DNA of 64,000 nucleotides, taken from contig NZ_LMUE01000003.1 of the NCBI RefSeq assembly GCF_009766065.1, positions 106,809 through 170,808 on the forward strand. Direction: 5' to 3'. A program made the position numbers and the translations under genes. Of this stretch, positions 1 through 64,000 are shown one piece after another (within the stretch, counting starts at the first letter, position 1; every line of letters begins with the position of its first letter). Under the pieces are notes generated by a model. The model ran no database searches. It was not told where the DNA came from and saw nothing but the letters and a program-made list of their open reading frames with translations. This DNA is from Dyella sp. S184 (GTDB lineage Bacteria; Pseudomonadota; Gammaproteobacteria; Xanthomonadales; Rhodanobacteraceae).

Positions 1-359
1 CTATCTTTGCGCACATGGGCGCAGATCATCCGAGTCACGTCGCCGCTTTTCTAGCAGAGGTCTTTGGCGGTCCAGACACGTACTCCACACAGCATGGCGG
101 TCATCCGCACATGATTCAGCAACATCTCAACCGCCACCTAAGTCAAGATCAGAGGCGACGCTGGGTGGGGCTACTGCTGGAAACAGCGGACGAGCTTGGC
201 ATGCCGGATGATCCAGAGTTCCGCTCTGCGTTGGTCGGTTATTTAGAGTGGGGTTCTCGCTTGGCAGTCATCAATTCGCAGCCGGGTGCTACCGCGGACA
301 AGGATGCACCAATGCCAAAATGGGGTTGGGGTGAGGTCAAAGGGCCGTATACGGGCTGA
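1..359 (+). CDS. Group II truncated haemoglobin, 3' part (5' end outside window)
   Basis: The reading frame is open to the window edge (I-F-A-H precedes the first Met at 15), so the N-terminal helices are missing. The visible 118 residues carry the group II truncated globin pattern: FLAEVFGGP, then GGHPHM with a downstream His in the MIQQHLN helix that aligns with the proximal haem ligand, and the conserved end YLEWGSRLAV...MPKWGWGE. Group II globins bind O2/NO and are linked to nitrosative or oxidative stress and microaerobic respiration. The protein ends with a normal stop. Confident on family; the physiological ligand is unknown. Confidence 0.85.
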   Translation, partial: IFAHMGADHPSHVAAFLAEVFGGPDTYSTQHGGHPHMIQQHLNRHLSQDQRRRWVGLLLETADELGMPDDPEFRSALVGYLEWGSRLAVINSQPGATADKDAPMPKWGWGEVKGPYTG

Positions 360-374
360 GCATACATATATGGA

Positions 375-403
375 CTAACAAATCATTCAAGCCAAAGCGT
401 TAG
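375..403 (+). repeat. attC-like inverted repeat between globin and GNAT genes
   Basis: The stretch starts CTAAC and ends GTTAG (inverted 5-bp ends), with an internal TTCAAGCC block. This resembles the left half and right core of an integron attC site in miniature, placed as expected 3' of one CDS and 18 bp before the next start. It is much shorter than a normal attC, and the core GTTAGCT departs from the GTTRRRY consensus. It may be a degenerate remnant or chance. Confidence 0.25.
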
Positions 404-420
404 CTTGAGGTGCAGACCCC

Positions 421-876
421 ATGGAAATCCGTGTAGATGATTTGAGCAGCCCGGCGGTTATCCAGTTGTTGCGCGAGCATTTGCAAGGCATGGCCCTGCA
501 CTCTCCGCCAGAGAGTATTCATGCGCTTGACCTCGATGCCCTGCGTCAGCCGGAAATCACCTTCTGGGCGGTGTGGCAGAACGCTGAATTGATGGGGTGT
601 GGCGCGATCAAGCAACTTGACGCCCTGCATGGCGAGATCAAGTCGATGCGTACGGCCTCGTCCCACCTGCGCAAGGGCGTTGCGGCACTCCTTATGCGGC
701 ATATTCTGAAAGAGGCGCAGCGCCGCTCATATCGCCGACTGAGTCTGGAAACCGGCTCCGCCGAGGCCTTCACACCGGCTCACCGCCTCTATGCCAGTTT
801 TGGGTTCAAGGCTTGCGGCCCGTTTGCTGACTACGTGGAAGATCCGTTCAGTGTATTCATGACAAGAGAAATGTAG
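421..876 (+). CDS. GNAT family N-acetyltransferase (YsnE-like)
   Basis: 151 residues, normal for a single GNAT domain. The N-terminal half has the strand pattern E-I-R-V-D-D; the acetyl-CoA pyrophosphate loop is the region SSHLRKGVAALLMRHI (about residues 80-95; the usual R/QxxGxG/A appears as LRKGVA). The C-terminal half has SLETGS...AHRLYASFGF, typical of the YsnE/PhnO-like branch acting on small amines or protein N-termini. Substrate cannot be read from sequence. A short attC-like inverted repeat lies just upstream, and cassette-borne GNAT genes are common, so recent acquisition is possible but unproven. Confidence 0.85.
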   Translation: MEIRVDDLSSPAVIQLLREHLQGMALHSPPESIHALDLDALRQPEITFWAVWQNAELMGCGAIKQLDALHGEIKSMRTASSHLRKGVAALLMRHILKEAQRRSYRRLSLETGSAEAFTPAHRLYASFGFKACGPFADYVEDPFSVFMTREM

Positions 877-939
877 TGACGGCACGAGGCCGACAACGCT
901 TAAGCTTTGGCATCGCAACTGGGCACGGCGATCGCAGTG

Positions 940-2277
940 TCAGTCGCGCTCCGCCAGCGCACGATTGACCCGCAGCGCCACCATCGTGCAAGCCGCACCG
1001 GAAAGCAGGTAAGCGCTCACGGCCACCAACCCGAACCGGGATGACAACCCAAGTGCGACCAGCGGCGCGAATCCGGCGCCGATAAGCCAAGCGAAGTCGG
1101 AGGTCAGCGCGGCGCCGGTATAGCGGAAACGGGGCCCGAAATTCGACGTGACACTGCCGGCCGCTTGGCCATACGACAGACCCAGCAGCGCGAATCCGAC
1201 CAGGATGAACGCGTCCTGCGCCGCGCGGCTGCCCCCCAGCAGCCAGGGTGCGAAGAGGCTGAAGATACCGATCAGGACGGCCAGCGAACCGAGCGTGGTG
1301 CGCCGGCCGATGCGGTCGGCGATGAATCCGGAGGCGATCGTGCCGAGGATACCTACCACGGCGCCGACGATCTGCACCACGAGCACATTGTCGACGGATT
1401 GCGTTGTACCCAGCACGATCCACGACAACGGAAAGACCGTGACGAGGTGGAACAGCGCATAGCTCGCCAACGATGCGAAGGCACCGAGGAAGATGTTGTA
1501 GCCCTGCGCGCGGAATATTTCGATGAAGCCGATCGGCTCCAGTTCGCGTTCTTCCAGCAGCTTGGTGTATTCCTCGGTCACCACCAGGCGCAGACGCGCG
1601 AACAAGGCCACCACGTTGATCGCGAACGCGACGAAGAAGGGATAGCGCCAGCCCCAGTCGAGGAAGTCGTCGCTGGAGAGGTTGGTGTGCAGGAACAGGA
1701 ACAGCGCACTGGCGATCATGAAACCGATCGGTGCACCCAGCTGACCCAGCATCGCGTACCAGCCACGGCGCCCGGGAGGGGTGTTCAGGGCCAGCAGGGA
1801 CGGCAGGCCATCCCAGGAGCCGCCCAGTGCCACACCCTGGAGAAAACGGAAAATCGCCAGCAGCGCGATGGCGCGGCCGCCGAGTGCCTCATAACCTGGC
1901 AGAAATGCCATGCCCACCGTCGCGGTACCCAGCAGGAACAGCGCTGCGGTGAGCTTCGTGCCGCGACTCCAGCGTCGCTGCAATGACATGAATAGCGTGG
2001 TGCCGATCGGGCGCGCGATAAACGCCAGCGAAAAGATCACGAACGAGAGCAGCATGCCGTCCAGACGGGTCTCGAACGGGAAGAACACCGAGGGAAAGAC
2101 CAGCACGCAGGCAATCCCGAACACAAAGAAATCGAAATATTCGGAGGCCCGCCCAATCACGACGCCGATAGCGATCTCGCCCGGCGCGACTTGCGCATGG
2201 TCCGCATGAAGAGGCCTGACGCCGTCCGCGATGACGCCGGGCGAAGAGGGGTGATGTTCCGGAAATGTGCTCGACAT
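940..2277 (-). CDS. MFS transporter, metabolite:H+ symporter (MHS) type
   Basis: Predicted polytopic inner-membrane carrier with about 12 hydrophobic segments. Family signs are the ARPIG block near residue 70 and the central loop motif ADRIGRRTT, the G-x-x-x-D-R-x-G-R-R signature of the sugar/MHS branch (ProP, KgtP, ShiA relatives). The start at 2277 (MSSTFPEHH) is preferred over the longer frame reaching 2352: the extra 25 residues are Arg/His-rich and run into the divergent cyo promoter region, and a GAG element precedes 2277. Substrate is probably an organic acid or osmolyte. It is convergent with the GNAT gene and divergent from cyoA. Confidence 0.85.
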   Translation of the reverse strand: MSSTFPEHHPSSPGVIADGVRPLHADHAQVAPGEIAIGVVIGRASEYFDFFVFGIACVLVFPSVFFPFETRLDGMLLSFVIFSLAFIARPIGTTLFMSLQRRWSRGTKLTAALFLLGTATVGMAFLPGYEALGGRAIALLAIFRFLQGVALGGSWDGLPSLLALNTPPGRRGWYAMLGQLGAPIGFMIASALFLFLHTNLSSDDFLDWGWRYPFFVAFAINVVALFARLRLVVTEEYTKLLEERELEPIGFIEIFRAQGYNIFLGAFASLASYALFHLVTVFPLSWIVLGTTQSVDNVLVVQIVGAVVGILGTIASGFIADRIGRRTTLGSLAVLIGIFSLFAPWLLGGSRAAQDAFILVGFALLGLSYGQAAGSVTSNFGPRFRYTGAALTSDFAWLIGAGFAPLVALGLSSRFGLVAVSAYLLSGAACTMVALRVNRALAERD

Positions 2278-2424
2278 CGTCGTTACTCGGGGATGGATGA
2301 GGACGTGGCGCGCATAGCATCGCACCGTGGCGTCTCCGCGACCATGGGACAAAATGTCCTCTTCCGGTCGCGCACGGATCGGCGTACCTTTTCAGCGCTC
2401 TCCCCTCTGGTTCCGTCGCCGGTC

Positions 2425-3453
2425 ATGTCCATCAAGGCTCTCCGCGGGCTGTTACTGCCTGCCGTTGCTGTACTGACGGGTTGTAATACCGTGCTCATGT
2501 CGCCCTCTGGTGACGTCGCGCTGCAGCAGCGCGACCTGATCGTCACCTCCACGCTGTTGATGTTGATCATCATTGTGCCGGTGATTGCGCTGACCTTGCT
2601 GTTCGCCTGGCGCTACCGGGCGTCCAACAAGGCCGCCGCTTACGATCCGGAATGGGATCATTCCACCATGCTCGAGTTGCTGATCTGGTCGGCGCCGTTG
2701 CTGATCATCATTGCACTGGGGGCGCTGACCTGGGTCAGCACGCACAAGCTGGACCCGTACCGCCCGCTCGATCGCCTCTCCGCGGGGCATCCGGTGCCAA
2801 CAGGCGTCAAGCCGCTGACCGTCGACGTGGTCGCGCTCGACTGGAAGTGGCTGTTCATCTATCCCGAACAAGGCATCGCCACGGTGAACGAGGTGGCGGC
2901 GCCGGTGGACCGGCCGATCGAGTTCAAGATAACCGCCTCGACCGTGATGAATTCGTTCTTCATCCCGGCCCTGGCCGGCCAGATCTACGCCATGCCCGGC
3001 ATGGAAACCAAGCTGCAGGCGGTCATCAACAAGCCCGGTGACTTCGAGGGCTTTTCGGCCAATTACAGCGGCGCGGGCTTTTCCGGCATGCGCTTCACGT
3101 TCCGCGGGATGAGCGAAGACCAATTCGCGCAGTGGGTCCAGCAGGCGAAGGCGGGGGGGGCCTTGAATCGCGAGCAGTACCTGGAGCTTGCCCATCCCAG
3201 CGAGAACGACCCGGTAAGCCGCTACGCCAGCGTGGCGCCAGGGCTGTTCGAGACGATCGTCGATGGCTGCGTGCGCCCGGATGCCGTGTGCATCGACGGC
3301 ATGGCCGCCCCAAGCGCCGGTGCTGCTAACAACATGCCTGCGATGAGCGAACACCCGATGAGCACGATGACGTCGGCGAAGGACAGCACCGGGCACTCCT
3401 CTGCCAGCGAGGCCGATACCACAGCCGCCATGCCTGCGAGTCGTCCGCTATGA
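2425..3453 (+). CDS. cyoA: Cytochrome bo3-type ubiquinol oxidase subunit II
   Basis: Lipoprotein signal with lipobox LTGC (Cys20), two transmembrane helices (roughly residues 35-65 and 80-105), then a periplasmic cupredoxin-like domain. The segment SANYSGAGFSGMRF replaces the CuA site of cytochrome c oxidases and lacks its Cys/His ligands, as in E. coli CyoA, so electrons come from quinol. The 342 residues exceed E. coli CyoA (315) because of a C-terminal tail rich in Met, Ala and Ser with several His. The Met at 2425 is chosen over the in-frame 2191 start because it places the signal peptide first. First gene of cyoABCD. Confidence 0.95.
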   Translation: MSIKALRGLLLPAVAVLTGCNTVLMSPSGDVALQQRDLIVTSTLLMLIIIVPVIALTLLFAWRYRASNKAAAYDPEWDHSTMLELLIWSAPLLIIIALGALTWVSTHKLDPYRPLDRLSAGHPVPTGVKPLTVDVVALDWKWLFIYPEQGIATVNEVAAPVDRPIEFKITASTVMNSFFIPALAGQIYAMPGMETKLQAVINKPGDFEGFSANYSGAGFSGMRFTFRGMSEDQFAQWVQQAKAGGALNREQYLELAHPSENDPVSRYASVAPGLFETIVDGCVRPDAVCIDGMAAPSAGAANNMPAMSEHPMSTMTSAKDSTGHSSASEADTTAAMPASRPL

Positions 3454-3501
3454 CATGCCTTCCCGACCTTTTGCGCTGTGCTCCACGTTCCGGTACCCAC
3501 G

Positions 3502-5505
3502 ATGTCTAAGTCCCCCGACCTCACCACGCTGATTTTCGGCCGTCTTACCTGGGACGCGATCCCGCTGCATGTGCCGATCCTGCTGTGGACCTTCATCGCG
3601 GTGATGCTCGGTGCCGTGGCGGTGCTTGGCGCGCTGACATATTTCCGTCTGTGGGGCTATCTGTGGCGCGAGTGGTTCACCAGCATCGACCACAAGAAGA
3701 TCGGCATCATGTACATCGTGCTCGGCCTGGTGATGCTGCTGCGCGGATTTGCCGACGCGATCATGATGCGCCTGCAGCAGGCCATTTCCTTCGGCCATTC
3801 GGTGGGCTATCTGCCGCCGGAGCACTACGACCAGATCTTCACCGCGCACGGCGTGATCATGATCCTGTTCGTGGCGATGCCGCTGGTCACCGGCATCATG
3901 AATTATGTGGTGCCGCTGCAGATCGGTGCGCGCGATGTGGCGTTCCCGTTCCTCAATAATTTCAGCTTCTGGATGACTACCGCCGGCGCGCTGCTGGTAA
4001 TGATGTCGCTGTTCGTCGGCGAATTCGCGCGCACCGGCTGGCTGGCGTATCCGCCGCTTTCCGGCATCGCGCAAAGTCCGGATGTCGGGGTGGATTACTA
4101 CATCTGGGCGCTGCAGATTGCCGGCGTCGGCACCTTGCTGTCGGGCATCAATCTGCTGGTGACGATCGTGAAGATGCGTGCGCCCGGCATGCGCCTGATG
4201 AAGATGCCGATGTTCGTCTGGACGGCGCTGTGCACCAACGTATTGATCGTTGCCGCGTTTCCGGTACTGACGGCCGTGCTCGCCCTGCTGGCACTGGACC
4301 GCTACGTGGGCACCAATTTCTTCACCACGGTGCTTGGCGGCAACGCCATGATGTACGTGAACCTGATCTGGATCTGGGGTCACCCGGAGGTCTATATCCT
4401 GATCCTGCCTGCGTTCGGCATTTTTTCCGAGGTGGTCCCCACCTTCAGTCGCAAGCGCCTGTTCGGTTATGCCTCGATGGTGTACGCGTCGGTGGTGATC
4501 ACGGTACTGGCCTATCTCGTTTGGCTGCACCATTTCTTCACGATGGGTTCGGGCGCCAGTGTGAATTCGTTTTTCGGCATCACCACGATGATCATCTCGA
4601 TCCCCACGGGTGCGAAACTCTTCAACTGGCTGTTCACCATGTACCGCGGCCGCATCACTTTCGAAGTGCCGATGCTGTGGACGATTGCATTCATGGTGAC
4701 GTTCACGCTCGGCGGCATGACCGGCGTGATGCTGGCAGTGCCGCCGGCGGACTTTGCCCTGCACAACAGCTTGTTCCTGGTTGCGCACTTCCATAACGTG
4801 ATCATCGGCGGCGTGCTGTTCGGCCTGTTTGCCGGCATCAATTTCTGGTTCCCGAAGGCATTCGGTTTCAGGCTCGATCCGTTCTGGGGCAAGTGCTCGT
4901 TCTGGTTCTGGGTGACCGGTTTCTATTTCGCCTTCATGCCGCTGTACGTGCTCGGCATGATGGGCGTGACGCGACGCCTGAGCCACTTTGACGATCCGTC
5001 GCTGCAGATCTGGTTCCAGATCGCGGCCTTCGGCGCCGTCCTGATCGCGCTGGGTATCCTGTGCATGCTCATCCAGTTCTATGTCAGCTTCCGTCGGCGC
5101 GAAGCGTTGCGCGACCACACCGGCGATCCGTGGGATGCCCGCACGCTGGAATGGTCCACGTCCTCGCCGCCGCCGGTATACAACTTCGCGTTCACGCCGC
5201 AGATCCATGACACCGACGCGTGGTGGCAGATGAAGCAGCACAACTACCGCCGGCCAGTGGACGGGTTCCTCGCCATCCACATGCCGAAGAATACCGGCGC
5301 GGGCATCATCCTCGCCGGCATCAGCATGGTGTTCGGCTTTGCCATGATCTGGCATATGTGGCTGCTGGTCGCGCTGTCGTTCCTCGCACTGCTGGTGGTG
5401 GCGATCGGCCACACCTTCAACTACGAGCGTGATTACTACATCCCGGCCGACGAAGTGACCCGCGTCGAGGCGTTGCGTACGGAGCAGTTAGCCAGCCATG
5501 TCTGA
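3502..5505 (+). CDS. cyoB: Cytochrome bo3-type ubiquinol oxidase subunit I
   Basis: Catalytic haem-copper subunit that reduces O2 to water and pumps protons. Visible ligands: TAHGVIM (low-spin haem His), WGHPEVY (CuB His near 294 with the cross-linking Tyr four residues on), WLHHFFT (two CuB His) and VAHFHNV (haem His pair). Length is 667 residues against 663 in E. coli. The start at 3502 (MSKSPDL) matches the family; an upstream Met at 3478 adds 8 residues. The 3' end overlaps cyoC by 8 bp, implying translational coupling. Confidence 0.97.
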
Positions 5506-6136
5506 TACATCACTCGCCATGACCGGCGATGCCGGTGCGCCCGAAGAACTCCGCTTCTACGTGGCGGAAGAACATCATCCTGAAAACGGCACGCTGCTGG
5601 GCTTCTGGCTGTACCTGATGAGCGACTGCCTCATCTTCGCCTGCCTGTTCGCCGCCTACGGCGTGCTGGGCCGAAGCTACGCCGGAGGCCCCACCGGCGC
5701 GGAGGTTCTCGAACTGCCCGCCGTGGCGGTCAACACCTCGTTGCTGCTGCTGTCGTCAATCACCTACGGCTTTGCCATGCTGGAGATGCAGCGCAACCGT
5801 CAGCGCGGGACGCTGATCTGGCTGGCGGTTACGGGCTTGCTCGGCGCCGGCTTCATCGGCTTGGAGTTGCGCGAATTTGCGCACCTGATCGCGCTGGGCG
5901 ACGGACCGCAACGCAGCGCCTTCCTGTCGTCGTTCTTTACCCTGGTCGGCACGCACGGACTGCACGTGACGTTCGGCATCGTCTGGCTGGTTACCTTGAT
6001 GGTGCAGATCCGCAAGAAGGGTCTGATTTCCGCCAACAAGCGCCGGCTGATGTGCCTGTCGATGTTCTGGCACTTCCTGGATGTGGTGTGGATCGGTGTG
6101 TTCAGCTTTGTCTATCTGATGGGAGTGTTGCCATGA
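5498..6136 (+). CDS. cyoC: Cytochrome bo3-type ubiquinol oxidase subunit III
   Basis: 212 residues with five predicted membrane helices, as expected for CyoC (E. coli 204). The first helix is [18 protein letters not shown], with the typical FWLYLMSD block; [12 protein letters not shown] and [13 protein letters not shown] are family landmarks. The subunit stabilises subunit I and the proton entry path. It overlaps cyoB by 8 bp and its stop overlaps the cyoD start as ATGA. Confidence 0.95.
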
Positions 6137-6525
6137 GCGCGCACACCGATGTCCAGCACGGCCATGATGACGAGCATGACCATGACGATGGTGCCAGCCA
6201 TGCCACGCTGCGGGGCTATCTCACCGGCTTCGTGCTTGCTGCCATCCTGACCATCATCCCGTTCTGGCTGGTGATGAGCGGCGGGTTCGAAAAATCCAGC
6301 ACGACGGCCATCGTGGTGCTGGCTTTTGCCACGGTGCAGATCGTCGTGCACGTGATCTATTTCCTGCACATGGACACCAAGTCGCAGGGCGGCTGGAACA
6401 TGCTGGCGCTCATCTTCACGCTGGTGCTGGTCGTGATCACGCTGAGCGGATCGATCTGGATCATGTACCACCTCAACCACAACATGATGCCGTCGATGAT
6501 GCAGGATCCAAGGAACCTGCCTTGA
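6133..6525 (+). CDS. cyoD: Cytochrome bo3-type ubiquinol oxidase subunit IV
   Basis: 130 residues with three membrane helices and the CyoD landmark [19 protein letters not shown]. coli CyoD is 109 residues; the surplus is a His/Asp-rich head ([15 protein letters not shown]) in the first 30 residues, which could bind metal but has no established role. The start at 6133 overlaps the cyoC stop as ATGA; the longer frame from 6052 is discarded because it overlaps the cyoC coding region. No cyoE follows; the next gene is SURF1. Confidence 0.95.
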
Positions 6526-6559
6526 TCTTGCGAAAGCGCAGTACGGTCACCGCTGGACC

Positions 6560-7399
6560 ATGCCCCCGGTAGCAAACGCGCGATCGCCGGATGACGCCGA
6601 GCGTGGTCCGCGTGGCCCGTTTGCGCTGACCCTGCTGGTGATCCTTGCGGCTGTGCTGTTCTTCGGATTCGTCGCCTTAGGAACGTGGCAAGTCGAACGC
6701 CGCGCGTGGAAGCTCGATCTGATCGCCCGGGTTGACCAGCGGGTGCATGCACCGGCGACCGCGGCACCTGGGCCTGAGCAGTGGTCGCAAGTAACCGCCG
6801 CCACGGACGAGTACTTGCATGTGCGCCTGACCGGTGTTTTCCTGCACGATCGCCAGACCCTGGTCTGGGCGAGTACGGATGCGGGCAACGGCTTCTGGGT
6901 ACTCACCCCCTTGCGCACCGCAGGCGGCACCACAGTCCTGGTCAACCGCGGCTTCGTGCCAACTGACTGGTGTGGCCGCACGGGACGGTGTGCCGCAGGG
7001 CCGACCGGCGAAACGACGGTCAACGGGCTGTTACGCATGCCCGAGACGTATGCCTTCCTGCGCCATAACGACCCTGCGCATGATCGCTGGTATTCGCGTG
7101 ACGTGCAGGCGATCGCTGCCGCCCGCGGATTGACCAGTGTCGCGCCCTACTTCGTCGATGCGGATGCCGCCCTGACCGGCGCGTCCGGCAGCAACGCGTC
7201 ATGGCCCGAAGGCGGTCTGACGGTGATTGATTTCCCCAACAATCATCTCGTCTACCTGATTACCTGGTATCTGCTCGCCCTGATGGTGGCTGTCGGCACC
7301 TGGTATGTGGGCCGCACCGAATACCGCCTGCGTCGTCGTGCGCGCAATGTTGCAGCTACGGCCGTGGCATCCAGCTCACCGCCTTCCGTCGTACCCTGA
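6560..7399 (+). CDS. SURF1 family oxidase assembly protein
   Basis: 279 residues with an N-terminal membrane helix (about 20-42) containing FVALGTWQVERRAWKLDLI, the SURF1 hallmark (LGxWQxxR-x-W-K), a periplasmic domain with VLVNRGFVP, and a C-terminal helix starting NNHLVYLITWYLLALM. SURF1 proteins help insert haem into subunit I of haem-copper oxidases. The gene is 34 bp after cyoD on the same strand and probably co-transcribed, so its client is most likely the bo3 oxidase upstream. Confidence 0.92.
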   Translation: MPPVANARSPDDAERGPRGPFALTLLVILAAVLFFGFVALGTWQVERRAWKLDLIARVDQRVHAPATAAPGPEQWSQVTAATDEYLHVRLTGVFLHDRQTLVWASTDAGNGFWVLTPLRTAGGTTVLVNRGFVPTDWCGRTGRCAAGPTGETTVNGLLRMPETYAFLRHNDPAHDRWYSRDVQAIAAARGLTSVAPYFVDADAALTGASGSNASWPEGGLTVIDFPNNHLVYLITWYLLALMVAVGTWYVGRTEYRLRRRARNVAATAVASSSPPSVVP

Positions 7400-7441
7400 C
7401 GCGCCGGCGCTATCGCAGCGTGAGGCTTGCCTGATTTGCCA

Positions 7442-9607
7442 TCAGCCGCGGGCGCCCACGGTCCCGCACAGTTTTTCCAGCAACTCGGCCTGTACGTCGC
7501 GCGCAGGCTCGCCTTTGGCCACGGGTGGGCGCAGGTACTGGCCATCGGCCTGCAGCAGCGACGCACTGGTATTGTCGGCGAGGTAAAGTCCCAGCGCGTT
7601 GTGCACGCGTTGCTGCAGCTTCTTGCCTTCGATCGGGAACGCACTCTCGACGCGGCGATCGAGGTTGCGTTCCATCAGGTCGGCGCTGGACAGGTACATC
7701 TGCGGATCGCCGTCGTTGGCGAACCAGTAGACCCGGCTGTGCTCGAGGAAGCGTCCAATGATCGAACGCACCCGGATATTTTCGGAGACACCTTCCATAC
7801 CGGGACGCAGGCAGCAGACGCCGCGCACGATCAGGTCGATCTGCACGCCGGCGATGCTGGCCTTGTACAGCGCGCGGATCACCTTCGGCTCGGTCAGTGC
7901 ATTGACCTTGATGATGATCTGCGCCGGCTTGCCTGCCGCCGCATGCGCGGTCTCGCGCGCGATCAGCTCGAGCAGCGCCTTCTTCAGCGTGAACGGTGCA
8001 TGCAGCAGCTTCTTCATGCGCAGTACCTTGCCCATGCCGGTGAGCTGGCTGAACAGCTTGTGCACGTCCTCGCACAAGGCCTCGTCCGAGGTAAGCAGGC
8101 TGTAATCGGTATACAGCCGCGCATTGCCGGTGTGGTAGTTGCCGGTACCCATGTGTGCGTAGCGCACCAGCTCGCTGCCCTCGCGACGCTGGATCAGCAT
8201 CAGCTTGGCGTGTGTCTTGATGCCGACCACGCCGTAGATCACCATCGCACCAGCCTGTTGCAGGCGCGAGGCGAGCGTGAGGTTGGACTCCTCGTCGAAG
8301 CGCGCGCGCAGCTCGACTACGGCCGTCACTTCCTTGCCGGCACGCGCCGCGTCGACCAGCGCATCGACGATTTCCGAATTCGCGTTGGTGCGGTACAAGG
8401 TCTGCTTGATCGCCAGCACCTGCGGGTCCTTCGCCGCCTGGCGCAGCAAATCCACTACCGGCGAAAACGATTCATAAGGATGCAGCAGCAGCACGTCCTG
8501 CTTGCTGATCACCTGGAACAGATCCTCGACGTGCTTGAGCGCCTTGGGCAGCACCGGAGTGAACGGCGGATATTGCAGCTGCGGATAACCCGCCTCACTG
8601 GCGATGCGGAACAAGCGTGCCAGGTTCACCGGGCCGTTCACCTCGTATAGCTCCGACTCTGCCAGACCGAACTGCTTGAGCAGATAGTCAGCCAGATCTC
8701 GAGGACAATTGTCGGCCACCTCCAGTCGCACCGCGTCGCCGAAGCGGCGCGAGTACAGTTCGCCGCGCAGCGCCAGCGCCAGATCCTCGACGTCCTCGGG
8801 ATCGAGCGTGAGGTCGGCGTTGCGGGTCAACCGGAACTGATAGCAGCCGAGCACCTGCATGCCGGGAAACAGTTCTTCCGCATGCGCATGGATCATCGAG
8901 GACAGCAGTACGTAGTTGTCACCACCCTCGCAGATTTCCTGCGGCAAGCGAATCAATCGCGGCAGCACGCGCGGGGCGGGCACGATCGCCAGGCCGGAAT
9001 CGCGGCCGAACGCATCGACGCCATCCAGCCGCACGATGAAGTTCAGGCTCTTGTTGACCAGCAACGGGAACGGATGGGTCGGGTCGAGCCCAATCGGCGT
9101 GATCAGCGGCGCCACTTCCTCGCGGAAATAGCGACGCACCCACAGCTTCTGCTTGTGCGTCCACTGAGTGCGACGGACGATGCGGATGCCGTGCGCAACC
9201 AGTTCCGGCAGGATGCGCTCGTTGAGGATCGCGTACTGCCGTTCGATTTGCTTGTGCGCGATCTCGCTGATCTCGGCCAGCGCGCGGCGTGGCGAGATGC
9301 CATCCGGCCCGATCAGCTCGTGATCCAGTGCGACCTGGCCTTTCAGACCAGCGACGCGGATCTCGAAGAACTCGTCCATGTTGCGCGAGAAGATCAACAG
9401 GAACTTCAGTCGCTCCAGTAGCGGCGTGCGCTCGTCCAGCGCCTGATCCAGCACACGGATGTTGAATTGCAGCTGCGACAGCTCGCGGTGGATGTACAGC
9501 CGGTTGTCGCCGAGATCCACCGTCGGCGCTGCGGATGGCAACGCATCGTTGGCGGCGGGCGCAGAGGCGTCGGCGGGCAAGCTATCGCGGATGATGCGGC
9601 TGTTCAT
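7442..9607 (-). CDS. ppk1: Polyphosphate kinase 1
   Basis: Transfers the gamma-phosphate of ATP to growing inorganic polyphosphate. Domain order is as in E. coli PPK (688 residues; here 721): N domain ([16 protein letters not shown]), head domain, and two PLD-like C domains. The phosphorylated His lies in [11 protein letters not shown], and the second conserved His in LEHSRVYWF. The extra length is a low-complexity Ala/Pro head of about 35 residues. Convergent with the cyo/SURF1 operon; no ppx gene adjoins it. A 197-bp gene-free leader precedes it. Confidence 0.97.
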
Positions 9608-9804
9608 TGGTACAAATCCATGATCCAGTCAGGAAGGTCGTGCGTCCGGGAGACCGTTATATCAACAGGCATGGTAACCCGCTGTCTGCATGGTCGCGGT
9701 GATATGACAGGGCGAACTCAGGGCCTGCTCAGCTTGGCATCCCACTTTGACAGGCCGGTGACCGGGGCGGCAGGCCTTACGATCGCCGCCATTCGCGCGC
9801 GCGC

Positions 9805-10605
9805 TCACACGTCGGCACCGGTGTGAGCGATGCGCTCGCGCAACGCCAGATAACGACTGGGCGCGGCACCAAGGACCCGCCGGAACGCCGCGGTGAACGC
9901 GCTGGCGCTGCTGTAACCCAGATCGACCGCGACCTGGGTGATCGATTCGCCACCACCCAGCCGGGTCAGCGCGGCCAGCAGGCAGGCCTGCTGGCGCCAT
10001 GCACTGAAACTCATGCCGGTCTGCTGGCGGAACAAACGGGTGAAGCTGCGGCGGCTCATGCCGGCCTTGTGCGCCATCGCGTCGATGTCGATTTCCAATG
10101 CCGGCGCCGCGATCAGGGCGCGGCACAGGCGGGCCAGCCGCGGATCACGCGGCAGCGGCGTATTCAACGCGAGCGCCGGCATCACGGCGATCTCGTCCAG
10201 CAGCAGCGCCATCACCCGGCCGTCGCGACCATCCAGCGTGTACTCGGCCGGCAGATCCACCGCCTCCAGCAGCAAGGCATGCAGCAGCAGCGAAACCCCG
10301 ATCACACGGCAATGCGGCGGCAGCTGCCCGGCAGCCTTATCCCTCACATAAGCGCTGCGGGTGGACACCGCACCGCTCATGCGCACCTCGTGCGCGACCC
10401 CGGCAGGAATCCACAACGCGCGGCGCGGCGGTACCACCCAGCTGCCTTCGTCGGTGATCACCGTGACCACGCCGGTGGCCGCGTACAGCAGCTGGCCGCG
10501 CTTGTGGGCGTGCCGGGGCAAGACGTAATGCGGCAGATAGTCGTTGCCGGTAATCACGACATCGCGCGGGGTGTCTTCGTAGTGGGTGACGCGTGTATTG
10601 CGCAT
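9805..10605 (-). CDS. AraC family transcriptional regulator with N-terminal cupin domain
   Basis: 266 residues from MRNTRVTH. The N-terminal half is an AraC-type cupin (HYVLPRHAHKRGQLLYAATG, typical of the YdeC/NimR branch); the C-terminal half has two helix-turn-helix units (IDIDAMAHKAGMSRRSFTRLF and ITQVAVDLGYSSASAFTAAF). The longer frame from 10701 is rejected because it fills the shared promoter region. It is divergent from an MFS exporter gene with a 133-bp gap, the usual layout for a regulator controlling that exporter. The inducer is unknown. Confidence 0.88.
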   Translation of the reverse strand: MRNTRVTHYEDTPRDVVITGNDYLPHYVLPRHAHKRGQLLYAATGVVTVITDEGSWVVPPRRALWIPAGVAHEVRMSGAVSTRSAYVRDKAAGQLPPHCRVIGVSLLLHALLLEAVDLPAEYTLDGRDGRVMALLLDEIAVMPALALNTPLPRDPRLARLCRALIAAPALEIDIDAMAHKAGMSRRSFTRLFRQQTGMSFSAWRQQACLLAALTRLGGGESITQVAVDLGYSSASAFTAAFRRVLGAAPSRYLALRERIAHTGADV

Positions 10606-10738
10606 GGTAAACGGGAGTTGGCCCGAATTCGACAGTATTTGACCCACTGATGCATGCGGGCCGACGCCACCCACTCTAAAGTGACGGTCTTGGCGGTGCA
10701 ATACGCGCCAGAGACTTCCCTATCCCCGAGAGTTTTCC

Positions 10739-11977
10739 ATGGATACCCGCGTCGACGAGGCAAGTTTGCCGATTCAACCGATGACGACTCCAGTGCAGCA
10801 CGCCGATGGCACCGCCTTCGGCGTGCTTGGCGGCATCAGCTTCGCGCACATGCTCAACGACATGATCCAGTCGCTGATCCTGGCGATCTATCCGATCCTG
10901 AAAAGCGATTTCCACCTGAGCTTTGCCCAGGTCGGCCTGATCACCCTGACCTACCAGCTGACCGCCTCGATGCTGCAACCGCTGGTCGGCATGGTCACCG
11001 ACCGCCGGCCGATGCCGTATTCGTTGCCGGGGGGCATGGGCTTCACCCTGTGCGGCCTGTTGCTGCTGGCGGTGGCGCCGAATTTTCCGATCCTGCTGGT
11101 AGCCGCCGCACTGGTCGGCACCGGCTCGTCCATCTTCCATCCGGAATCCTCGCGGGTGGCGCGGATGGCTTCGGGTGGCCGACATGGCCTGGCGCAGTCG
11201 CTGTTCCAGGTCGGTGGCAACACCGGCTCGTCGCTGGGACCGCTGCTGGCTGCGTGGATCATCGTGCCGTACGGGCGCGGCAGCGTAGCGTGGTTCTCGC
11301 TGGCGGCGCTGCTGGCGATCGTGGTGCTGCTACAGGTTGGCCGCTGGTATGCGCAGCATCACGTCGCGCGCAGCAAGTCGGCGGCGCGACATCTGACCGT
11401 GGTGGCGCTGTCGCGCAACCAGATCATCGGTGCACTGGCAATCCTCGGCCTGCTGATCTTCTCCAAGTATTTCTACCTGGCCAGCCTCAGCAGCTATTAC
11501 ACCTTCTACCTGATCCACAAGTTCGGCCTCTCGGTGCAAAGCGCACAGGTGCATCTGTTCGTGTTCCTGTTCGCGGTGGCCGCCGGCTCGCTGATCGGCG
11601 GCCCGATCGGCGACCGCATCGGACGCAAGTGGGTGATCTGGGTATCGATCCTCGGCGTGGCGCCTTTCACCCTGCTGCTACCGCACGCGAACCTGATGTG
11701 GACCGGCGTGCTGACGGTGATCATCGGCCTGATCCTGGCCTCGGCGTTCTCGGCGATCCTGGTCTACGCGCAGGAACTGATTCCTGGCCGGGTCGGCATG
11801 ATCTCCGGTTTGTTCTTCGGCTTCGCGTTCGGCATGGGCGGCATCGGTGCCGCCGTACTCGGCGGGCTGGCGGATGCGCATGGCATCGAGTACGTCTACC
11901 GGTTGTGTGCGTATCTGCCGTTGATGGGATTGATTACGGTGTTTTTGCCCAATATCGAGAAGCGGGCTCACGCCTGA
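10739..11977 (+). CDS. fsr: MFS efflux transporter, fosmidomycin-resistance (Fsr) type
   Basis: 412 residues with 12 predicted helices. Recognisable Fsr-type blocks are GISFAHMLNDMIQSLILAIYP near the N-terminus, GTGSSIFHPESSRVARMASGG, LFQVGGNTGSSLGPL and GPIGDRIGRKWVIWVS. Fsr in E. coli exports fosmidomycin; the natural substrate is unknown. A second in-frame Met at 10781 is a possible alternative start. Regulation by the divergent AraC protein is inferred from gene arrangement. The 3' end faces murB across a REP pair. Confidence 0.88.
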   Translation: MDTRVDEASLPIQPMTTPVQHADGTAFGVLGGISFAHMLNDMIQSLILAIYPILKSDFHLSFAQVGLITLTYQLTASMLQPLVGMVTDRRPMPYSLPGGMGFTLCGLLLLAVAPNFPILLVAAALVGTGSSIFHPESSRVARMASGGRHGLAQSLFQVGGNTGSSLGPLLAAWIIVPYGRGSVAWFSLAALLAIVVLLQVGRWYAQHHVARSKSAARHLTVVALSRNQIIGALAILGLLIFSKYFYLASLSSYYTFYLIHKFGLSVQSAQVHLFVFLFAVAAGSLIGGPIGDRIGRKWVIWVSILGVAPFTLLLPHANLMWTGVLTVIIGLILASAFSAILVYAQELIPGRVGMISGLFFGFAFGMGGIGAAVLGGLADAHGIEYVYRLCAYLPLMGLITVFLPNIEKRAHA

Positions 11978-12025
11978 GATTTGTTGCGAGTATGACTTCG
12001 ACAAGCCTCGGACCAACCCGTTTTT

Positions 12026-12152
12026 GTCGTCGTCCCGGCGCAGGCCGGGATTGCGTCACAACGACGGCATCACGGCTGACGAGCATCGCCATGATGCAGC
12101 AATTGCCAGCCTCGCTATTGCAAGCGAGTCCGGCCTGCGCCGGAATGACGAC
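12026..12152. repeat. REP/BIME: two inverted copies between fsr and murB
   Basis: Two GC-rich palindromic units in opposite orientation: 12026-12055 (core CCCGGCGCAGGCCGGGA) and 12122-12152 (core TCCGGCCTGCGCCGGAA), each with a flanking GTCGTC/GACGAC tail. The pair can form a long hairpin in the 187-bp space between convergent genes and may end transcription of both. Related units occur at 46166-46233 and 57143-57222. Confidence 0.8.
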
Positions 12153-12163
12153 ATTGGGAAGTT

Positions 12164-13273
12164 TCAGAGTGCGCCGATGACTACCGGCTCTGGCTCCAGC
12201 GCAACGCCGAATTTTTCGCGTACCCCGTGTATCACCTGTTGCGCCAGCGCCCACAGTTGCGGCCCTGTCGCCTCCCCATGATTGACCAGCACCAGCGCAT
12301 GCCGATTGGAGATGCCGGCATCACCTTCACGGACACCCTTGAAACCGGCGGCCTCGATCATCCAGGCGGCGGATACTTTGCAACGGCCGTCCGGCTGCGG
12401 CCACGCAGCCAGTCCGGCATGTTCGCGCTTGAGTGCATCCGCCAGCGCAGCGTCGAGAATCGGATTCTTGAAGAAGCTGCCCGCGTTGCCGATCACCATC
12501 GGATCAGGCAGTTTGCTGGTGCGCAAGTGCACCACAGCTTCGGCCACGTGGAACGGTGCGGGCTTGTCCACGCCCATCCGTGCCAGTTGCTCGTTGATGC
12601 CGGCGTAGTCGGTGCGTAGCGGACGGCTGCGCGGCAGCACGAAGCGCACGGCGGTGACGATGTAACGGCCGGGCTCATGCTTGAACAGCGAGTCGCGATA
12701 AGCGAACGCACAGGTCGCATGATCGAGCGTCACCACGCGACGTTCGCGGATATCCCATGCTTCCACACTTTCGATGAACTCAGCCACTTCGCAACCATAG
12801 GCACCGATGTTCTGGATCGGTGCAGCACCAACGGTGCCGGGTATCAGGATCAGGTTTTCCAGGCCGGCGTAGCCCTGGCCCAGGGTCCAGCGCACGAAGT
12901 CGTCCCATCGCTCGCCGGCGGCCACGGCGATGCGTGCACTGTCGCCATCGCTTTCCACTTGGACGCCACTTGTGGCAAGCGTCTCGACATGGACGCCACT
13001 TGTGGCAAGCGTCTCGACATGGACGCCACGGGTTTCCATCGCCAGCACCGTGCCGTCGAAATCGTTGGTGAACAGCACGTTGCTACCCTCGCCCAGCACC
13101 AGCAAACGCCCGTTGCGCACGGCGGGAAAGTCGAGCAGCTCGGGCAACTTGCTGGCATCGCGGATCTCCGCCAACAGCTTCGCCCTTGCGGCCACGCGCA
13201 ACGTGTTGCGGTTGGCCAGCGAGGCGTTTTCGATGAGCGTATAGCCGCCCATGTCCGTGCGTTCAGGCAACAT
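12164..13273 (-). CDS. murB: UDP-N-acetylenolpyruvoylglucosamine reductase with internal 10-residue tandem repeat
   Basis: FAD enzyme of peptidoglycan synthesis, reducing enolpyruvyl-UDP-GlcNAc to UDP-MurNAc. Landmarks: LVLGEGSNVLFTNDF (FAD binding), LILIPGTVGAAPIQNIGAYG, GNAGSFFKNP (catalytic Ser) and a C-terminal EPEPVVIG Glu; type I (E. coli-like) MurB. Odd feature: residues 83-102 are two exact copies of GVHVETLATS followed by a partial third (GVQVES), encoded by a perfect 30-bp DNA duplication. The start at 13273 overlaps the pyrD stop by 11 bp; an alternative Met at 13252 (MGGYTL) exists. Last gene of a five-gene minus-strand run. Confidence 0.95.
   Translation of the reverse strand: MLPERTDMGGYTLIENASLANRNTLRVAARAKLLAEIRDASKLPELLDFPAVRNGRLLVLGEGSNVLFTNDFDGTVLAMETRGVHVETLATSGVHVETLATSGVQVESDGDSARIAVAAGERWDDFVRWTLGQGYAGLENLILIPGTVGAAPIQNIGAYGCEVAEFIESVEAWDIRERRVVTLDHATCAFAYRDSLFKHEPGRYIVTAVRFVLPRSRPLRTDYAGINEQLARMGVDKPAPFHVAEAVVHLRTSKLPDPMVIGNAGSFFKNPILDAALADALKREHAGLAAWPQPDGRCKVSAAWMIEAAGFKGVREGDAGISNRHALVLVNHGEATGPQLWALAQQVIHGVREKFGVALEPEPVVIGAL
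12961..13029. repeat. 30-bp in-frame tandem duplication inside murB
   Basis: Two perfect adjacent 30-bp units, 12961-12990 and 12991-13020, followed by 9 bp of a third (13021-13029). Thirty bases is ten codons, so the reading frame is kept and the protein gains GVHVETLATS twice. Likely made by slippage or unequal exchange; copy number may vary between strains. Confidence 0.95.
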
Positions 13274-14300
13274 TTGCAGCCTCGCGCTGGCGGCGGAGCT
13301 CGTTGACGCATTCGCCGATCAGATGCGGCCCACGGTAGATCAGGCCCGAATAGACCTGTACCAGCAAGGCGCCTGCATCGATCTTCTCAGCCGCATTACT
13401 GCCTTCAAGGATGCCACCCACGCCGATCAACGGAATGCGCCCCTGCAGGCGCTTATGCATGCCGGCCAATACCGCGGTGGAGCGCTCGAACAGCGGCCTG
13501 CCGGACAAGCCGCCGGTTTCGCCACCACGCGGATCGTCGGCGACGGCGGCATGGTCGATCGTGGTATTGCTGCAGATCACGCCATCGATGCCGGTACTCA
13601 GCAGCACTTCGGCAATCGCATCCAGCTCGGCCTCGGTGAGATCCGGCGCGATCTTCAACAGCATCGGCTTGCGCCGGCCATGCTGCGAACCGAGTCGTTC
13701 CTGCGCCTCACGCAGGACCGAGATGAAGCGGCGCAGCATGGCTTCTTCCTGCAGGTCGCGCAGGCCCTGGGTATTCGGTGAGGAAATATTGACGGTGATG
13801 TAACTGGCGTGTTCGTACACGCGAGTGAGACAGGTGAGGTAATCGTTGACAGCCTTCTCGTTCGGCGTGTCCTTGTTCTTGCCGATGTTGATGCCGAGCA
13901 CGCCGTGATAGCCGGACTGTTGCACGTTGCGCACCAGGGCCTCGACACCACCATTGTTGAAGCCGAGCCGGTTGATGATTCCCTCGTGCTGCGGCAGTCG
14001 GAACATGCGCGGTTTGTCGTTGCCCGGCTGCGGCAGCGGCGTCACCGTGCCGACTTCGATGAAGCCGAACCCGAGCGCGTTGAGCGCGTCGAGGTGTTCG
14101 GCATTCTTGTCCAGTCCAGCAGCGAGCCCGACCGGATTCGGAAACGTGATGCCAAATGCCGTCGTTGGCAAATCCGCCGGTGGCTTGGCGATCCACTGCG
14201 CGAAATTACTGCGCTGGGCCACGCCCAGCCCGTACAGGGTGACGTGATGCGCGGTTTCAGGATCGAGCTTGAACAGCAGCGGACGCAGGTAGTCGTACAT
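13263..14300 (-). CDS. pyrD: Dihydroorotate dehydrogenase (quinone), class 2
   Basis: FMN enzyme oxidising dihydroorotate to orotate with quinone as acceptor, at the inner membrane. Class 2 signs: amphipathic N-terminal helix MYDYLRPLLFKLDPETAHH, FPNPVGLAAGLDKN, NRLGFNNGG, VNISSPNTQGLRDLQ (with the class 2 catalytic Ser), LLKIAPDL and GVGGI near the end. 345 residues, close to the 336 of E. coli PyrD. It follows the methyltransferase gene after 3 bp and overlaps murB by 11 bp. Confidence 0.97.
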   Translation of the reverse strand: MYDYLRPLLFKLDPETAHHVTLYGLGVAQRSNFAQWIAKPPADLPTTAFGITFPNPVGLAAGLDKNAEHLDALNALGFGFIEVGTVTPLPQPGNDKPRMFRLPQHEGIINRLGFNNGGVEALVRNVQQSGYHGVLGINIGKNKDTPNEKAVNDYLTCLTRVYEHASYITVNISSPNTQGLRDLQEEAMLRRFISVLREAQERLGSQHGRRKPMLLKIAPDLTEAELDAIAEVLLSTGIDGVICSNTTIDHAAVADDPRGGETGGLSGRPLFERSTAVLAGMHKRLQGRIPLIGVGGILEGSNAAEKIDAGALLVQVYSGLIYRGPHLIGECVNELRRQREAANVA

Positions 14301-14303
14301 GGA

Positions 14304-15071
14304 TCAGGCCATATGTCCGGCAAAGATGCGGGTGTCGTAATCGAAGCTTACCGTGCCGTGCTCGGCGCAGGCGTCGAACAGTTCGCGCAGCGCATGCAGC
14401 ATCGGCTCATGTTTGGGATGACCGGCCTGCGGCGCATAGGACGAGGACATCAGCCTTCCGCGCAGGGCCTCGAAATCCAGCCGCTGGCCATGCTCGAAGC
14501 TAGCGCTGCCACGATAACCGTCACCGAACCAGGCGTGCATCCGCGCATCGTCCGCATAACGCTCGGCGACGCTGGTGTAGTCAGTACCATAAGCCTGCAG
14601 AAGCGCTTCGTAGCCTTCGAGAAAGCGCGTACCGATCAGCCGGCGCGAATTCCACCAGATCGCTGCCAGCCCGCTTGGCCGCAGGATGCGCGAGAACTCG
14701 CGCCGCGTCGCCTCCTCGTCGAACCAGTGGAACGCCTGCGCCACTGTGGCCAGATCCACGCTGGCATCGGCAAGTCCCGTTGCAGTCGCGGTGCCGTCGA
14801 CCGCATGAAATCCATCGTAGGCATGCAGCCACTGTTCGGCCGCCGCGCGCATTGGCGCGTTCGGCTCCACCGCCGTCACGCGATAACCGGCATCGAGAAA
14901 CATCTTCGACGAGATGCCGGTACCCGCGCCGATATCGGCCACCCGCCAACTACGATCGACGCCTAGCTCGCGCTGTAGCCATTCAAGCAACGCCACTGGA
15001 TAGTCCGGCCGGTAGCGCACGTAGTCGTCGACGCGATCGCTGAAACGCGCAGTGGAATGCAGGTCGCTCAT
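14304..15071 (-). CDS. Class I SAM-dependent methyltransferase (UbiE/Tam-like)
   Basis: 255 residues. SAM-binding motif I is VADIGAGTGISSKMFLDAG (about residues 44-62) followed by the acidic VTAVEPN; AQAFHWFD and FSRILRPSGLAAIWWN are typical of the Methyltransf_11 family that includes trans-aconitate-type enzymes. The substrate is not evident. Sits between an SDR gene (19-bp gap) and pyrD (3-bp gap) in an apparent operon. Confidence 0.85.
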   Translation of the reverse strand: MSDLHSTARFSDRVDDYVRYRPDYPVALLEWLQRELGVDRSWRVADIGAGTGISSKMFLDAGYRVTAVEPNAPMRAAAEQWLHAYDGFHAVDGTATATGLADASVDLATVAQAFHWFDEEATRREFSRILRPSGLAAIWWNSRRLIGTRFLEGYEALLQAYGTDYTSVAERYADDARMHAWFGDGYRGSASFEHGQRLDFEALRGRLMSSSYAPQAGHPKHEPMLHALRELFDACAEHGTVSFDYDTRIFAGHMA

Positions 15072-15090
15072 GTCATCAACTCCGCTTCAC

Positions 15091-15867
15091 TCAGCCATTG
15101 AGCATCTGGCCGCCATCGACGGCCAGGGTCTGTCCAGTGATCCAGCCAGCCCACGGCGAGGCGAGGAACAGTGCGGCGTATGCGACTTCTTCCGGCGTGC
15201 CGTAGCGGCCGAACGGGATTTTTGCCAGTACGGCGGCATAGCGCGCCGGATCCTCGTGCTTGCAGCGATCCCACATGCCGTCGGCAAAATCGATCGAGCC
15301 GGGGGCAATCGCGTTGACGCGAATCCGCTGCGCAGCCAGTGCCAACGCCTGTGACGTGGTGTAGTGACTCAGCGCAGCCTTCATCGCTGCGTAGGACGGA
15401 CCAGCAGCTCGCGGTCGCAATGCCGCGATCGAACTGGTGTGCAGGATGCTGGCGTGTGCCGACTTTTCCAGATACGGCAGCGCCACTCGCGAAGCGCGCA
15501 CCGCGGCCATCAGGTCGACATTGAAGTCAGCCAGCCACGCTTCATCGTTGTCGCCGAAGCCGTAACCGCTGGCGTTGTTGACCAGCACGTCGATGCCACC
15601 GAGCGCGCTGGCGGCATTCGCGATATAGCCCTCGATGGCCGCGGCGCTGGCCAGGTCGCACGACTGCGCGTGCGCGGTGACTCCATGCCCAGCGACTTCC
15701 TGCCGGGTCAGTTCGAGTGCATCCGCACTGCGAGCACAGATCGACACGGCGGCACCACTCTGCGCAAACGCCAGCGCCATGCTGCGGCCGATACCACGAC
15801 TGCCGCCGGCCACCACCACGCGGTAACCGTGAAAATCAAAAGGCGGGAACAGCGACGTCGGCGTCAT
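15091..15867 (-). CDS. SDR family NAD(P)-dependent oxidoreductase
   Basis: 258 residues from MTPTSLF. Rossmann nucleotide motif AGGSRGIGRSMA (TGxxxGIG type), NNASGYG, and the active-site pair Ser (HTSSIAALRP) with YAAMK (Y-x-x-x-K); the end AVDGGQMLNG is typical of FabG-like SDRs. Which alcohol or ketone it acts on cannot be told. The longer frame to 15930 is rejected because it overlaps the upstream DUF4190 gene, whose stop lies only 4 bp before 15867. Confidence 0.88.
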   Translation of the reverse strand: MTPTSLFPPFDFHGYRVVVAGGSRGIGRSMALAFAQSGAAVSICARSADALELTRQEVAGHGVTAHAQSCDLASAAAIEGYIANAASALGGIDVLVNNASGYGFGDNDEAWLADFNVDLMAAVRASRVALPYLEKSAHASILHTSSIAALRPRAAGPSYAAMKAALSHYTTSQALALAAQRIRVNAIAPGSIDFADGMWDRCKHEDPARYAAVLAKIPFGRYGTPEEVAYAALFLASPWAGWITGQTLAVDGGQMLNG

Positions 15868-15871
15868 GGGC

Positions 15872-16183
15872 TCAATGCCAGTGCCAAGGCCAGTGCGCGC
15901 CGAGACTGAGGAAGAGCACACCAAGCACAAACATCACCGCGAGCATGACCAGGACCAGATGCGCATAGCCCAGGATTAGGCCGGCAATCGCCATGCCATC
16001 ACCCTCGATGGCCGTGCCAGCGGGGGCGCGACGGATCTCGCCGCGCGCCATGTGGCCACAGATGACAGCCACGATCGCGCCGATAAATGGCAAAAGACAC
16101 CAGCTGAGGATGCCGAACACCAGGCTCACGATCGCCAGTGAGCTGGTACGTGGAACTGGCTGATACGCAGGTTGATAGCTCAT
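15872..16183 (-). CDS. DUF4190 domain small membrane protein
   Basis: 103 residues from MSYQPAYQPV. A Tyr/Pro/Gln-rich head is followed by two hydrophobic helices (SLAIVSLVFGILSWCLLPFIGAIVAVICG and a second pair AIAGLILGYAHLVLVMLAVMFV), with the HMARGEIRR loop between, as in DUF4190 proteins. Function unknown. First gene of the run toward murB, with a 4-bp gap to the SDR gene. Confidence 0.8.
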   Translation of the reverse strand: MSYQPAYQPVPRTSSLAIVSLVFGILSWCLLPFIGAIVAVICGHMARGEIRRAPAGTAIEGDGMAIAGLILGYAHLVLVMLAVMFVLGVLFLSLGAHWPWHWH

Positions 16184-16275
16184 CGCCGCTGCACTCGCTA
16201 TGTGGGTTACGAAGGTGCCGACACGTCTTGCCAACGGTCACGGGCAGCGAACTGCCCGTGACCGTATTGCATCGC

Positions 16276-17811
16276 TTACAGGTCGAACTTGATGCCTTGT
16301 GCCAGCGGCAGCGAGTCCGAATAGTTGATGGTATTGGTCTGGCGGCGCATGTAGACCTTCCATGCATCGGAGCCCGACTCGCGACCGCCGCCGGTTTCCT
16401 TCTCACCACCGAACGCGCCGCCGATCTCCGCACCCGAGGTGCCGATGTTGACGTTGGCAATGCCGCAATCCGAACCAGCTGCCGACAGGAACTGCTCGCC
16501 CGCGCGCAGGTTGTTGGTGAAGATCGACGAGGACAAGCCCTGCGGCACGTCGTTCTGCATCTCGATCGCCTCGTCCAGCGTCTTGAACGGCATCACGTAG
16601 AGGATCGGCGCGAACGTTTCGGTCTGCACGACTTCGTGCGAGTTTGCGATGCCGGTGACGATCGTGGGCAGCACGAAGTTACCCTTGCGGTCGGTCAGCG
16701 CTGCACCGCCGGTGGCGATCGTGCCGCCCGCGGCCTTGGCCTTTTCGACCGCGGCAAGGTAACCCTGCACCGCTTCCGGGCTGTTGAGCGGCCCCATCAG
16801 CGTGGTCGACAGGTTCGGATCGCCGATCTTGCCCTCGACCTGCTTGTACGCCTTGACCAGGGTCTCCAGCACGTTCTTGTAGATCGATTCGTGCACGAAC
16901 AGGCGGCGCGTGGTGGTGCAGCGCTGGCCGGCGGTGCCGACGGCGCCGAACACGATGCCCGGGATCGCCAGCTTCAGGTCGGCACTTTCATCGAGGATGA
17001 TCGCGTTGTTGCCGCCCAGCTCCAGCAGCGAGCGGCCCATGCGCTGCGCCACGCGCTCGCCGACCATGCGACCGACCTTGGTCGAACCGGTGAAGCTGAT
17101 CAGCGGGATGCGCTTGTCGTCGACGAAGCCCTGCGACAGCTCGGTGCCGGCATCGTTGAACAGGAAGAACAGGTCGGGGAAGCCGCCAGCCTTCAGCGCC
17201 TCGTTGCAGATGCGGATGGTGGCGATTGCCGACAGCGGTGTCTTCGGCGACGGCTTCCAGATGCAGATGTCGCCGGCGATGGTGGCGAGGAACGAGTTCC
17301 ATGCCCACACCGCGACCGGGAAGTTGAACGCGCTGATGATGCCAACCAGACCCAGCGGGTGGTACTGGTCGTACATGCGATGGCCCGGGCGCTCCGAGTG
17401 CATGGTGGCGCCGTACATCATGCGGCTCTGGCCCACCGCGAAGTCGGCGATATCGATCATCTCCTGTACTTCGCCGTCGCCCTCGGGCTTGATCTTGCCC
17501 ATCTCCAGCGCAACCAGCGAACCCAGTGCATCCTTGTGCTCGCGCAGTGCTACACCGCACAGGCGCACTGCTTCACCGCGCAGCGGTGCCGGCGTGGTAC
17601 GCCAGATCTTGAAAGCTTCCTGCGCACGCTTGACAATCACTTCATAGTCGGCAGCACTGGAGGCATGCACGGTACCGAGCACGTCGCCGGTAGCCGGATT
17701 CACCGGCTTCAGCACGCCAGCGTCGGTGGTCTTCGACCACTCGCCCTGGCCGAGGTACGTACCGGACTGGTCGCCGTGAAGGCCCAGAGCCTGGAGGATT
17801 GCATGCGACAT
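16276..17811 (-). CDS. Aldehyde dehydrogenase, ALDH7 (aminoadipate semialdehyde/P6C dehydrogenase) type
   Basis: 511 residues. Features of the antiquitin/AmaB group: [57 protein letters not shown] (catalytic Glu in ELGG) and [14 protein letters not shown] with the nucleophile Cys. ALDH7 enzymes oxidise alpha-aminoadipate semialdehyde in lysine breakdown and other aldehydes in stress. It stands alone, with 92 bp before the DUF4190 gene and a tRNA gene upstream, so no operon helps narrow the substrate. Confidence 0.9.
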
Positions 17812-17953
17812 GGATGTCTCCTGGACTTGCGTGGCGCCCGCGGGCGCCGTGAGGAAGGCGGGTAAACGCTCATTCTAGCAGGCCGCCCGGTCCTTCCTGA
17901 TTAAAGCCGGCCGGATCGCGCCAGCGCGGGATCCATGCGAAAATCCCGCCGCT

Positions 17954-18030
<77 letters not shown>

Positions 18031-18042
18031 TTTTTGAAAACC

Positions 18043-18065
18043 AAAGGCCGGCCATGCCGGCCTTT
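18043..18065. terminator. Hairpin between tRNA-Arg and selO (probably bidirectional)
   Basis: AAAGGCCGGC, loop CAT, GCCGGCCTTT: a perfect 10-bp stem with a 3-nt loop. It lies 13 bp past the tRNA end and 12 bp past the selO stop on the other strand, where it is followed by a T-rich stretch (GGTTTTC). Confidence 0.7.
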
Positions 18066-18077
18066 GTGCTTCCCGGT

Positions 18078-19637
18078 TCACGAGCTGCACGAGAGCATCG
18101 AGCAACCGGCCTTGTGCCGCGCCCAGTCCGGGCGCTTCTGCGCGAACGCCTCGCGACCGGGCTGGTCGTCATACGGGTGGCGCATCACGTCGAGCAGCTC
18201 GGCGACGCCGCCGGGGTCGCCCTGTTCGGCCCGATCGATCGCCTGCTGCGCCAGATAATTGCGCAGTACATAGCGAGGATTGGCCGTACGCATCTGTTCG
18301 CGGCGTTGCGAAACTGATAGCGGGTCCGCGGCAAGCCGCGCGACATAACGCAGCAGCCAGTCGTTGAGTACCGGCTCAGCCGCGCGTCGTTTCGCCTCGT
18401 CGTAAAACGTCTCGTTAAGCGGCTCAAGCGTCGGTGTCTGCACATCGATATCGGCCAGCGCGCGAAACCACAGCGTCATGTCGATCTCGGCGTGCTGCAT
18501 CAGCGACTGCAGCGACTGCATCAGCACCACATCGTCATCGCGACACTCGACCAGGCCGAGCTTGGCGGCGATATTCGTGCGATCGGCGGCGGCATAAGCC
18601 GCTGCGTAACGATCCAGCCCAGCCTGCAACGGTTCGACGCCGGCAAACATTGGCGCCAGGGCGCCGGCGAGGCGACTCAGGTTCCACCACGCCACGTTCG
18701 GCTGTTGGCCGAAACGGTAGCGGCGGCGTTGTGCGTCGGTGGTGTTCGGCGTCCACTCCGGATCGTAGTTGTCGACCCAACCGTAAGGGCCATAGTCGAT
18801 GGTGAGGCCGAGGATCGACATATTGTCGGTGTTCATCACACCGTGCACAAAACCCACGCGCATCCAGTGCGCGATCATCGTCGCAGTGCGTTCGCATACC
18901 TGCGCGAACCACTCCGCATAAAGCGCCTCGCCCTGGCCACCGAGTTCCGGGAAGTCGCGACGAATGGTGAAGTCGACCAGCTGCTTCAGCAGTGCGGTTT
19001 CGCCGCGCGATGCAGGCAGCTCGAAATTGCCGAAGCGGATGAATGAGGGCGCCACGCGACAGACGATTGCGCCGCGCTCCGCTGCGGCGTTGCCGTCGTA
19101 GAACATGTCACGCACGACCGGCTCGCCGATATCGACCAGGCTCAGTGCACGGGTGGTGGGCACGCCGAGGTGATGCATCGCCTCGCTGCACAGGAACTCG
19201 CGCACCGACGAGCGCAGCACCGCGCGCCCGTCTGCCCCACGCGAATACGGTGTCAGTCCAGCGCCTTTCAGCTGCAGTTCCCAGCGCTCGCCGGCAGCAT
19301 TGATCGTCTCACCCAATGAAATCGCCCGTCCATCGCCGAGCTGACCGGCCCAGTTGCCGAACTGATGGCCACCATAATTCGCTGCGTACGGCTGCATGTC
19401 GTCCAGCAGGGCATTGCCGCCAAACACTTGCGCAAATTCCGGTGTGGCGATCTCGGCCTCGCTGAAACCCAGCGTCGCCGCCATCTCGGCCGAATACGCC
19501 AGCACACGCGGTGCGGCGACCGGCGTGGGATCAACCCGTGAGTACAGTGCGCCCTCGACCTGGCGCAGACGCGCGCCCTGCTCCGGATCACCGGGCAGGT
19601 CACGGACGAAGGCGTTGTCGAAGTGGAGTTTGAACAT
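18078..19637 (-). CDS. selO: SelO/YdiU family protein adenylyltransferase (pseudokinase fold)
   Basis: 519 residues. SelO proteins transfer AMP to Ser/Thr/Tyr of target proteins and act in redox stress. Visible: [43 protein letters not shown] and [12 protein letters not shown] (the flipped catalytic loop), [13 protein letters not shown] (metal-binding Asp), and an NPRYVLRN region near the end. The C-terminus is LSCSS: a Cys sits at the antepenultimate position, where eukaryotic SelO has selenocysteine. Single gene, convergent with the tRNA. Confidence 0.95.
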
Positions 19638-19758
19638 GGGGGCACGACGCGACTGGGTAGACTGATCCTATATCCGGGCGCGCAGTACTTCATGCAAGAG
19701 CGCGGCAGCTAAACCACATGGCGTTATAGTCGGCGCCGCCAGCCACCGCGAGAGCCGC

Positions 19759-20352
19759 ATGAACGATACCCCGACACCCAGCAACCTCAATGCCGATGCG
19801 CTGCCCGAGGATGCACCCTACCTCGCCGCCACCACGCTGTGGCTGGAACGGGCCGTGATCGGTCTCAACCTGTGCCCGTTCGCCCGCGCGCCGCATGTGC
19901 AGGGCAAGCTGCGCCTGCGGGTGAGCCAGGCGCGCGATACCGATGCGCTGCTGGACGACTTGTGCGGTGAATTGCAATCGCTCAACGCGCTGACGCCGGA
20001 CGAATGCGAAACCGGCCTGCTGATCCATCCGTTTGTACTGACGGATTTTCTCGACTACAACGACTTCCTCGATGTGGCCGATGCCGCGGTGCAGACGCTG
20101 GGGCTGGAAGGCGAATGGCAGGTGGCCAGCTTCCACCCCGACTACCAGTTTGCCAACAGCGCGAAGGACGACATCGAGAACTTCAGCAACCGCTCGCCCT
20201 ACCCTACGCTGCATTTATTGCGCGAATCGAGCATCGAGCGCGCGATGGATGCGATGAGTGATACCGACAGCATCTACCGGCGCAATATCGAGACACTGCA
20301 ACGGCTGGGCACCGATGGCTGGCAGGCGTTGTGGCGCGACGCGAAGGACTGA
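19759..20352 (+). CDS. DUF1415 domain-containing protein
   Basis: 197 residues, full length for the family. Conserved blocks: GLNLCPFARAPHVQGKLRLRVS, a Cys-Pro-Phe site near residue 39; GLLIHPFVLTDFLDYNDFL; ASFHPDYQFAN; and FSNRSPYPTLHLLRE. No biochemical function is established. Same strand as the downstream YkgJ-type gene, 42 bp away. Confidence 0.9.
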   Translation: MNDTPTPSNLNADALPEDAPYLAATTLWLERAVIGLNLCPFARAPHVQGKLRLRVSQARDTDALLDDLCGELQSLNALTPDECETGLLIHPFVLTDFLDYNDFLDVADAAVQTLGLEGEWQVASFHPDYQFANSAKDDIENFSNRSPYPTLHLLRESSIERAMDAMSDTDSIYRRNIETLQRLGTDGWQALWRDAKD

Positions 20353-20394
20353 ACACACTCATTCGCAACGCGCAGTTCACATTCGCGCCGGGCG

Positions 20395-20745
20395 ATGCTG
20401 TCATGCTGGCGAGTGAATATCCTCCCCGATCCCTACGCGGAAAGCGTCGACCCGAGCGTGCAATGCACGACCTGCGAGGCGGTCTGCTGTCGCCTCACCG
20501 TGGTTCTGATGCCCGAGGATCATGTGCCGGAATGGCTGATCCATCGCGACGAACGCGGCATGGAAACCCTGGCCAAGGGCGAGGACGGCTGGTGCGTCGC
20601 CGTCAATCCCAATACATCCGGCTGCACGATCTACGAGGATCGTCCAGCCATTTGCCGCAAGTATGCGATGGGCAGCCCGAGCTGCCGCGACGAACGACAC
20701 AAGTGGTTCGGTGACACGATTCCTACCGCGGTGCATCTGCTGTAA
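20395..20745 (+). CDS. YkgJ family cysteine cluster protein
   Basis: 116 residues with eight or more Cys. The cluster CTTCEAVCC near residue 24 and the later GCTIYEDRPAICRKY and SCRDERHKWF form the zinc/iron-chelating pattern of PF03692. Function is unproven; the fold binds metal. A GTG at 20413 (reading VNILPDPYAE) is an equally plausible start, giving 110 residues closer to family length. No strong ribosome site precedes either. Confidence 0.85.
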   Translation: MLSCWRVNILPDPYAESVDPSVQCTTCEAVCCRLTVVLMPEDHVPEWLIHRDERGMETLAKGEDGWCVAVNPNTSGCTIYEDRPAICRKYAMGSPSCRDERHKWFGDTIPTAVHLL

Positions 20746-20760
20746 CCCGGCCCCCCGGGT

Positions 20761-21468
20761 TCAGGCAGCGCTGCTGAAAATTGACGCGATCTCGTCGACA
20801 TCAAGCGCACGCCACTCGCCCAAGGGCAATTCGCCCAGCGTGAGTCCGCCAACGGAAATGCGTCGCAGCGTCTCGACGTGATTGCCCGCGGCGGCGAACA
20901 TGCGCCGCACCTGGTGATAACGGCCCTCGGTGACCGTGAGCCGGGCATGGCGCGGACCCAGCACCTCGAGCACGGCCGGTGCCAGTGGCTCCTTTTCGGT
21001 TTCCAGTAGCATCGTGCCACTGGCGAACAACGCGCCCTCGTCGCCGCGCAGATCCTGCGCCAGCGTAGCCTCGTAGACCTTGGCCACCTGTGCCTTCGGC
21101 GAAATGATCCGGTGCAGCAAGGCACCGTCATCGGTGAACAGCAGCAAACCCGTGGTATCACGATCGAGTCGGCCCACGCTGGACAGTACCGGCGTGCGCA
21201 CGTTGTAGCGCGGCGGCAACAGGTCATATACCACCCGGCCGGGATCCTTGCGTGAGCAGGTGACACCAAACGGCTTGTTCAACATCAGCACCAGGCCGAC
21301 CGGCGGATCGAGCGGTTCGTCATCGACGCGGATACTTTCATACGCCACCACGTCATCGGTGTAGAGCACTTCACCATCGGCATCGGTGATGCGGCCGGAG
21401 CGGAACAACTGCGTTACATCCTTGCGGCTGCCATAGCCCAGGTTCGCGATAAGTTTGACCAGTTTCAT
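20761..21468 (-). CDS. rsuA: 16S rRNA pseudouridine(516) synthase
   Basis: 235 residues. N-terminal S4 RNA-binding domain (MKLVKLIANLGYGSRKDVTQLFRSGRI), then the catalytic domain with LNKPFGVTCS and SVGRLDRDTTGLLLFTDDG (catalytic Asp in GRLD), KVYEATL, and TEGRYHQVRRMFAAAGN. This matches RsuA, which makes pseudouridine 516 in 16S rRNA. The gene overlaps rsmC by 4 bp (ATGA), coupling two 16S modification enzymes. Confidence 0.92.
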   Translation of the reverse strand: MKLVKLIANLGYGSRKDVTQLFRSGRITDADGEVLYTDDVVAYESIRVDDEPLDPPVGLVLMLNKPFGVTCSRKDPGRVVYDLLPPRYNVRTPVLSSVGRLDRDTTGLLLFTDDGALLHRIISPKAQVAKVYEATLAQDLRGDEGALFASGTMLLETEKEPLAPAVLEVLGPRHARLTVTEGRYHQVRRMFAAAGNHVETLRRISVGGLTLGELPLGEWRALDVDEIASIFSSAA

Positions 21469-22535
21469 TGCCGCACTCCATTTGCCTCGATCACCTTGAA
21501 ACCCTCTTGCACCACCACACTGCGTACTTCACGAAAACGTGCCGTCAGTATCGCCTCATACGGCAGATGCCGGTTCGCCACCAGCCACAACCGACCATCC
21601 GGCTGCAACGCATCGGCTGCGCTTGTGATGAAGGCGCGGCCCAGCTCCGGCAGATCAGCACGTCCCTGATGAAACGGCGGGTTGCTGACGATGGCGTCGT
21701 AACGCTTCGGCAGGCCGCGAGTCACGTCATTCCAATGCACCGCGACACTCAGTTCGCGCCCGCATTCACGCTGCGCCCTGGCCAGATTGAGCCGCGCCGG
21801 CTCCAGCGCACGCGCCTCGGCCTCGTACAAATCGATCGCGCTGACCCTCGGGCAGCGCGCGATGACCTGGCTGGCGAGATAGCCATAACCGGCACCGAGG
21901 TCGGCCACGCGACCCTGCAGATCATCCGGCAGATGCGCGGCCAGCAGCGCCGAGGCACGGTCGATGCGATCCCAGGCGAACAGTCCAGGACGACTGACGT
22001 AGCCGTCGACGATTGCACGCGGCGCATCCAACGCCAGCCATTCGGCCAGCAATGCCTGATCCGCCCCGGCTGCGTTCGGCGTGCTCCAGAACACCCGGCA
22101 CTTGTGCTTCGACAAGTGCTGCGCGGCGCCGGTCAGTTTCGCCAGATCTGCCTCACCCGACTTCGCGCCTTCGGTATTCGGCATCGACGCCAGCACCGTA
22201 CCGCCTGGCGCCGTGTGGCGCAGCGCACGGGCGAACAACGCGCGCGCCTCGTCGCGCTGCCGCGGCGGCAACACCAGCACCAGGGGGAATACTTCATCGG
22301 CAGCCGGCTCGCCCACGCGCAGGCCATTGCGGCCCAGCTCGTCGGCAAACGGCATGAAGCTCTGCTCGCACAACCAGCCGGGCTGGGCCATTTCACGCAG
22401 ACGCACGCCGGCCCGCGCACGCAGGAACAGCACGCGGCCGTCCGCCGGCAGTCGCAACTCTGCCGATTCGAACGGAACAAACAGGGCCGCCAGCGCCGCA
22501 TCCGGCGCGGCCGCGAAAAAACCGGCAGCAGTCAC
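21465..22535 (-). CDS. rsmC: 16S rRNA guanine(1207)-N2-methyltransferase-like protein
   Basis: 356 residues with the RsmC two-domain design: a degenerate N-terminal methyltransferase domain lacking SAM motifs and an active C-terminal one with VADLGAGYGYLASQVIARCP (motif I) and IVSNPPFHQG (motif IV NPPF, for N2-guanine methylation). E. coli RsmC is 343 residues. The stop overlaps the rsuA start. Assignment to G1207 rather than another guanine rests on family similarity. Confidence 0.9.
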   Translation of the reverse strand: MTAAGFFAAAPDAALAALFVPFESAELRLPADGRVLFLRARAGVRLREMAQPGWLCEQSFMPFADELGRNGLRVGEPAADEVFPLVLVLPPRQRDEARALFARALRHTAPGGTVLASMPNTEGAKSGEADLAKLTGAAQHLSKHKCRVFWSTPNAAGADQALLAEWLALDAPRAIVDGYVSRPGLFAWDRIDRASALLAAHLPDDLQGRVADLGAGYGYLASQVIARCPRVSAIDLYEAEARALEPARLNLARAQRECGRELSVAVHWNDVTRGLPKRYDAIVSNPPFHQGRADLPELGRAFITSAADALQPDGRLWLVANRHLPYEAILTARFREVRSVVVQEGFKVIEANGVRQ

Positions 22536-22701
22536 GTCATCTCTTCAAGCATCACACAGTGGCGGCATTGTACGTGGCTGCCAGCCCGGACACCCGTGCG
22601 TCGAGCCGCTCCGTAGTAGTCGTGGCATGATCCGGCCATCCGGCACCAACACTGCAGCACGCCGGTCGAAATTCGATTCGCATGACGCCACCGGGAAAGC
22701 C

Positions 22702-23079
22702 ATGAACCACTGGAAAGCTCTGCCGATCCTGCTGTGCGCCGTGCTGTTCGCATCCACGGCGCAGGCACAGTACCCGCCCACCAAGACCCAAACCCGCTGC
22801 GGCTGGTTTGACAACCCGACACCGGGCAACGCCTCGCTAATCGACCGTGACGGCGAATGGGTGATCGGTATCCAGGGCGGCCACCAGGCTTCAGGCGAAT
22901 GGCCCACATTCAGCGACACGCAGTGGGTGATCACCAATAGCGGTGATCACGGACATGGCTGCGCCTGCCTCGACGCCGTGGTCTCTGCGCGCACGCACGA
23001 AGTTGTGCGCATCACCGCAGCACGCGCCAAACCGCTTGCGACATGTCGCCGGGACCGCGCGCTGAAGGAGCCAGAATGA
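22702..23079 (+). CDS. Secreted DUF4087 domain-containing protein
   Basis: 125 residues from MNHWKALP, with a signal peptide ending STAQAQ. The mature part has CGWFDNPTPGN, IDRDGEWVIGIQGG and HGHGCACLDA, the DUF4087 pattern with paired Cys. Function unknown, probably periplasmic. The in-frame extension upstream to 22081 is antisense to rsmC and not credible. Downstream is 87 bp of gene-free sequence before a convergent AhpD-like gene. Confidence 0.85.
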   Translation: MNHWKALPILLCAVLFASTAQAQYPPTKTQTRCGWFDNPTPGNASLIDRDGEWVIGIQGGHQASGEWPTFSDTQWVITNSGDHGHGCACLDAVVSARTHEVVRITAARAKPLATCRRDRALKEPE

Positions 23080-23166
23080 CGTTGGCGGCAGACGTCACGA
23101 ACCGATCCGCATGACAGGCAGACGCCAGCTCAGTACCTGCCAATAACGGCTGCCTGTTGTGTCGCC

Positions 23167-23508
23167 TCAGCTACCGCTGTGCGCGTTGACCGCATCCATG
23201 ACCCGCGCCGAATACACCATCGCGGCGCCGGCATTCATCGCAATCGCCACACCGAGCGCTTCGGCGATTTCCTCGCGGGTGGCTCCGTGCTTCAGTGCCT
23301 CACCGGTATGCACAGTGATGCAGCCATCGCAGCGAGTGGTTACCGCCACCGCCAGCGAGATCAGTTCGCGCGTCTTCGCGTCCAGATGACCGGTCTTTTC
23401 GCCGGCGCCGGACAGGGTCTGGTAACCCCTCAGAGTATCCGGACTCAGCTTGCCGATTTCACCGATGCGCCCGATCAGTTCCTTGCGATAACCCAGCCAA
23501 TCCAACAT
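23167..23508 (-). CDS. Carboxymuconolactone decarboxylase/AhpD-like protein
   Basis: 113 residues from MLDWLG, preceded by a good GAGGAG ribosome site. The redox site is RCDGCITVHTGEALKHGA (C-x-x-C plus His three and six residues on), typical of alkylhydroperoxidase-like YurZ/CMD proteins. It may reduce peroxides or act as a small-molecule decarboxylase; motif evidence favours the former. The longer frame to 23694 has no ribosome site and its extension is Arg-rich non-family sequence. Confidence 0.88.
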   Translation of the reverse strand: MLDWLGYRKELIGRIGEIGKLSPDTLRGYQTLSGAGEKTGHLDAKTRELISLAVAVTTRCDGCITVHTGEALKHGATREEIAEALGVAIAMNAGAAMVYSARVMDAVNAHSGS

Positions 23509-23599
23509 GGAAGTCTCCTCGCTGACGTGGCGACCAGACACCGTGCCCGGCCGTGGTCGCCCATAATGCGCCAGCGGATCAAGAACGGGTATCAGCCAT

Positions 23600-24394
23600 T
23601 CAGTTAGTGCTATCAGCGGCCGGCAGCTCCTGCAGCATCTGCGCAGCCAGCGGCTGATAACCACCGTCGAAATGATGGTCGCCTTTCTTGGCATGCACCT
23701 TCACCCAGGTCGGCAGGCTCGGTTCGCTGCAGATGCTGTCGTCGCTGTCATCCAGGCCGTAGTAGCAGACCGTCGGCGGCTGGTTCTGCATGGCCTGCAG
23801 TGGCGGCATCGTGTCGTAATGCTGGATCGGGTTGATGTATTGCAGCAGCGTCTTGACGTGTTCCTTGAACCAGCCCTGCTTGATCATGTAACCCTCGAGC
23901 TCGATCTCGAAGGTGGTATCGCGGCTTGGCGACAACAGCACCAACTGGGTGATCCGTGCGCGATTGGCCGCGCTGAGCTTGTCGATGATGGTCGGCAGCA
24001 CATCAGCGCCAAACGAGAATCCCACCAGCCATATCCGCTTCTTGCCCCACACGGTGGCATATTTCGTCATCAGCGCATCGAGCTGTTGCGCCGACTCCTC
24101 CGGCGTGCGCTCGCGCCAGTAGTACTTGAACGTGTTGACACCGAGCACGGGAATGCCGCGATCGATGAAGGCGATGCCCAGCCGCCGGTCCAGGTCCGCC
24201 CAGCCGCCATCGCCGGAATAGATGATGGCCATCACCTCACCCTTGCCGGCGGGTGGCGCCACGCTGATGCTGCTTACCGGAAGCACCACGGTGACCTGCT
24301 CGAGGTTGACCCGCGACCACGGACTCCAGACCAGCACGATGCCCAGCAGGCACAAAGCCACCAGGCCCAGCGCTATCCAACTCCTGCGTTTCAT
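23600..24394 (-). CDS. VirJ/AcvB-like alpha/beta hydrolase (probable aminoacyl-phosphatidylglycerol hydrolase)
   Basis: 264 residues from MKRRSWIALG, with an N-terminal membrane anchor or signal (LGLVALCLLGIVLVW). The VirJ domain shows IYSGDGGWADLDR, the nucleophile elbow VGFSFGADVLP (G-x-S-x-G), and a C-terminal catalytic His in KKGDHHFDGGYQ. In Agrobacterium and Rhizobium, AcvB/AtvA next to LpiA hydrolyses lysyl-phosphatidylglycerol in the periplasm. Here the start overlaps the mprF stop by 4 bp (ATGA), repeating that pairing. Substrate assignment is by this context. Confidence 0.88.
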   Translation of the reverse strand: MKRRSWIALGLVALCLLGIVLVWSPWSRVNLEQVTVVLPVSSISVAPPAGKGEVMAIIYSGDGGWADLDRRLGIAFIDRGIPVLGVNTFKYYWRERTPEESAQQLDALMTKYATVWGKKRIWLVGFSFGADVLPTIIDKLSAANRARITQLVLLSPSRDTTFEIELEGYMIKQGWFKEHVKTLLQYINPIQHYDTMPPLQAMQNQPPTVCYYGLDDSDDSICSEPSLPTWVKVHAKKGDHHFDGGYQPLAAQMLQELPAADSTN

Positions 24395-27000
24395 CGGCGC
24401 ACTACTCCTGAAAGTCCACCAGAGATCAGGCTGGCCACGTTGGTCAGGATCATCGGCAACGCGATGCCGCCAGGCACCGCCATATAGCGCGGCTCCCACT
24501 CCGGATCGAACTTGTCCTTGTAACGCTGCAGCCCGCGGAAGTTGTAGAAGCGCTCGCCACGACCGAACACCAGCGCGCCAAAGCGGTTCCACAGCGGTGC
24601 CTGCCGTCGGTTATGCAGCCCGGCCAGAGGTGCCATGCCAAGATTGAACCAGTGGTATCCATCGCTGCGCGCCCACAGCATCAGCTCCACGAAAAGGTAA
24701 TCCATGATCCCGGCCGGGCCATCGGGCAGGTGCCGCATCAGATCCACCGAAGCCTCCTGCTTCGTTTCGTTGAGGAACAGGTTCGCGAACGCCACCAGCC
24801 GATCGCCCTGCCACACGAGCGCCATCGGCGTGCGCATGAGATAGCGTGAGTCGAACGAACCAAGCGAGAAACGCTTCTCACGCACATTCTTGTCGCGTAT
24901 CCATGCGTCGGATATTTCCTTCAGTCGCGGCAGCAGCGGTGCCACCGCATCCGCCGGCACGATCTCCATCCGCAGACCTTCGCGTGTCAGCTTGTTCACC
25001 GTGTTGCGCAACACTTTCTTGGACTTGCCATCGAGGTTGAAGCTGTCCAGCCGCACGCGCGCCTCTTCGCCGATCTTCAGCAGGTTCAGGCCCACTTCCA
25101 GATACAGGTCCAGATCGGCCGGGCTCACCTGATAAAACACCGGCCAGCCGCCAGCTCGCTCGCACTGCTCGAGGAACGACCACACCAGCTCACGCCGGGC
25201 ATCCTCGTCGGTGCCTACCGGGTCACCCATCGCCACCCAGCTGCGCCCCTCGGTATCGAACATCACAAAGGCCTTGTTATCGGTGCCGAACAGCAGGCTC
25301 TTGTCGCCCATCAGTGCCAGATGCGCCTGTGCCGTGGAGCATTGCTTGATCAGTGGCAGCGCCTGCGCCAGCTCCGCCTCGCTCGGCAGCTCATGCTGCA
25401 GTTTATGCGGGCGGATCAGACTGGCCAGCGCAAACAGCATGCCTGCTGCTGCCGCGGCAACCAGCGCGCGCAGCGCACGCGGCGCGCCACCCTGGTAGAG
25501 GCTGAACTCCCACCACAGGTCGCTGCTGTATTCGACATGCTTGTAGCTGAAAACCACCAGCCACGCGGCGCAGCCGAGGATCGCCACAATCGCGGCGATC
25601 CAGCCAACCGAGAAGCTGGTCGTGAACAACGAGGCGCGCCGATAGAACAGCCGATGCGCCGGCGCCAGCGCCATCGCCAGCAGGGTAAGCAGGGTCGCCT
25701 CTTCGTAGTCGATGCCTTTCAGCAGCGAGAACACCGCGCCGGCCAGCAGCAGCACCAGGGTCAGCCAATAGGCCGCATCCAGCCGGCGTTGCAGGCCGCG
25801 GGCAAGGATCAGCAGCAACATGCCGATCACGCTCGCCAGAAGGTGTGACACCTCCAGCACCGACAGCGGCAACACGTCACGCAGGATCGCCATGCGCGCG
25901 GGCAATGCGCGGGTCGCCCCGGAAAACAGCAACACCGCGCCAGAGACCAGGGTCAAGCCGGCGAAGAATGACGGCAGCAGGCCGGTGAACCACGGCGTCA
26001 GCAGGGATTTCTCGCGCAACCCTCGCGCCTCCCGCTGCAGGATCAGCACGGTCGCCGTACACAGCGGCAGCAGGTAGTAGATGACACGAAATGCAGCCAG
26101 TGCACCAAGGATCGGCGCCGCCAGCTCCTTGTTGCCGGTGGCGCCGAAGCCGGCCAGCATCACTGCTTCGAACACGCCGAGGCCACCTGGCACATGGCTG
26201 ATCAGGCCGATGATCTGCGCAATCACGAAGATCGCCAGGAAATGCCCGAAACCGTTGTTCAACTCATCCGGCATCAGGATGTAGAGCACGGCCGCCGCCA
26301 GTCCCCAGTCGACCGCACCTACCAGGATCTGCCGCAACGCCGTGACCGGCGACGGCAGGTTGATGCGCCAGCGAAACAGCCGCAGCGGCCGGTGAAACAC
26401 GCGCCCGGCAATCAGCCACATCAAGGGCAGCAGAGTCAGTAGCATGCCCAGCGGCCGGCTGAATGTCGCCAGCGGCAGATCCTGCGGCAGCGGCACCAAC
26501 ACCAGGGTCACACCGGTCAACGCCAGCAGGCCCAGCCAGAAACTGGTCGTGCAGAACAGCACCACCCTGGCCACCTCACCGGTGGACAGCCCATTCTGGA
26601 TATAGAAGCGGTAACGGATCGAACCGGAGACCAGCAGCGACATGCCCACCGCATTGCTGAAGGCATAACTGATGAAAGAGATCATCGTGACGCGTCGCCA
26701 CGACAACTGCCGGCCGATCGAGACCAGTGCGAAACGGTCGTACAGCGTCATCACCGCATAGCCGAGCAAAGTGAACAGTGCAGCAAGCAGCAGGCGCGCG
26801 CGCGAAATGCTCTGCACGTAATGCCGCACCTGGTGATAGTTCACTTCTCTGGCCAGCAGGTGCAGTGCCCACAACGCAAGACACAGCATGCCTGCTGACA
26901 GCAACGGTCCGGCCAGCCTGCGCAACAGCACCATGCGCTGGCTCGGTGGCGCCAGGGCTTCCTCGGCGCTCTGAACCTGCTCGACCTTTTCCTGCTCCAC
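24391..27000 (-). CDS. mprF: Bifunctional lysylphosphatidylglycerol synthetase/flippase
   Basis: 869 residues. The N-terminal half is a multi-helix flippase (about 13 membrane segments, with SHVPGGLGVFEAVMLAGFG typical of the UPF0104/MprF module). The cytosolic C-terminal 330 residues are the DUF2156 aminoacyl transferase, with KLTREGLRMEIVP, GPAGIMDYLFVELMLWA and YHWFNLGMAPLAGL. MprF adds lysine (or alanine) from aminoacyl-tRNA to phosphatidylglycerol and flips it, lowering surface negative charge and giving resistance to cationic peptides and acid. Translationally coupled to the VirJ/AcvB-like gene. Confidence 0.95.
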   Translation of the reverse strand: MEQEKVEQVQSAEEALAPPSQRMVLLRRLAGPLLSAGMLCLALWALHLLAREVNYHQVRHYVQSISRARLLLAALFTLLGYAVMTLYDRFALVSIGRQLSWRRVTMISFISYAFSNAVGMSLLVSGSIRYRFYIQNGLSTGEVARVVLFCTTSFWLGLLALTGVTLVLVPLPQDLPLATFSRPLGMLLTLLPLMWLIAGRVFHRPLRLFRWRINLPSPVTALRQILVGAVDWGLAAAVLYILMPDELNNGFGHFLAIFVIAQIIGLISHVPGGLGVFEAVMLAGFGATGNKELAAPILGALAAFRVIYYLLPLCTATVLILQREARGLREKSLLTPWFTGLLPSFFAGLTLVSGAVLLFSGATRALPARMAILRDVLPLSVLEVSHLLASVIGMLLLILARGLQRRLDAAYWLTLVLLLAGAVFSLLKGIDYEEATLLTLLAMALAPAHRLFYRRASLFTTSFSVGWIAAIVAILGCAAWLVVFSYKHVEYSSDLWWEFSLYQGGAPRALRALVAAAAAGMLFALASLIRPHKLQHELPSEAELAQALPLIKQCSTAQAHLALMGDKSLLFGTDNKAFVMFDTEGRSWVAMGDPVGTDEDARRELVWSFLEQCERAGGWPVFYQVSPADLDLYLEVGLNLLKIGEEARVRLDSFNLDGKSKKVLRNTVNKLTREGLRMEIVPADAVAPLLPRLKEISDAWIRDKNVREKRFSLGSFDSRYLMRTPMALVWQGDRLVAFANLFLNETKQEASVDLMRHLPDGPAGIMDYLFVELMLWARSDGYHWFNLGMAPLAGLHNRRQAPLWNRFGALVFGRGERFYNFRGLQRYKDKFDPEWEPRYMAVPGGIALPMILTNVASLISGGLSGVVRR

Positions 27001-27184
27001 GCGACAAACGCCCCTTGTAAAGACCTAGTAGGTTGCCACATTGAAGCTGACTGGCAATCTTTTGCGATCCAACGGATCGCATGATCTCCAGTTCCGATGG
27101 CCTGTGCAGCCACCGCCGCCGTTGGCATCCCCCGGAAAGGCGGCCCGTCCGGGGCCACCTTCCACGAGGCATCTCATTGCCCTG

Positions 27185-29209
27185 TTACGCGCTCGTTGAC
27201 GACCGCGCGAGGCGGCCCACCCAACGGTACAGCAGCACCATCACCACGGCGAACGCCAGGCCGCCGATCCACAACGCCGGGCCATTCGCGAACGAGTCGC
27301 CGACCAGGGCGAGCGGATAGTCCTTGCCGGAAAATGCCACGAAGGCGGCGATGGCCACGCCGAGCAAGCCCTCGCCGACGATCATGCCGGAGGCCAGCAG
27401 CACACCGAGTTGCTTGGTCGCCTCGGGGTTCTTCGATGTGCGATCGGCATTGCGGTCGAACCACCAGCCGGCGACCGCACCGACCACCACCATCAGCGTG
27501 CTCTGGGTCGGCAGGTAGATGCCCAGACCCACCGCCAGCGGCGACAGATGTGCGGACTTGGTCGTGCGACGCAACACCTCGTCGATGATGATCATCACCA
27601 CGCCGATCGCGCCACCGATCTCGATCAGGCTCCAGTCGATATTGTTCTGGATCACACCCTGCGCCAGCGCCGAGATCAGGCCGGCCTGCGGCGCAGCCAG
27701 CGCATGGTCGCGCTGCGGGCCCGGCGCGCCGACAAAACCATAGGCGTGATTGAGCAGGTCGAGGATCGGCGGAATGATCGCGGCGCCGGCAAGCACGCCG
27801 ATTACCAGCGCCCATTGCTGCTTGGATGGCGTCGCATCGACCAGTTGTCCGGTCTTCAGATCCTGCAGGTTGTTGTTGGCGATCGCCGCGGCAGCGAACA
27901 CGATCGAGGTGATGAACAGGGCGAACGCGACCAGCGCGTTTTCGCTGCCGACCGGCAGGGTCGAGCGGATGCCGAACACCAGCAGCAGCGCCGCGCTGAT
28001 CACCACGATGATGCCGATGCCCGACAGCGGACTGTTCGACGAACCGATCAGGCCGGCCATGTAGCCGCATACGGCGGACACGAAGAAGCTCATCAGCACC
28101 ACGAAGATCAGTCCGCCGACCACCAGGGCCAGCATATGGTCGCCCAGGCCATGGCCGGCGGTCGTCGCAAAATTCTGGATCAGGAAGCCGATCGGCACCA
28201 GGCAAGCCAGCGAGATCAGGCCGACCTGCCCGATCGGGATGTCCTGCTCGGTACGCGGCAGCAAGGCGGCGTTGCCGGCGCTGCGCGCGCGCGAAGCGGC
28301 CATGGCCGAGGTCAATCCGCTGATAACCGGCTTGACCAGCTTGGCCAGGGTCCAGATGGCAGCCACACCAATGGTGCCGGCGCCGACGAAGCGCACCTTG
28401 TGGCTCCAGGTCGCGTTGGCGAGATCCGCGATCGAACTGGCTGCCGGCGCCAGCGCGGAAAAATGCGGCACGCCCCAGCCCCAACCGATCAGGGCACCCA
28501 CCAGCATCGCGATGCCAACCCATAACCCGACCAGATGGCCAATACCGAACAATGCGAACGAGAGGAAGAAGTCGAACCCGGTCACACCGCCCTTGTCGCC
28601 ACCGACACGGAAGTAATGCACCACATCGCCTGCAAACACCCGCGTCGCCACCACCACCGCGAACACCGCCGAGACGATCGAACCCCACAGCACAGCAAGT
28701 AAGCCGGCGCGGTTGGATTCGGCAGCCTCTTCGGCACTAACACCCTCGCTGCCACCGGCACCAACCTTCAGCACCTCGGCGCAGGCAACACCTTCGGGAT
28801 ACGGCAGATCGGAATTGGTGACCAGCGCGCGACGCAGCGGGATCGAATACATCACGCCGAGGATGCCGCCCAGCGCGCAGATGGCGAACGACGTCCAGTA
28901 GTTGAAGCCGGTCCACCAGCCAATCAGGATCAGGCCAGGCAGCACGAAGATGATCGACGACAAGGTGCCAGCCGCCGATGCGACCGTCTGCACGATGTTG
29001 TTTTCCTGCATCGTGGCGCCCTTGAAGTAGCGCAGCACGGCCATCGAGATCACTGCCGCCGGGATCGACGTCGCAAACGTAAGACCGGCCTTGAGGCCGA
29101 AATAGACGTTCGCCGCCGTGAACACCAGGGTGATCAAGATACCGATGATCAGGCCGCGTATGGTCAATTCGGCGCGTGCTGGCGCTATGGGTGATGGCTG
29201 TGCGCTCAC
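27185..29209 (-). CDS. OPT family oligopeptide transporter
   Basis: 674 residues with about 15 hydrophobic segments. Family blocks: ELTIRGLIIGILITLVFTAANVYFGLKAGLTFATSIPAAVI at the N-terminus (residues 14-54), LPYPEGVACAEVLK, and GDSFANGPALWIGG near the end. OPT carriers take up oligopeptides or metal chelates with protons. No linked metallophore or peptidase gene indicates which. The 110-bp gap after it contains no clear terminator. Confidence 0.93.
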   Translation of the reverse strand: MSAQPSPIAPARAELTIRGLIIGILITLVFTAANVYFGLKAGLTFATSIPAAVISMAVLRYFKGATMQENNIVQTVASAAGTLSSIIFVLPGLILIGWWTGFNYWTSFAICALGGILGVMYSIPLRRALVTNSDLPYPEGVACAEVLKVGAGGSEGVSAEEAAESNRAGLLAVLWGSIVSAVFAVVVATRVFAGDVVHYFRVGGDKGGVTGFDFFLSFALFGIGHLVGLWVGIAMLVGALIGWGWGVPHFSALAPAASSIADLANATWSHKVRFVGAGTIGVAAIWTLAKLVKPVISGLTSAMAASRARSAGNAALLPRTEQDIPIGQVGLISLACLVPIGFLIQNFATTAGHGLGDHMLALVVGGLIFVVLMSFFVSAVCGYMAGLIGSSNSPLSGIGIIVVISAALLLVFGIRSTLPVGSENALVAFALFITSIVFAAAAIANNNLQDLKTGQLVDATPSKQQWALVIGVLAGAAIIPPILDLLNHAYGFVGAPGPQRDHALAAPQAGLISALAQGVIQNNIDWSLIEIGGAIGVVMIIIDEVLRRTTKSAHLSPLAVGLGIYLPTQSTLMVVVGAVAGWWFDRNADRTSKNPEATKQLGVLLASGMIVGEGLLGVAIAAFVAFSGKDYPLALVGDSFANGPALWIGGLAFAVVMVLLYRWVGRLARSSTSA

Positions 29210-29318
29210 GAATGGTTCTCCCCCGGCTAAATACTGCTGCGGAAGATAGCGTGTAATGGCCGTGCGTGGTTACCCTTGACAGGATGCGCCAGACCTCGAT
29301 CAGGCCCGCGCCGACCCG

Positions 29319-30206
29319 TCAAAGGCTCAATCGGCTCTCGAACCGCCGCGACTTGCCGGTAAGTGGATCGAGGAACGCCAGGCTGTGCGCCAGCAGCTTC
29401 AACGGTAGCTGATGATCGTCGGCAGACTCTCCAGCCAACACCGGATACAGCGTGTCGCCGATGATTGGTGCACCCAGTGCAGCCATGTGCACACGCAGTT
29501 GATGCTTCCTGCCAGTGACCGGATGTAGCGCATAGCGCCAGCCATCCTCGCCGAACTGGATCACCTCGATCCGTGTCTCGCTGTTGGGCTCGCCGTCCAC
29601 CTCCTGCATGCGGAAGAACGGCTCACCCGCAACAATGCGCGAATGGCGTAGCAGCGGGAACACCAGTCCGGGCAACGCTGGGGCCAAGGCTTCATAACGC
29701 TTGTCGATATTGCGTTCGCGAAACAGCGCCTGATACTGCGCACGGCTGGCCCGGTTCGCCGAAAACAGTACCAGCCCAGCCGTCAATCGGTCGATCCGGT
29801 GCAGTGGCACCAGCTCGGGATTGTCCAGCCGACGAATCAACCGCCGCAGCAAGGTCTGCTCGACAAAGCCACCTGCCGGTGTCACCGGCAGGAAGTGCGG
29901 CTTGTCCGCCACCACCAGATGCTCGTCGACATGCAACACGGTTTCGGTGAACGGGATCGGCACCTCGTCCGCTACTTCGCGGTAGTAATGAATGCGCAGT
30001 CCCGCCCGATACGGCGTATCCGGCGTGATCGCGCTGCCCTGCCCGTCCAGCACCCGCCCACGCGCGATGCGGTCCAGCCACTGCGCGCGGCTGACCGTAC
30101 TGAAATACGAGCACAGGCCATCGAGCACCGTCACCCATGCGCCTGCAGGCAAGTGCACGGTGCTGGCGTGGGTGTCGCGTATGAATAACTGGCTGGGTGG
30201 AGTCAT
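29319..30206 (-). CDS. RluA family pseudouridine synthase
   Basis: 295 residues from MTPPSQLF. Catalytic motif is VPLHRIDRLTAGLVLFSAN with the invariant Asp; other blocks are LVVADKPHFLPVTPAGG, NIDKRYEALAP and ALHPVTGRKHQLRVHMAALGAPIIGD. There is no clear S4 domain. The length and HRIDRLTAG variant fit the RluA/TruC-like group modifying rRNA or tRNA; the target uridine is not deducible. The start at 30206 follows a GGGAAC element; the 30287 start would overlap the divergent yaeQ promoter. Confidence 0.9.
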   Translation of the reverse strand: MTPPSQLFIRDTHASTVHLPAGAWVTVLDGLCSYFSTVSRAQWLDRIARGRVLDGQGSAITPDTPYRAGLRIHYYREVADEVPIPFTETVLHVDEHLVVADKPHFLPVTPAGGFVEQTLLRRLIRRLDNPELVPLHRIDRLTAGLVLFSANRASRAQYQALFRERNIDKRYEALAPALPGLVFPLLRHSRIVAGEPFFRMQEVDGEPNSETRIEVIQFGEDGWRYALHPVTGRKHQLRVHMAALGAPIIGDTLYPVLAGESADDHQLPLKLLAHSLAFLDPLTGKSRRFESRLSL

Positions 30207-30292
30207 GGTCGTTCCCAGTCTAATGCGCGCCATCGGGCAGCCTGTCACGCGGAGCGCGTAGAATGGCCGGTTGTTGTCCCAAGGCACCCCCG

Positions 30293-30850
30293 ATGGCCCT
30301 CAATTCCACCATCTACAAAGTAGAACTGCAGATCAGTGACATGGATCGGCATTATTACGCGACCCATGCGCTGACCCTGGCACGGCATCCATCGGAAACC
30401 GAAGAGCGGCTGATGGTGCGGCTGCTCGCGTTCGCGTTGTATGCCGACGATCGACTGGAGTTCGGCAAAGGCATCAGCGACGAGGACGAACCGGCGCTTT
30501 GGCGCAAAGCGTACACCGATGAGATCGAGCTGTGGATCGAAGTGGGCCAGCCGGACGAGACACGCATCCGCAAGGCCTGTGGACGTTCGCGTCAGGTGGT
30601 GGTGATCAATTACGGCGGTAACGTCGCGGAGATCTGGTGGAACAAGGTCGGTGCAGCGCTGGGGCGCAACAAGAACCTCACTGTACTCGACATCCCGGCC
30701 GCCACCGTCGCCGGGCTCGTGGCATTGCTGCAGCGTGGCATGCGCCTGCAATGCCTGATTCAGGATGGCCAGCTGCAGCTGATGAACGATGCCGACTCGG
30801 TCGCCGTGGATCCGTTACGGCGCATGGCACCGGCCGAAACGGTGAACTGA
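30293..30850 (+). CDS. yaeQ: YaeQ family protein
   Basis: 185 residues from MALNSTIYKVELQIS, the standard YaeQ opening; also HYATHALTLARHPSETEERLMVRLLAFALYA, WIEVGQPDETRIRKACGRS and VVVINYGG. YaeQ has a PD-(D/E)XK nuclease-like fold and was linked to suppression of RfaH loss in enteric bacteria; its reaction is unknown. The start at 30293 is chosen over 30263, which adds a Cys/Pro-rich head absent from the family. Confidence 0.93.
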   Translation: MALNSTIYKVELQISDMDRHYYATHALTLARHPSETEERLMVRLLAFALYADDRLEFGKGISDEDEPALWRKAYTDEIELWIEVGQPDETRIRKACGRSRQVVVINYGGNVAEIWWNKVGAALGRNKNLTVLDIPAATVAGLVALLQRGMRLQCLIQDGQLQLMNDADSVAVDPLRRMAPAETVN

Positions 30851-30947
30851 TCAGCTTCATCGCGAACAAGGTGATGGCTGCACCTGTCGTCACCATTTAC
30901 TGGATAATCCCGATCCGAACCTGATCCCTCTTTCCCGGAGTCATTCC

Positions 30948-31379
30948 ATGCGCTTGTTGCTGTCCCTGTTCGCCGTATTCACTCTCGCCGCCTGTACTGT
31001 CGCACCGCCGGCGCAAGCCACCGGAAGCGTGGACAAGCTCACCGTGATCGACCAGAAGGTCGGCACCGGCGCGGAGGCGAAGGACGGGATGACGGTGTTG
31101 GTGCATTACACCGGCTGGCTGTACGACGACAGCGCGAAAGACAAGCATGGCAAGAAGTTCGACAGCTCGCGCGATCGCGACGAACCGTTTTCCTTCATGC
31201 TCGGCCAGGGCAATGTGATCGCCGGCTGGGATCAGGGCGTCGTTGGCATGCATGTCGGTGGCAAGCGCATCCTGCTGATCCCGGCAACGCTCGGTTATGG
31301 TGCCAATGGCGCCGGCGACGATATTCCGCCGAATGCCTCGCTGGTGTTCGAGGTGGAGCTGCTGAAGGTCGGCAACTGA
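30948..31379 (+). CDS. FKBP-type peptidyl-prolyl cis-trans isomerase, lipoprotein
   Basis: 143 residues. An N-terminal lipoprotein signal (FAVFTLAAC, Cys17) is followed by one FKBP domain: VLVHYTGWLYD, KFDSSRDRDEPFSFMLGQGNVIAGWDQGVVGM, GGKRILLIPATLGYG and IPPNASLVFEVELLKV, all FK506-binding core positions. Likely a membrane-anchored periplasmic folding catalyst. Convergent with the RIO kinase gene across a short hairpin. Confidence 0.93.
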   Translation: MRLLLSLFAVFTLAACTVAPPAQATGSVDKLTVIDQKVGTGAEAKDGMTVLVHYTGWLYDDSAKDKHGKKFDSSRDRDEPFSFMLGQGNVIAGWDQGVVGMHVGGKRILLIPATLGYGANGAGDDIPPNASLVFEVELLKVGN

Positions 31380-31394
31380 CCGGATCGATCATCA

Positions 31395-31418
31395 CGCCGC
31401 GGCGATCAAGTCGCGGCG
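31395..31418. terminator. Hairpin between convergent FKBP and RIO kinase genes
   Basis: CGCCGCG (31395-31401) pairs with CGCGGCG (31412-31418) around a 10-nt loop, in the 40-bp space between two convergent stop codons. No T-tract on either side, so terminator activity is likely but not certain. Confidence 0.5.
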
Positions 31419-31419
31419 C

Positions 31420-32277
31420 TCAGTCTTCCTGCGCTGCCGCCTCGCGGCCCTGCTGGCGGATGATCGCTTCCTCACGGGCATCAATGATCGACTGCATCAC
31501 GCTGTCGACATCGGCGATGCTTTCATCGAATTCGAAGTGACCTGTGAGCTCGCTGTCCGGATGCAGCTCACCCAGCTCGAACAATGCCCACATCTCCTCA
31601 CCGTAATACGTATCCAGCAGTTCCGGTGCGAAGCGCGACAGGCTGATAGTGATGTTGCCCACGTCCCGCCGCAGCATGGCGCGCGCGGAGTTGTTGCCGG
31701 ACGCGCTGACCGCCTGCGGCAGGTCGATGATCACCGGACCTTCCGGTCCGACCAGCACGTTGTATTCGGAAAGATCCCCGTGGATCAGGCCGACGCAGAG
31801 CATTCGTGCCACCTGCTGCATCAGGAAGCGGTGGTATTCGCGCGCGGTCTCCGCTGACAGCTCCACCTCACCCAGCCGCGGCGCCGAGTAACCGTCCGCA
31901 TCGGTGACCAGTTCCATCACCAGCACGCCATTGAAGTAACCGTAAGGCTTCGGCACCCGCACACCAGCGGCGGTGAGCTGGTACAGCGCGTCGACCTCGG
32001 CATTCTTCCAGGCAGCCTCGGCCTCCTTGCGGCCGAACTTGGTCGCCTTGCCCATCGCACGTGCCTGCCGACTGCCGCGCACCTTGCGTCCTTCCTGATA
32101 CTGCACGCGTGCCTGGAAGCTGCGCTGCGCCATGTCCTTGTAGACCTTGGCGCAACGGATGTCCTCGCCCGAGCGGACGACGTAAACGGAGGCTTCCTTG
32201 CCGCTCTTCAGCGGCCGAAGCACCTGATCGATCACACCTTCATCGATCAGCGCCTGCAGGCCCTTGGGTGTTTTCAT
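31420..32277 (-). CDS. RIO1-type serine/threonine protein kinase (PA4780 group)
   Basis: 285 residues from MKTPKGLQALIDEG. RIO kinase features: LKSGKEASVYVVRSGEDIRCAKVYKD (ATP loop and Lys), VGLIHGDLSEYNVLV (catalytic Asp, metal Asn) and VIIDLPQAV (metal Asp). Bacterial members are of unknown target; archaeal/eukaryotic RIO1 acts in ribosome maturation. The longer start at 32316 adds 13 residues with no family match. Convergent with the FKBP gene. Confidence 0.9.
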   Translation of the reverse strand: MKTPKGLQALIDEGVIDQVLRPLKSGKEASVYVVRSGEDIRCAKVYKDMAQRSFQARVQYQEGRKVRGSRQARAMGKATKFGRKEAEAAWKNAEVDALYQLTAAGVRVPKPYGYFNGVLVMELVTDADGYSAPRLGEVELSAETAREYHRFLMQQVARMLCVGLIHGDLSEYNVLVGPEGPVIIDLPQAVSASGNNSARAMLRRDVGNITISLSRFAPELLDTYYGEEMWALFELGELHPDSELTGHFEFDESIADVDSVMQSIIDAREEAIIRQQGREAAAQED

Positions 32278-32361
32278 GCGTGGGAAAGCTTCAACGGTTC
32301 GTGGAATAACGCCCATTATGGCCGATCGGCGGCCCTGCCCGGTCTTTCGCGGCCACGCCGG

Positions 32362-33360
32362 TCAGTTCGCAGCCATCAACCGATCTCGCGCGGCCGCCGC
32401 GATCTCGAACGAATGTCGCCGCGCCGCATGCTCGAATACGTTGGCCGTGATCAGCAATTCGTCTGGCTTGTGCCGTGCAATGAAGGTCTCGATACCATCC
32501 CTGACGGTGTCCGCATTGCCGACCACCGCACAGGCCAGCGCACGCTCAACCATCAGTTTTTCCGGCGGTGTCCAGTACGACTCGATGTCGTCGATCGGCG
32601 GCGGGATCAGCCCCGGCCGGCCGCGGCGCAGATTGATGAAGCTCTGCTGCTGGGTGGTGAACAGCCGCCGCGCCTCGGCATCGCTGTCGGCGGCAACCAC
32701 GTTGATGCCGAGCATCGCGTATGGCTGCTGCAGTCGTGCGGATGGCCGGAAATCACGTCGATAGAGCGCCAGGGCCTCGTCCATCGCATCCGGCGCAAAG
32801 TGCGAGGCGAATGCGAACGGCAAGCCGAGTTGCGCCGACAGCGTGGCGCTGAACAGGCTGGAGCCGAGCAGCCATACCGGCACTTCGATGCCGGCACCGG
32901 GTACGGCGCGCACCTGCTGCCCAGGTTTGGCAGGCTCGAAATAGCCAAGCAGTTCGACGACGTCGTGTGGAAACGCATCAGCACTGTCGAAGTAGCGACG
33001 CAGCGCCTTCGCGGTGGGCTGGTCAGTGCCCGGCGCGCGACCCAGCCCCAGGTCGATGCGGCCCGGATACAGCGACGCCAGCGTGCCGAACTGCTCGGCC
33101 ACCTGCAGCGGTGCGTGGTTCGGCAGCATGATGCCGCCGGCGCCGACGCGGATCGTCGAAGTACCACCGGCCACGTGGCCGATCAGCACCGCCGTTGCCG
33201 CACTGGCGATACCGGGCATGTTGTGGTGTTCGGCCAGCCAGTAGCGCTGGTAGCCGAGGCGCTCGGCGTGCTGGGCCAGATCCAGCGTATTGCGGAACGC
33301 CTGCGTGGTGTCACTGCCCTCGGTGACCGGTGCCAGGTCAAGAACGGAAAAGGGGATCAT
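32362..33360 (-). CDS. LLM class flavin-dependent oxidoreductase (luciferase-like)
   Basis: 332 residues; opening [55 protein letters not shown] is diagnostic of the bacterial luciferase-like/MsnO8 group. Further blocks are [22 protein letters not shown] and [14 protein letters not shown]. It should bind FMN or F420-like flavin and oxidise an unidentified substrate. 128-bp divergent gap to the pseudouridine-synthase-like gene; no partner reductase adjoins. Confidence 0.9.
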
Positions 33361-33488
33361 GTTGGGGCCTCGCCATAACGAAGCTGACTATCTGGGGGCT
33401 GTCCTGCGAATTGCCACCGGTTCACGCATAAACCATCAACTCACGGGCTGGCGCATACAATGCCCCATCCTCGCTCAATGGCACCTCG

Positions 33489-34211
33489 ATGACAGAACCG
33501 GTTCGCCTCGCCAAACGTGTCGTCGCGCTGACCCAGTGCTCGCGACGTGAGGCCGAGCAGTACATCGAGGGCGGCTGGGTAAAGGTCGACGGACAGGTCG
33601 TGGAAGAACCACAGTTCATGGTGGACATGCAAAGCGTTGAACTCGATCCCAACGCCAAACTTATCCCCACCGAACCTGCCACCCTGGTGCTGCACAAGCC
33701 GGTCGGCTACGACACCGACGGCGGCCCAAACCCGGCCAGCGCACTGGTCACGCCCGACACCCGATCACCGGATGATGCTTCCGGCGTACTCCCGTTGAAG
33801 CGGCACCTGATGCGATTGACGTCACCGTTGTCCTTGCCGACCCAGGCCAGCGGCTTGCTGATATTCACCCAGGACTGGCGCGTCACCCGCAAGCTCACCG
33901 AGGATATCGACCGGGTCGAGCAGGAGTTCGTGGTCGATGTCGAGGGCACGCTGATCCCGAACGGACTGGCCCTGCTCAATCACGGCCTGCGCTTCAACAA
34001 CTATGCGATGCCGCCGATCAAGGTCAGCTGGCAGAGCGAGCAGCGGCTGCGCTTCGCGTTCAAGGTCTTGCAGCCGAGCCAGATCGAACCGATGTGCCTG
34101 GCGGTCGGCCTCAAGGTGCTGGCGATGAAGCGCCTGCGCGTCGGCCGCATCCCGCTGGCCAAGTTGCCACCCGGGCAATGGCGTTACCTGGCTCCCGGCG
34201 AACGCATCTGA
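33489..34211 (+). CDS. RsuA/RluF-like pseudouridine synthase homologue lacking the catalytic Asp
   Basis: 240 residues. The N-terminal S4 domain is intact (RLAKRVVALTQCSRREAEQYIEGGWVKVDGQVV), and the fold continues with LVLHKPVGYDTDGG. Where the family has GRLDxxTSGLL, this protein reads LSLPTQASGLLIFT, so the catalytic Asp is Pro117 and the adjacent Arg is Ser115. The later QIRRM site is QIEPM. The C-terminal MKRLRVGRIPLAKLPPGQWRYL is well kept. The frame is intact, so this looks like a retained pseudoenzyme, perhaps an RNA-binding protein, rather than decay. Confidence 0.88.
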   Translation: MTEPVRLAKRVVALTQCSRREAEQYIEGGWVKVDGQVVEEPQFMVDMQSVELDPNAKLIPTEPATLVLHKPVGYDTDGGPNPASALVTPDTRSPDDASGVLPLKRHLMRLTSPLSLPTQASGLLIFTQDWRVTRKLTEDIDRVEQEFVVDVEGTLIPNGLALLNHGLRFNNYAMPPIKVSWQSEQRLRFAFKVLQPSQIEPMCLAVGLKVLAMKRLRVGRIPLAKLPPGQWRYLAPGERI

Positions 34212-34339
34212 GCAGTTACTCGCTACCGGACCCTGCCCAACCGTCGCCGGAACAGCTTAGACTTCCCTGCGCGCCCACGCGGCACCTCGGGTTGCCGCAG
34301 ACGCTTGATATCCCACCAACACTTCCAAAGGAGCACGCC

Positions 34340-34441
34340 ATGAGCAAGGGCTTGGATTCAAAGAAAAGCGACAAGAAAAAACCTGCCAAGACCATGAAGG
34401 AAAAGAAGGCGGCCAAGCAGGAAAAGAAAAAGAGCAAGTAA
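34340..34441 (+). CDS. Small lysine-rich protein (33 aa)
   Basis: 33 residues, MSKGLDSKKSDKKKPAKTMK onward, with 15 or so Lys and no hydrophobic stretch. An AAGGAG ribosome site lies 7 bp before the ATG. Similar tiny Lys-rich proteins are, as I recall, widespread in Xanthomonadales and Burkholderia. The basic, disordered makeup suggests nucleic-acid or ribosome binding, but no function is known. The in-frame extension up to 34094 overlaps the preceding gene and is discounted. Confidence 0.75.
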   Translation: MSKGLDSKKSDKKKPAKTMKEKKAAKQEKKKSK

Positions 34442-34466
34442 CGCCCCTGCCTTTCCAGGTCAACGC

Positions 34467-34497
34467 GTGCCGGGCAGTATCTGCACCTGCCCGGCAC
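34467..34497. terminator. Strong hairpin between Lys-rich ORF and DUF1993 gene
   Basis: GTGCCGGGCAG (34467-34477) pairs perfectly with CTGCCCGGCAC (34487-34497), an 11-bp GC-rich stem with a 9-nt loop, between convergent genes. No T-tract; placement supports bidirectional termination. Confidence 0.65.
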
Positions 34498-34515
34498 AGG
34501 GTCGGCATTGACCCC

Positions 34516-35025
34516 TCAGTACTGGCCCATGTAATCCCGCTTGCCAATCTCGATGCCGTTGTGGCGCAGCAGTGCATACGCTGTGGTGACGTGGAAGAAG
34601 AACTGCGGCAGGCCGTAACTCAGCAGGTAAGCCTGACCGGTGAAGTGACGCTCTTTCGGCGTACCGGGCCGTATCACGATCTCGCGCTGCGCGGCACCTA
34701 CAAACTGCGCCGGGCTGAAGCTGTCGATGAAATCGAGGCTGCGCGCAATCAACCCGCGCAGTTCATCAAACGTCTGCTCGTTGTCCTCGTACTTCGGCAC
34801 CTCGGCGCCAGCCAGTCGCGCCGATACGCCGCGTGCAAAATCACAGGCAATCTGCACCTGCTTGCACAGCGGAAACATGTCCGGAAACAGCCGCGCCTGC
34901 GTCAGCGCCGCAGGTTCGATTTTCTTCTCTGTCACGTGCGCCCCGGCTTTTGCCAGGATCGCATCGAGGCTGCCGAGCATCTGCTTGAAGACGGTAATGG
35001 AGCTGGCATACATGGCGTCAGTCAC
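34516..35025 (-). CDS. DUF1993 domain-containing protein
   Basis: 169 residues if started at the GTG at 35025, which has AAAGGAAA 5 bp upstream; family members begin this way (VTDAMYASSITVFKQMLGSLDAIL). Blocks RLFPDMFPLCKQVQIACDFARG and YLLSYGLPQFFFHVTTAYALLRHNGIEIGKRDYMG are typical. It belongs near the DinB-like four-helix fold; function unknown. The ATG 94 codons... start at 35094 is not supported by a ribosome site. Confidence 0.85.
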   Translation of the reverse strand: MTDAMYASSITVFKQMLGSLDAILAKAGAHVTEKKIEPAALTQARLFPDMFPLCKQVQIACDFARGVSARLAGAEVPKYEDNEQTFDELRGLIARSLDFIDSFSPAQFVGAAQREIVIRPGTPKERHFTGQAYLLSYGLPQFFFHVTTAYALLRHNGIEIGKRDYMGQY

Positions 35026-35118
35026 GGGCTTTTCCTTTATTAGGGGTGTCGACAAGTTGTCGGCACAGTGTAGTCCTGCAACGGCACATCCCAATGCTGG
35101 TTAAGTTTTGCACCCGAC

Positions 35119-35889
35119 TCATTCGACTACACGAAATACCAGGCTGCAGCAGGTCACCGCGCCTTCGGCTTTCTGCAGCTCGGAGACATCTACCGCCGTG
35201 ACGTTGAAGCCGGCATCGAGCAGGCGCTGCCGCGTATGCGGGAAGCTGGCCGGCATCACCAGCGCATCGCCAATGCGCAATACGTTGGCGGCATGCGGCT
35301 CGGCAGGATCGACTCCGATGATGCGAAAGCCGGCGAACTGCTCGCGGCCCACCCATTCCGGCTGAAGCAGCAAGGTATCGTCATCGAGCTGCGTCACCGC
35401 CGATTTCAGGTGCAGGCAGCCACGTGTCGGCACGCCCCGCACTGCGTAACCATGGCCCGCCAACAGCTCGCGCAACTGCCCGATACCCACAGCATTGCTC
35501 CGCGCTGATTCGCCCACGTACAGCGTGCGGCCAACACGCAGCACATCGCCACCGTCGAGCGTGCCCGGGGCCTGTATCGATAATAACGTTCGGTATCGCC
35601 GCAGCACGTTGGCGACGCTCGCCACCTCGGCGCGGCGCGACAACGCGCCAGGCCGGGTCAGGATCGCGATCTCGTCCAGCACGATCGCCACGTCCTCCAC
35701 GAAGACCGAGTCGGGCAGATCGGGCTCAGCTGGCAGCGTCAGCAGCTGGCAACCGAGCGCTTTCAGCGCCTGTTGGTAATCACGATGCTGCTCGCGCGCA
35801 CGCACCAGATCGATCGCGTCGCGCGGGATGTACGACAGCTCGCAGCTGCCAAGCGCGGGGCTGATTTCACGGGTGACGGCAATCCACAT
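35119..35889 (-). CDS. Dimethylarginine dimethylaminohydrolase-like amidinotransferase-fold hydrolase
   Basis: 256 residues. DDAH landmarks: PDLPDSVFVEDVAIVLDEIAILTRPG (acidic catalytic residues), TLDGGDVLRVG, the active His in TRGCLHLKSAVTQLD, PHAANVLRIGDALVMPASFP and the nucleophilic Cys in KAEGAVTCCSL near residue 247. DDAH converts methylated arginines to citrulline and methylamines; bacterial relatives may act on other guanidines. First of a minus-strand group with the next two upstream genes. Confidence 0.9.
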   Translation of the reverse strand: MWIAVTREISPALGSCELSYIPRDAIDLVRAREQHRDYQQALKALGCQLLTLPAEPDLPDSVFVEDVAIVLDEIAILTRPGALSRRAEVASVANVLRRYRTLLSIQAPGTLDGGDVLRVGRTLYVGESARSNAVGIGQLRELLAGHGYAVRGVPTRGCLHLKSAVTQLDDDTLLLQPEWVGREQFAGFRIIGVDPAEPHAANVLRIGDALVMPASFPHTRQRLLDAGFNVTAVDVSELQKAEGAVTCCSLVFRVVE

Positions 35890-35925
35890 GGTTCTTCCTT
35901 GGGCAGATGCGTCGCGATGCCGGCA

Positions 35926-36117
35926 TCAGCGTTGTCGGGCACGCCATGCGGCCAGCCTGGCCTCATAACGTTCGAGTGCTTCCTCATAGATATCGAACAC
36001 GCAACGTGCACAGCCCTCGCCGCAGCAGTCAGCAGCATCCGGTTCGACCGGCTGCAGCGGCGGCGGGTCGACCGGTTCCGCAACGTCATCGTTCTGCGGG
36101 TGTTCCGGTGACGGCAT
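35926..36117 (-). CDS. Oxidoreductase-like domain small protein
   Basis: 63 residues. An acidic/Pro-rich head is followed by CCGEGCARCVFDIYEEALERYEARLAAW, matching the PF09791 'oxidoreductase-like' motif CCG-x-GC-x-x-C-V-x-D-x-Y. Four Cys suggest metal or redox binding. Despite the Pfam name, no enzyme activity is established. It lies 10 bp after the upstream methyltransferase-like gene and 36 bp before the DDAH-like gene, so co-transcription is likely. Confidence 0.85.
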   Translation of the reverse strand: MPSPEHPQNDDVAEPVDPPPLQPVEPDAADCCGEGCARCVFDIYEEALERYEARLAAWRARQR

Positions 36118-36127
36118 GACCGCAGGC

Positions 36128-36901
36128 TCATTTCATGGGTTTGCGGAAACGGTACATGAACTGGTCGGTATGGCCGCGTATCGACTTGTCGAACACCTTG
36201 ATGGTGTGCGGGTCGGCCGGGTTGCGCAGTGCATTGCTTTCGCCATCGAAGACGAATCCGGCCGCTTCGACCTGTTTCTTCACGATCGCCGGGTCAATCC
36301 GGTGCAAGGTGTCGGTATCGGCCATGCCGGAACCAGCCGGCGCGACATGGTCGATGATCACCCACAGGCCGCCGGGCTTCAGCGCGTCAAATACCTGTTT
36401 GTTGAGCACCGCAGGATCGACCTGCCCCATGAACTTGTCCGGGTAATCGTGATAATTCTGCGAAGTGAACACCACGTCGACCGGCTCGGGCGAGCTCAGC
36501 TGGTTCGCCGGCTGTGTCAACACGCTGACGTTGGCGTAGTGCGGATCGGTAGCCAGCTTCTGCGAACCGGCCAGATCATCCACATCTTCCTTGGCGTATT
36601 CGTTCGGCCACACCACATAGACATGGCCCTTCGATCCCACGATCGCGCTGAATACGCGGGTGAAATAGCCGCTGCCGGGAATCAGCTCCAGTACTTTCTG
36701 GCCCGGCTTGACCTCGGCGAACATCATCACCTGGGCCACCTTGCGACGGGCGTCACTGGATTGATCGGCCTGTCGCGCCGGATCGTCGACCGCCCGGGTC
36801 ACCACGGTGGAAATCGGGCCAGTGTGCAGATTCGAAACCTGGGCCTGCGCAGCAGCAGGAAGCGTGAATGCAATCAGCACAGCAAGGACAGTCAGGCGCA
36901 T
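36128..36901 (-). CDS. Secreted class I methyltransferase-like protein (COG4798 type)
   Basis: 257 residues from MRLTVLAVL, with a signal peptide ending PAAAQAQ, so the enzyme should be exported. The methyltransferase core is recognisable: VKPGQKVLELIPGSGYFTRVFSAIVG (motif I), VDVVFTSQNYHDYPDKF and LKPGGLWVIIDHVA. SAM is not expected in the periplasm, so the in vivo role is unclear. The start at 36901 is chosen over 37072, which adds Arg-rich non-family residues in front of a clean signal peptide. Confidence 0.85.
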   Translation of the reverse strand: MRLTVLAVLIAFTLPAAAQAQVSNLHTGPISTVVTRAVDDPARQADQSSDARRKVAQVMMFAEVKPGQKVLELIPGSGYFTRVFSAIVGSKGHVYVVWPNEYAKEDVDDLAGSQKLATDPHYANVSVLTQPANQLSSPEPVDVVFTSQNYHDYPDKFMGQVDPAVLNKQVFDALKPGGLWVIIDHVAPAGSGMADTDTLHRIDPAIVKKQVEAAGFVFDGESNALRNPADPHTIKVFDKSIRGHTDQFMYRFRKPMK

Positions 36902-37125
36902 GACGTACTCCACGATAGGCAAGGTGCCCGAATTGTGCTCCCGAATCCCCCGAACGGCCCTGTGCCGCTTGGCATGGGTGCGGTAAACCGCCTGCGGCAC
37001 GTAAGCTCGGTCATGCGGGCCAGGGCGCCGCCGCTGGCAGCAAACGAGCCATACGCGACAGCTGCCTCGCACACTGGTAAAACTAGCGTATGCAGTCTGG
37101 CCGGGGCCGGACGCGGGAGAAGCTG

Positions 37126-38547
37126 ATGTCGTACTTTCGTACCGGAATCATGCTCAGCGGGACCCTTCTACTTGCCTGCGCAGCCACGTTGGGGCACGCG
37201 CAATCAACCTCGCAGTGGCAGGCCCGCCAGGTCGCTGCCTCCGAGAAGTCCGAGCAGATCATGCAGGAGGCCAACAAGCACAAAAGCCTGCTGGCCCAGT
37301 ACCAGGTGATGCGCTACGCCTATGTCAACAACAAGGACCCCGCCTTCCAGGTCATCTTCGGCCAGTACCTGAGCTGGTACCAGACCTTCATCGGCGACTA
37401 CCCGGACGCCGCGACCAGCTTCTCGATCAGGCAGGCGGCGTCGCCAGACGACCGCCCCTCACCGCTGGACAACCCCGATTACACCGCCCGTCCAGCGCTG
37501 GAGGTGATCCCCGAATTGGCCAAAAACTACCGCGCCGTGTTCTTCAACGAGGCACACAACATCCCGCTCACCCGTACGCTGACCGTGCAGCTGCTCAGCA
37601 AATTGCGAGCAGAGGGCTTCAACTACTTTGCGGCCGAAACGCTCTACCAGACCGATACCGGATTGCAAGCGCGCGGTTACCCGATCAAGGACAGTGGCTT
37701 TTACACCGAAGAACCGATTTGTGCCGAGATGGTCCGCACCGCCCTGAAGCTCGGCTTCAAGGTGATCGCTTACGAAGCAACCTCAAACGCCACCGGTGAT
37801 GCCCGCGAAGCCGAACAGGCGCGCAACATCTACAAGCAGGTGTTCAAGCAGGACCCGAATGCGCGACTCGTGGTTGATGCCGGCTATGCGCATATCCAGA
37901 AATCAGGTGTCTATCTCAACGGCGCCTCCATGGCCGAGCATCTGCACAAGGTTTCCGGCATCGACCCACTTGCCGTAGAACAGACCATGATGTACCCGCA
38001 TCAGTCCGGCGACGATGACCATCCTTATTACGCTGCGGTCATGCAAAAGCTGAAGCCCAAGATGCCCATCGTGTTCATGGACAAAACCGGCAAACCTTGG
38101 TCGCTGCGACAAGGATATGAGGTCAGCGTGTTCTTTCCGCCGCAGGAAATGCAGCATGGACGCCCTACATGGGCCAGCCTCGGCGGCTTGCGCATGCCCT
38201 ATTTCGTCACTGGCGACCGGTGTCATCGATCATACCCATGCCTGGTGGCGGCGCGCTATGCCAACGAAGGTGACGACGCGATTCCAGCTGACCTCATGGT
38301 GCTCGATCCAGTACCTCTGAACGCCGTGGAAGATGAACGTATTCGTTTTCATCAAGGCGCGCCCGTCAGTGACCTTTATCTGCGACCGGGTAAATACAGT
38401 CTGACCTACAGCGATCAAGACAGCCATCTGTTGTTCCAACAGGACATTACCGTCCCGGACGGAAACCAAGCCGCGTCACCCGACCATTCCGCGCCGCCTC
38501 AGGCATCGCAAAAACCCGGGGTAACCACGAGCTCAGCCGGCCCGTAA
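37126..38547 (+). CDS. Secreted protein related to the ChaN/erythromycin-esterase (Tiki-like) superfamily
   Basis: 473 residues; signal peptide LSGTLLLACAATLGHAQ, then a helical segment and a domain with AVFFNEAHNIPLTRTLTVQLLSKLRAEGFNYFAAETL and, about 100 residues later, RLVVDAGYAHIQK. The Glu-x-His ... Arg and Glu-Thr pair plus GYxH resemble the metal site of EreA/ChaN/TraB-like proteins. The C-terminal part (from about 330) is a beta-rich tail ending in a Ser/Pro-rich stretch. The family link is from motif shape only, so the precise function is open. Confidence 0.6.
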   Translation: MSYFRTGIMLSGTLLLACAATLGHAQSTSQWQARQVAASEKSEQIMQEANKHKSLLAQYQVMRYAYVNNKDPAFQVIFGQYLSWYQTFIGDYPDAATSFSIRQAASPDDRPSPLDNPDYTARPALEVIPELAKNYRAVFFNEAHNIPLTRTLTVQLLSKLRAEGFNYFAAETLYQTDTGLQARGYPIKDSGFYTEEPICAEMVRTALKLGFKVIAYEATSNATGDAREAEQARNIYKQVFKQDPNARLVVDAGYAHIQKSGVYLNGASMAEHLHKVSGIDPLAVEQTMMYPHQSGDDDHPYYAAVMQKLKPKMPIVFMDKTGKPWSLRQGYEVSVFFPPQEMQHGRPTWASLGGLRMPYFVTGDRCHRSYPCLVAARYANEGDDAIPADLMVLDPVPLNAVEDERIRFHQGAPVSDLYLRPGKYSLTYSDQDSHLLFQQDITVPDGNQAASPDHSAPPQASQKPGVTTSSAGP

Positions 38548-38733
38548 TCTGCGGCCTGATCCCTCTCTGACCATGGCAGACCAAGGCTCATGTGTGCCGT
38601 GGACATGACTACTGTCCTAGGCAAGCTTCACCAGCTGCGCGTATAACAAAGCGAATGCGACCTGGCGGATGGACGTCCAACCCGACCAGCGCAGTGATTC
38701 GCCCGACGATCAACCGATGGGGAGCAAGATCAG

Positions 38734-41037
38734 ATGACTCGATGGAAAATCCGCCCGCTGCTGGGGCTGGCTGGTGTACTGGCTACCTGCATTGCTGCCG
38801 CTGCAACCGACCAGGCCCATCGCGACGACGGCGCCATGCTCGGCTTCACTCCCGCGAATGCCACTGCCCAGCAAAGCCTGGAGCAGCGCTTCGATGCCCA
38901 GCTCGATCCCGCCGACCAGCGCAGCTGGCTCAAGCAGATGTCATCCGAACCCAACCAGGTGGGCTCGCCGCACGACAAGGCGAATGCCGAGTTCATGCTG
39001 GCGAAATTCCAAGAGTGGGGCTGGGATGCGCACATCGAGACGTTCAGTGTGCTGTATCCGACACCGAAAAAGATTGGACTGGAACTGCTGGGGCCACATC
39101 CCTACACCGCCACCTTGCGCGAACCGGCTATCCCCGGTGATGACACCTCCGACCTCCCGGGCGCGCTGCCGCCGTACAACGTCTACGGCGGCGACGGCGA
39201 CGTTACCGCGGAGCTGGTCTATGCCAACTACGGCATGCCGGACGACTACAAGGAGCTGGCCCGCCGCGGCATCGACGTGCGCGGCAAGATCGTCATCACC
39301 CGCTATGGCGGTGGTTGGCGCGGCTTGAAGCCCAAGCTCGCGCAGGAACACGGCGCAGTCGGCTGCCTGATCTATTCGGATCCGCACGACGATGGCTACG
39401 CCCAGGGCGATACCTATCCGCAAGGCGGCTGGCGTCCGGCGCAGGGCGTGCAGCGCGGCTCGGTAGCTGACATGCAGCTGTATCCCGGCGACCCGTTGAC
39501 CCCCGGCATCGGTTCCACCCCGGGTGCCAAGCGGCTGGCGATCAAGGACGCGAAAACGATCCTGAAGATTCCAGTACTGCCGATCTCCTACGCCGACGCC
39601 ACGCCATTGCTGCAGTCGCTGACCGGGCCGGTGGCACCGTCCAGCTGGCGCGGCTCGCTGCCGTTCACCTATCACGTGGGCCCCAGCACGGCGAAGGCAC
39701 ATCTGACAGTGCTATCGGACTGGGGCCAGAAACCGATCTATGACGTGATCGCCACGCTCAAAGGCTCCACTGCCCCGGACCAGTGGATCGTACGCGGCAA
39801 TCACCACGACGGCTGGGTGTTCGGCGCCTGGGATCCGCTCGCCGGCAACGTGGCGCTGATGGCCGAAGCCAAGGCGATCGGCGGCCTGGTCAAACAGGGC
39901 TGGCGGCCGCAACGCACCCTGGTCTACGCCAGCTGGGACGGCGAGGAGCCAGGGCTGCTCGGCTCGACCGAATGGGCCGAGACGCACGCCGCCGAACTGC
40001 AGAAAAAGGCTGTGCTTTACCTCAACTCGGATACCAACGGCCGTGGCTTCCTCGACGCCGGCGGCAGCCATTCACTGCAGCACCTGGTCAACCAGGTCGC
40101 CGAAGGCGTGACCGATCCGGAAACACACACCAGCGTGCGTGAACGCATGCGTGCGCACATGCTGGTGAACGGCTACGGCAAGGACGCGAAGCCCGAAGCC
40201 AAGGCAAACGCCAAGCTGGCGGCGGAAGGCGGTGACGTGCCGATCCAGGCGCTGGGCTCCGGCTCCGACTACAGCGCGTTCCTGGAACATCTGGGCATCG
40301 CCTCGCTCGACCTCGGCTTCAGCGGCGAGGATGACGACGGTGGTATCTACCACTCGCGCTACGACTCGTTCGACCACTACGTACGCTTCGGCGATCCCAC
40401 CTTTGAGTACGGCGTGGCCCTGTCCAAGGTGGCCGGCCATATCGTGCTGCGCACTGCCGATGCCAATGTATTACCGCTGCGCTTCGGCGATTTCAGCAGC
40501 ACGCTCGATCGCTACGTGGATGAACTGCACAAGCTGGTCGACGATACCCGCAAGGCCACCGAGCAGCAGCACCAGCTGCTGGACATGCATGCTTACACGC
40601 TCGATGCCGACCCGACTCGCCCACTCGCACCGCCAGCACGTGACTCCGACGTACCGGCGATTGATCTGGCCCCGCTGGACCAGGCGGCAAAGCAGCTCAA
40701 GCAGAGTGCCCAGGCGTTCCAGGCTGCGTATGCCAAGCGCGCCAGCACCGGCTTCGATATGCCGGCCGCGCAACAGCAGCAGCTGAACCAGCAGATGGGC
40801 AGTATGGAGCAGGCCCTGACCGATCCGGCCGGGCTGCCCGGCCGCGAGTGGTTCAAGCACTTCATCTACGCACCTGGCATGCTCACCGGCTACGGCGTCA
40901 AGACCGTGCCCGGCGTGCGAGAAGCGCTCGAAGCACGCCGTTGGGACGAGGCTAACCACTACGCCGTGGTCACCGCGAAAGTGCTCGACCGCTACCGCAC
41001 CCAGCTCGACCAGCTGACGGCACTGTTGAAACCATAA
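38734..41037 (+). CDS. Secreted M28 peptidase, glutamate carboxypeptidase II-like
   Basis: 767 residues with a signal peptide (LAGVLATCIAAAA). Domain order follows GCPII: protease domain interrupted by a PA domain (LVYANYGMPDDYKELARRGIDVRGKIVITRYGG, about residues 155-200) and a C-terminal dimerisation domain. Zinc and catalytic residues are all present: GNHHDGWVFGAWDPLAGN, WDGEEPGLLGSTEWAE, YLNSDT and IYHSRYDSFD. GCPII-type enzymes release C-terminal acidic residues from peptides. First of several secreted peptidase genes; followed by a strong terminator. Confidence 0.93.
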   Translation: MTRWKIRPLLGLAGVLATCIAAAATDQAHRDDGAMLGFTPANATAQQSLEQRFDAQLDPADQRSWLKQMSSEPNQVGSPHDKANAEFMLAKFQEWGWDAHIETFSVLYPTPKKIGLELLGPHPYTATLREPAIPGDDTSDLPGALPPYNVYGGDGDVTAELVYANYGMPDDYKELARRGIDVRGKIVITRYGGGWRGLKPKLAQEHGAVGCLIYSDPHDDGYAQGDTYPQGGWRPAQGVQRGSVADMQLYPGDPLTPGIGSTPGAKRLAIKDAKTILKIPVLPISYADATPLLQSLTGPVAPSSWRGSLPFTYHVGPSTAKAHLTVLSDWGQKPIYDVIATLKGSTAPDQWIVRGNHHDGWVFGAWDPLAGNVALMAEAKAIGGLVKQGWRPQRTLVYASWDGEEPGLLGSTEWAETHAAELQKKAVLYLNSDTNGRGFLDAGGSHSLQHLVNQVAEGVTDPETHTSVRERMRAHMLVNGYGKDAKPEAKANAKLAAEGGDVPIQALGSGSDYSAFLEHLGIASLDLGFSGEDDDGGIYHSRYDSFDHYVRFGDPTFEYGVALSKVAGHIVLRTADANVLPLRFGDFSSTLDRYVDELHKLVDDTRKATEQQHQLLDMHAYTLDADPTRPLAPPARDSDVPAIDLAPLDQAAKQLKQSAQAFQAAYAKRASTGFDMPAAQQQQLNQQMGSMEQALTDPAGLPGREWFKHFIYAPGMLTGYGVKTVPGVREALEARRWDEANHYAVVTAKVLDRYRTQLDQLTALLKP

Positions 41038-41062
41038 CCGCAGACAGCGCCACGCTCGATCA

Positions 41063-41095
41063 GCAAGGGGCGGCCGATCCTGGGCCGCCCCTTGC
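41063..41095 (+). terminator. Strong hairpin after the GCPII-like gene
   Basis: GCAAGGGGCGGCC (41063-41075) pairs perfectly with GGCCGCCCCTTGC (41083-41095): a 13-bp stem, 7-nt loop, 25 bp past the stop codon. No T-run follows, but stem strength and position support transcription termination. Confidence 0.7.
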
Positions 41096-41191
41096 TCGTC
41101 TGATTGCCTCGACGCCCGAGTGTCGCTATAAATGATCCGGGGACACTGCCGCGCATGACGTGCGGTCGTGCGTCATAAACAGGGGAATCAG

Positions 41192-43198
41192 ATGATGAAT
41201 TTGCGACGCTGGATCGTTGCGTTGTTGTTGCTGTGCACGGCGGTTCTGCATGCAGAATCAGTCTCCTTGGCGGATCTTGCACGCCATGATCAATACAGGG
41301 ACGTCAAGATTTCCCCTGACGGGAAGTACTTGGCGGCGACTGCGATTGTCAAAGGCCAGACCGTGATGGCGTTGATCCGTCTCGCGGACAAGAAGGGCAA
41401 TGTCGTCAGTCCTCGCGAAGGGAACGATGTCATTAATTTCTGGTGGGCTTCGCCCACGCGTGTGGTGTACACCGTAGGCGAACATCAGGGCGGCTACGAC
41501 TCGCCACTGGCCACGGGTGAGCTATTTGGGGTCGATGCCGATGGCGGCAACCCGAAATTGCTGTATGGCTACCGCAACGGTGGCATGAGTACCGGTTCCC
41601 ACATCCAGAAGGCAGTCGCCGATCGCGGCGTCGGCGAATTCATCGCCTCGATTCCGGATGACCCGAATCATGTACTGGTCGCGATCAGCACATGGGATGC
41701 GGCCGGCAAGGAAGGGTTCCTGCCCATCGTCTATCGCATGGACGTGCGTGACGGCAACCTCGCGCGCATCCTCACCGCACCGATGCGCAACGTCGAATTC
41801 GTCGCCGACCATCAGGGGAATGTACGTTTTGCCTACGGTGAAGACGTCAATGGCAACGTCAAGGTGTACACGCATCCGATCAATGGCGACGGCTGGCAGG
41901 TGGTCTCGAAGGCCGATGACGAGCGGGCCTACCCGTGGGCATTCAGTCGCGACGACAGCGTGGCGTACTTCGCTTGCAAGGCCAGCGATGGTGGATTCGG
42001 CATATGTAACTGGGATCCGGTGAAGAACACCTGGACAACGGTGTGGAGCAACCCGAAGGTTACACCGGACGGCTTCGTCTACGGGATGGCCAAAGACGAC
42101 ATCATCGGGGTGAGCTTCATGGACGGTCGCCCGGGCCTGTCGTTTTTCAACAGCCAATCAGCAGACGCAACTACCCTGATCGCGCTGATGAAACAGCTGC
42201 CCGGCGAAAGTGTCCGATTCGTTTCCGGCACCCGCGATGGCAGCCTGAGCGTCGTGCTGGCCGAAGCCGATGCCGACCCCGGCGCGTTCTACCTTTACGA
42301 CCGCAGCACCAACAAGCTGACCGGTCTGCTGGCACGTGCATCGTGGATCAACCCAGAGCAGATGGCAGGCAAGCAGCCGTTCGAGTTTGCCGCGCGCGAC
42401 GGCCTGGACCTGCACGGCTATGTCAGCTTTCCGCCGGGCAAGGAGAATGCAAAGCACCTGCCGATGGTGGTGTTTGTGCATGGTGGCCCCTACGGCATAA
42501 GCGACAGCTGGGAATACGACCCCTATGTGCAGGTGTTGGCGACCCATGGCTACGCTGTGCTGCAGGTGAACTATCGCGGCTCCGGTGGCTACGGCTACAA
42601 CTTCGAGCATGCCGGCTGGGGCGAATGGGGCGGCAAGATGCAGGACGACGTCACCGATGCCACCCACTGGGCGATTGCGCAGGGCATTGCCGACCCGCAA
42701 CGCATCTGTATTTTCGGCGGCAGTTATGGCGGCTATGCGGCGCTTGAGGGGGCGGTGAAGGAGCCTGACCTGTACAAGTGTGCGATCGGCTATGTCGGCG
42801 TCTACGATCTGGCGCTGATGTACAAGCGCGGCGATATCCCACAGTCCACTTTCGGTGAGAATTATCTCCGGCGTGTCCTTGGCGATGACATGAACGTGTT
42901 GGCACAACGATCGCCGATCAACCAACTCGATCACCTCAAGGCCCGCGTCATGCTGGTCGTCGGTGGTGAGGATCGGCGCGTGCCATCGATCCAGGGCAGC
43001 AATCTGCACAATGCCCTGCTGAATCGCCATATCGCGCACGTGTGGATGGACAAGCCCGGAGAGATGCATGGCTTTTACAGCGAGGCCAATCTGACTGAGC
43101 TGTATACGACGCTGGTGCAATTCGTCGGCTCCAGTATTGGTCCCGGCGCGACTGCGACGAACGCAGCTGCTGCCGGAGGCGCCAAGTCCGCACCTTGA
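41192..43198 (+). CDS. Secreted S9 family (prolyl oligopeptidase-like) peptidase
   Basis: 668 residues from MMNLRRW with a signal peptide ending LHAE. The N-terminal beta-propeller (VKISPDGKYLAATAIV repeats) is followed by the alpha/beta-hydrolase domain: MVVFVHGGPYGISDSWEY, nucleophile GGSYGGYAAL, acid VVGGEDRRVP and His GEMHGFYSE. It resembles acylaminoacyl-peptidase/DPP-like S9C enzymes that cut dipeptides or tripeptides from short peptides. GGGGAATC precedes the start. The tail is Ala-rich. Confidence 0.93.
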   Translation: MMNLRRWIVALLLLCTAVLHAESVSLADLARHDQYRDVKISPDGKYLAATAIVKGQTVMALIRLADKKGNVVSPREGNDVINFWWASPTRVVYTVGEHQGGYDSPLATGELFGVDADGGNPKLLYGYRNGGMSTGSHIQKAVADRGVGEFIASIPDDPNHVLVAISTWDAAGKEGFLPIVYRMDVRDGNLARILTAPMRNVEFVADHQGNVRFAYGEDVNGNVKVYTHPINGDGWQVVSKADDERAYPWAFSRDDSVAYFACKASDGGFGICNWDPVKNTWTTVWSNPKVTPDGFVYGMAKDDIIGVSFMDGRPGLSFFNSQSADATTLIALMKQLPGESVRFVSGTRDGSLSVVLAEADADPGAFYLYDRSTNKLTGLLARASWINPEQMAGKQPFEFAARDGLDLHGYVSFPPGKENAKHLPMVVFVHGGPYGISDSWEYDPYVQVLATHGYAVLQVNYRGSGGYGYNFEHAGWGEWGGKMQDDVTDATHWAIAQGIADPQRICIFGGSYGGYAALEGAVKEPDLYKCAIGYVGVYDLALMYKRGDIPQSTFGENYLRRVLGDDMNVLAQRSPINQLDHLKARVMLVVGGEDRRVPSIQGSNLHNALLNRHIAHVWMDKPGEMHGFYSEANLTELYTTLVQFVGSSIGPGATATNAAAAGGAKSAP

Positions 43199-43362
43199 GT
43201 TTCTGCTGGCAGAGTGTGCTCCCGCCCACGTTCGGCTGGAGCGCACCTGCGGCACGACAAGCGTAGTTGGGTGACCCACCCAACTGATGGGCTACGCGCG
43301 ATCGTCCCCGTTCTGGCACAGTGCAGCGATCTGTTGCCTGCGGCTCGAGGGGAATCCATAAC

Positions 43363-46119
43363 ATGCGCGTGTCCATCCGGCTTTCACTTGTCACCCTGCT
43401 GACGCTCGCCACTACCAGTGTTCTCGCAGCGACCGATCCGAACGGATCGATGACCTACGCCCGCGACCCGAACCAGCCGATCGATCAGGGCTATACCGAC
43501 CAGATCCTGAAGTTCACCACGGACCCCTCGTTCAATTCGCCACTGACCGATTACCTGCCCGCCTCGGCCAGCGTGCCGACGCCGGAAAAGGTGCTCGGCC
43601 ATATTTCCGGTGCACCGAACTACCTGCCCTACTCGGCCGATGTCTACCGCTACTTCCGTGCGCTGGCCGCCGCCAGCCCGCGGGTGAAGGTGTTCACCAT
43701 CGGCAAGACCGAGGAAGGTCGCGAGATGATCGCGGTGGCGATTGCCGACGAAAGCCTGCTGGCTGACCTCGATGTCAACAAGGCGCGCCTGGCCAAGCTC
43801 GGCGATCCGCGCAGCATCAACATGGACGATGCCGCTGCCGACCAACTGATCGCGCAGTCCACGCCGGTCTACTACATCACCGGTACCATCCATTCCACCG
43901 AAACCGGCGCGCCCACCGCGCTGATGGAACTGGCCTATCGCCTCGCGGTGGATGACGCGCCGTACGTGAAGCACATCCGCTCACATGTGATCACCCTGAT
44001 CACGCCGGTAGTCGAAGTCGATGGCCGTGACCGCATGGTCGACCTGTACAACTGGCACCTAGCCCATCCCGGTGAGAACTATTCGCCGCTGATGTACTGG
44101 GGTCACTACGTCGCACACGACAACAATCGCGACGCGATGGCGATGACACTCAACCTCACCCGCAATGTCGCCGATACCTATATCGGCTGGCATGCGCAGG
44201 TGCTGCACGACCTGCACGAATCGGTGCCGTTCCTGTACGACAACACCGTGGGTGACGGCCCGTACAACGCATGGATCGACCCGATCCTCACCGGCGAGTG
44301 GCAGCAGCTGGGCTGGGACAATGTGCAGCAGCTGACCAAGTTCGGCATGCCTGGCGTGTTCACCCATGGCGACTTCGATACCTGGAGCCCGGGCTATCTG
44401 ATGTTCATCGCCGCCATGCACAACGGCGTCAGCCGGTTGTACGAGACGTTCGGCAACGATGGTGCCGATACGGTCAAGCGCATCCTTGATCCGGCCGACT
44501 ACCAGCGCACCTGGTACAAGCCGAACCCACCGCTGCCCGAAGTCGTCTGGTCGCAGCGCGACAACAACAACTACGAGCAGACCGGCCTGCTCACCGCCCT
44601 GAATTATTTCTCCGACAACAGCCAGCTGTTCCTGAAGAACTTCTACCTGAAGAGCAAGCGCTCGATCGAGAAACCGCAGGAAGCCGGCCCCGCCGCTTAC
44701 GTATTTCCGGCCGACGACAGGCGCACCGGTTCGCAGGCGCAGCTACTGCACATCATGCAGTTGCAGCATGCCGAGATCAGCCGCCTCACGGCGCCGGTCA
44801 CGGTAACCCTGCCTGCGCCGAAGGGTGACGACGGCAAGGTCGGCAAGCCGGTATCGCGCACGTTTGCCGCCGGCAGCTACGTGGTGCGCATGGACCAGCC
44901 GTATTCGCGCATCGCCGACACGCTGCTGGATCGCCAGTACTGGTCGCCGAAAGATCCGCAGCAACATCCCTACGATGACACTGCCTGGTCGATGGGCGAC
45001 CTGTTCGACGTGCAGGTCGTGCGCGTCACCGACAACACGATCCTGAAAGCACCGATGGACCTGGTCAGCGAGCCGGTCACCGTGCCGCAAGGCCTGTCCG
45101 CGATCGACATGCCCGGCGGCAAGCTGCCACGCATCGCGCTGATGCACACCTGGCTGGATACGCAGACCGAGGGCTGGTGGCGCATGGCGCTGGACAAGCT
45201 GCACGTACCGTACAGCTACATCAGCACTCAGGACGTAGCGAAGACCAGCGACCTGCGCGCGAAATACGACGTGATCCTGTTCGGCCCGATCGGCAACACC
45301 AGCTCGCAGCAGATCATCGACGGCCTGCCGATGTGGGGCAACCCGATGCCGTGGAAGACCACAAAGCTGACGCCCAACATCGGCCATATCGATTCCACCG
45401 ATGACATCCGGCCCGGGCTCGGTTCCAGCGGTCTCGCCAACCTCAAGCAATTCGTGAGTGCGGGCGGCCTGCTGGTCACCTCCGAGGACACCGCGAAGTT
45501 CGCGATCGACACCGGCCTGGCGCCTGGCGTATTCGTCACGCCCACCCACAACCTCAAGGTCGTCGGTAGCGTGCTGCAGGCGAACTTCGTCGATCGCAGC
45601 AGTCCGATCGCCACGGGTTACACGAGTGACGAGCTGGCCCTGTACAGCGCCGCCGGCCAGTCGTTCACCGTGTCCCATCTGATGACCGGTGACAGCGGCA
45701 TACCCAACGCGAAGGACTTCCAGCGCCCCACTGGCCGCGGCGGCCCGCACGACACCGATACGCCGGAGGGGCGTACCTCGGTCGAACCACCGGCCCTGCC
45801 CGATGCCAAGCCGTGGCAGGCGCTGCCGCTGAATGCCGAGCAAATGCGCAACAACCCCTGGGTGATTCCAGCCGAGCAGCAGCCGCAGGTGATCCTGCGC
45901 TACGCGGAGGCCGATCATCTGCTGATCGCCGGCCTGCTCGATGGCGGTGACGAGATGGCCGAACGCGCTGCGGTAGTGAATGCACGCTACGGCAAGGGCC
46001 ACGTGCTGCTGTTCGCCAGCAATCCGATCTGGCGCGGCGAGACCATCGGCAGCTATCCGCTGGTATTCAATGCCATCGTCAACTATGACCGGCTCGATAC
46101 GCCGCCGGCCAAGCCGTGA
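43363..46119 (+). CDS. Secreted M14 family zinc carboxypeptidase
   Basis: 918 residues from MRVSIRLSL; signal peptide ends SVLAA. The M14 domain has GTIHSTETGAPTALMELAYRL (zinc H-x-x-E) and VLHDLHESVPFLYDN, where the third zinc His lies; VEVDGRDRM matches the substrate-binding region. A long C-terminal part (about residues 500-918) contains a GATase-like segment (DVILFGPIGNTSSQQII, GGLLVTSEDTAKFA). Likely a periplasmic or secreted carboxypeptidase. Start at 43363 gives a standard signal; 43321 is an upstream alternative. Confidence 0.9.
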   Translation: MRVSIRLSLVTLLTLATTSVLAATDPNGSMTYARDPNQPIDQGYTDQILKFTTDPSFNSPLTDYLPASASVPTPEKVLGHISGAPNYLPYSADVYRYFRALAAASPRVKVFTIGKTEEGREMIAVAIADESLLADLDVNKARLAKLGDPRSINMDDAAADQLIAQSTPVYYITGTIHSTETGAPTALMELAYRLAVDDAPYVKHIRSHVITLITPVVEVDGRDRMVDLYNWHLAHPGENYSPLMYWGHYVAHDNNRDAMAMTLNLTRNVADTYIGWHAQVLHDLHESVPFLYDNTVGDGPYNAWIDPILTGEWQQLGWDNVQQLTKFGMPGVFTHGDFDTWSPGYLMFIAAMHNGVSRLYETFGNDGADTVKRILDPADYQRTWYKPNPPLPEVVWSQRDNNNYEQTGLLTALNYFSDNSQLFLKNFYLKSKRSIEKPQEAGPAAYVFPADDRRTGSQAQLLHIMQLQHAEISRLTAPVTVTLPAPKGDDGKVGKPVSRTFAAGSYVVRMDQPYSRIADTLLDRQYWSPKDPQQHPYDDTAWSMGDLFDVQVVRVTDNTILKAPMDLVSEPVTVPQGLSAIDMPGGKLPRIALMHTWLDTQTEGWWRMALDKLHVPYSYISTQDVAKTSDLRAKYDVILFGPIGNTSSQQIIDGLPMWGNPMPWKTTKLTPNIGHIDSTDDIRPGLGSSGLANLKQFVSAGGLLVTSEDTAKFAIDTGLAPGVFVTPTHNLKVVGSVLQANFVDRSSPIATGYTSDELALYSAAGQSFTVSHLMTGDSGIPNAKDFQRPTGRGGPHDTDTPEGRTSVEPPALPDAKPWQALPLNAEQMRNNPWVIPAEQQPQVILRYAEADHLLIAGLLDGGDEMAERAAVVNARYGKGHVLLFASNPIWRGETIGSYPLVFNAIVNYDRLDTPPAKP

Positions 46120-46165
46120 ACTGACCGACCATCACCGTCAATCCTCAGCACCTTCAACAATTCCG

Positions 46166-46233
46166 TCATTCCGGCGCAGGCCGGAATCGCACTTCAACGA
46201 CGACGCGATGCGATTCCGGCCTGTGCCGGAATG
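46166..46233. repeat. REP/BIME overlapping the 3' end of the MBL hydrolase gene
   Basis: Two inverted units: CGTCATTCCGGCGCAGGCCG near 46166 and its partner ending GCCTGTGCCGGAATGACG near 46233. The repeat spans the convergent intergenic space and runs into the MBL gene, encoding its last residues NVIPAQAGIASRRR. Confidence 0.8.
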
Positions 46234-47375
46234 ACGTTTTGAGAAAAATCATCCGCTGATCCGCCCAGGCGTCTGTCATCGAACCCCGTTTCGAAGGCAC
46301 GCCACCACGGTGCCTGCAGCGTCGAATCGGGTCGCACGGTTTCGCCCGGGCGCGGCTGCACCAGATGCACGCCCTGCTCCGCGGCCAGCGCGCGGGCGCG
46401 CTCGGCCGGCTCGTCCCAGCGGTGCATGGCCAGATCGAACGTACCCCAGTGCACCGGCATCATCGTGCGGCCGCGCACCAGCTGATGCGCAGCGATCGAT
46501 TGCTCCGGTTGCATGTGCACGTCCGGCCATAGTTCGTTGTACGCGCCGCATTCGATCAGGGTGAGGTCGAATGGACCGTAGCGTTCGCCGATCTCGGCAA
46601 AGCCTGCATGCATGCCGGTGTCGCCGCTGAAGAACAGCCGCTCGCGCGTGCCCAGCACCGTCCAAGAGGCCCACAGCGTCGAGTTGCCATCACGCAGACC
46701 GCGACCGGAGAAATGCTGTGCCGGCGTGGCCGCAAAGGTGAGCGGACCGAACGTCGCTTCCTGCCACCAGTCCAGTTCGATCACACGTTCGGCATCAATG
46801 CCCCAGGCGATCAGGCGCCGGCCCACGCCCAGCGGCGTGTAGAAGCGACCGACCTTGCTCGCCAGCGCACGTATGGTGTCGCGATCCAGATGATCGAAAT
46901 GATCGTGTGACAGCAGCACCGCGTCGATCCGCGGCAGCTGCGCCACGGTCAGCGCGGGCGGCGTGAAACGCTTCGGCCCGGCGAACGGCAGCGGTGAGGC
47001 GCGCTCGCTCAGCACCGGATCGGTGAGCAGGCGCAGGCCGTCGATCTCGATCAACGTAGTGGAGTGGCCGAGCCAGGTCACCTGCAGTGCCTGCGAAGCC
47101 GGGCCGCTCAGCACGTCCGCACGCACCGGCGTCACCGGCAGCGAGCTGCGTGGCTTGCGCCGGATACCGCGATTCGCCCAGAACTCGCGCATTACCGCGC
47201 GCAGGCTGCCGGCGCGGGTGTCGGCCACATTGCGGAAGCGGCCGGCGCGCCAGGCGGTGGAGCCGGCGTAGCTGGGGTCTGTGGGTGTACGACGCGCCCT
47301 CGTGCGCCACACCGCAAGCGCGAGACCCAGCACAACAACGATGAGAAGACCGGCTGTCATAAGACTAGTTGCCAT
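46194..47375 (-). CDS. MBL-fold metallo-hydrolase, UlaG/NAPE-PLD-like, membrane anchored
   Basis: 393 residues from MATSLMTAG, with an N-terminal membrane helix. Metal motifs are complete: TWLGHSTTLIEIDG, LLSHDHFDHLD (H-x-H-x-D-H), FSGDTGMH and MMPVHWGTFDLAMH. NAPE-PLD-like bacterial enzymes act on phosphodiesters or lactones. The last 14 residues (from NVIPAQAGI) are encoded by a REP element, so the original stop was probably lost or displaced by REP insertion. Divergent from a TetR gene with two palindromic operators in between. Confidence 0.9.
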   Translation of the reverse strand: MATSLMTAGLLIVVVLGLALAVWRTRARRTPTDPSYAGSTAWRAGRFRNVADTRAGSLRAVMREFWANRGIRRKPRSSLPVTPVRADVLSGPASQALQVTWLGHSTTLIEIDGLRLLTDPVLSERASPLPFAGPKRFTPPALTVAQLPRIDAVLLSHDHFDHLDRDTIRALASKVGRFYTPLGVGRRLIAWGIDAERVIELDWWQEATFGPLTFAATPAQHFSGRGLRDGNSTLWASWTVLGTRERLFFSGDTGMHAGFAEIGERYGPFDLTLIECGAYNELWPDVHMQPEQSIAAHQLVRGRTMMPVHWGTFDLAMHRWDEPAERARALAAEQGVHLVQPRPGETVRPDSTLQAPWWRAFETGFDDRRLGGSADDFSQNVIPAQAGIASRRR

Positions 47376-47394
47376 CACGGGAAACTCCGTCAGC

Positions 47395-47416
47395 AAGTAA
47401 ACGATGTCGTATACTT
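47395..47416. promoter_or_regulatory. Palindromic operator candidate 1 (MBL/TetR intergenic)
   Basis: AAGTAAAC-N6-GTATACTT, 8-bp arms with one mismatch. It contains a TATACT -10-like hexamer on the plus strand and lies 20 bp upstream of the MBL start. A second copy with identical arms is 41 bp away, about four helical turns, so both face the same side of DNA. Probable binding site for the adjacent TetR protein. Confidence 0.75.
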
Positions 47417-47435
47417 TATGCCGCCCCCGCATAGA

Positions 47436-47457
47436 AAGTAAACTACTCCGTATACTT
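47436..47457. promoter_or_regulatory. Palindromic operator candidate 2 (MBL/TetR intergenic)
   Basis: AAGTAAAC-N6-GTATACTT with arms identical to the copy at 47395 and a different 6-bp centre. It overlaps a TATACT -10-like hexamer (47451-47456) just upstream of the TetR ribosome site, so binding would block regulator transcription: autorepression is the simplest reading. Confidence 0.75.
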
Positions 47458-47472
47458 TCCAGGAAACAGCCT

Positions 47473-48081
47473 TTGAACCGCAGCCTCAACAAGCGCAACG
47501 CCATGCTCGATGCCGGCATCGCCGAACTCGCCGAGCATGGGCTGGCCGGTGCCAGCATGGAATCCATCGCCGGCCGCGCCGAAGTCTCCAAGCGCACGTT
47601 GTACAAGCACTTCCCGTCCAAGGAAGCGGTGTTCGAGGCGGTGCTGGCGCTACTGATCGAACGGGTCGACCCGCTCGGCAAGCTGCACTACGACAAAAAG
47701 CGCGATTTCGCTGAACAGTTGCGCGAAATCGCCGAGCAGGAAATGCAGCTGATCTGCGATCCGGACTTCGTGCGGTTGAGCCGCGTGCTGATGGTCGAGT
47801 GCATGCGCTCGGAAGAACGCAGCCGGCAGCTGATCACGCAGTTCGGTGAAAAGGAAAACGGCCTGTTCCGCTGGTTCAGCGAAGCTGGCAAGGCCGGCAA
47901 GCTGGGCAAGCTCGATCCGCGCTTGATCGCTGACATGTTCGTGGCGATGCTGAAGTCATTCACCTACTGGCATTCGGTGATCGGGTGGCAACCGGCACCG
48001 AACAAGGCAATGCAGAAGCGGGTCATCGACGAAGCCTGCCTCACCCTTATGAGCCGGCTGGAGCAGGTCCGCTTGCGCTGA
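47473..48081 (+). CDS. TetR/AcrR family transcriptional regulator
   Basis: 202 residues read from a TTG at 47473, with AGGAAA six bp upstream; the ATG at 47404 would put coding sequence across both operator palindromes. The N-terminal HTH is AMLDAGIAELAEHGLAGASMESIAGRAEVSKRTLYKHFPSKEAVFEAV, a classic TetR domain; the C-terminal half is helical ligand-binding of the AefR-like type. It likely controls itself and the divergent MBL hydrolase. The ligand is unknown. Confidence 0.88.
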   Translation: MNRSLNKRNAMLDAGIAELAEHGLAGASMESIAGRAEVSKRTLYKHFPSKEAVFEAVLALLIERVDPLGKLHYDKKRDFAEQLREIAEQEMQLICDPDFVRLSRVLMVECMRSEERSRQLITQFGEKENGLFRWFSEAGKAGKLGKLDPRLIADMFVAMLKSFTYWHSVIGWQPAPNKAMQKRVIDEACLTLMSRLEQVRLR

Positions 48082-48116
48082 GCGGGCCTGCTCTTTCCTC
48101 GTTGCTACAGAGAGCG

Positions 48117-48140
48117 GGCGCCGGCACGGCGGCCGGCGCC
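48117..48140. terminator. Hairpin between convergent TetR and M28 genes
   Basis: GGCGCCGGC (48117-48125) pairs perfectly with GCCGGCGCC (48132-48140) around a 6-nt loop, just before the M28 stop on the minus strand and 36 bp past the TetR stop. No T-tract. Confidence 0.6.
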
Positions 48141-48145
48141 ATCCA

Positions 48146-49849
48146 TCATTTCGTCGCGCTGGTGCCGGATTTGTCGTGCGGCATCATCGCCTCGCGCTTG
48201 GCGCGGAACGGGCTGTCGGGATACCACTGCGGCCACACGCCGACCTGGCTGAGGTGCTGACCCAGTTCATACAGCGCCTGGGTATCCTCGAGGATGCCGG
48301 AGTAATCCCAGTTCGGATTGAACACGTCATTCGGCGTGTGATAGTGGTGCGCCGTATAGTCATCCGCCCCCTTCTGCCCCGCCGCTTTTCCGCCATCGAG
48401 CAGATCGAGACCCGAGCTGGCCAGCATCGCCGGCACGCCGGCCTTGGCGAAGCTGAAATGATCGGAACGGAAGTAGAAGCCGTTCTCCGGCGTGGTTTCC
48501 AGCGAGGTCACCCGACCCTGCGTCTTCAGCACATCGGCCAGCATGTCCTCCAGTTGCGACTGGCCCATGCCGATCACCGTCATGTCACGGGCACGGCCGA
48601 TGATCGGCAGCGCATCGACCGCGATATCGGCCACCGTCTTGTCCAGCGGAAACACCGGCTTGGCCGCGTAATACTGCGACCCGAGCAGGCCCGACTCCTC
48701 CATCGTGGGCATGAAGAACAGCACGCTGCGTGGCGGCGGCGCCTTCTGGTGGGCGAACGCATCGGCCAGCTCCAGCAGCATGGTCAGGCCGGTGCCGTTG
48801 TCGATCGCACCGCTGAAGACCTGGTGTCCCTTGCGCGTGGGATCGGTGCCCAGGTGATCCCAGTGCGCGGTGAAGATCACTGCCTCGTCGGGCTTCTTGC
48901 TGCCCTTGACCATCGCCACCACATTCTTCGATTCGAGATGGCCGATCTTGTTGCTCAGGCTGATCGAGGCTGTGGCATCCAGCAACACCGGTTTGAAGCC
49001 CGGCTTCGCCGCCGCCTTTTCCAGCTGGGTGAAGTCGAGGCCGGCGTCGGCAAACAGTCGCGTGGCGGCATCGCGGGTCAGCCAGCCGGCCACCGGCAGG
49101 CGTGGCGACGGGTCGACGCTGGCGGGCAGGCTCAACTGCGGCCCGCTGCCGCTGTTCTGCAGCACGCTGAACGGATAGCCGGCTGCCGCGTCGCTGGTAT
49201 GCACGATGAAGCACGCAGCTGCGCCCTTCAGTGCCGCCTCCGCATACTTGTAGGTCCAGCGGCCGTAGTAGGTCATCGCGCGACCGTTGAACAGTTTCGG
49301 ATCGCCGGTGGCAAAGCCGGGATCGTTGACCAGCACGATTACCGTCTTGCCCTTCACGTCGACGCCCTGGTAATCGTTCCAGTGCCAGTTCGGCGCATCG
49401 ACGCCGTAGCCCATGAACACCACCGGCGAGTTCTTCAGATCGACCCGGGCCTTCGCCTGCAGTGTCTCGGCCATCATGTCGGTGCGATAGGCGAACTTCG
49501 CCGGCTTGCCGTGCGCCGTGATGTCCAGCGTCACATCGGTATTCAGCAACTGGGTGGAGTCGGCCGGCACCGCTTGGTACCAGGAGCCATGGTTGCCTGG
49601 TTGCAGACCCATGCGCTTGAACTGCTCGACCAGCCAATCGGTGGTGCGCTGCCCGCCGATCGTGCCGGGCTTGCGGCCGCCAAACGCGTCCGAACTGAGC
49701 GTCTTGTCGAACTGCGCGAAATCCGCGGCATTGATCTGCGACGCCAGCGCGACGGCCGGCGGATTCGCGGCAGCAGGTGGCGCCGCCGCCATCAACGAGC
49801 TCGCGCCCGTACTCAGGGCGACGAGGAGAGCAGTAGTCAGGGCGCGCAT
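48146..49849 (-). CDS. Secreted M28 family aminopeptidase-like metallopeptidase
   Basis: 567 residues from MRALTTALL, with GGAG seven bp upstream and a signal peptide ending MAAA. A PA-like insert (about residues 130-300) interrupts the peptidase domain. Zinc ligands and catalysts: FTAHWDHLG (His), GAIDNGTG (bridging Asp), MPTMEESGLLGS (catalytic Glu pair), VDALPI (Asp) and AHHYHTPND (His). Typical of di-zinc M28 aminopeptidases in Xanthomonadales. The frame to 49978 lacks a signal at its start, so it is not used. Confidence 0.92.
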   Translation of the reverse strand: MRALTTALLVALSTGASSLMAAAPPAAANPPAVALASQINAADFAQFDKTLSSDAFGGRKPGTIGGQRTTDWLVEQFKRMGLQPGNHGSWYQAVPADSTQLLNTDVTLDITAHGKPAKFAYRTDMMAETLQAKARVDLKNSPVVFMGYGVDAPNWHWNDYQGVDVKGKTVIVLVNDPGFATGDPKLFNGRAMTYYGRWTYKYAEAALKGAAACFIVHTSDAAAGYPFSVLQNSGSGPQLSLPASVDPSPRLPVAGWLTRDAATRLFADAGLDFTQLEKAAAKPGFKPVLLDATASISLSNKIGHLESKNVVAMVKGSKKPDEAVIFTAHWDHLGTDPTRKGHQVFSGAIDNGTGLTMLLELADAFAHQKAPPPRSVLFFMPTMEESGLLGSQYYAAKPVFPLDKTVADIAVDALPIIGRARDMTVIGMGQSQLEDMLADVLKTQGRVTSLETTPENGFYFRSDHFSFAKAGVPAMLASSGLDLLDGGKAAGQKGADDYTAHHYHTPNDVFNPNWDYSGILEDTQALYELGQHLSQVGVWPQWYPDSPFRAKREAMMPHDKSGTSATK

Positions 49850-49974
49850 CGGGGAACTCCAGCATCGGGGGACGAACTGCTGTTTTAGCGCGACCACCTG
49901 CCGCTGTCCATGCATGGCATGCCAGAGAGACCCGCAATGACCCTGACGCAAGTTCTCGGCAACACGCGGAGGAA

Positions 49975-51753
49975 TCAAGCCATTTTAAGAAAAGCTTCCG
50001 GGCTGTCATTCGCGCTGACGCGATTGCGGCCCTCGCGCTTGGCCCGGTACAGCGCCTCATCGGCGTGCATCAGCAAATCACGCAGTTCGTAACCTGAGTG
50101 GACCGAGCTGGAAACGCCGAAACTGGCAGAGATGGGTACACCGGGAGCATCCTCACCCGCAGCAGCAGTCGCAATGGCCACGCGGATCTGCTCGGCACGG
50201 GCGATGGCCTGATCCAGCGAACACTCGGGCAGCAGGATGCCGAACTCCTCACCGCCGAGGCGCCCAAAAATATCGGTCGAACGAAGATGCGCCTTGCAGG
50301 CTTCGACGGCGCGCCGCAGCACGCGATCACCCACGGCGTGGCCATGGGTATCGTTGATGACCTTGAAATGGTCCAGATCGATCAGCACCAGGCAGGCTTC
50401 GCGCGACGATTTACGGCAGTAATGCAGCTGCAGCTCAGCCTCATTGACGAAATGCTGCCGGTTGTAGATGCCGGTGAGGCCATCACGGCGAGCAAGTTTC
50501 ATGAAACGCAGTTGCGAACGCTTGATCTTGTAAGTCCACAAGGCAATCGACGCCAGCAACAGCACCAGCAGCACGATATATAACCGGCTGGTTTCCGTCG
50601 CCTTCTTGGCAAGCTTCTGCTGCAGCGTGAGGATCTGGTTCTGCTTGTTCAGCGTGTCGATCTGCAGCTTTTTTGCCAGTACCTGCTGCTTGACGGTCTG
50701 GAAGGCTAGCGCCTTTGCGCTCACTTCGTTCAGGTAGCCCTTGTCGGCCGCCATGTATTTTTCATGGTAGGTCAGCGCGGCATCCACGTCGCCCTGCTTC
50801 TTGCTGATCAGATAGAGCAACTCATAGGCGCTGGTCCGCGACTTGGTGAACTCATGCTTGAGGCCGCCATCAACAGCAGCAAGGGCGTACTGTTGCGCCA
50901 GGGTCAACTCGCCTTCGTTCCAATACGCCTGCGCCAGCAAGGAATCAAACTGCGAGACCAGCTCTGGATAGCCGATGTGCAAAACCTCGGCGTAGTGCTT
51001 CTGCAAAAGCTTGATCGCCTCGGCTGATTGACCATGTTGAACATCAAAGCCTGCCACGTAGAGGCGGGCCCCGTTGGCATAAAGGAACTCTGATGCCTTG
51101 CTGCAGGCGTCAATGGCTTCGCGGGACTGCTCGTCGCTCGCGAACTTCCCACTCTCATACAGCGATTGGACCTGGAAAACCCTGGCTTTGCAGCCACCAT
51201 CACCACCCGGGTTTTCCCGGAGCATCTGGTTCGCATAGGTCAAGCCAAGATCGTATTGACCTGCATCGTTGTAGAGCGTTGCAGCAACACCGAGAGCCTG
51301 TATGCGCGCATCCTTCTCGGTAATCTGCGGTAGCTGATCCAGTAATTGGCTTATCTGCGCAAATGCTTCCTCGTAGTGGGATCCGTTGGAAAGCATGTTC
51401 ACCAGGGTCGTGCCCACACGAAACCGCAACGTGGCATCCGTGGATTCCGCGATGACCGCATTCAACAGCGGTGTGGCAGCCTCGTAATCACCTTGATAAC
51501 TGACCTCCCATGCCTGGAGGTAACGCAGACGCATGCGCTGCTGCGGGGAAAGCGTGGTCACCTCTGCACCGAGACGCTTCATGAGTTGCACGAACTCGGG
51601 ATGATCCGACGTCTTGACGCTGTCCGCCTGCTTGAGCAATTGCGCAGGATCGCCAATGATGGGCACGGCCGCAACGGCCGTGCCCATCAGCATGACCACG
51701 AGCAGGATCCAGCCGGCATGGCATGCCCGGCGCTGGCTGCCCGAAGAAAACAT
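49975..51753 (-). CDS. Membrane diguanylate cyclase with periplasmic repeat domain (DGC2, paired with borosin precursor A2)
   Basis: 592 residues from the ATG at 51753. Signal or anchor helix (WILLVVMLMGTAVAAV), about 360 residues of TPR-like helical repeats predicted outside the membrane, a coiled segment (VKQQVLAKKLQIDTLNKQNQ), a membrane helix near 400, then GGDEF. Active motif GGEEF at about 500-504 with an inhibitory RxxD site (RSTD) at 491-494, so it should make c-di-GMP under product control. TAG of the precursor gene, TTG and this ATG are contiguous, so the two are translationally coupled. The GGDEF half is nearly the same as DGC1; the sensor half is more diverged. Confidence 0.92.
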   Translation of the reverse strand: MFSSGSQRRACHAGWILLVVMLMGTAVAAVPIIGDPAQLLKQADSVKTSDHPEFVQLMKRLGAEVTTLSPQQRMRLRYLQAWEVSYQGDYEAATPLLNAVIAESTDATLRFRVGTTLVNMLSNGSHYEEAFAQISQLLDQLPQITEKDARIQALGVAATLYNDAGQYDLGLTYANQMLRENPGGDGGCKARVFQVQSLYESGKFASDEQSREAIDACSKASEFLYANGARLYVAGFDVQHGQSAEAIKLLQKHYAEVLHIGYPELVSQFDSLLAQAYWNEGELTLAQQYALAAVDGGLKHEFTKSRTSAYELLYLISKKQGDVDAALTYHEKYMAADKGYLNEVSAKALAFQTVKQQVLAKKLQIDTLNKQNQILTLQQKLAKKATETSRLYIVLLVLLLASIALWTYKIKRSQLRFMKLARRDGLTGIYNRQHFVNEAELQLHYCRKSSREACLVLIDLDHFKVINDTHGHAVGDRVLRRAVEACKAHLRSTDIFGRLGGEEFGILLPECSLDQAIARAEQIRVAIATAAAGEDAPGVPISASFGVSSSVHSGYELRDLLMHADEALYRAKREGRNRVSANDSPEAFLKMA

Positions 51754-51756
51754 CAA

Positions 51757-52065
51757 CTAGGCCGCCGGAATCACGGCGTGAATCCTTTCACGCTCGAGAG
51801 TGCTGTCTGGCTCCCTGGACGGGGTCTCCTCGTCCTCGTCACCTTCCTCTTCTTCAGCTGGCTCTTCGCCTGGTAACAAATAGCCGCAGGCGGGAACATG
51901 TCCCAACAACGTTTCCAGCTGTGCCGGGTCGTTGGCAAGAATGGCCGCCTGCAACTCCGGGGCAATCTCCGCACTGGTCAGCGCCAGCTCTACCTCATCC
52001 TGCGATGCATGACGCAACTGCGCGTCCTGTCCCATCCTTTCCAGAAAATCGATGACGTCCGTCAT
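51757..52065 (-). CDS. Borosin-type RiPP precursor A2 (SonA-like)
   Basis: 102 residues. The N-terminal MTDVIDFLERMGQDAQLR matches the borosin-binding domain of SonA (FFTQLGQDAQL in Shewanella oneidensis), a helical domain docked by the N-methyltransferase. A second helix pair (APELQAAILANDPAQLETLLG) leads into a predicted core VPACGYLLPGEE. After it comes a very acidic stretch (EEPAEEEEGDEDEE) and a polar tail. It shares with precursor A1 the pattern P-x-C-x-Y-x-x-P-G. It has its own promoter upstream and abuts DGC2. Which residues are methylated is not known. Confidence 0.88.
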   Translation of the reverse strand: MTDVIDFLERMGQDAQLRHASQDEVELALTSAEIAPELQAAILANDPAQLETLLGHVPACGYLLPGEEPAEEEEGDEDEETPSREPDSTLERERIHAVIPAA

Positions 52066-52085
52066 TGCCTGCCCCCTGACAGTTG

Positions 52086-52125
52086 ATTGTTTTGAAACAC
52101 ACTGCGATGGTCAAAGATTTGACCA
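52086..52125 (-). promoter_or_regulatory. Promoter for A2-DGC2 with palindrome over the -35 box
   Basis: On the minus strand TTGACC (52114-52109), 17-bp spacer, AACAAT (52091-52086). The -35 lies inside an 18-bp palindrome TGGTCAAA-GA-TTTGACCA (52108-52125) with perfect 8-bp arms. The surrounding 60 bp is AT-rich (23 of 60 G/C by hand count). This suggests a repressor- or activator-controlled start about 14 bp before the ribosome site of precursor A2. Confidence 0.65.
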
Positions 52126-52360
52126 GATAGGTTCGACAAAGGCCCCTATCCCCTCGGATATATCGAATTGTGGCATATCACGGGTGCCTACCGGCGACAG
52201 CTTTGTTTCCAACATATCGCCGGCAATAAGCGCTGGGCCAACATGGTGTTCCATTCCGCCAAGCTCGTTCAAAAGCCGTATGCCGTTTGCTTCACCATAG
52301 CAACGCCTGAAAATCGAATGTCGGCGACGCCGCCAGCAGCCTCACCGGAAATTCAACCTG
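52126..52360. other. Gene-free spacer between DGC1 and the A2 promoter
   Basis: With the promoter this makes a 295-bp gap, the largest in the borosin locus. No open frame with a ribosome site, no strong hairpin and no T-tract was found, so it is unclear whether transcription from DGC1 ends here or reads through. Confidence 0.5.
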
Positions 52361-54148
52361 TCAGGCACATTCCGGGGAATCGGCCACGTTAACCCGATTG
52401 CGGCCTTCGCGCTTGGCCTGATACAGCGCCTCGTCGGCATGGATCAGCAACTGGCGCAGTTCGTAGCCGGAATGAGCCGCGCTGGAGATGCCAAAGCTGG
52501 CGGAGATGGGGACGCCAGGAGCGTCCTCGCCAGCCGAGGCGGTCGAAATCGTCAGGCGGATCTGCTCGGCCACGACAAGAACCTGTGCCAGCGTGCACTC
52601 GGGCAGCAGGATGCCGAACTCCTCACCGCCGAGGCGCCCGAAGATGTCGGTTGAACGCAGGCAGCCCTTGCAGGCCGCAACGGCGCGCTGCAACACGCGA
52701 TCACCCACCGCATGGCCATGGGTGTCGTTGACGGCCTTGAAATGATCCAGGTCGATCAGCACCAGACAGGCGTCTCGCGACGATTTCCGGCAGTACTGCA
52801 ACAGCAACTCGGCCTCGTTGACGAAATGCTGTCGGTTGAAGATGCCGGTAAGACCATCGCGTCGGGCCAGCTTCATGAAGCGCAGCTGCGAGCGTTTGAT
52901 CCGGTAGGTCCATAGGGCAATCGCTGCCAGTACCAGCAGCAGCAGGACGATATACAACCGGCTGGCCAACGTTGCCTTTTTGGCGAGCGCCTGCTGCAGC
53001 TGGAGGATCTGATTCTGCTTGTTCAGCGTCTCGATCTGCAGCTTGTTCGCCAGCACCTGCTGTTTGACGGTCTGGTAGGCGAGCGCCTTGGCGCTGACGT
53101 CAGTCAAGTAGCCCTTGTCGGACGCCACGTATTTTTCGTGATAGGCGAGCGCCGCGCCCAGGTCGCCTTGCTTTTTCTCAGCCTGGTACAAAACCTGATA
53201 AGCACCCGCTGTTGTCGCGAGATATACACCGCCAAAGCCCCTGTTGGTTTCAATGACGCGAAGCGCATACAACATCGCTGACTTGGTATCGTCGGATTTC
53301 CAGTAAGCCTGCGCCAGCAATTCGTCAACATCGGAAATAAGCGGCGGAAAGCGCTTGCGCTGAACTTCTACGTAGCTGTTTTGAAGCAGGTTGATGGCTT
53401 CAGTAGGCATCCCACGCTGCATGTCAAACTTCGCGACAACCGTTTTGAACATGTCAGCGATCAGGACATCGCCAGCGCGACTACAGGCAGCCTTGCCGTC
53501 GCTGATTTGCTCACCCACGGCCTGCAGCTGCCCCGTTTGAAGAAGCGGGCCAAGCTTGTCAAACCAGCCGATGCAGGCCGCCTTCGGGCTATCGCTTTCC
53601 TTGATCAACAACTCCGCATAACTGACAGCCAAATCGTATTGCCCAGCCTCGAAGTACATTTGCGACGCAGCACCAAGAACCTGTATGCGAACCGACTTTT
53701 CCGTTATTTGCGGAAGTTTTTCCAGAAGTGAACTCAATAGTCCGAACGCCTCCCCATATCGAGATTGCGTCAGCAACAAATCTACTTCGGTTGCGCCAGC
53801 CCGAATCGAGAGAACGGGATCCACAGACTGATTCGCGATCACCTGCATCAATGGAATGGCCGCCTTGAAGTCCCCACGGAAGGCGATTTCCCGTGCATCA
53901 AGATAACGCCGGTGCAACTCCTGCTGCGGCGAAAACTTCAACTTGCTGCCATCAAGCCGCCGCATGAGTACTGAGAACGCACTGGGATCAGACGACTCCA
54001 GGCCATCAGCCTGCTTGAGGAGTTGTGCAGGGTCTTCGGGCACAGGCGCAGGTCGCAATTCGACCGCGACAGCCGCCTCTGCCAGTGGAAGCAGCACGAT
54101 TGCCAACACGGTGCAGAGCAGCCAGTGCCTTGTACCCGGCCCGGACAT
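52361..54148 (-). CDS. Membrane diguanylate cyclase with periplasmic repeat domain (DGC1, paired with borosin precursor A1)
   Basis: 595 residues. N-terminal signal or anchor (LLCTVLAIVLLPLAEAAVAV), TPR-like helical repeats to about 360, coiled segment (VKQQVLANKLQIETLNKQNQ), membrane helix near 400 (LYIVLLLLVLAAIALWTY), then GGDEF. GGEEF lies at about 507-511 with RSTD I-site at 498-501. Paralogue of DGC2: linker, membrane helix and cyclase are almost identical, whereas the sensor repeats are conserved only in outline. It begins 44 bp after precursor A1, in the same order as the A2-DGC2 pair. The ligand of the outer domain is unknown. Confidence 0.92.
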   Translation of the reverse strand: MSGPGTRHWLLCTVLAIVLLPLAEAAVAVELRPAPVPEDPAQLLKQADGLESSDPSAFSVLMRRLDGSKLKFSPQQELHRRYLDAREIAFRGDFKAAIPLMQVIANQSVDPVLSIRAGATEVDLLLTQSRYGEAFGLLSSLLEKLPQITEKSVRIQVLGAASQMYFEAGQYDLAVSYAELLIKESDSPKAACIGWFDKLGPLLQTGQLQAVGEQISDGKAACSRAGDVLIADMFKTVVAKFDMQRGMPTEAINLLQNSYVEVQRKRFPPLISDVDELLAQAYWKSDDTKSAMLYALRVIETNRGFGGVYLATTAGAYQVLYQAEKKQGDLGAALAYHEKYVASDKGYLTDVSAKALAYQTVKQQVLANKLQIETLNKQNQILQLQQALAKKATLASRLYIVLLLLVLAAIALWTYRIKRSQLRFMKLARRDGLTGIFNRQHFVNEAELLLQYCRKSSRDACLVLIDLDHFKAVNDTHGHAVGDRVLQRAVAACKGCLRSTDIFGRLGGEEFGILLPECTLAQVLVVAEQIRLTISTASAGEDAPGVPISASFGISSAAHSGYELRQLLIHADEALYQAKREGRNRVNVADSPECA

Positions 54149-54192
54149 TTACCGGGCCACCCACATCCGTACGAGAACCGGGACTATCAAAG

Positions 54193-54489
54193 TCATTTTT
54201 TCGGCCGGTTTGACGGGCTTTCCTTGACCTTACCTTTGTCATCCTTGCCTTTGTCGTCCTTTTTCTTTTTTTCCTCGCCCTCGTCTTCCTTGCCTGGATC
54301 GATATAGCAGCAGTAAGGCCCCTTCCCCAGCATCACTCCAAGTGCTTGTCCATCCTTTGCAAGAATGACATCGCGCAGCTTTGCATCGATGAACTGCCCC
54401 GCCAGAACGGCGGCGACGTCCTCCGAAGAAGCGTAACGCAGCTGTGCATCCTGACCCACGCTTTCAAGAAAATCGATGACGTCGAACAT
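54193..54489 (-). CDS. Borosin-type RiPP precursor A1 (SonA-like)
   Basis: 98 residues from MFDVIDFLESVGQDAQLRYA, with AGGGG eight bp before the ATG. The opening matches precursor A2 and the SonA borosin-binding domain. Helical part to about residue 55, then a predicted core GPYCCYIDPGKED with adjacent Cys residues, then an unusual Lys/Asp/Glu tail (EEKKKKDDKGKDDKGKVKE). In SonA the N-methylated residues lie in the segment aligning with YCCYIDPG. The in-frame extension to 54615 overlaps the methyltransferase stop and lacks a ribosome site, so it is rejected. Confidence 0.88.
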   Translation of the reverse strand: MFDVIDFLESVGQDAQLRYASSEDVAAVLAGQFIDAKLRDVILAKDGQALGVMLGKGPYCCYIDPGKEDEGEEKKKKDDKGKDDKGKVKESPSNRPKK

Positions 54490-54563
54490 TTGATGATCCC
54501 CTTGTGTAGATTGTTGCCACCCAACCACTTGCCTCGTACAACGATCCGGAACGTTCTCAAAAA

Positions 54564-54580
54564 CGTCGATGGCCTCGACG
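54564..54580 (-). terminator. Hairpin with T-run between borosin methyltransferase and precursor A1 (attenuator?)
   Basis: On the minus strand CGTCGA-GGCCA-TCGACG followed at once by TTTTTG, located 16 bp after the methyltransferase stop. A 6-bp stem with a U5 tract is a weak intrinsic terminator. It could uncouple enzyme and precursor levels within the operon. Confidence 0.5.
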
Positions 54581-54595
54581 GCGCAACACGCTGCG

Positions 54596-55426
54596 TCAGG
54601 CTGTACAACTGGCATCGCGAACGGTATCAGTCATCGCTCGGTCCAGCACATCCAGCCGCTTCCTCATCTCGTGATTCACCTGCATGGATCGCGCGGGTGG
54701 GACCACCACCGTATCGGCCATGCCAATCTCCGCCTTTGGCAGATCGCCCAGCGCCACCCGACTGATGCTGGCCTGCTGGATCGGCAGCGTCGCCGTGCGA
54801 TAGATGATCAGCTCATGTTCCAGCGGGTAGTCGCGCGCCAGCACTTCGACCAGCAACTCGCGGTAGGCCGCGCCGGTGCTGAAACGCGCCAGCGACTGGT
54901 CGCCGACGATACCCACCTGCCACAGCACCAGGTAGGCGGTCGGGTCGATCCGGCGCTGGTAGAACAGTAGCTGGCTGGCCTCGTAGTGCTGGCAACCGAA
55001 GCGGCCTGGGTCGATGCCGAGATCAGCGTAAAGGCAATCCTCGGCGGAAATGCCCGGCTCCATATGCGCCGGATAACCCTCGCTGCGGGCCGCCTCGATT
55101 GACTTGTGCGGCGCCCAGGCGAACACCCCGGGATGGCCGTAGAACACCCCGCAGACCTTCTTGCCCGCGCGTACCTCGGCGAGGATGGCCTCGACCATCT
55201 GCCGGTAGGTCTGCATGCGCGACGTGCCCTCGCTGTAGTAGGGCTGCAGGCTGCGCACATCCGCGTGCATCCGCTGCAACCACAATTCCACGACGCCGTC
55301 GGAGACCCCTGCAAACACCACGTCGGACTGCTCGATATGGCTGCGCGCCAGCGGCCCGAGGTGGGAGCCAAGCGTCATGCCGAGGCCCACGCAGACCAAG
55401 CTGCCAGTGGAATTTGCTGAATTCAT
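54596..55426 (-). CDS. Borosin peptide-backbone alpha-N-methyltransferase (SonM-like, tetrapyrrole methylase fold)
   Basis: 276 residues from MNSANSTGSLVCVGLG. Tetrapyrrole methylase fold with LVCVGLGMTLG (SAM-binding Gly loop), VFAGVSDGVVELWLQ, the Tyr/Arg block YYSEGTSRMQTYRQMVEAIL (63-82), FYGHPGVFAWAPHKSI (95-110), EPGISAEDCLYADLGIDP (123-140) and HYEASQLLF (147-155). These blocks match SonM of Shewanella and, more distantly, fungal OphMA, enzymes that methylate backbone amides of a peptide. There is no fused precursor, so it works on separate substrates: the two SonA-like proteins downstream. An in-frame Met at 55480 would add 18 residues but lies beside a strong hairpin. No cobalamin or sirohaem gene is nearby. 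Confidence 0.9.
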   Translation of the reverse strand: MNSANSTGSLVCVGLGMTLGSHLGPLARSHIEQSDVVFAGVSDGVVELWLQRMHADVRSLQPYYSEGTSRMQTYRQMVEAILAEVRAGKKVCGVFYGHPGVFAWAPHKSIEAARSEGYPAHMEPGISAEDCLYADLGIDPGRFGCQHYEASQLLFYQRRIDPTAYLVLWQVGIVGDQSLARFSTGAAYRELLVEVLARDYPLEHELIIYRTATLPIQQASISRVALGDLPKAEIGMADTVVVPPARSMQVNHEMRKRLDVLDRAMTDTVRDASCTA

Positions 55427-55486
55427 TTGTTTGCTTGCTCGTCGCTGATCTGAAGTCGAGTTGTCTTGCAGCACACGCATATCACT

Positions 55487-55550
55487 GCCCGGGAAGCATC
55501 CCGGGGCATTGACTCATGCTGGTGAAATCCCCTGCTCTACGTAGCAGACA
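55487..55550 (-). promoter_or_regulatory. Structured 5' leader of the borosin operon
   Basis: Minus-strand leader with two hairpins: CTGCT-ACGTAG-AGCAG (around 55532-55547) and a near-perfect 9-10-bp stem TGCCCCGGGA/TCCCGGGCA with a short loop (55487-55509). A weak promoter-like pair (TTGCCC, 16 bp, GATAAC) lies upstream at 55608-55581. No known riboswitch consensus was recognised. Confidence 0.4.
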
Positions 55551-55636
55551 CCCGTGCCTCCCACGTCTCAGTTCGACCACGTTATCCCTTAAGGCAAGAC
55601 AGGGGCAAGCACTGTCGCTCCTGCGCCTTTCCACCG

Positions 55637-56245
55637 CTAGCTTTCTGCCAGCGACCAGTGCCCGAGGAGCTGATACGCACCCTGCCCGACCACGTGATGG
55701 ACCAGCGCAAACTCTGCCACCGGCCACGTCACAGGCCCGACCTCCACGGTCTCGAGCATGGTGCCATGGCTATAGGCCAGCGTGACATGCGGTGTGAAGC
55801 TGCGTTCGAGGCGCGCACCCTGTCCAGCCAGCGCCAGTGTCTTTCCCAGCGTAAGCCATAGCTGCTGCAGCGGCGCGGAAACCTCGGCAGCTTGCAGCAC
55901 GCAGGGCGGCTCGCGGCCACGGAAGCTGGCGGCGCTGTCCAGCGTCCACGCAAACGGCGCGAGGCTTACCTTGTCGGCAGCCGCCACAGCGGCATCGACC
56001 AGGGATGGCCGCAGCGCGGCGTGATCGCCCAGGAAACGCAGGGTGGCGTGATAGCGGTCCGGGTGGATCCAGCGAGCGCGCAATCCGGGGCGTGCGGCCT
56101 TGAGCCCGGCAGCGACGGCGGCCAGCCGCTCGCGAGTGCTGGCGTCGGGCATCAATGCGAAGAACAGCCGGTGCACTTCGGTCGAGGCGATGCCGCCGAG
56201 CAGATCGGACTGGTGGGTGTCAGGCAGGGTTTGTCGAATGGCCAT
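55637..56245 (-). CDS. thpR: RNA 2',3'-cyclic phosphodiesterase (LigT type)
   Basis: 202 residues with the two H-x-T/S-x signatures of the 2H family: RYHATLRFLGD and FTPHVTLAYSH, about 85 residues apart. These enzymes open 2',3'-cyclic phosphates or ligate tRNA halves in vitro. The core VHRLFFALMPD is where most homologues begin, so a GTG at 56176 is an alternative start that would remove 23 residues. Same strand as the upstream SDR, 31 bp apart. Confidence 0.9.
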   Translation of the reverse strand: MAIRQTLPDTHQSDLLGGIASTEVHRLFFALMPDASTRERLAAVAAGLKAARPGLRARWIHPDRYHATLRFLGDHAALRPSLVDAAVAAADKVSLAPFAWTLDSAASFRGREPPCVLQAAEVSAPLQQLWLTLGKTLALAGQGARLERSFTPHVTLAYSHGTMLETVEVGPVTWPVAEFALVHHVVGQGAYQLLGHWSLAES

Positions 56246-56276
56246 GGATGCTATGTAACACGCCCGGAAGGCGTGG

Positions 56277-57083
56277 CTAGGGTTGCTTGGCTTGCTGTTG
56301 CTTCTGCCGCCCCTTTTTCAGCAGCCCCTCAAGTACCAAAGCGCTCAGGCCGGGGAAGAAGCTGGCCAGCTTGCTGACGAAGCCTCGGCTGGCTGGCAGG
56401 GTGATCTCGAGTGGCGCCTTGGTCAGCGCGTGATCCAGGATGGCCGACACCACTTCCTGCGTGGTCAGCGAGCGGTTGCCGGAGAACGTCAGCGCCGCCT
56501 GGTCGTAGTTGACCTGCAGATCCAGCATCGGGGTCTGCACCGCATCGGGACAAACCACCGTGACCTTGACCCCGGTATCGCGCAGCTCCTGCGCCACCGC
56601 CAGCGTATAGCCGCGCACTGCAAACTTGGACGCGCTATACAAGGACAGCCCGGGGATCGCGGCAATGCCGGCGAGCGAGGCGATGTTGACTATATGGCCG
56701 TGGCCCTGCGCCTTCATCAGCCGTGCTGCTGCGCGCGTGCCGTGGATGGTGCCCTTGGTGTTGATGTCGATATGAAAATCCACCTCTGCGGCGGTGGATT
56801 CGTGGCAATAACCGGGTTTGAGCACGCCAGCTACGTTCACCAATACGTCGAGCTGGCTCCAGCGCTGCTTCAGCTGATCAAGCAGTGCGTCCCACGCTGC
56901 CGCATCACGCACGTCCAGTGAGGCAATCCACAATTGTTCGGGCGTTGCGGCCGCAGCCTTGAGTGCCTCCATCGGCGCCGGATTGATATCCACCGCACAG
57001 ACGCGTTCGCCGCGCTGAAGCAAGGCCGCGGCCAGTTGCGCGCCAATGCCGGAGGCGGCGCCGGTGACAAGAAAGGTCTTCAT
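56277..57083 (-). CDS. SDR family oxidoreductase
   Basis: 268 residues. TGAASGIGAQLAAALLQRG (nucleotide-binding), LVNVAGVLKPG, IVNIASLAGIAAIPGLSLYSASKFAVRG with the catalytic Ser, Tyr and Lys (S-x12-YxxxK), and VCPDAVQTPM. The C-terminal tail ends in a Gln/Lys-rich stretch. Substrate unknown; resembles short-chain alcohol dehydrogenases annotated near lipid enzymes. Precedes thpR; a REP cluster lies upstream. Confidence 0.9.
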   Translation of the reverse strand: MKTFLVTGAASGIGAQLAAALLQRGERVCAVDINPAPMEALKAAAATPEQLWIASLDVRDAAAWDALLDQLKQRWSQLDVLVNVAGVLKPGYCHESTAAEVDFHIDINTKGTIHGTRAAARLMKAQGHGHIVNIASLAGIAAIPGLSLYSASKFAVRGYTLAVAQELRDTGVKVTVVCPDAVQTPMLDLQVNYDQAALTFSGNRSLTTQEVVSAILDHALTKAPLEITLPASRGFVSKLASFFPGLSALVLEGLLKKGRQKQQQAKQP

Positions 57084-57118
57084 CGTTTCAGTTTCCGTCC
57101 AGGATGGCTGGGCCGCTT

Positions 57119-57252
57119 ACGGGAACCTCGAAAAACCGCCGTCATTCCTGCGAAGGCAGGAATCCAGCGACTTTAAGCATTTGAAATCAGAGGCACTGGA
57201 TCCCGGTTTTCGCCGGAATGACGAGCAAAAAACGAGTTGTTCGAGGTTCCCT
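57119..57252. repeat. REP pair flanked by outer inverted repeats
   Basis: An outer inverted repeat GGGAACCTCGAA (57120-57131) / TTCGAGGTTCCC (57240-57251) encloses an inner REP pair (CGTCATTCCTGCGAAGGCAG and GTTTTCGCCGGAATGACG, about 57143-57222). The whole can fold into one long stem and looks like a small mobile or MITE-like unit. It fills the 168-bp gap between the SDR start and the MBL stop and touches the last codons of the MBL gene. Confidence 0.7.
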
Positions 57253-58316
57253 TACGCACGCGTCGGCGCTTGCAGCGTGCCGTAATGCAGATCGCCCACG
57301 CTGACCGTGGGGTGCGTGCGCGGGAACAGCCAGTGCCCCTGCGCCTCCGAGCTGGGCGCCATGTTCGGGTAGCCGTCGAAACGTGGCGATGGTCCGGCGA
57401 TCTCCTTCTCCTGGATCATCGAGATGTACTGATCCACGCCGTACTCGACCGTGTTGCCATTGAGGATCACCTCGGCGCCGGTATAGCGGGCGAACTCGGC
57501 CACGCCCGGCACGCGCGAATGCAGCGGCGCATACGCATCCAGCGACACGCCGTTCTCGCTGGTGACATGGATGCCGCCGTCGGTGGAGGCGACGATCGAG
57601 TGGTTGCCCTCGGTGTGCCCCTTGGTGCGGACCAGCGCCACGCCTTCGCCGAGGAACACGTCGCGATCGAGCAGTACCACCTTGTCTGCCGGCACGCGCT
57701 TGATGCCGTCCGGGCAGTACCACTGGTTCTGCCACGGGATCAGCGACTGCGCGCTCTCCCATTCCTCGCGCATCACCAGCAGTTTCGCGTTGGGGAAGAT
57801 CGCCGGCTGCTCGTCGTCGCCCAGCCAGCGCGTCACCCGCTGCGTATGCAAGTGATCGTAGGTAATGTAGTCGATGTCCGCGGGGCGCACGCCGATGCTG
57901 GCGAGGCAGTTCAGCACGGTGTTGGTCTTCCTGAAGATCAGGCGTTCGACCACGCTCTCGAACGGCCCACTCTGCTTGCCCAGCCGAGTGAAGAACGGCG
58001 TCTCCTTCTGATGCTCCCAGTCCGACGGCGACGCCAGCAGGGTCTTGATGCCGTCGGCCGACTGGAACTGAATCACGAACAGCCGGTTGACCAGATGCAG
58101 GTAGGGCGAGAACGAACTGAAGGCATTGAGATACGCGTACTTGGTGGGATACGGCACCCGCACCAGCTCAAACGAGCGGTAGAACAGCACTTTCGACTGC
58201 GCCAACAGGTCACGTCGGAAATCCTTGGCGGCCTCGCGCACGTTGTGGATGCGCTCCATCGGCCGCGCGGCGTTGCGCGTACCTTCGAAATGCCTGCTTT
58301 CCCGAATGATGCCCAT
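57252..58316 (-). CDS. MBL-fold protein with altered metal motif
   Basis: 354 residues from MGIIRESRHF. The MBL fold is suggested by DIDYITYDHLHTQRVTRWLG, VRTKGHTEGNHSIVAS and VILNGNTVEYG. The first motif should read H-x-H-x-D-H but is H-L-H-T-Q-R, so the second-metal Asp and His are missing; one-metal or non-hydrolytic action is possible. The N-terminal 100 residues (MERIHNVREAAKDFRRDLL) are unlike common MBL proteins. Function unknown. Start at 58316 skips an Ala/Ser-rich extension to 58370. Confidence 0.75.
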   Translation of the reverse strand: MGIIRESRHFEGTRNAARPMERIHNVREAAKDFRRDLLAQSKVLFYRSFELVRVPYPTKYAYLNAFSSFSPYLHLVNRLFVIQFQSADGIKTLLASPSDWEHQKETPFFTRLGKQSGPFESVVERLIFRKTNTVLNCLASIGVRPADIDYITYDHLHTQRVTRWLGDDEQPAIFPNAKLLVMREEWESAQSLIPWQNQWYCPDGIKRVPADKVVLLDRDVFLGEGVALVRTKGHTEGNHSIVASTDGGIHVTSENGVSLDAYAPLHSRVPGVAEFARYTGAEVILNGNTVEYGVDQYISMIQEKEIAGPSPRFDGYPNMAPSSEAQGHWLFPRTHPTVSVGDLHYGTLQAPTRA

Positions 58317-58438
58317 CCCGTCATTCCCCGCGAGTTGATGAGCGGCCATGGCGCAAGACGACGACGCCATTGCCCAAGTATGCCGGTGGAATGGGGCGTG
58401 CTGTCCATAACTTCACCATACGGTTTTCGCGGCTAGGC

Positions 58439-59287
58439 TTATTCCACCGTTTTCGCGGACAGTCGCGCGGCAGGCAGCGCCTGCGCCGTCAGCTGTGCGC
58501 GGATCAGGCGTAGCTTCGCCTTGAGCTTTGCTTCATTGACGGGGCCGACGCGAAGCAGCAGCCGCTGCCCGGCCGATAGCGACGCCAGCGCGGGATCGGC
58601 ATAGACGTGGAACGGCCCGGACTGTGTCAATGCAGCCGGCTGAGCCAGCGTGGGCGTGGCCAGCAGGTTGTCGATCACCACGATCAGCCGGTCGTTGAAA
58701 TAACCTTTCGGATAGCCCAGCTGCCGGTACGCCTCCTGGAACAGCGGATAGGCATGCACGTACCAGGCGACCAGCGCCTTCGGATCGACACTGTCCACGA
58801 TCTGCATGTACGGCGCATAGCGTGCGGCGTTCTGACTGCTGATCACCGTCTGGCCATCGATTTCAGTCGTGGCGAACCTGCCATTCGGCGTGCGCAGCGG
58901 CAGCATCAGCGTGCCCAGCGCGTGACGCGGCAAGGTGTCGATGGTCGCAACGATGCGTGTAATGACCTGCTGCGGTAGCAGCAGTGCGCGCAGATCACCG
59001 CCACCGGCCAGCGCAGCAAGTGCTGCCGCCACGCTGGCGTCGCTGTCATCCAGTGCCGGCAACGGCGTGGTCGACGCGCCAGCGGGAGCGTCTGCCTGGG
59101 TGATCGGATGCTGGATCAGCGATGTCGTAGCACTGGCGGATACCGATGCCGGGGTTGCCGGCATGTCAGCTGTCTCCAGCGTGCCGGGATGTGCCGCCTT
59201 GTGCGCCAGGTAGGCACCTGCCGCGACGACAGCCAGCACCACGAGCATGGCGCCGATCCAGCCTCCCACCGATGATTCCTTGCTCAC
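58439..59287 (-). CDS. DUF3014 domain-containing protein
   Basis: 282 residues. One N-terminal membrane helix (IGAMLVVLAVVAAGAYLAH), a Thr/Ala/Pro-rich linker to about 80, then the DUF3014 domain with RIVATIDTLPRHALGTLMLPLRTP, RYAPYMQIVDSVDPKALVAWYVHAYPLFQEAYRQLGYP and FNDRLIVVIDNLLATP. Anchored in the inner membrane facing the periplasm. Function unknown. A 122-bp gap separates it from the MBL gene downstream and 238 bp from the divergent methyltransferase. Confidence 0.9.
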   Translation of the reverse strand: MSKESSVGGWIGAMLVVLAVVAAGAYLAHKAAHPGTLETADMPATPASVSASATTSLIQHPITQADAPAGASTTPLPALDDSDASVAAALAALAGGGDLRALLLPQQVITRIVATIDTLPRHALGTLMLPLRTPNGRFATTEIDGQTVISSQNAARYAPYMQIVDSVDPKALVAWYVHAYPLFQEAYRQLGYPKGYFNDRLIVVIDNLLATPTLAQPAALTQSGPFHVYADPALASLSAGQRLLLRVGPVNEAKLKAKLRLIRAQLTAQALPAARLSAKTVE

Positions 59288-59525
59288 GATCTGTTCCGTT
59301 CAGCGATTCAGTGGTGGCTTTGACTTGCTCGCATCCGATTCGTTCATCCGCGTGTGAATGGCGCAATGCGGGCAGCGAATTGCCACGCATTGACAACACA
59401 TGCGCCGGCCATGGCGTACGATGACCCTGTTTACGTCGCTCTCAGCGCCCTGACGATCATCGTCACCGCACTCCCATCTTTCGCCTCACGCCGGTTATCC
59501 GGATGAAGCTCACACGGGAGCGCCC

Positions 59526-60215
59526 ATGCCGGGCTATACCACTCGCGAACTCACAGTCTGCCTTGGCGGACACGACTACCGCATCCGCGCGCTGAGCGAC
59601 CTGCAGCAATTTGCCGACCCGCACATGCATGCCGACCGCATCGGCATCTCGTCCGCACAATGGAGCCTGTTCGGTCAGGTGTGGCCGGCGGGCCGCGTGC
59701 TGGCCGAGGCGATGTGCACACACGACATCGTCGGCAAGCGCATCCTTGAACTCGGCTGCGGGCTGGGGCTGTCCAGCCTGGTGCTGCAGCAACGCCGCGC
59801 CGACATCACCGCCAGCGACCACCACCCGCTGGCCGAATCATTCCTGCGCCACAACTCCGCACAGAACCAGATGCTGGCCATCACCTATCGCGACCTGCGC
59901 TGGGAAGTGCCGGATGCCACGCTGGGGCGCTTCGACCTGATCATCGGCAGCGACATCCTGTACGAGAGCGGGCATGCCGACCTGCTCGCGGCGATGGTGC
60001 TGCGCCATGCCCTGCCCGATGCCGAAGTCTTGATCACCGATCCCGGCCGTGGCAACAGCGCCCCATTCACTCGCGCCCTCGCCGAGCAGGGCTATACCGT
60101 CGTCGAGTTGCGCAGCCGCTTCGATGCACGCGACATCGCGCCGTTCCGCGGCCGGCTGCTGAGCTATCGGCGCGGAAACGTGATGGCCGAGGGAGTCCCG
60201 ACCCGGCCGCATTGA
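59526..60215 (+). CDS. Class I SAM-dependent methyltransferase (METTL/NNMT-like)
   Basis: 229 residues. Motif I is LELGCGLGLSSLVLQQRRADITASD; also SSAQWSLFGQVWPAGRVLAE upstream and DLIIGSDILYESGHADLLAAMV (post-II D-x-x-Y), the layout of the METTL21-type lysine methyltransferase/calmodulin-lysine branch. The target is unknown. A GGGAG ribosome site precedes the ATG. Convergent with the ABC transporter permease, 11 bp between stops. Confidence 0.85.
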   Translation: MPGYTTRELTVCLGGHDYRIRALSDLQQFADPHMHADRIGISSAQWSLFGQVWPAGRVLAEAMCTHDIVGKRILELGCGLGLSSLVLQQRRADITASDHHPLAESFLRHNSAQNQMLAITYRDLRWEVPDATLGRFDLIIGSDILYESGHADLLAAMVLRHALPDAEVLITDPGRGNSAPFTRALAEQGYTVVELRSRFDARDIAPFRGRLLSYRRGNVMAEGVPTRPH

Positions 60216-60226
60216 GTGGCCGCGAA

Positions 60227-60984
60227 TCAGGCCTTCAGCCGGTAGCCGGTGCGGAAGATCCACCACACGATGGCCAGACAGACGGCGAGAAACATCAGGG
60301 TCATGCCCATGCTGATGCCCACGCTGACGTCGGAGGCGCCGTAGAAACTCCAACGGAAGCCGCTGACCAGGTACACCACCGGATTGAACAGCGTCACCTT
60401 CTGCCAGAACGGCGGCAGCATGTGGATCGAGTAGAAGCTGCCACCAAGAAAGGTCAGCGGCGTCACCACGAGCAACGGCACCAGTTGCAGCTTCTCGAAG
60501 TTGTCCGCCCAGATGCCGATGATGAAGCCGAACAGGCTGAAGGTCAGCGCGGTGAGCACCAGGAAGGCCAGCATCACCAGCGGATGCTCGATCTGGAACG
60601 ACACGAACAGCCGCGCGGTGGCCAGGATGATCAAGCCGAGGATGATCGATTTGCTCGCCGCTGCGCCGACGTAACCGGCGACGATCTCGATCGAGGACAC
60701 CGGTGCCGACAGGATCTCGTAGATCGTGCCAACGAACTTCGGGAAATAAATGCCGAACGATGCGTTGGAGATACTCTGCGTCAGCAACGACAGCATGATC
60801 AGGCCCGGCACGATGAAGGCGCCGTAGCTGACCCCGTTGATCGCGGTCATGTGCGAACCGATCGCGGCGCCGAACACCACGAAGTACAGCGAGGTCGAGA
60901 TCACCGGCGACACCACACTTTGCAGCTGGGTGCGCCGGGTGCGCGACATCTCGAACCGGTAGATCGCGCGGATGGCGTGGATGT

Positions 60985-60988
<4 letters not shown>
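60227..60988 (-). CDS. ABC-2 type transporter permease (YadH-like)
   Basis: 253 residues with six predicted helices. Blocks [62 protein letters not shown] (ABC-2 signature) and [31 protein letters not shown] match the YadH/NodJ group. Overlaps the ATPase gene by 4 bp. Substrate not known; some family members export drugs or lipopolysaccharide parts. Confidence 0.92.
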
Positions 60989-61911
<923 letters not shown>

Positions 61912-62022
61912 GCAGTGTCCTTGGGGGTAGCGGCATGGGAAAGGCCGATGGTATGCCGGGTGCTTGTACAGAACCAGTCCGGCGGAGGTTGCTGACGCCC
62001 AAAAGATCTTCGCTAAATCAAG

Positions 62023-62054
62023 CAGGCGCGCGCCGCCAAAGCAGCACGCGCCTG
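62023..62054 (-). terminator. Hairpin downstream of the CsbD gene
   Basis: CAGGCGCG (62023-62030) pairs with CGCGCCTG (62047-62054), loop 16 nt, 16 bp after the CsbD stop on the minus strand. No T-tract follows. Confidence 0.5.
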
Positions 62055-62070
62055 ATCATTCAACGCCCGC

Positions 62071-62259
62071 TTAATGCTGGTGCTTGTTCGCGTCGCGCTG
62101 TTCATCGGCAGCCTTGCCCACTTCTGACTGGATCTTGCCGACGTTCTTTTCCAGTTTGCCGGCGACTTCCTTAGCCTTGTTGCCGGTAACCTTGCCGACC
62201 ACTTCCTTGGCCGTGCCCTTGATCTGGTGTTTAGTACCTTCGACGCGATTGTGATCCAT
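62071..62259 (-). CDS. CsbD family stress-response protein
   Basis: 62 residues, MDHNRVEGTKHQIKGTAKEV onward, the standard CsbD pattern (K-G-x-x-K-x-x-x-G-K-x-T-G-N). CsbD-like proteins are small, hydrophilic and induced by general stress; biochemical role unknown. Start at 62259 follows GGAGATTTCGCA; the longer frame up to 62382 is Pro/Ser-rich and not family. Confidence 0.92.
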   Translation of the reverse strand: MDHNRVEGTKHQIKGTAKEVVGKVTGNKAKEVAGKLEKNVGKIQSEVGKAADEQRDANKHQH

Positions 62260-62630
62260 TGCGAAATCTCCGGGGGATAAGGCCTGCGACATTGCAGACG
62301 GGCTCAGGCTAGAAGCCGCACAGTCGACAACCCGTGACCATGCTGTTGGCACAATGTTGCGGTGTGGTTTTCGTTCAGCCATGTGATGCGGTCGTCACGT
62401 ACAAGCAGGGTATTCACAGTGCTGCATCGAACGCGGTGGTTTGCGCCTCGCGCCACGTTCACGACATCAGGCACACATTGCTTTCACGCCCGGATCCGTA
62501 TCCAGCCGTCGGGCCAGCATATGGCGCGTGCGTATCCTCACAGCAAAATTGATAGATCAAAATTGATAGATGCTGCAGGCGACGGCAAATCTGGGTTACG
62601 GATCCAATCGGGGTGGACAAAGTGCGAATA
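62260..62630. other. 371-bp gap between CsbD and the PLD gene
   Basis: No credible coding frame. It holds the divergent promoter region and an AT-rich stretch with a perfect 14-bp tandem repeat (62544-62571, unit CAAAATTGATAGAT) 60 bp before the PLD start. The rest shows nothing recognisable. Confidence 0.6.
62544..62571. repeat. Two tandem copies of a 14-bp AT-rich unit
   Basis: CAAAATTGATAGAT occurs twice without gap (62544-62557 and 62558-62571), 59 bp upstream of the PLD start, and could be a direct-repeat regulator site or simple slippage. Confidence 0.8.
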
Positions 62631-64000
62631 ATGCGGCGACCTATATGCGTAATGGCTGCAATGGTGATCGTTGTGCTGGCACTTGGCGCGTGTTCGTCGA
62701 TGCGCACCGACTTCGTCAAGCAGCCATCCAAGGCATTGCCGCCGGCCACCAACACGCCGAGCGCACGTTACGTCCACGCAGAGGTAGGCCAGCATCTCGA
62801 CAAGTCCGGCTTCCGCCTGCTCACGCTCAGCGACAACGCGCTGATGAGCCGCATCGCGCTGGCCGACCATGCGCAGCACTCGATCGACCTGCAGTACTAC
62901 ATCTTCGACAACGACGCGACCGGCCGACTGGTGGCGCAACACCTGCTGGCAGCAGCGGATCGCGGCGTGCGCGTGCGCCTGCTGCTCGACGACATCAACG
63001 TGCACGATGAGATCGACATGCTGAATGCGCTCAACGCGCACCCGAATTTCAAGGTCCGGCTGTTCAACCCGTTCCATACGCGCGATCCGTCGATGTTGTC
63101 CAAGACCACGCAATTCCTGCTTGATGCGCATCGGCTCAACCGCCGCATGCACAACAAGTCGTTCATCGTGGATGGCAACGTGGCGATCGTCGGCGGACGC
63201 AATATCGGCGATGCCTATTTCGATGCTGGCAGTGACACCAATTTCCGCGACCTTGACCTGATCGCGATCGGGCCGGTGGTGAAGGAGGCTTCGCATGCCT
63301 TCGACGAATACTGGAACTGCGACGCCGCCACTCCGGTTACCGCCTTTAACGGCAGGCGCGCCAGTCACTACGATCTGGCGAAATTGCGTGTCGACCTGGG
63401 TCACGACGCGCGCGCGTTCGCGCAGTCCGACTATGCGCAGGCGACGCTGGATCAGCTACCCGATGGCCCTTCCGCCGATCGCCCCGGCGCCTGGTTCTGG
63501 GGCCCCGCCACGCTGGTGGCCGACCAGCCGGCAAAGATCGATGCCGAGAACGCCAGGGACGAGCATTCCCTGCGCATCGGCCCGCAGATCAAGTCGATGA
63601 TCGACCAGGCGCAGCAGGGCGTGTTGCTGATCTCGCCCTACTTCGTCCCCGGCGACAGCGGCACGCGATACCTCACCGACCTCGCCAGCCGCGGTGTCAG
63701 CGTGGAGGTGTTGACGAACTCGCTCGCCTCCACTGATGAAGCCGCCGTGCATGCGGGATATTCGCGTTATCGCCGCGCACTGCTCGAAGGCGGTGTGCAG
63801 CTTTACGAACTGCGGCCCGCTGCCGGCGTGGTGCAGCCAGCGACCGCCAAGGGCAGGTCCTCCGGTGTAAGCCTGCATGCCAAGGCGATCGTGGTGGATC
63901 AGCGACTGGTGTTCGTCGGCTCGATGAACCTGGATCAGCGCTCGAAGCTGCTCAACACCGAGATGGGCATCATCGTGGACTGCCCCCAACTCGCGGAGGC
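62631..64000 (+). CDS. Phospholipase D family lipoprotein (cardiolipin synthase ClsC/YmdC-like), 3' truncated by window
   Basis: About 456 residues are visible and the frame is still open at 64000. Lipobox LALGAC (Cys21) predicts outer-membrane or inner-membrane anchoring. Two PLD motifs: MHNKSFIVDGNVAIVGGRNIGD and LHAKAIVVDQRLVFVGSMN (H-x-K-x4-D), with DLQYYIFDNDATGRLVAQHLLAAADRGVRVRLLLDD between start and first site. ClsC-type enzymes use phosphatidylethanolamine and phosphatidylglycerol to make cardiolipin. Absent from a list of closed frames because its stop lies outside. Confidence 0.92.
   Translation, partial: MRRPICVMAAMVIVVLALGACSSMRTDFVKQPSKALPPATNTPSARYVHAEVGQHLDKSGFRLLTLSDNALMSRIALADHAQHSIDLQYYIFDNDATGRLVAQHLLAAADRGVRVRLLLDDINVHDEIDMLNALNAHPNFKVRLFNPFHTRDPSMLSKTTQFLLDAHRLNRRMHNKSFIVDGNVAIVGGRNIGDAYFDAGSDTNFRDLDLIAIGPVVKEASHAFDEYWNCDAATPVTAFNGRRASHYDLAKLRVDLGHDARAFAQSDYAQATLDQLPDGPSADRPGAWFWGPATLVADQPAKIDAENARDEHSLRIGPQIKSMIDQAQQGVLLISPYFVPGDSGTRYLTDLASRGVSVEVLTNSLASTDEAAVHAGYSRYRRALLEGGVQLYELRPAAGVVQPATAKGRSSGVSLHAKAIVVDQRLVFVGSMNLDQRSKLLNTEMGIIVDCPQLAE

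Follow-up and report, generated by a model that had tools for sequence, protein, structure and literature searches.

The closest described counterpart of the locus analysed here is the type IV borosin system SonM/SonA of Shewanella oneidensis (PDB 7LTC and others), which, in the parts of its description considered here (PMC8429565), shows the same separation of methyltransferase and precursor and the same active-site residues. According to a passage of that 2021 paper (PMC8429565), no bacterial split borosin pathway had yet been tied to a final natural product. In addition, the legend on borosin architecture in an overview (PMC11395268) names GGDEF, and an association between borosins and GGDEF is therefore partly known, as far as that legend goes. 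The enzyme of the present locus also shares its methyltransferase family with the fungal borosins OphMA and dbOphM (E 2e-50 to 2e-46), in which enzyme and precursor form one fused protein and not, as here, two separate ones. Within the open-licence literature searched, nothing was found on a borosin together with c-di-GMP or on a RiPP with diguanylate cyclase, tetratricopeptide, and precursor peptide, SO1480 did not occur, and none of the matches listed joined a borosin with Rhodanobacter, Lysobacter, GGDEF, or diguanylate.

The window, that is, the whole 64,000-nucleotide stretch of Dyella sp. S184 DNA that was analysed, contains a SonM-like enzyme (hereafter designated M) and two SonA-like precursors (A1 and A2) in three separate open reading frames, as a first-pass annotation had claimed, and sequence and fold support their assignment as a split borosin (type IV) locus.

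Borosin methyltransferase and its precursors

M (54596..55426, minus strand; 276 aa) was assigned by phmmer and Pfam as a SonM-like peptide backbone alpha-N-methyltransferase with the PF00590 fold. It is identical to SonM at 119 of 252 residues, with E 4.2e-75 to 7ltc_A and E 2.3e-50 to dbOphM (phmmer, PDB sequences). Residues Y58, R67, Y71, and Y93 of SonM, by which membership of the borosin branch was judged, are all retained (Y64, R70, Y74, and Y96 in M), as are F99 and W166 (F102 and W169), and SonM R68, Q178, and I234 are replaced by M, R, and A. The sequence blocks YGHPGVF, EPGISAEDCLYADLGIDP, and YEASQ, named in the first-pass annotation as marks of SonM, are all present in the product, and its reading of the enzyme as SonM-like agrees with the E value of 4e-75 and the retained main active-site residues. 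M could instead be a tetrapyrrole methylase of the CobA/CbiE/CysG type, the small proteins being unrelated to it, as its Pfam assignment to TP_methylase (64.2 bits) might imply. However, borosin methyltransferases make up 25 of the 27 PDB sequences that match M at E ≤ 0.01 (the other two are partial matches to a designed protein), the NCBIfam models score far below their curated equivalog cut-offs for cobalamin or sirohaem methylases (YabN, 40.4 against 525 bits; cobJ, 22.5 against 246 bits), and the precursor profile matches SonA only. M does not group with the cobalamin or sirohaem methylases, and the tetrapyrrole methylase, which we regard as hardly credible, was dropped.

A2 (54193..54489, minus strand; 98 aa) and A1 (51757..52065, minus strand; 102 aa) each consist of a leader (borosin binding domain) of about residues 1–55, a core of about residues 56–66, and a tail, charged in A2 and acidic in A1; the shared opening claimed for the two small proteins is indeed found as DVIDFLExxGQDAQLR near the start of each. 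Gap-free alignment to SonA places the candidate cores KGPYCCYIDPG of A2 (residues 56–66; 54292..54324, minus strand) and HVPACGYLLPG of A1 (residues 56–66; 51868..51900, minus strand) at the distance of the short hydrophobic core of SonA. The alignments cover residues 2–64 of A1 (SonA 2–64) and 4–63 of A2, with A2 residue 63 opposite the methylated SonA L63; at the place of I65, which is also methylated in SonA, the cores of A1 and A2 end in Pro-Gly, and their tails are long and charged. Matches of single sequences to SonA are weak (A1, E 0.0085; A2, E 0.22), but a profile from 61 precursor relatives retrieved only SonA chains from the PDB (all seven matches up to E 1; E 9.5e-6 to 4.2e-5), and the claimed SonA likeness is therefore settled. 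Five helices are predicted in A2 (residues 2–53), resembling the five-helix leader of SonA, and 13 of 16 Foldseek matches of the precursor were SonA chains, albeit at E 2.6 or worse, which is weak taken alone. A set of six orthologues combines a conserved leader with a hypervariable core, and some precursors among the relatives contain tandem cores. In the whole genome, the precursor profile matches exactly two ORFs, A1 and A2; the precursor model gave no match in shuffled ORFs (n = 11461), and its 72 domain hits across 55 related loci are all on the same strand as the methyltransferase.

Judging from homology, M very probably attaches to both precursors through their five-helix leaders and transfers methyl groups to backbone amide nitrogens in the hydrophobic cores. 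The methylation is predicted to occur most likely at or before residue 63–64, because residue 65 is proline (in A2 and at this position in 56 of the 61 relatives), which has no amide hydrogen.

Precursors and sensor cyclases as the conserved unit

We found that each precursor gene runs directly into a gene for a cyclase with a signal peptide, TPR, transmembrane, and GGDEF part, forming the pairs A2–DGC1 and A1–DGC2. The stretch between A1 and A2 is the diguanylate cyclase gene DGC1 (52361..54148, minus strand; 595 aa), whereas DGC2 (49975..51756, minus strand; 593 aa) follows A1 outside 51757–55426, starting with TTG immediately behind the stop codon of A1 or with ATG at 51753. DGC1 (AF2 model with mean pLDDT 89.4) is predicted to have a signal peptide, a periplasmic TPR part, a transmembrane helix, and a cytoplasmic GGDEF domain with a GGEEF motif and an RxxD I-site, the Pfam match being strong for GGDEF (6.8e-42) and weak for TPR, with hydrophobic segments at residues 11–27 and 398–414. 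DGC2 and DGC1 share 61% identity across 565 residues. The GGEEF active site is present in 50 of 50 sequences and the I-site residues R498 and D501 in 44 and 47, respectively; two Cys residues of the TPR part are invariant (50/50), fitting a putative disulfide outside the cytoplasm. Only these two of the 24 GGDEF matches in the genome include the TPR part. With the cyclase model, the best 50 of 1500 Foldseek matches were GGDEF-containing proteins, uninformative on the TPR part. The description of the locus as an isolated precursor pair was dropped, as the cyclases belong with it. Flanking genes (M28 peptidase, RNA ligase, SDR, and others) were likewise dropped as a constant part, being present in 2 to 17 of 59 sources (the M28 peptidase adjoining the locus in 15). 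Rfam gave no match up to E 0.5 on 49500–56300, and hence no c-di-GMP riboswitch there.

Of the 45 related loci in which at least 3.5 kb of sequence follows M, 44 have a precursor and a TPR-GGDEF gene, the remaining one (L056) having the cyclase and a weak precursor match (16 bits). Moreover, a precursor gene was found directly upstream (offset −19 to +36 nt relative to the start of the TPR model) of all 20 cyclases hand-picked for having no listed M close by; the stretches around them gave no match to M in 17 cases, M in two, and an M fragment in one. In 197 family genomes, M occurs in 128, the TPR sensor in 124, and both in 123, and the five genomes with M only all belong to one genus, in which TPR, GGDEF, and M are fused into one protein (six ORFs, L102–L106; M C-terminal to GGDEF, checked with Pfam in two of the six). 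In the locus closest to SonM/SonA (L123; 77% and 60% identical, respectively), the gene that directly follows the precursor encodes TPR-TM-GGDEF, and four distant loci (L069, L070, L131, and L132) have a hybrid histidine kinase in the sensor, differing in output with the input kept. Neighbours that are merely co-transcribed, without a functional link, could produce such counts, which are not independent among related family genomes, but the pairing persists in unlinked copies (20/20), in one gene fusion, and in distant families whose output domain differs, making this explanation very improbable. The first-pass identification of a split borosin thus stands, by sequence and fold, whereas its unit of one enzyme with two precursors lacks support in that form: the conserved unit is a precursor with its own TPR sensor cyclase, and the methyltransferase often acts from elsewhere in the genome.

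Possible roles of the modified peptides

The precursor–cyclase pairing suggests that the modified peptides are signals rather than ordinary antibiotics and that the split borosin module has been rewired as a peptide signalling system. After methylation by M, a protease outside the constant locus would release the core, which as a methylated hydrophobic peptide would reach the periplasm, perhaps by passive passage favoured by methylation. The periplasmic TPR part of the adjacent cyclase would then bind its own peptide, and the cytoplasmic GGDEF domain would make c-di-GMP, so that two ligand–receptor pairs share one methyltransferase. On the sequence evidence, we place the chance that the three-step chain holds as a whole at about even. 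Against the chain, neither A1 nor A2 has a signal peptide or other export signal, and no transporter or protease is kept at the locus. Also against it stand second TPR-GGDEF genes lying directly after the first without a precursor of their own (five loci: L030, L036, L038, L090, and L121), precursors away from any cyclase (14 of 72, with three more at contig ends), and M without a TPR sensor (6 of 20 distant neighbourhoods: L071–L075 and L133).

In favour of the chain, the copies in six loci with two pairs are only 49–67% identical in the leader, 36–50% in the core, and 44–68% in the TPR part, but 70–96% in the GGDEF domain. Sensor and leader diverge together between same-genome copies and the output domain does not, which disfavours an ordinary secreted RiPP (antibiotic, metallophore, or similar) with c-di-GMP-regulated output, whose sensor would read a surface or stress state instead of the peptide. 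Hypervariable hydrophobic cores and tandem-core precursors are typical of RiPPs and would suit such a product, as would L073 and L074, two loci that have an MFS transporter gene beside M and in which the search showed no TPR sensor. However, the loci examined share no constant transporter, protease, or further tailoring enzyme, and sensor and A stay paired even when M is encoded elsewhere; we consider the secreted product rather unlikely.

Partial correlations with TPR and GGDEF distances were 0.11 and 0.23 for the core and 0.42 and 0.22 for the leader, a mixed result that gives weak support at best for coevolution. Ligand–receptor coevolution predicts core distances tracking TPR above GGDEF, which they do not; leader distances do track TPR more, a trend for which close linkage could account. 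That the leader rather than the core follows the TPR domain would also be expected if the TPR part responded to some unrelated stimulus, with both M and GGDEF (or kinase) as outputs and methylated A as an intracellular effector. The lack of a signal peptide on A agrees with such an effector, and the fusion, which counts against the chain, sets M in the cytoplasm beside the output domain and fits M as a second output as well. However, 17 of the 20 picked loci retain A beside the cyclase in a stretch lacking M, and the hypervariable part of A is the core, a better fit to a ligand or product than to an effector domain, so that we judge the intracellular effector unlikely.

Returning to peptide signalling, we propose, more tentatively than for the chain itself, that split borosins of the largest gammaproteobacterial branch may constitute an autocrine or cell-to-cell peptide code and not antibiotics. 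In this code, a backbone-N-methylated peptide, made membrane-permeable by its methylation, would act through a dedicated periplasmic TPR receptor on c-di-GMP or a phosphorelay, with one methyltransferase serving several pairs in which ligand and receptor diverge and the output domain stays alike.

Meaning and comparison with known systems

The gene pairing offers a testable role for bacterial split borosins as ligands of TPR sensors, and the locus names two candidate ligand–receptor pairs in one soil-type bacterium where specificity is directly testable. If true, the peptides would form a new class of ribosomally made signals whose backbone is modified. Backbone methylation is known for conferring stability and membrane passage, and a peptide-signal role would account for its use.

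The borosin architecture with GGDEF in the overview (PMC11395268) possibly corresponds to the TPR-GGDEF-M fusion; M and the cyclases of the window, by contrast, are encoded by separate genes, and the passages of the overview considered here draw no functional conclusion. Unlike SonM/SonA, the present locus provides one enzyme with two precursors, and a cyclase of its own accompanies each precursor. The RRNPP peptide receptors (PlcR, Rap, and NprR) are cytoplasmic and respond to unmodified peptides; their TPR reads a small peptide, as proposed here for DGC1 and DGC2. With the hydrophobic segments (11–27 and 398–414), a TPR part predicted to be periplasmic, and a GGDEF output, the sensor is not a receptor of the RRNPP type, which combines a cytoplasmic TPR with a DNA-binding or phosphatase output, but it may possibly work like one.

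The methyltransferase and its precursors

The gene M (55426–54596, minus strand), annotated at first pass as a SonM-like enzyme, on sequence grounds is a borosin methyltransferase. A phmmer search of the PDB returned SonM, the split borosin enzyme of Shewanella oneidensis, at E = 4.2e-75 with 119 identical residues among 252 aligned, bearing out the annotation, and the fungal enzymes at E = 2e-50 to 5e-46. A grouping of M with cobalamin or sirohaem methylases was also checked: 25 of the 27 PDB sequences with E ≤ 0.01 were borosin enzymes, the other two being partial matches to a designed protein, and identity as a cobalamin-type or YabN methylase was rejected on NCBIfam scores far under the cut-off. 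In its own genome, M is the weakest match among three PF00590 genes; its closest named relatives are in Rhodanobacter genomes (92% identity in Rhodanobacter sp. C01). The alignment showed that M retains SonM Y58, R67, Y71, Y93, F99, E146, W166, and Q167, with E173 replaced by Asp and L34, R68, Q178, and I234 changed. Functional roles of Y58, R67, Y71, and Y93 in SonM are given in passages of PMC8429565.

A2 (54489–54193) and A1 (52065–51757), both on the minus strand, are borosin precursors. Their single-sequence matches to SonA, the Shewanella precursor, were weak (E = 0.0085 for A1 and 0.22 for A2); a profile built from 61 precursors of related loci gave seven PDB matches up to E = 1, all of them SonA at E of about 1e-5, in agreement with the earlier description of these proteins as SonA-like. 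The AlphaFold2 model of A2 (mean pLDDT 71.8, pTM 0.48) comprised five helices in residues 2–53 (block pLDDT 85–91 for residues 1–50) and a disordered tail, the arrangement described for SonA in a literature passage. Of the 16 matches that Foldseek gave with this model, SonA chains made up 13; with E values from 2.6 upward, the fold match is not significant alone.

Judged from their sequences, the cores of A1 and A2 (residues ~56–66) should be methylated by M. Among six A1 orthologues (15 pairs), the leader was 75–98% identical, residues 56–64 only 22–67%, and Pro65-Gly66 was fixed; between A1 and its counterpart in L009 (L-numbers denote related loci from other genomes), the values were 98% and 33%. 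Pro65 occurs in 56 of the 61 precursors, Cys60 in 33, and Cys61 in 38. The methylation sites of SonA are L63 and I65 according to literature passages. In a gap-free alignment, residue 63 corresponds to L63, and position 65 is Pro. Because Pro at this position cannot be methylated, we infer that the pattern at site 65 must differ from that of SonA.

Among stand-alone precursors located away from a cyclase (L010:6965, L019:6968, L021:5353, L012:7405, and L011:7393), some have two apparent tandem cores, and several end in -CA, -EQCA, or -RRA. Precursors in L033, L036, L040, L041, and L042 carry a Lys/Ala/Pro-rich repeat tail (KKAPAK) in place of an acidic tail.

Sensor cyclases paired with the precursors

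The enzyme and precursors of the first-pass annotation stand; what it overlooked is their cyclase partners, DGC1 (54148–52361) and DGC2 (51756–49975), both on the minus strand. The transcription order is M, A2, DGC1, A1, and DGC2, with gaps of 106, 44, and 295 nt and none between A1 and DGC2, where the TTG and then the ATG of DGC2 directly follow the A1 stop codon. Downstream of DGC2 lies an M28-family peptidase gene (48146–49978, minus strand) with a hydrophobic N-terminus and a relative in 15 of 59 sources, which could be local help or chance.

Both cyclases have a GGDEF domain and match TPR models weakly. The AlphaFold2 model of DGC1 (50 sequences; mean pLDDT 89.4) shows an antiparallel helix series (40–327), a single long helix (330–429), and the GGDEF domain. 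A simple window rule called hydrophobic segments at 11–27 and 398–414; among 59 related sensors, the segment before GGDEF was present in all and the N-terminal one also in 53. The GGEEF motif, Cys192, and Cys222 were each found in 50 of 50 related cyclases, and the helices bearing the two Cys residues are among the sensor's most variable (mean identity 25% and 23%), as is helix 94–107 (25%).

Copy-to-copy identity in six loci that have two complete pairs was 49–67% for the leader, 36–50% for the core, 44–68% for TPR, and 70–96% for GGDEF. Such a pattern would be expected of paralogous ligand-receptor pairs that share their output, and equally of gene conversion acting on the GGDEF part. Over 54 pairs, leader distance tracked TPR over GGDEF (partial correlations 0.42 vs 0.22), and core distance had no stronger link to TPR (0.11) than to GGDEF (0.23).

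Conservation of the pairing

Among 55 related loci, 45 with at least 3.5 kb after M were kept and 10 left out (contig ends). Both a precursor and a TPR-GGDEF protein were present in 44 (one precursor in 29, two in 12, three in two, and four in one), and in the remaining locus, L056, the cyclase is accompanied by a precursor match of 16 bits from a wider model. In terms of presence, not adjacency, 128 of 197 family genomes have M, 124 the TPR part, and 123 both; the sole genome with the sensor and without M is an 86%-complete draft. The five genomes with M alone come from a single genus (L102–L106), in which TPR, TM, GGDEF, and M form one protein of 829–893 aa (six ORFs with a precursor upstream, two confirmed by Pfam). 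L105 has two such fusion genes in tandem. Moreover, 20 cyclases without a listed M close by, hand-picked among the matches listed, all had a precursor directly upstream (the TPR model begins −19 to +36 nt from it; in L086 the precursor's reading frame is broken), and M lay in the stretch of two, with an M fragment in one. Precursor and sensor thus form the unit that persists, and M is able to work from elsewhere.

Outside the family, M was found in 9 of 369 class genomes and 15 of 398 phylum genomes (overlapping sets). Of 20 neighbourhoods retrieved, 13 had a precursor; M had a TPR sensor nearby in 14 (L069, L070, and L121–L132; M on the opposite strand in L124) and none nearby in six (L071–L075 and L133). 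The sensor outputs were GGDEF only in 10, a hybrid histidine kinase in L069, L131, and L132, and both in L070; in these four loci, the precursor adjoins a TPR-TM hybrid histidine kinase that carries receiver domains. M adjoins an MFS transporter gene at L073:6398-7312 and L074:4523-5764, where the TPR sensor was not found, and L133:2843-6373 has an M-like domain N-terminal in a 1177 aa frame with no further Pfam match. The TPR part as query, a search insensitive over this distance, matched 3 of the 369 class genomes, all three with M. In L123, a TPR-TM-GGDEF gene directly follows A; M and A there are 77% and 60% identical to SonM and SonA, respectively, a closeness that points to the same neighbour in the founding Shewanella locus.

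Proposed mechanism and known borosin systems

By homology, M would methylate the A1 and A2 cores; a released core would then pass to the periplasm and bind the TPR domain, leading to c-di-GMP synthesis. Export is the weakest link of this mechanism, since no signal peptide, transporter, or protease accompanies the locus. The M-cyclase fusion in one genus, as read from its sequence, ties methylation to the sensor, and it also allows M to be a second output of the sensor, a reading compatible with the fusion.

No paper in the open-licence literature searched joined borosins with c-di-GMP. Bacterial split borosins have been described, as seen in passages of PMC8429565, PMC11285071, and PMC11395268, and a legend of the last names GGDEF among borosin architectures; therefore, to the extent of that legend, some borosin-GGDEF link is already in print. 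We thus leave the signalling reading of ligand-sensor pairs as the bold, testable part of this locus, the borosin type itself being known.
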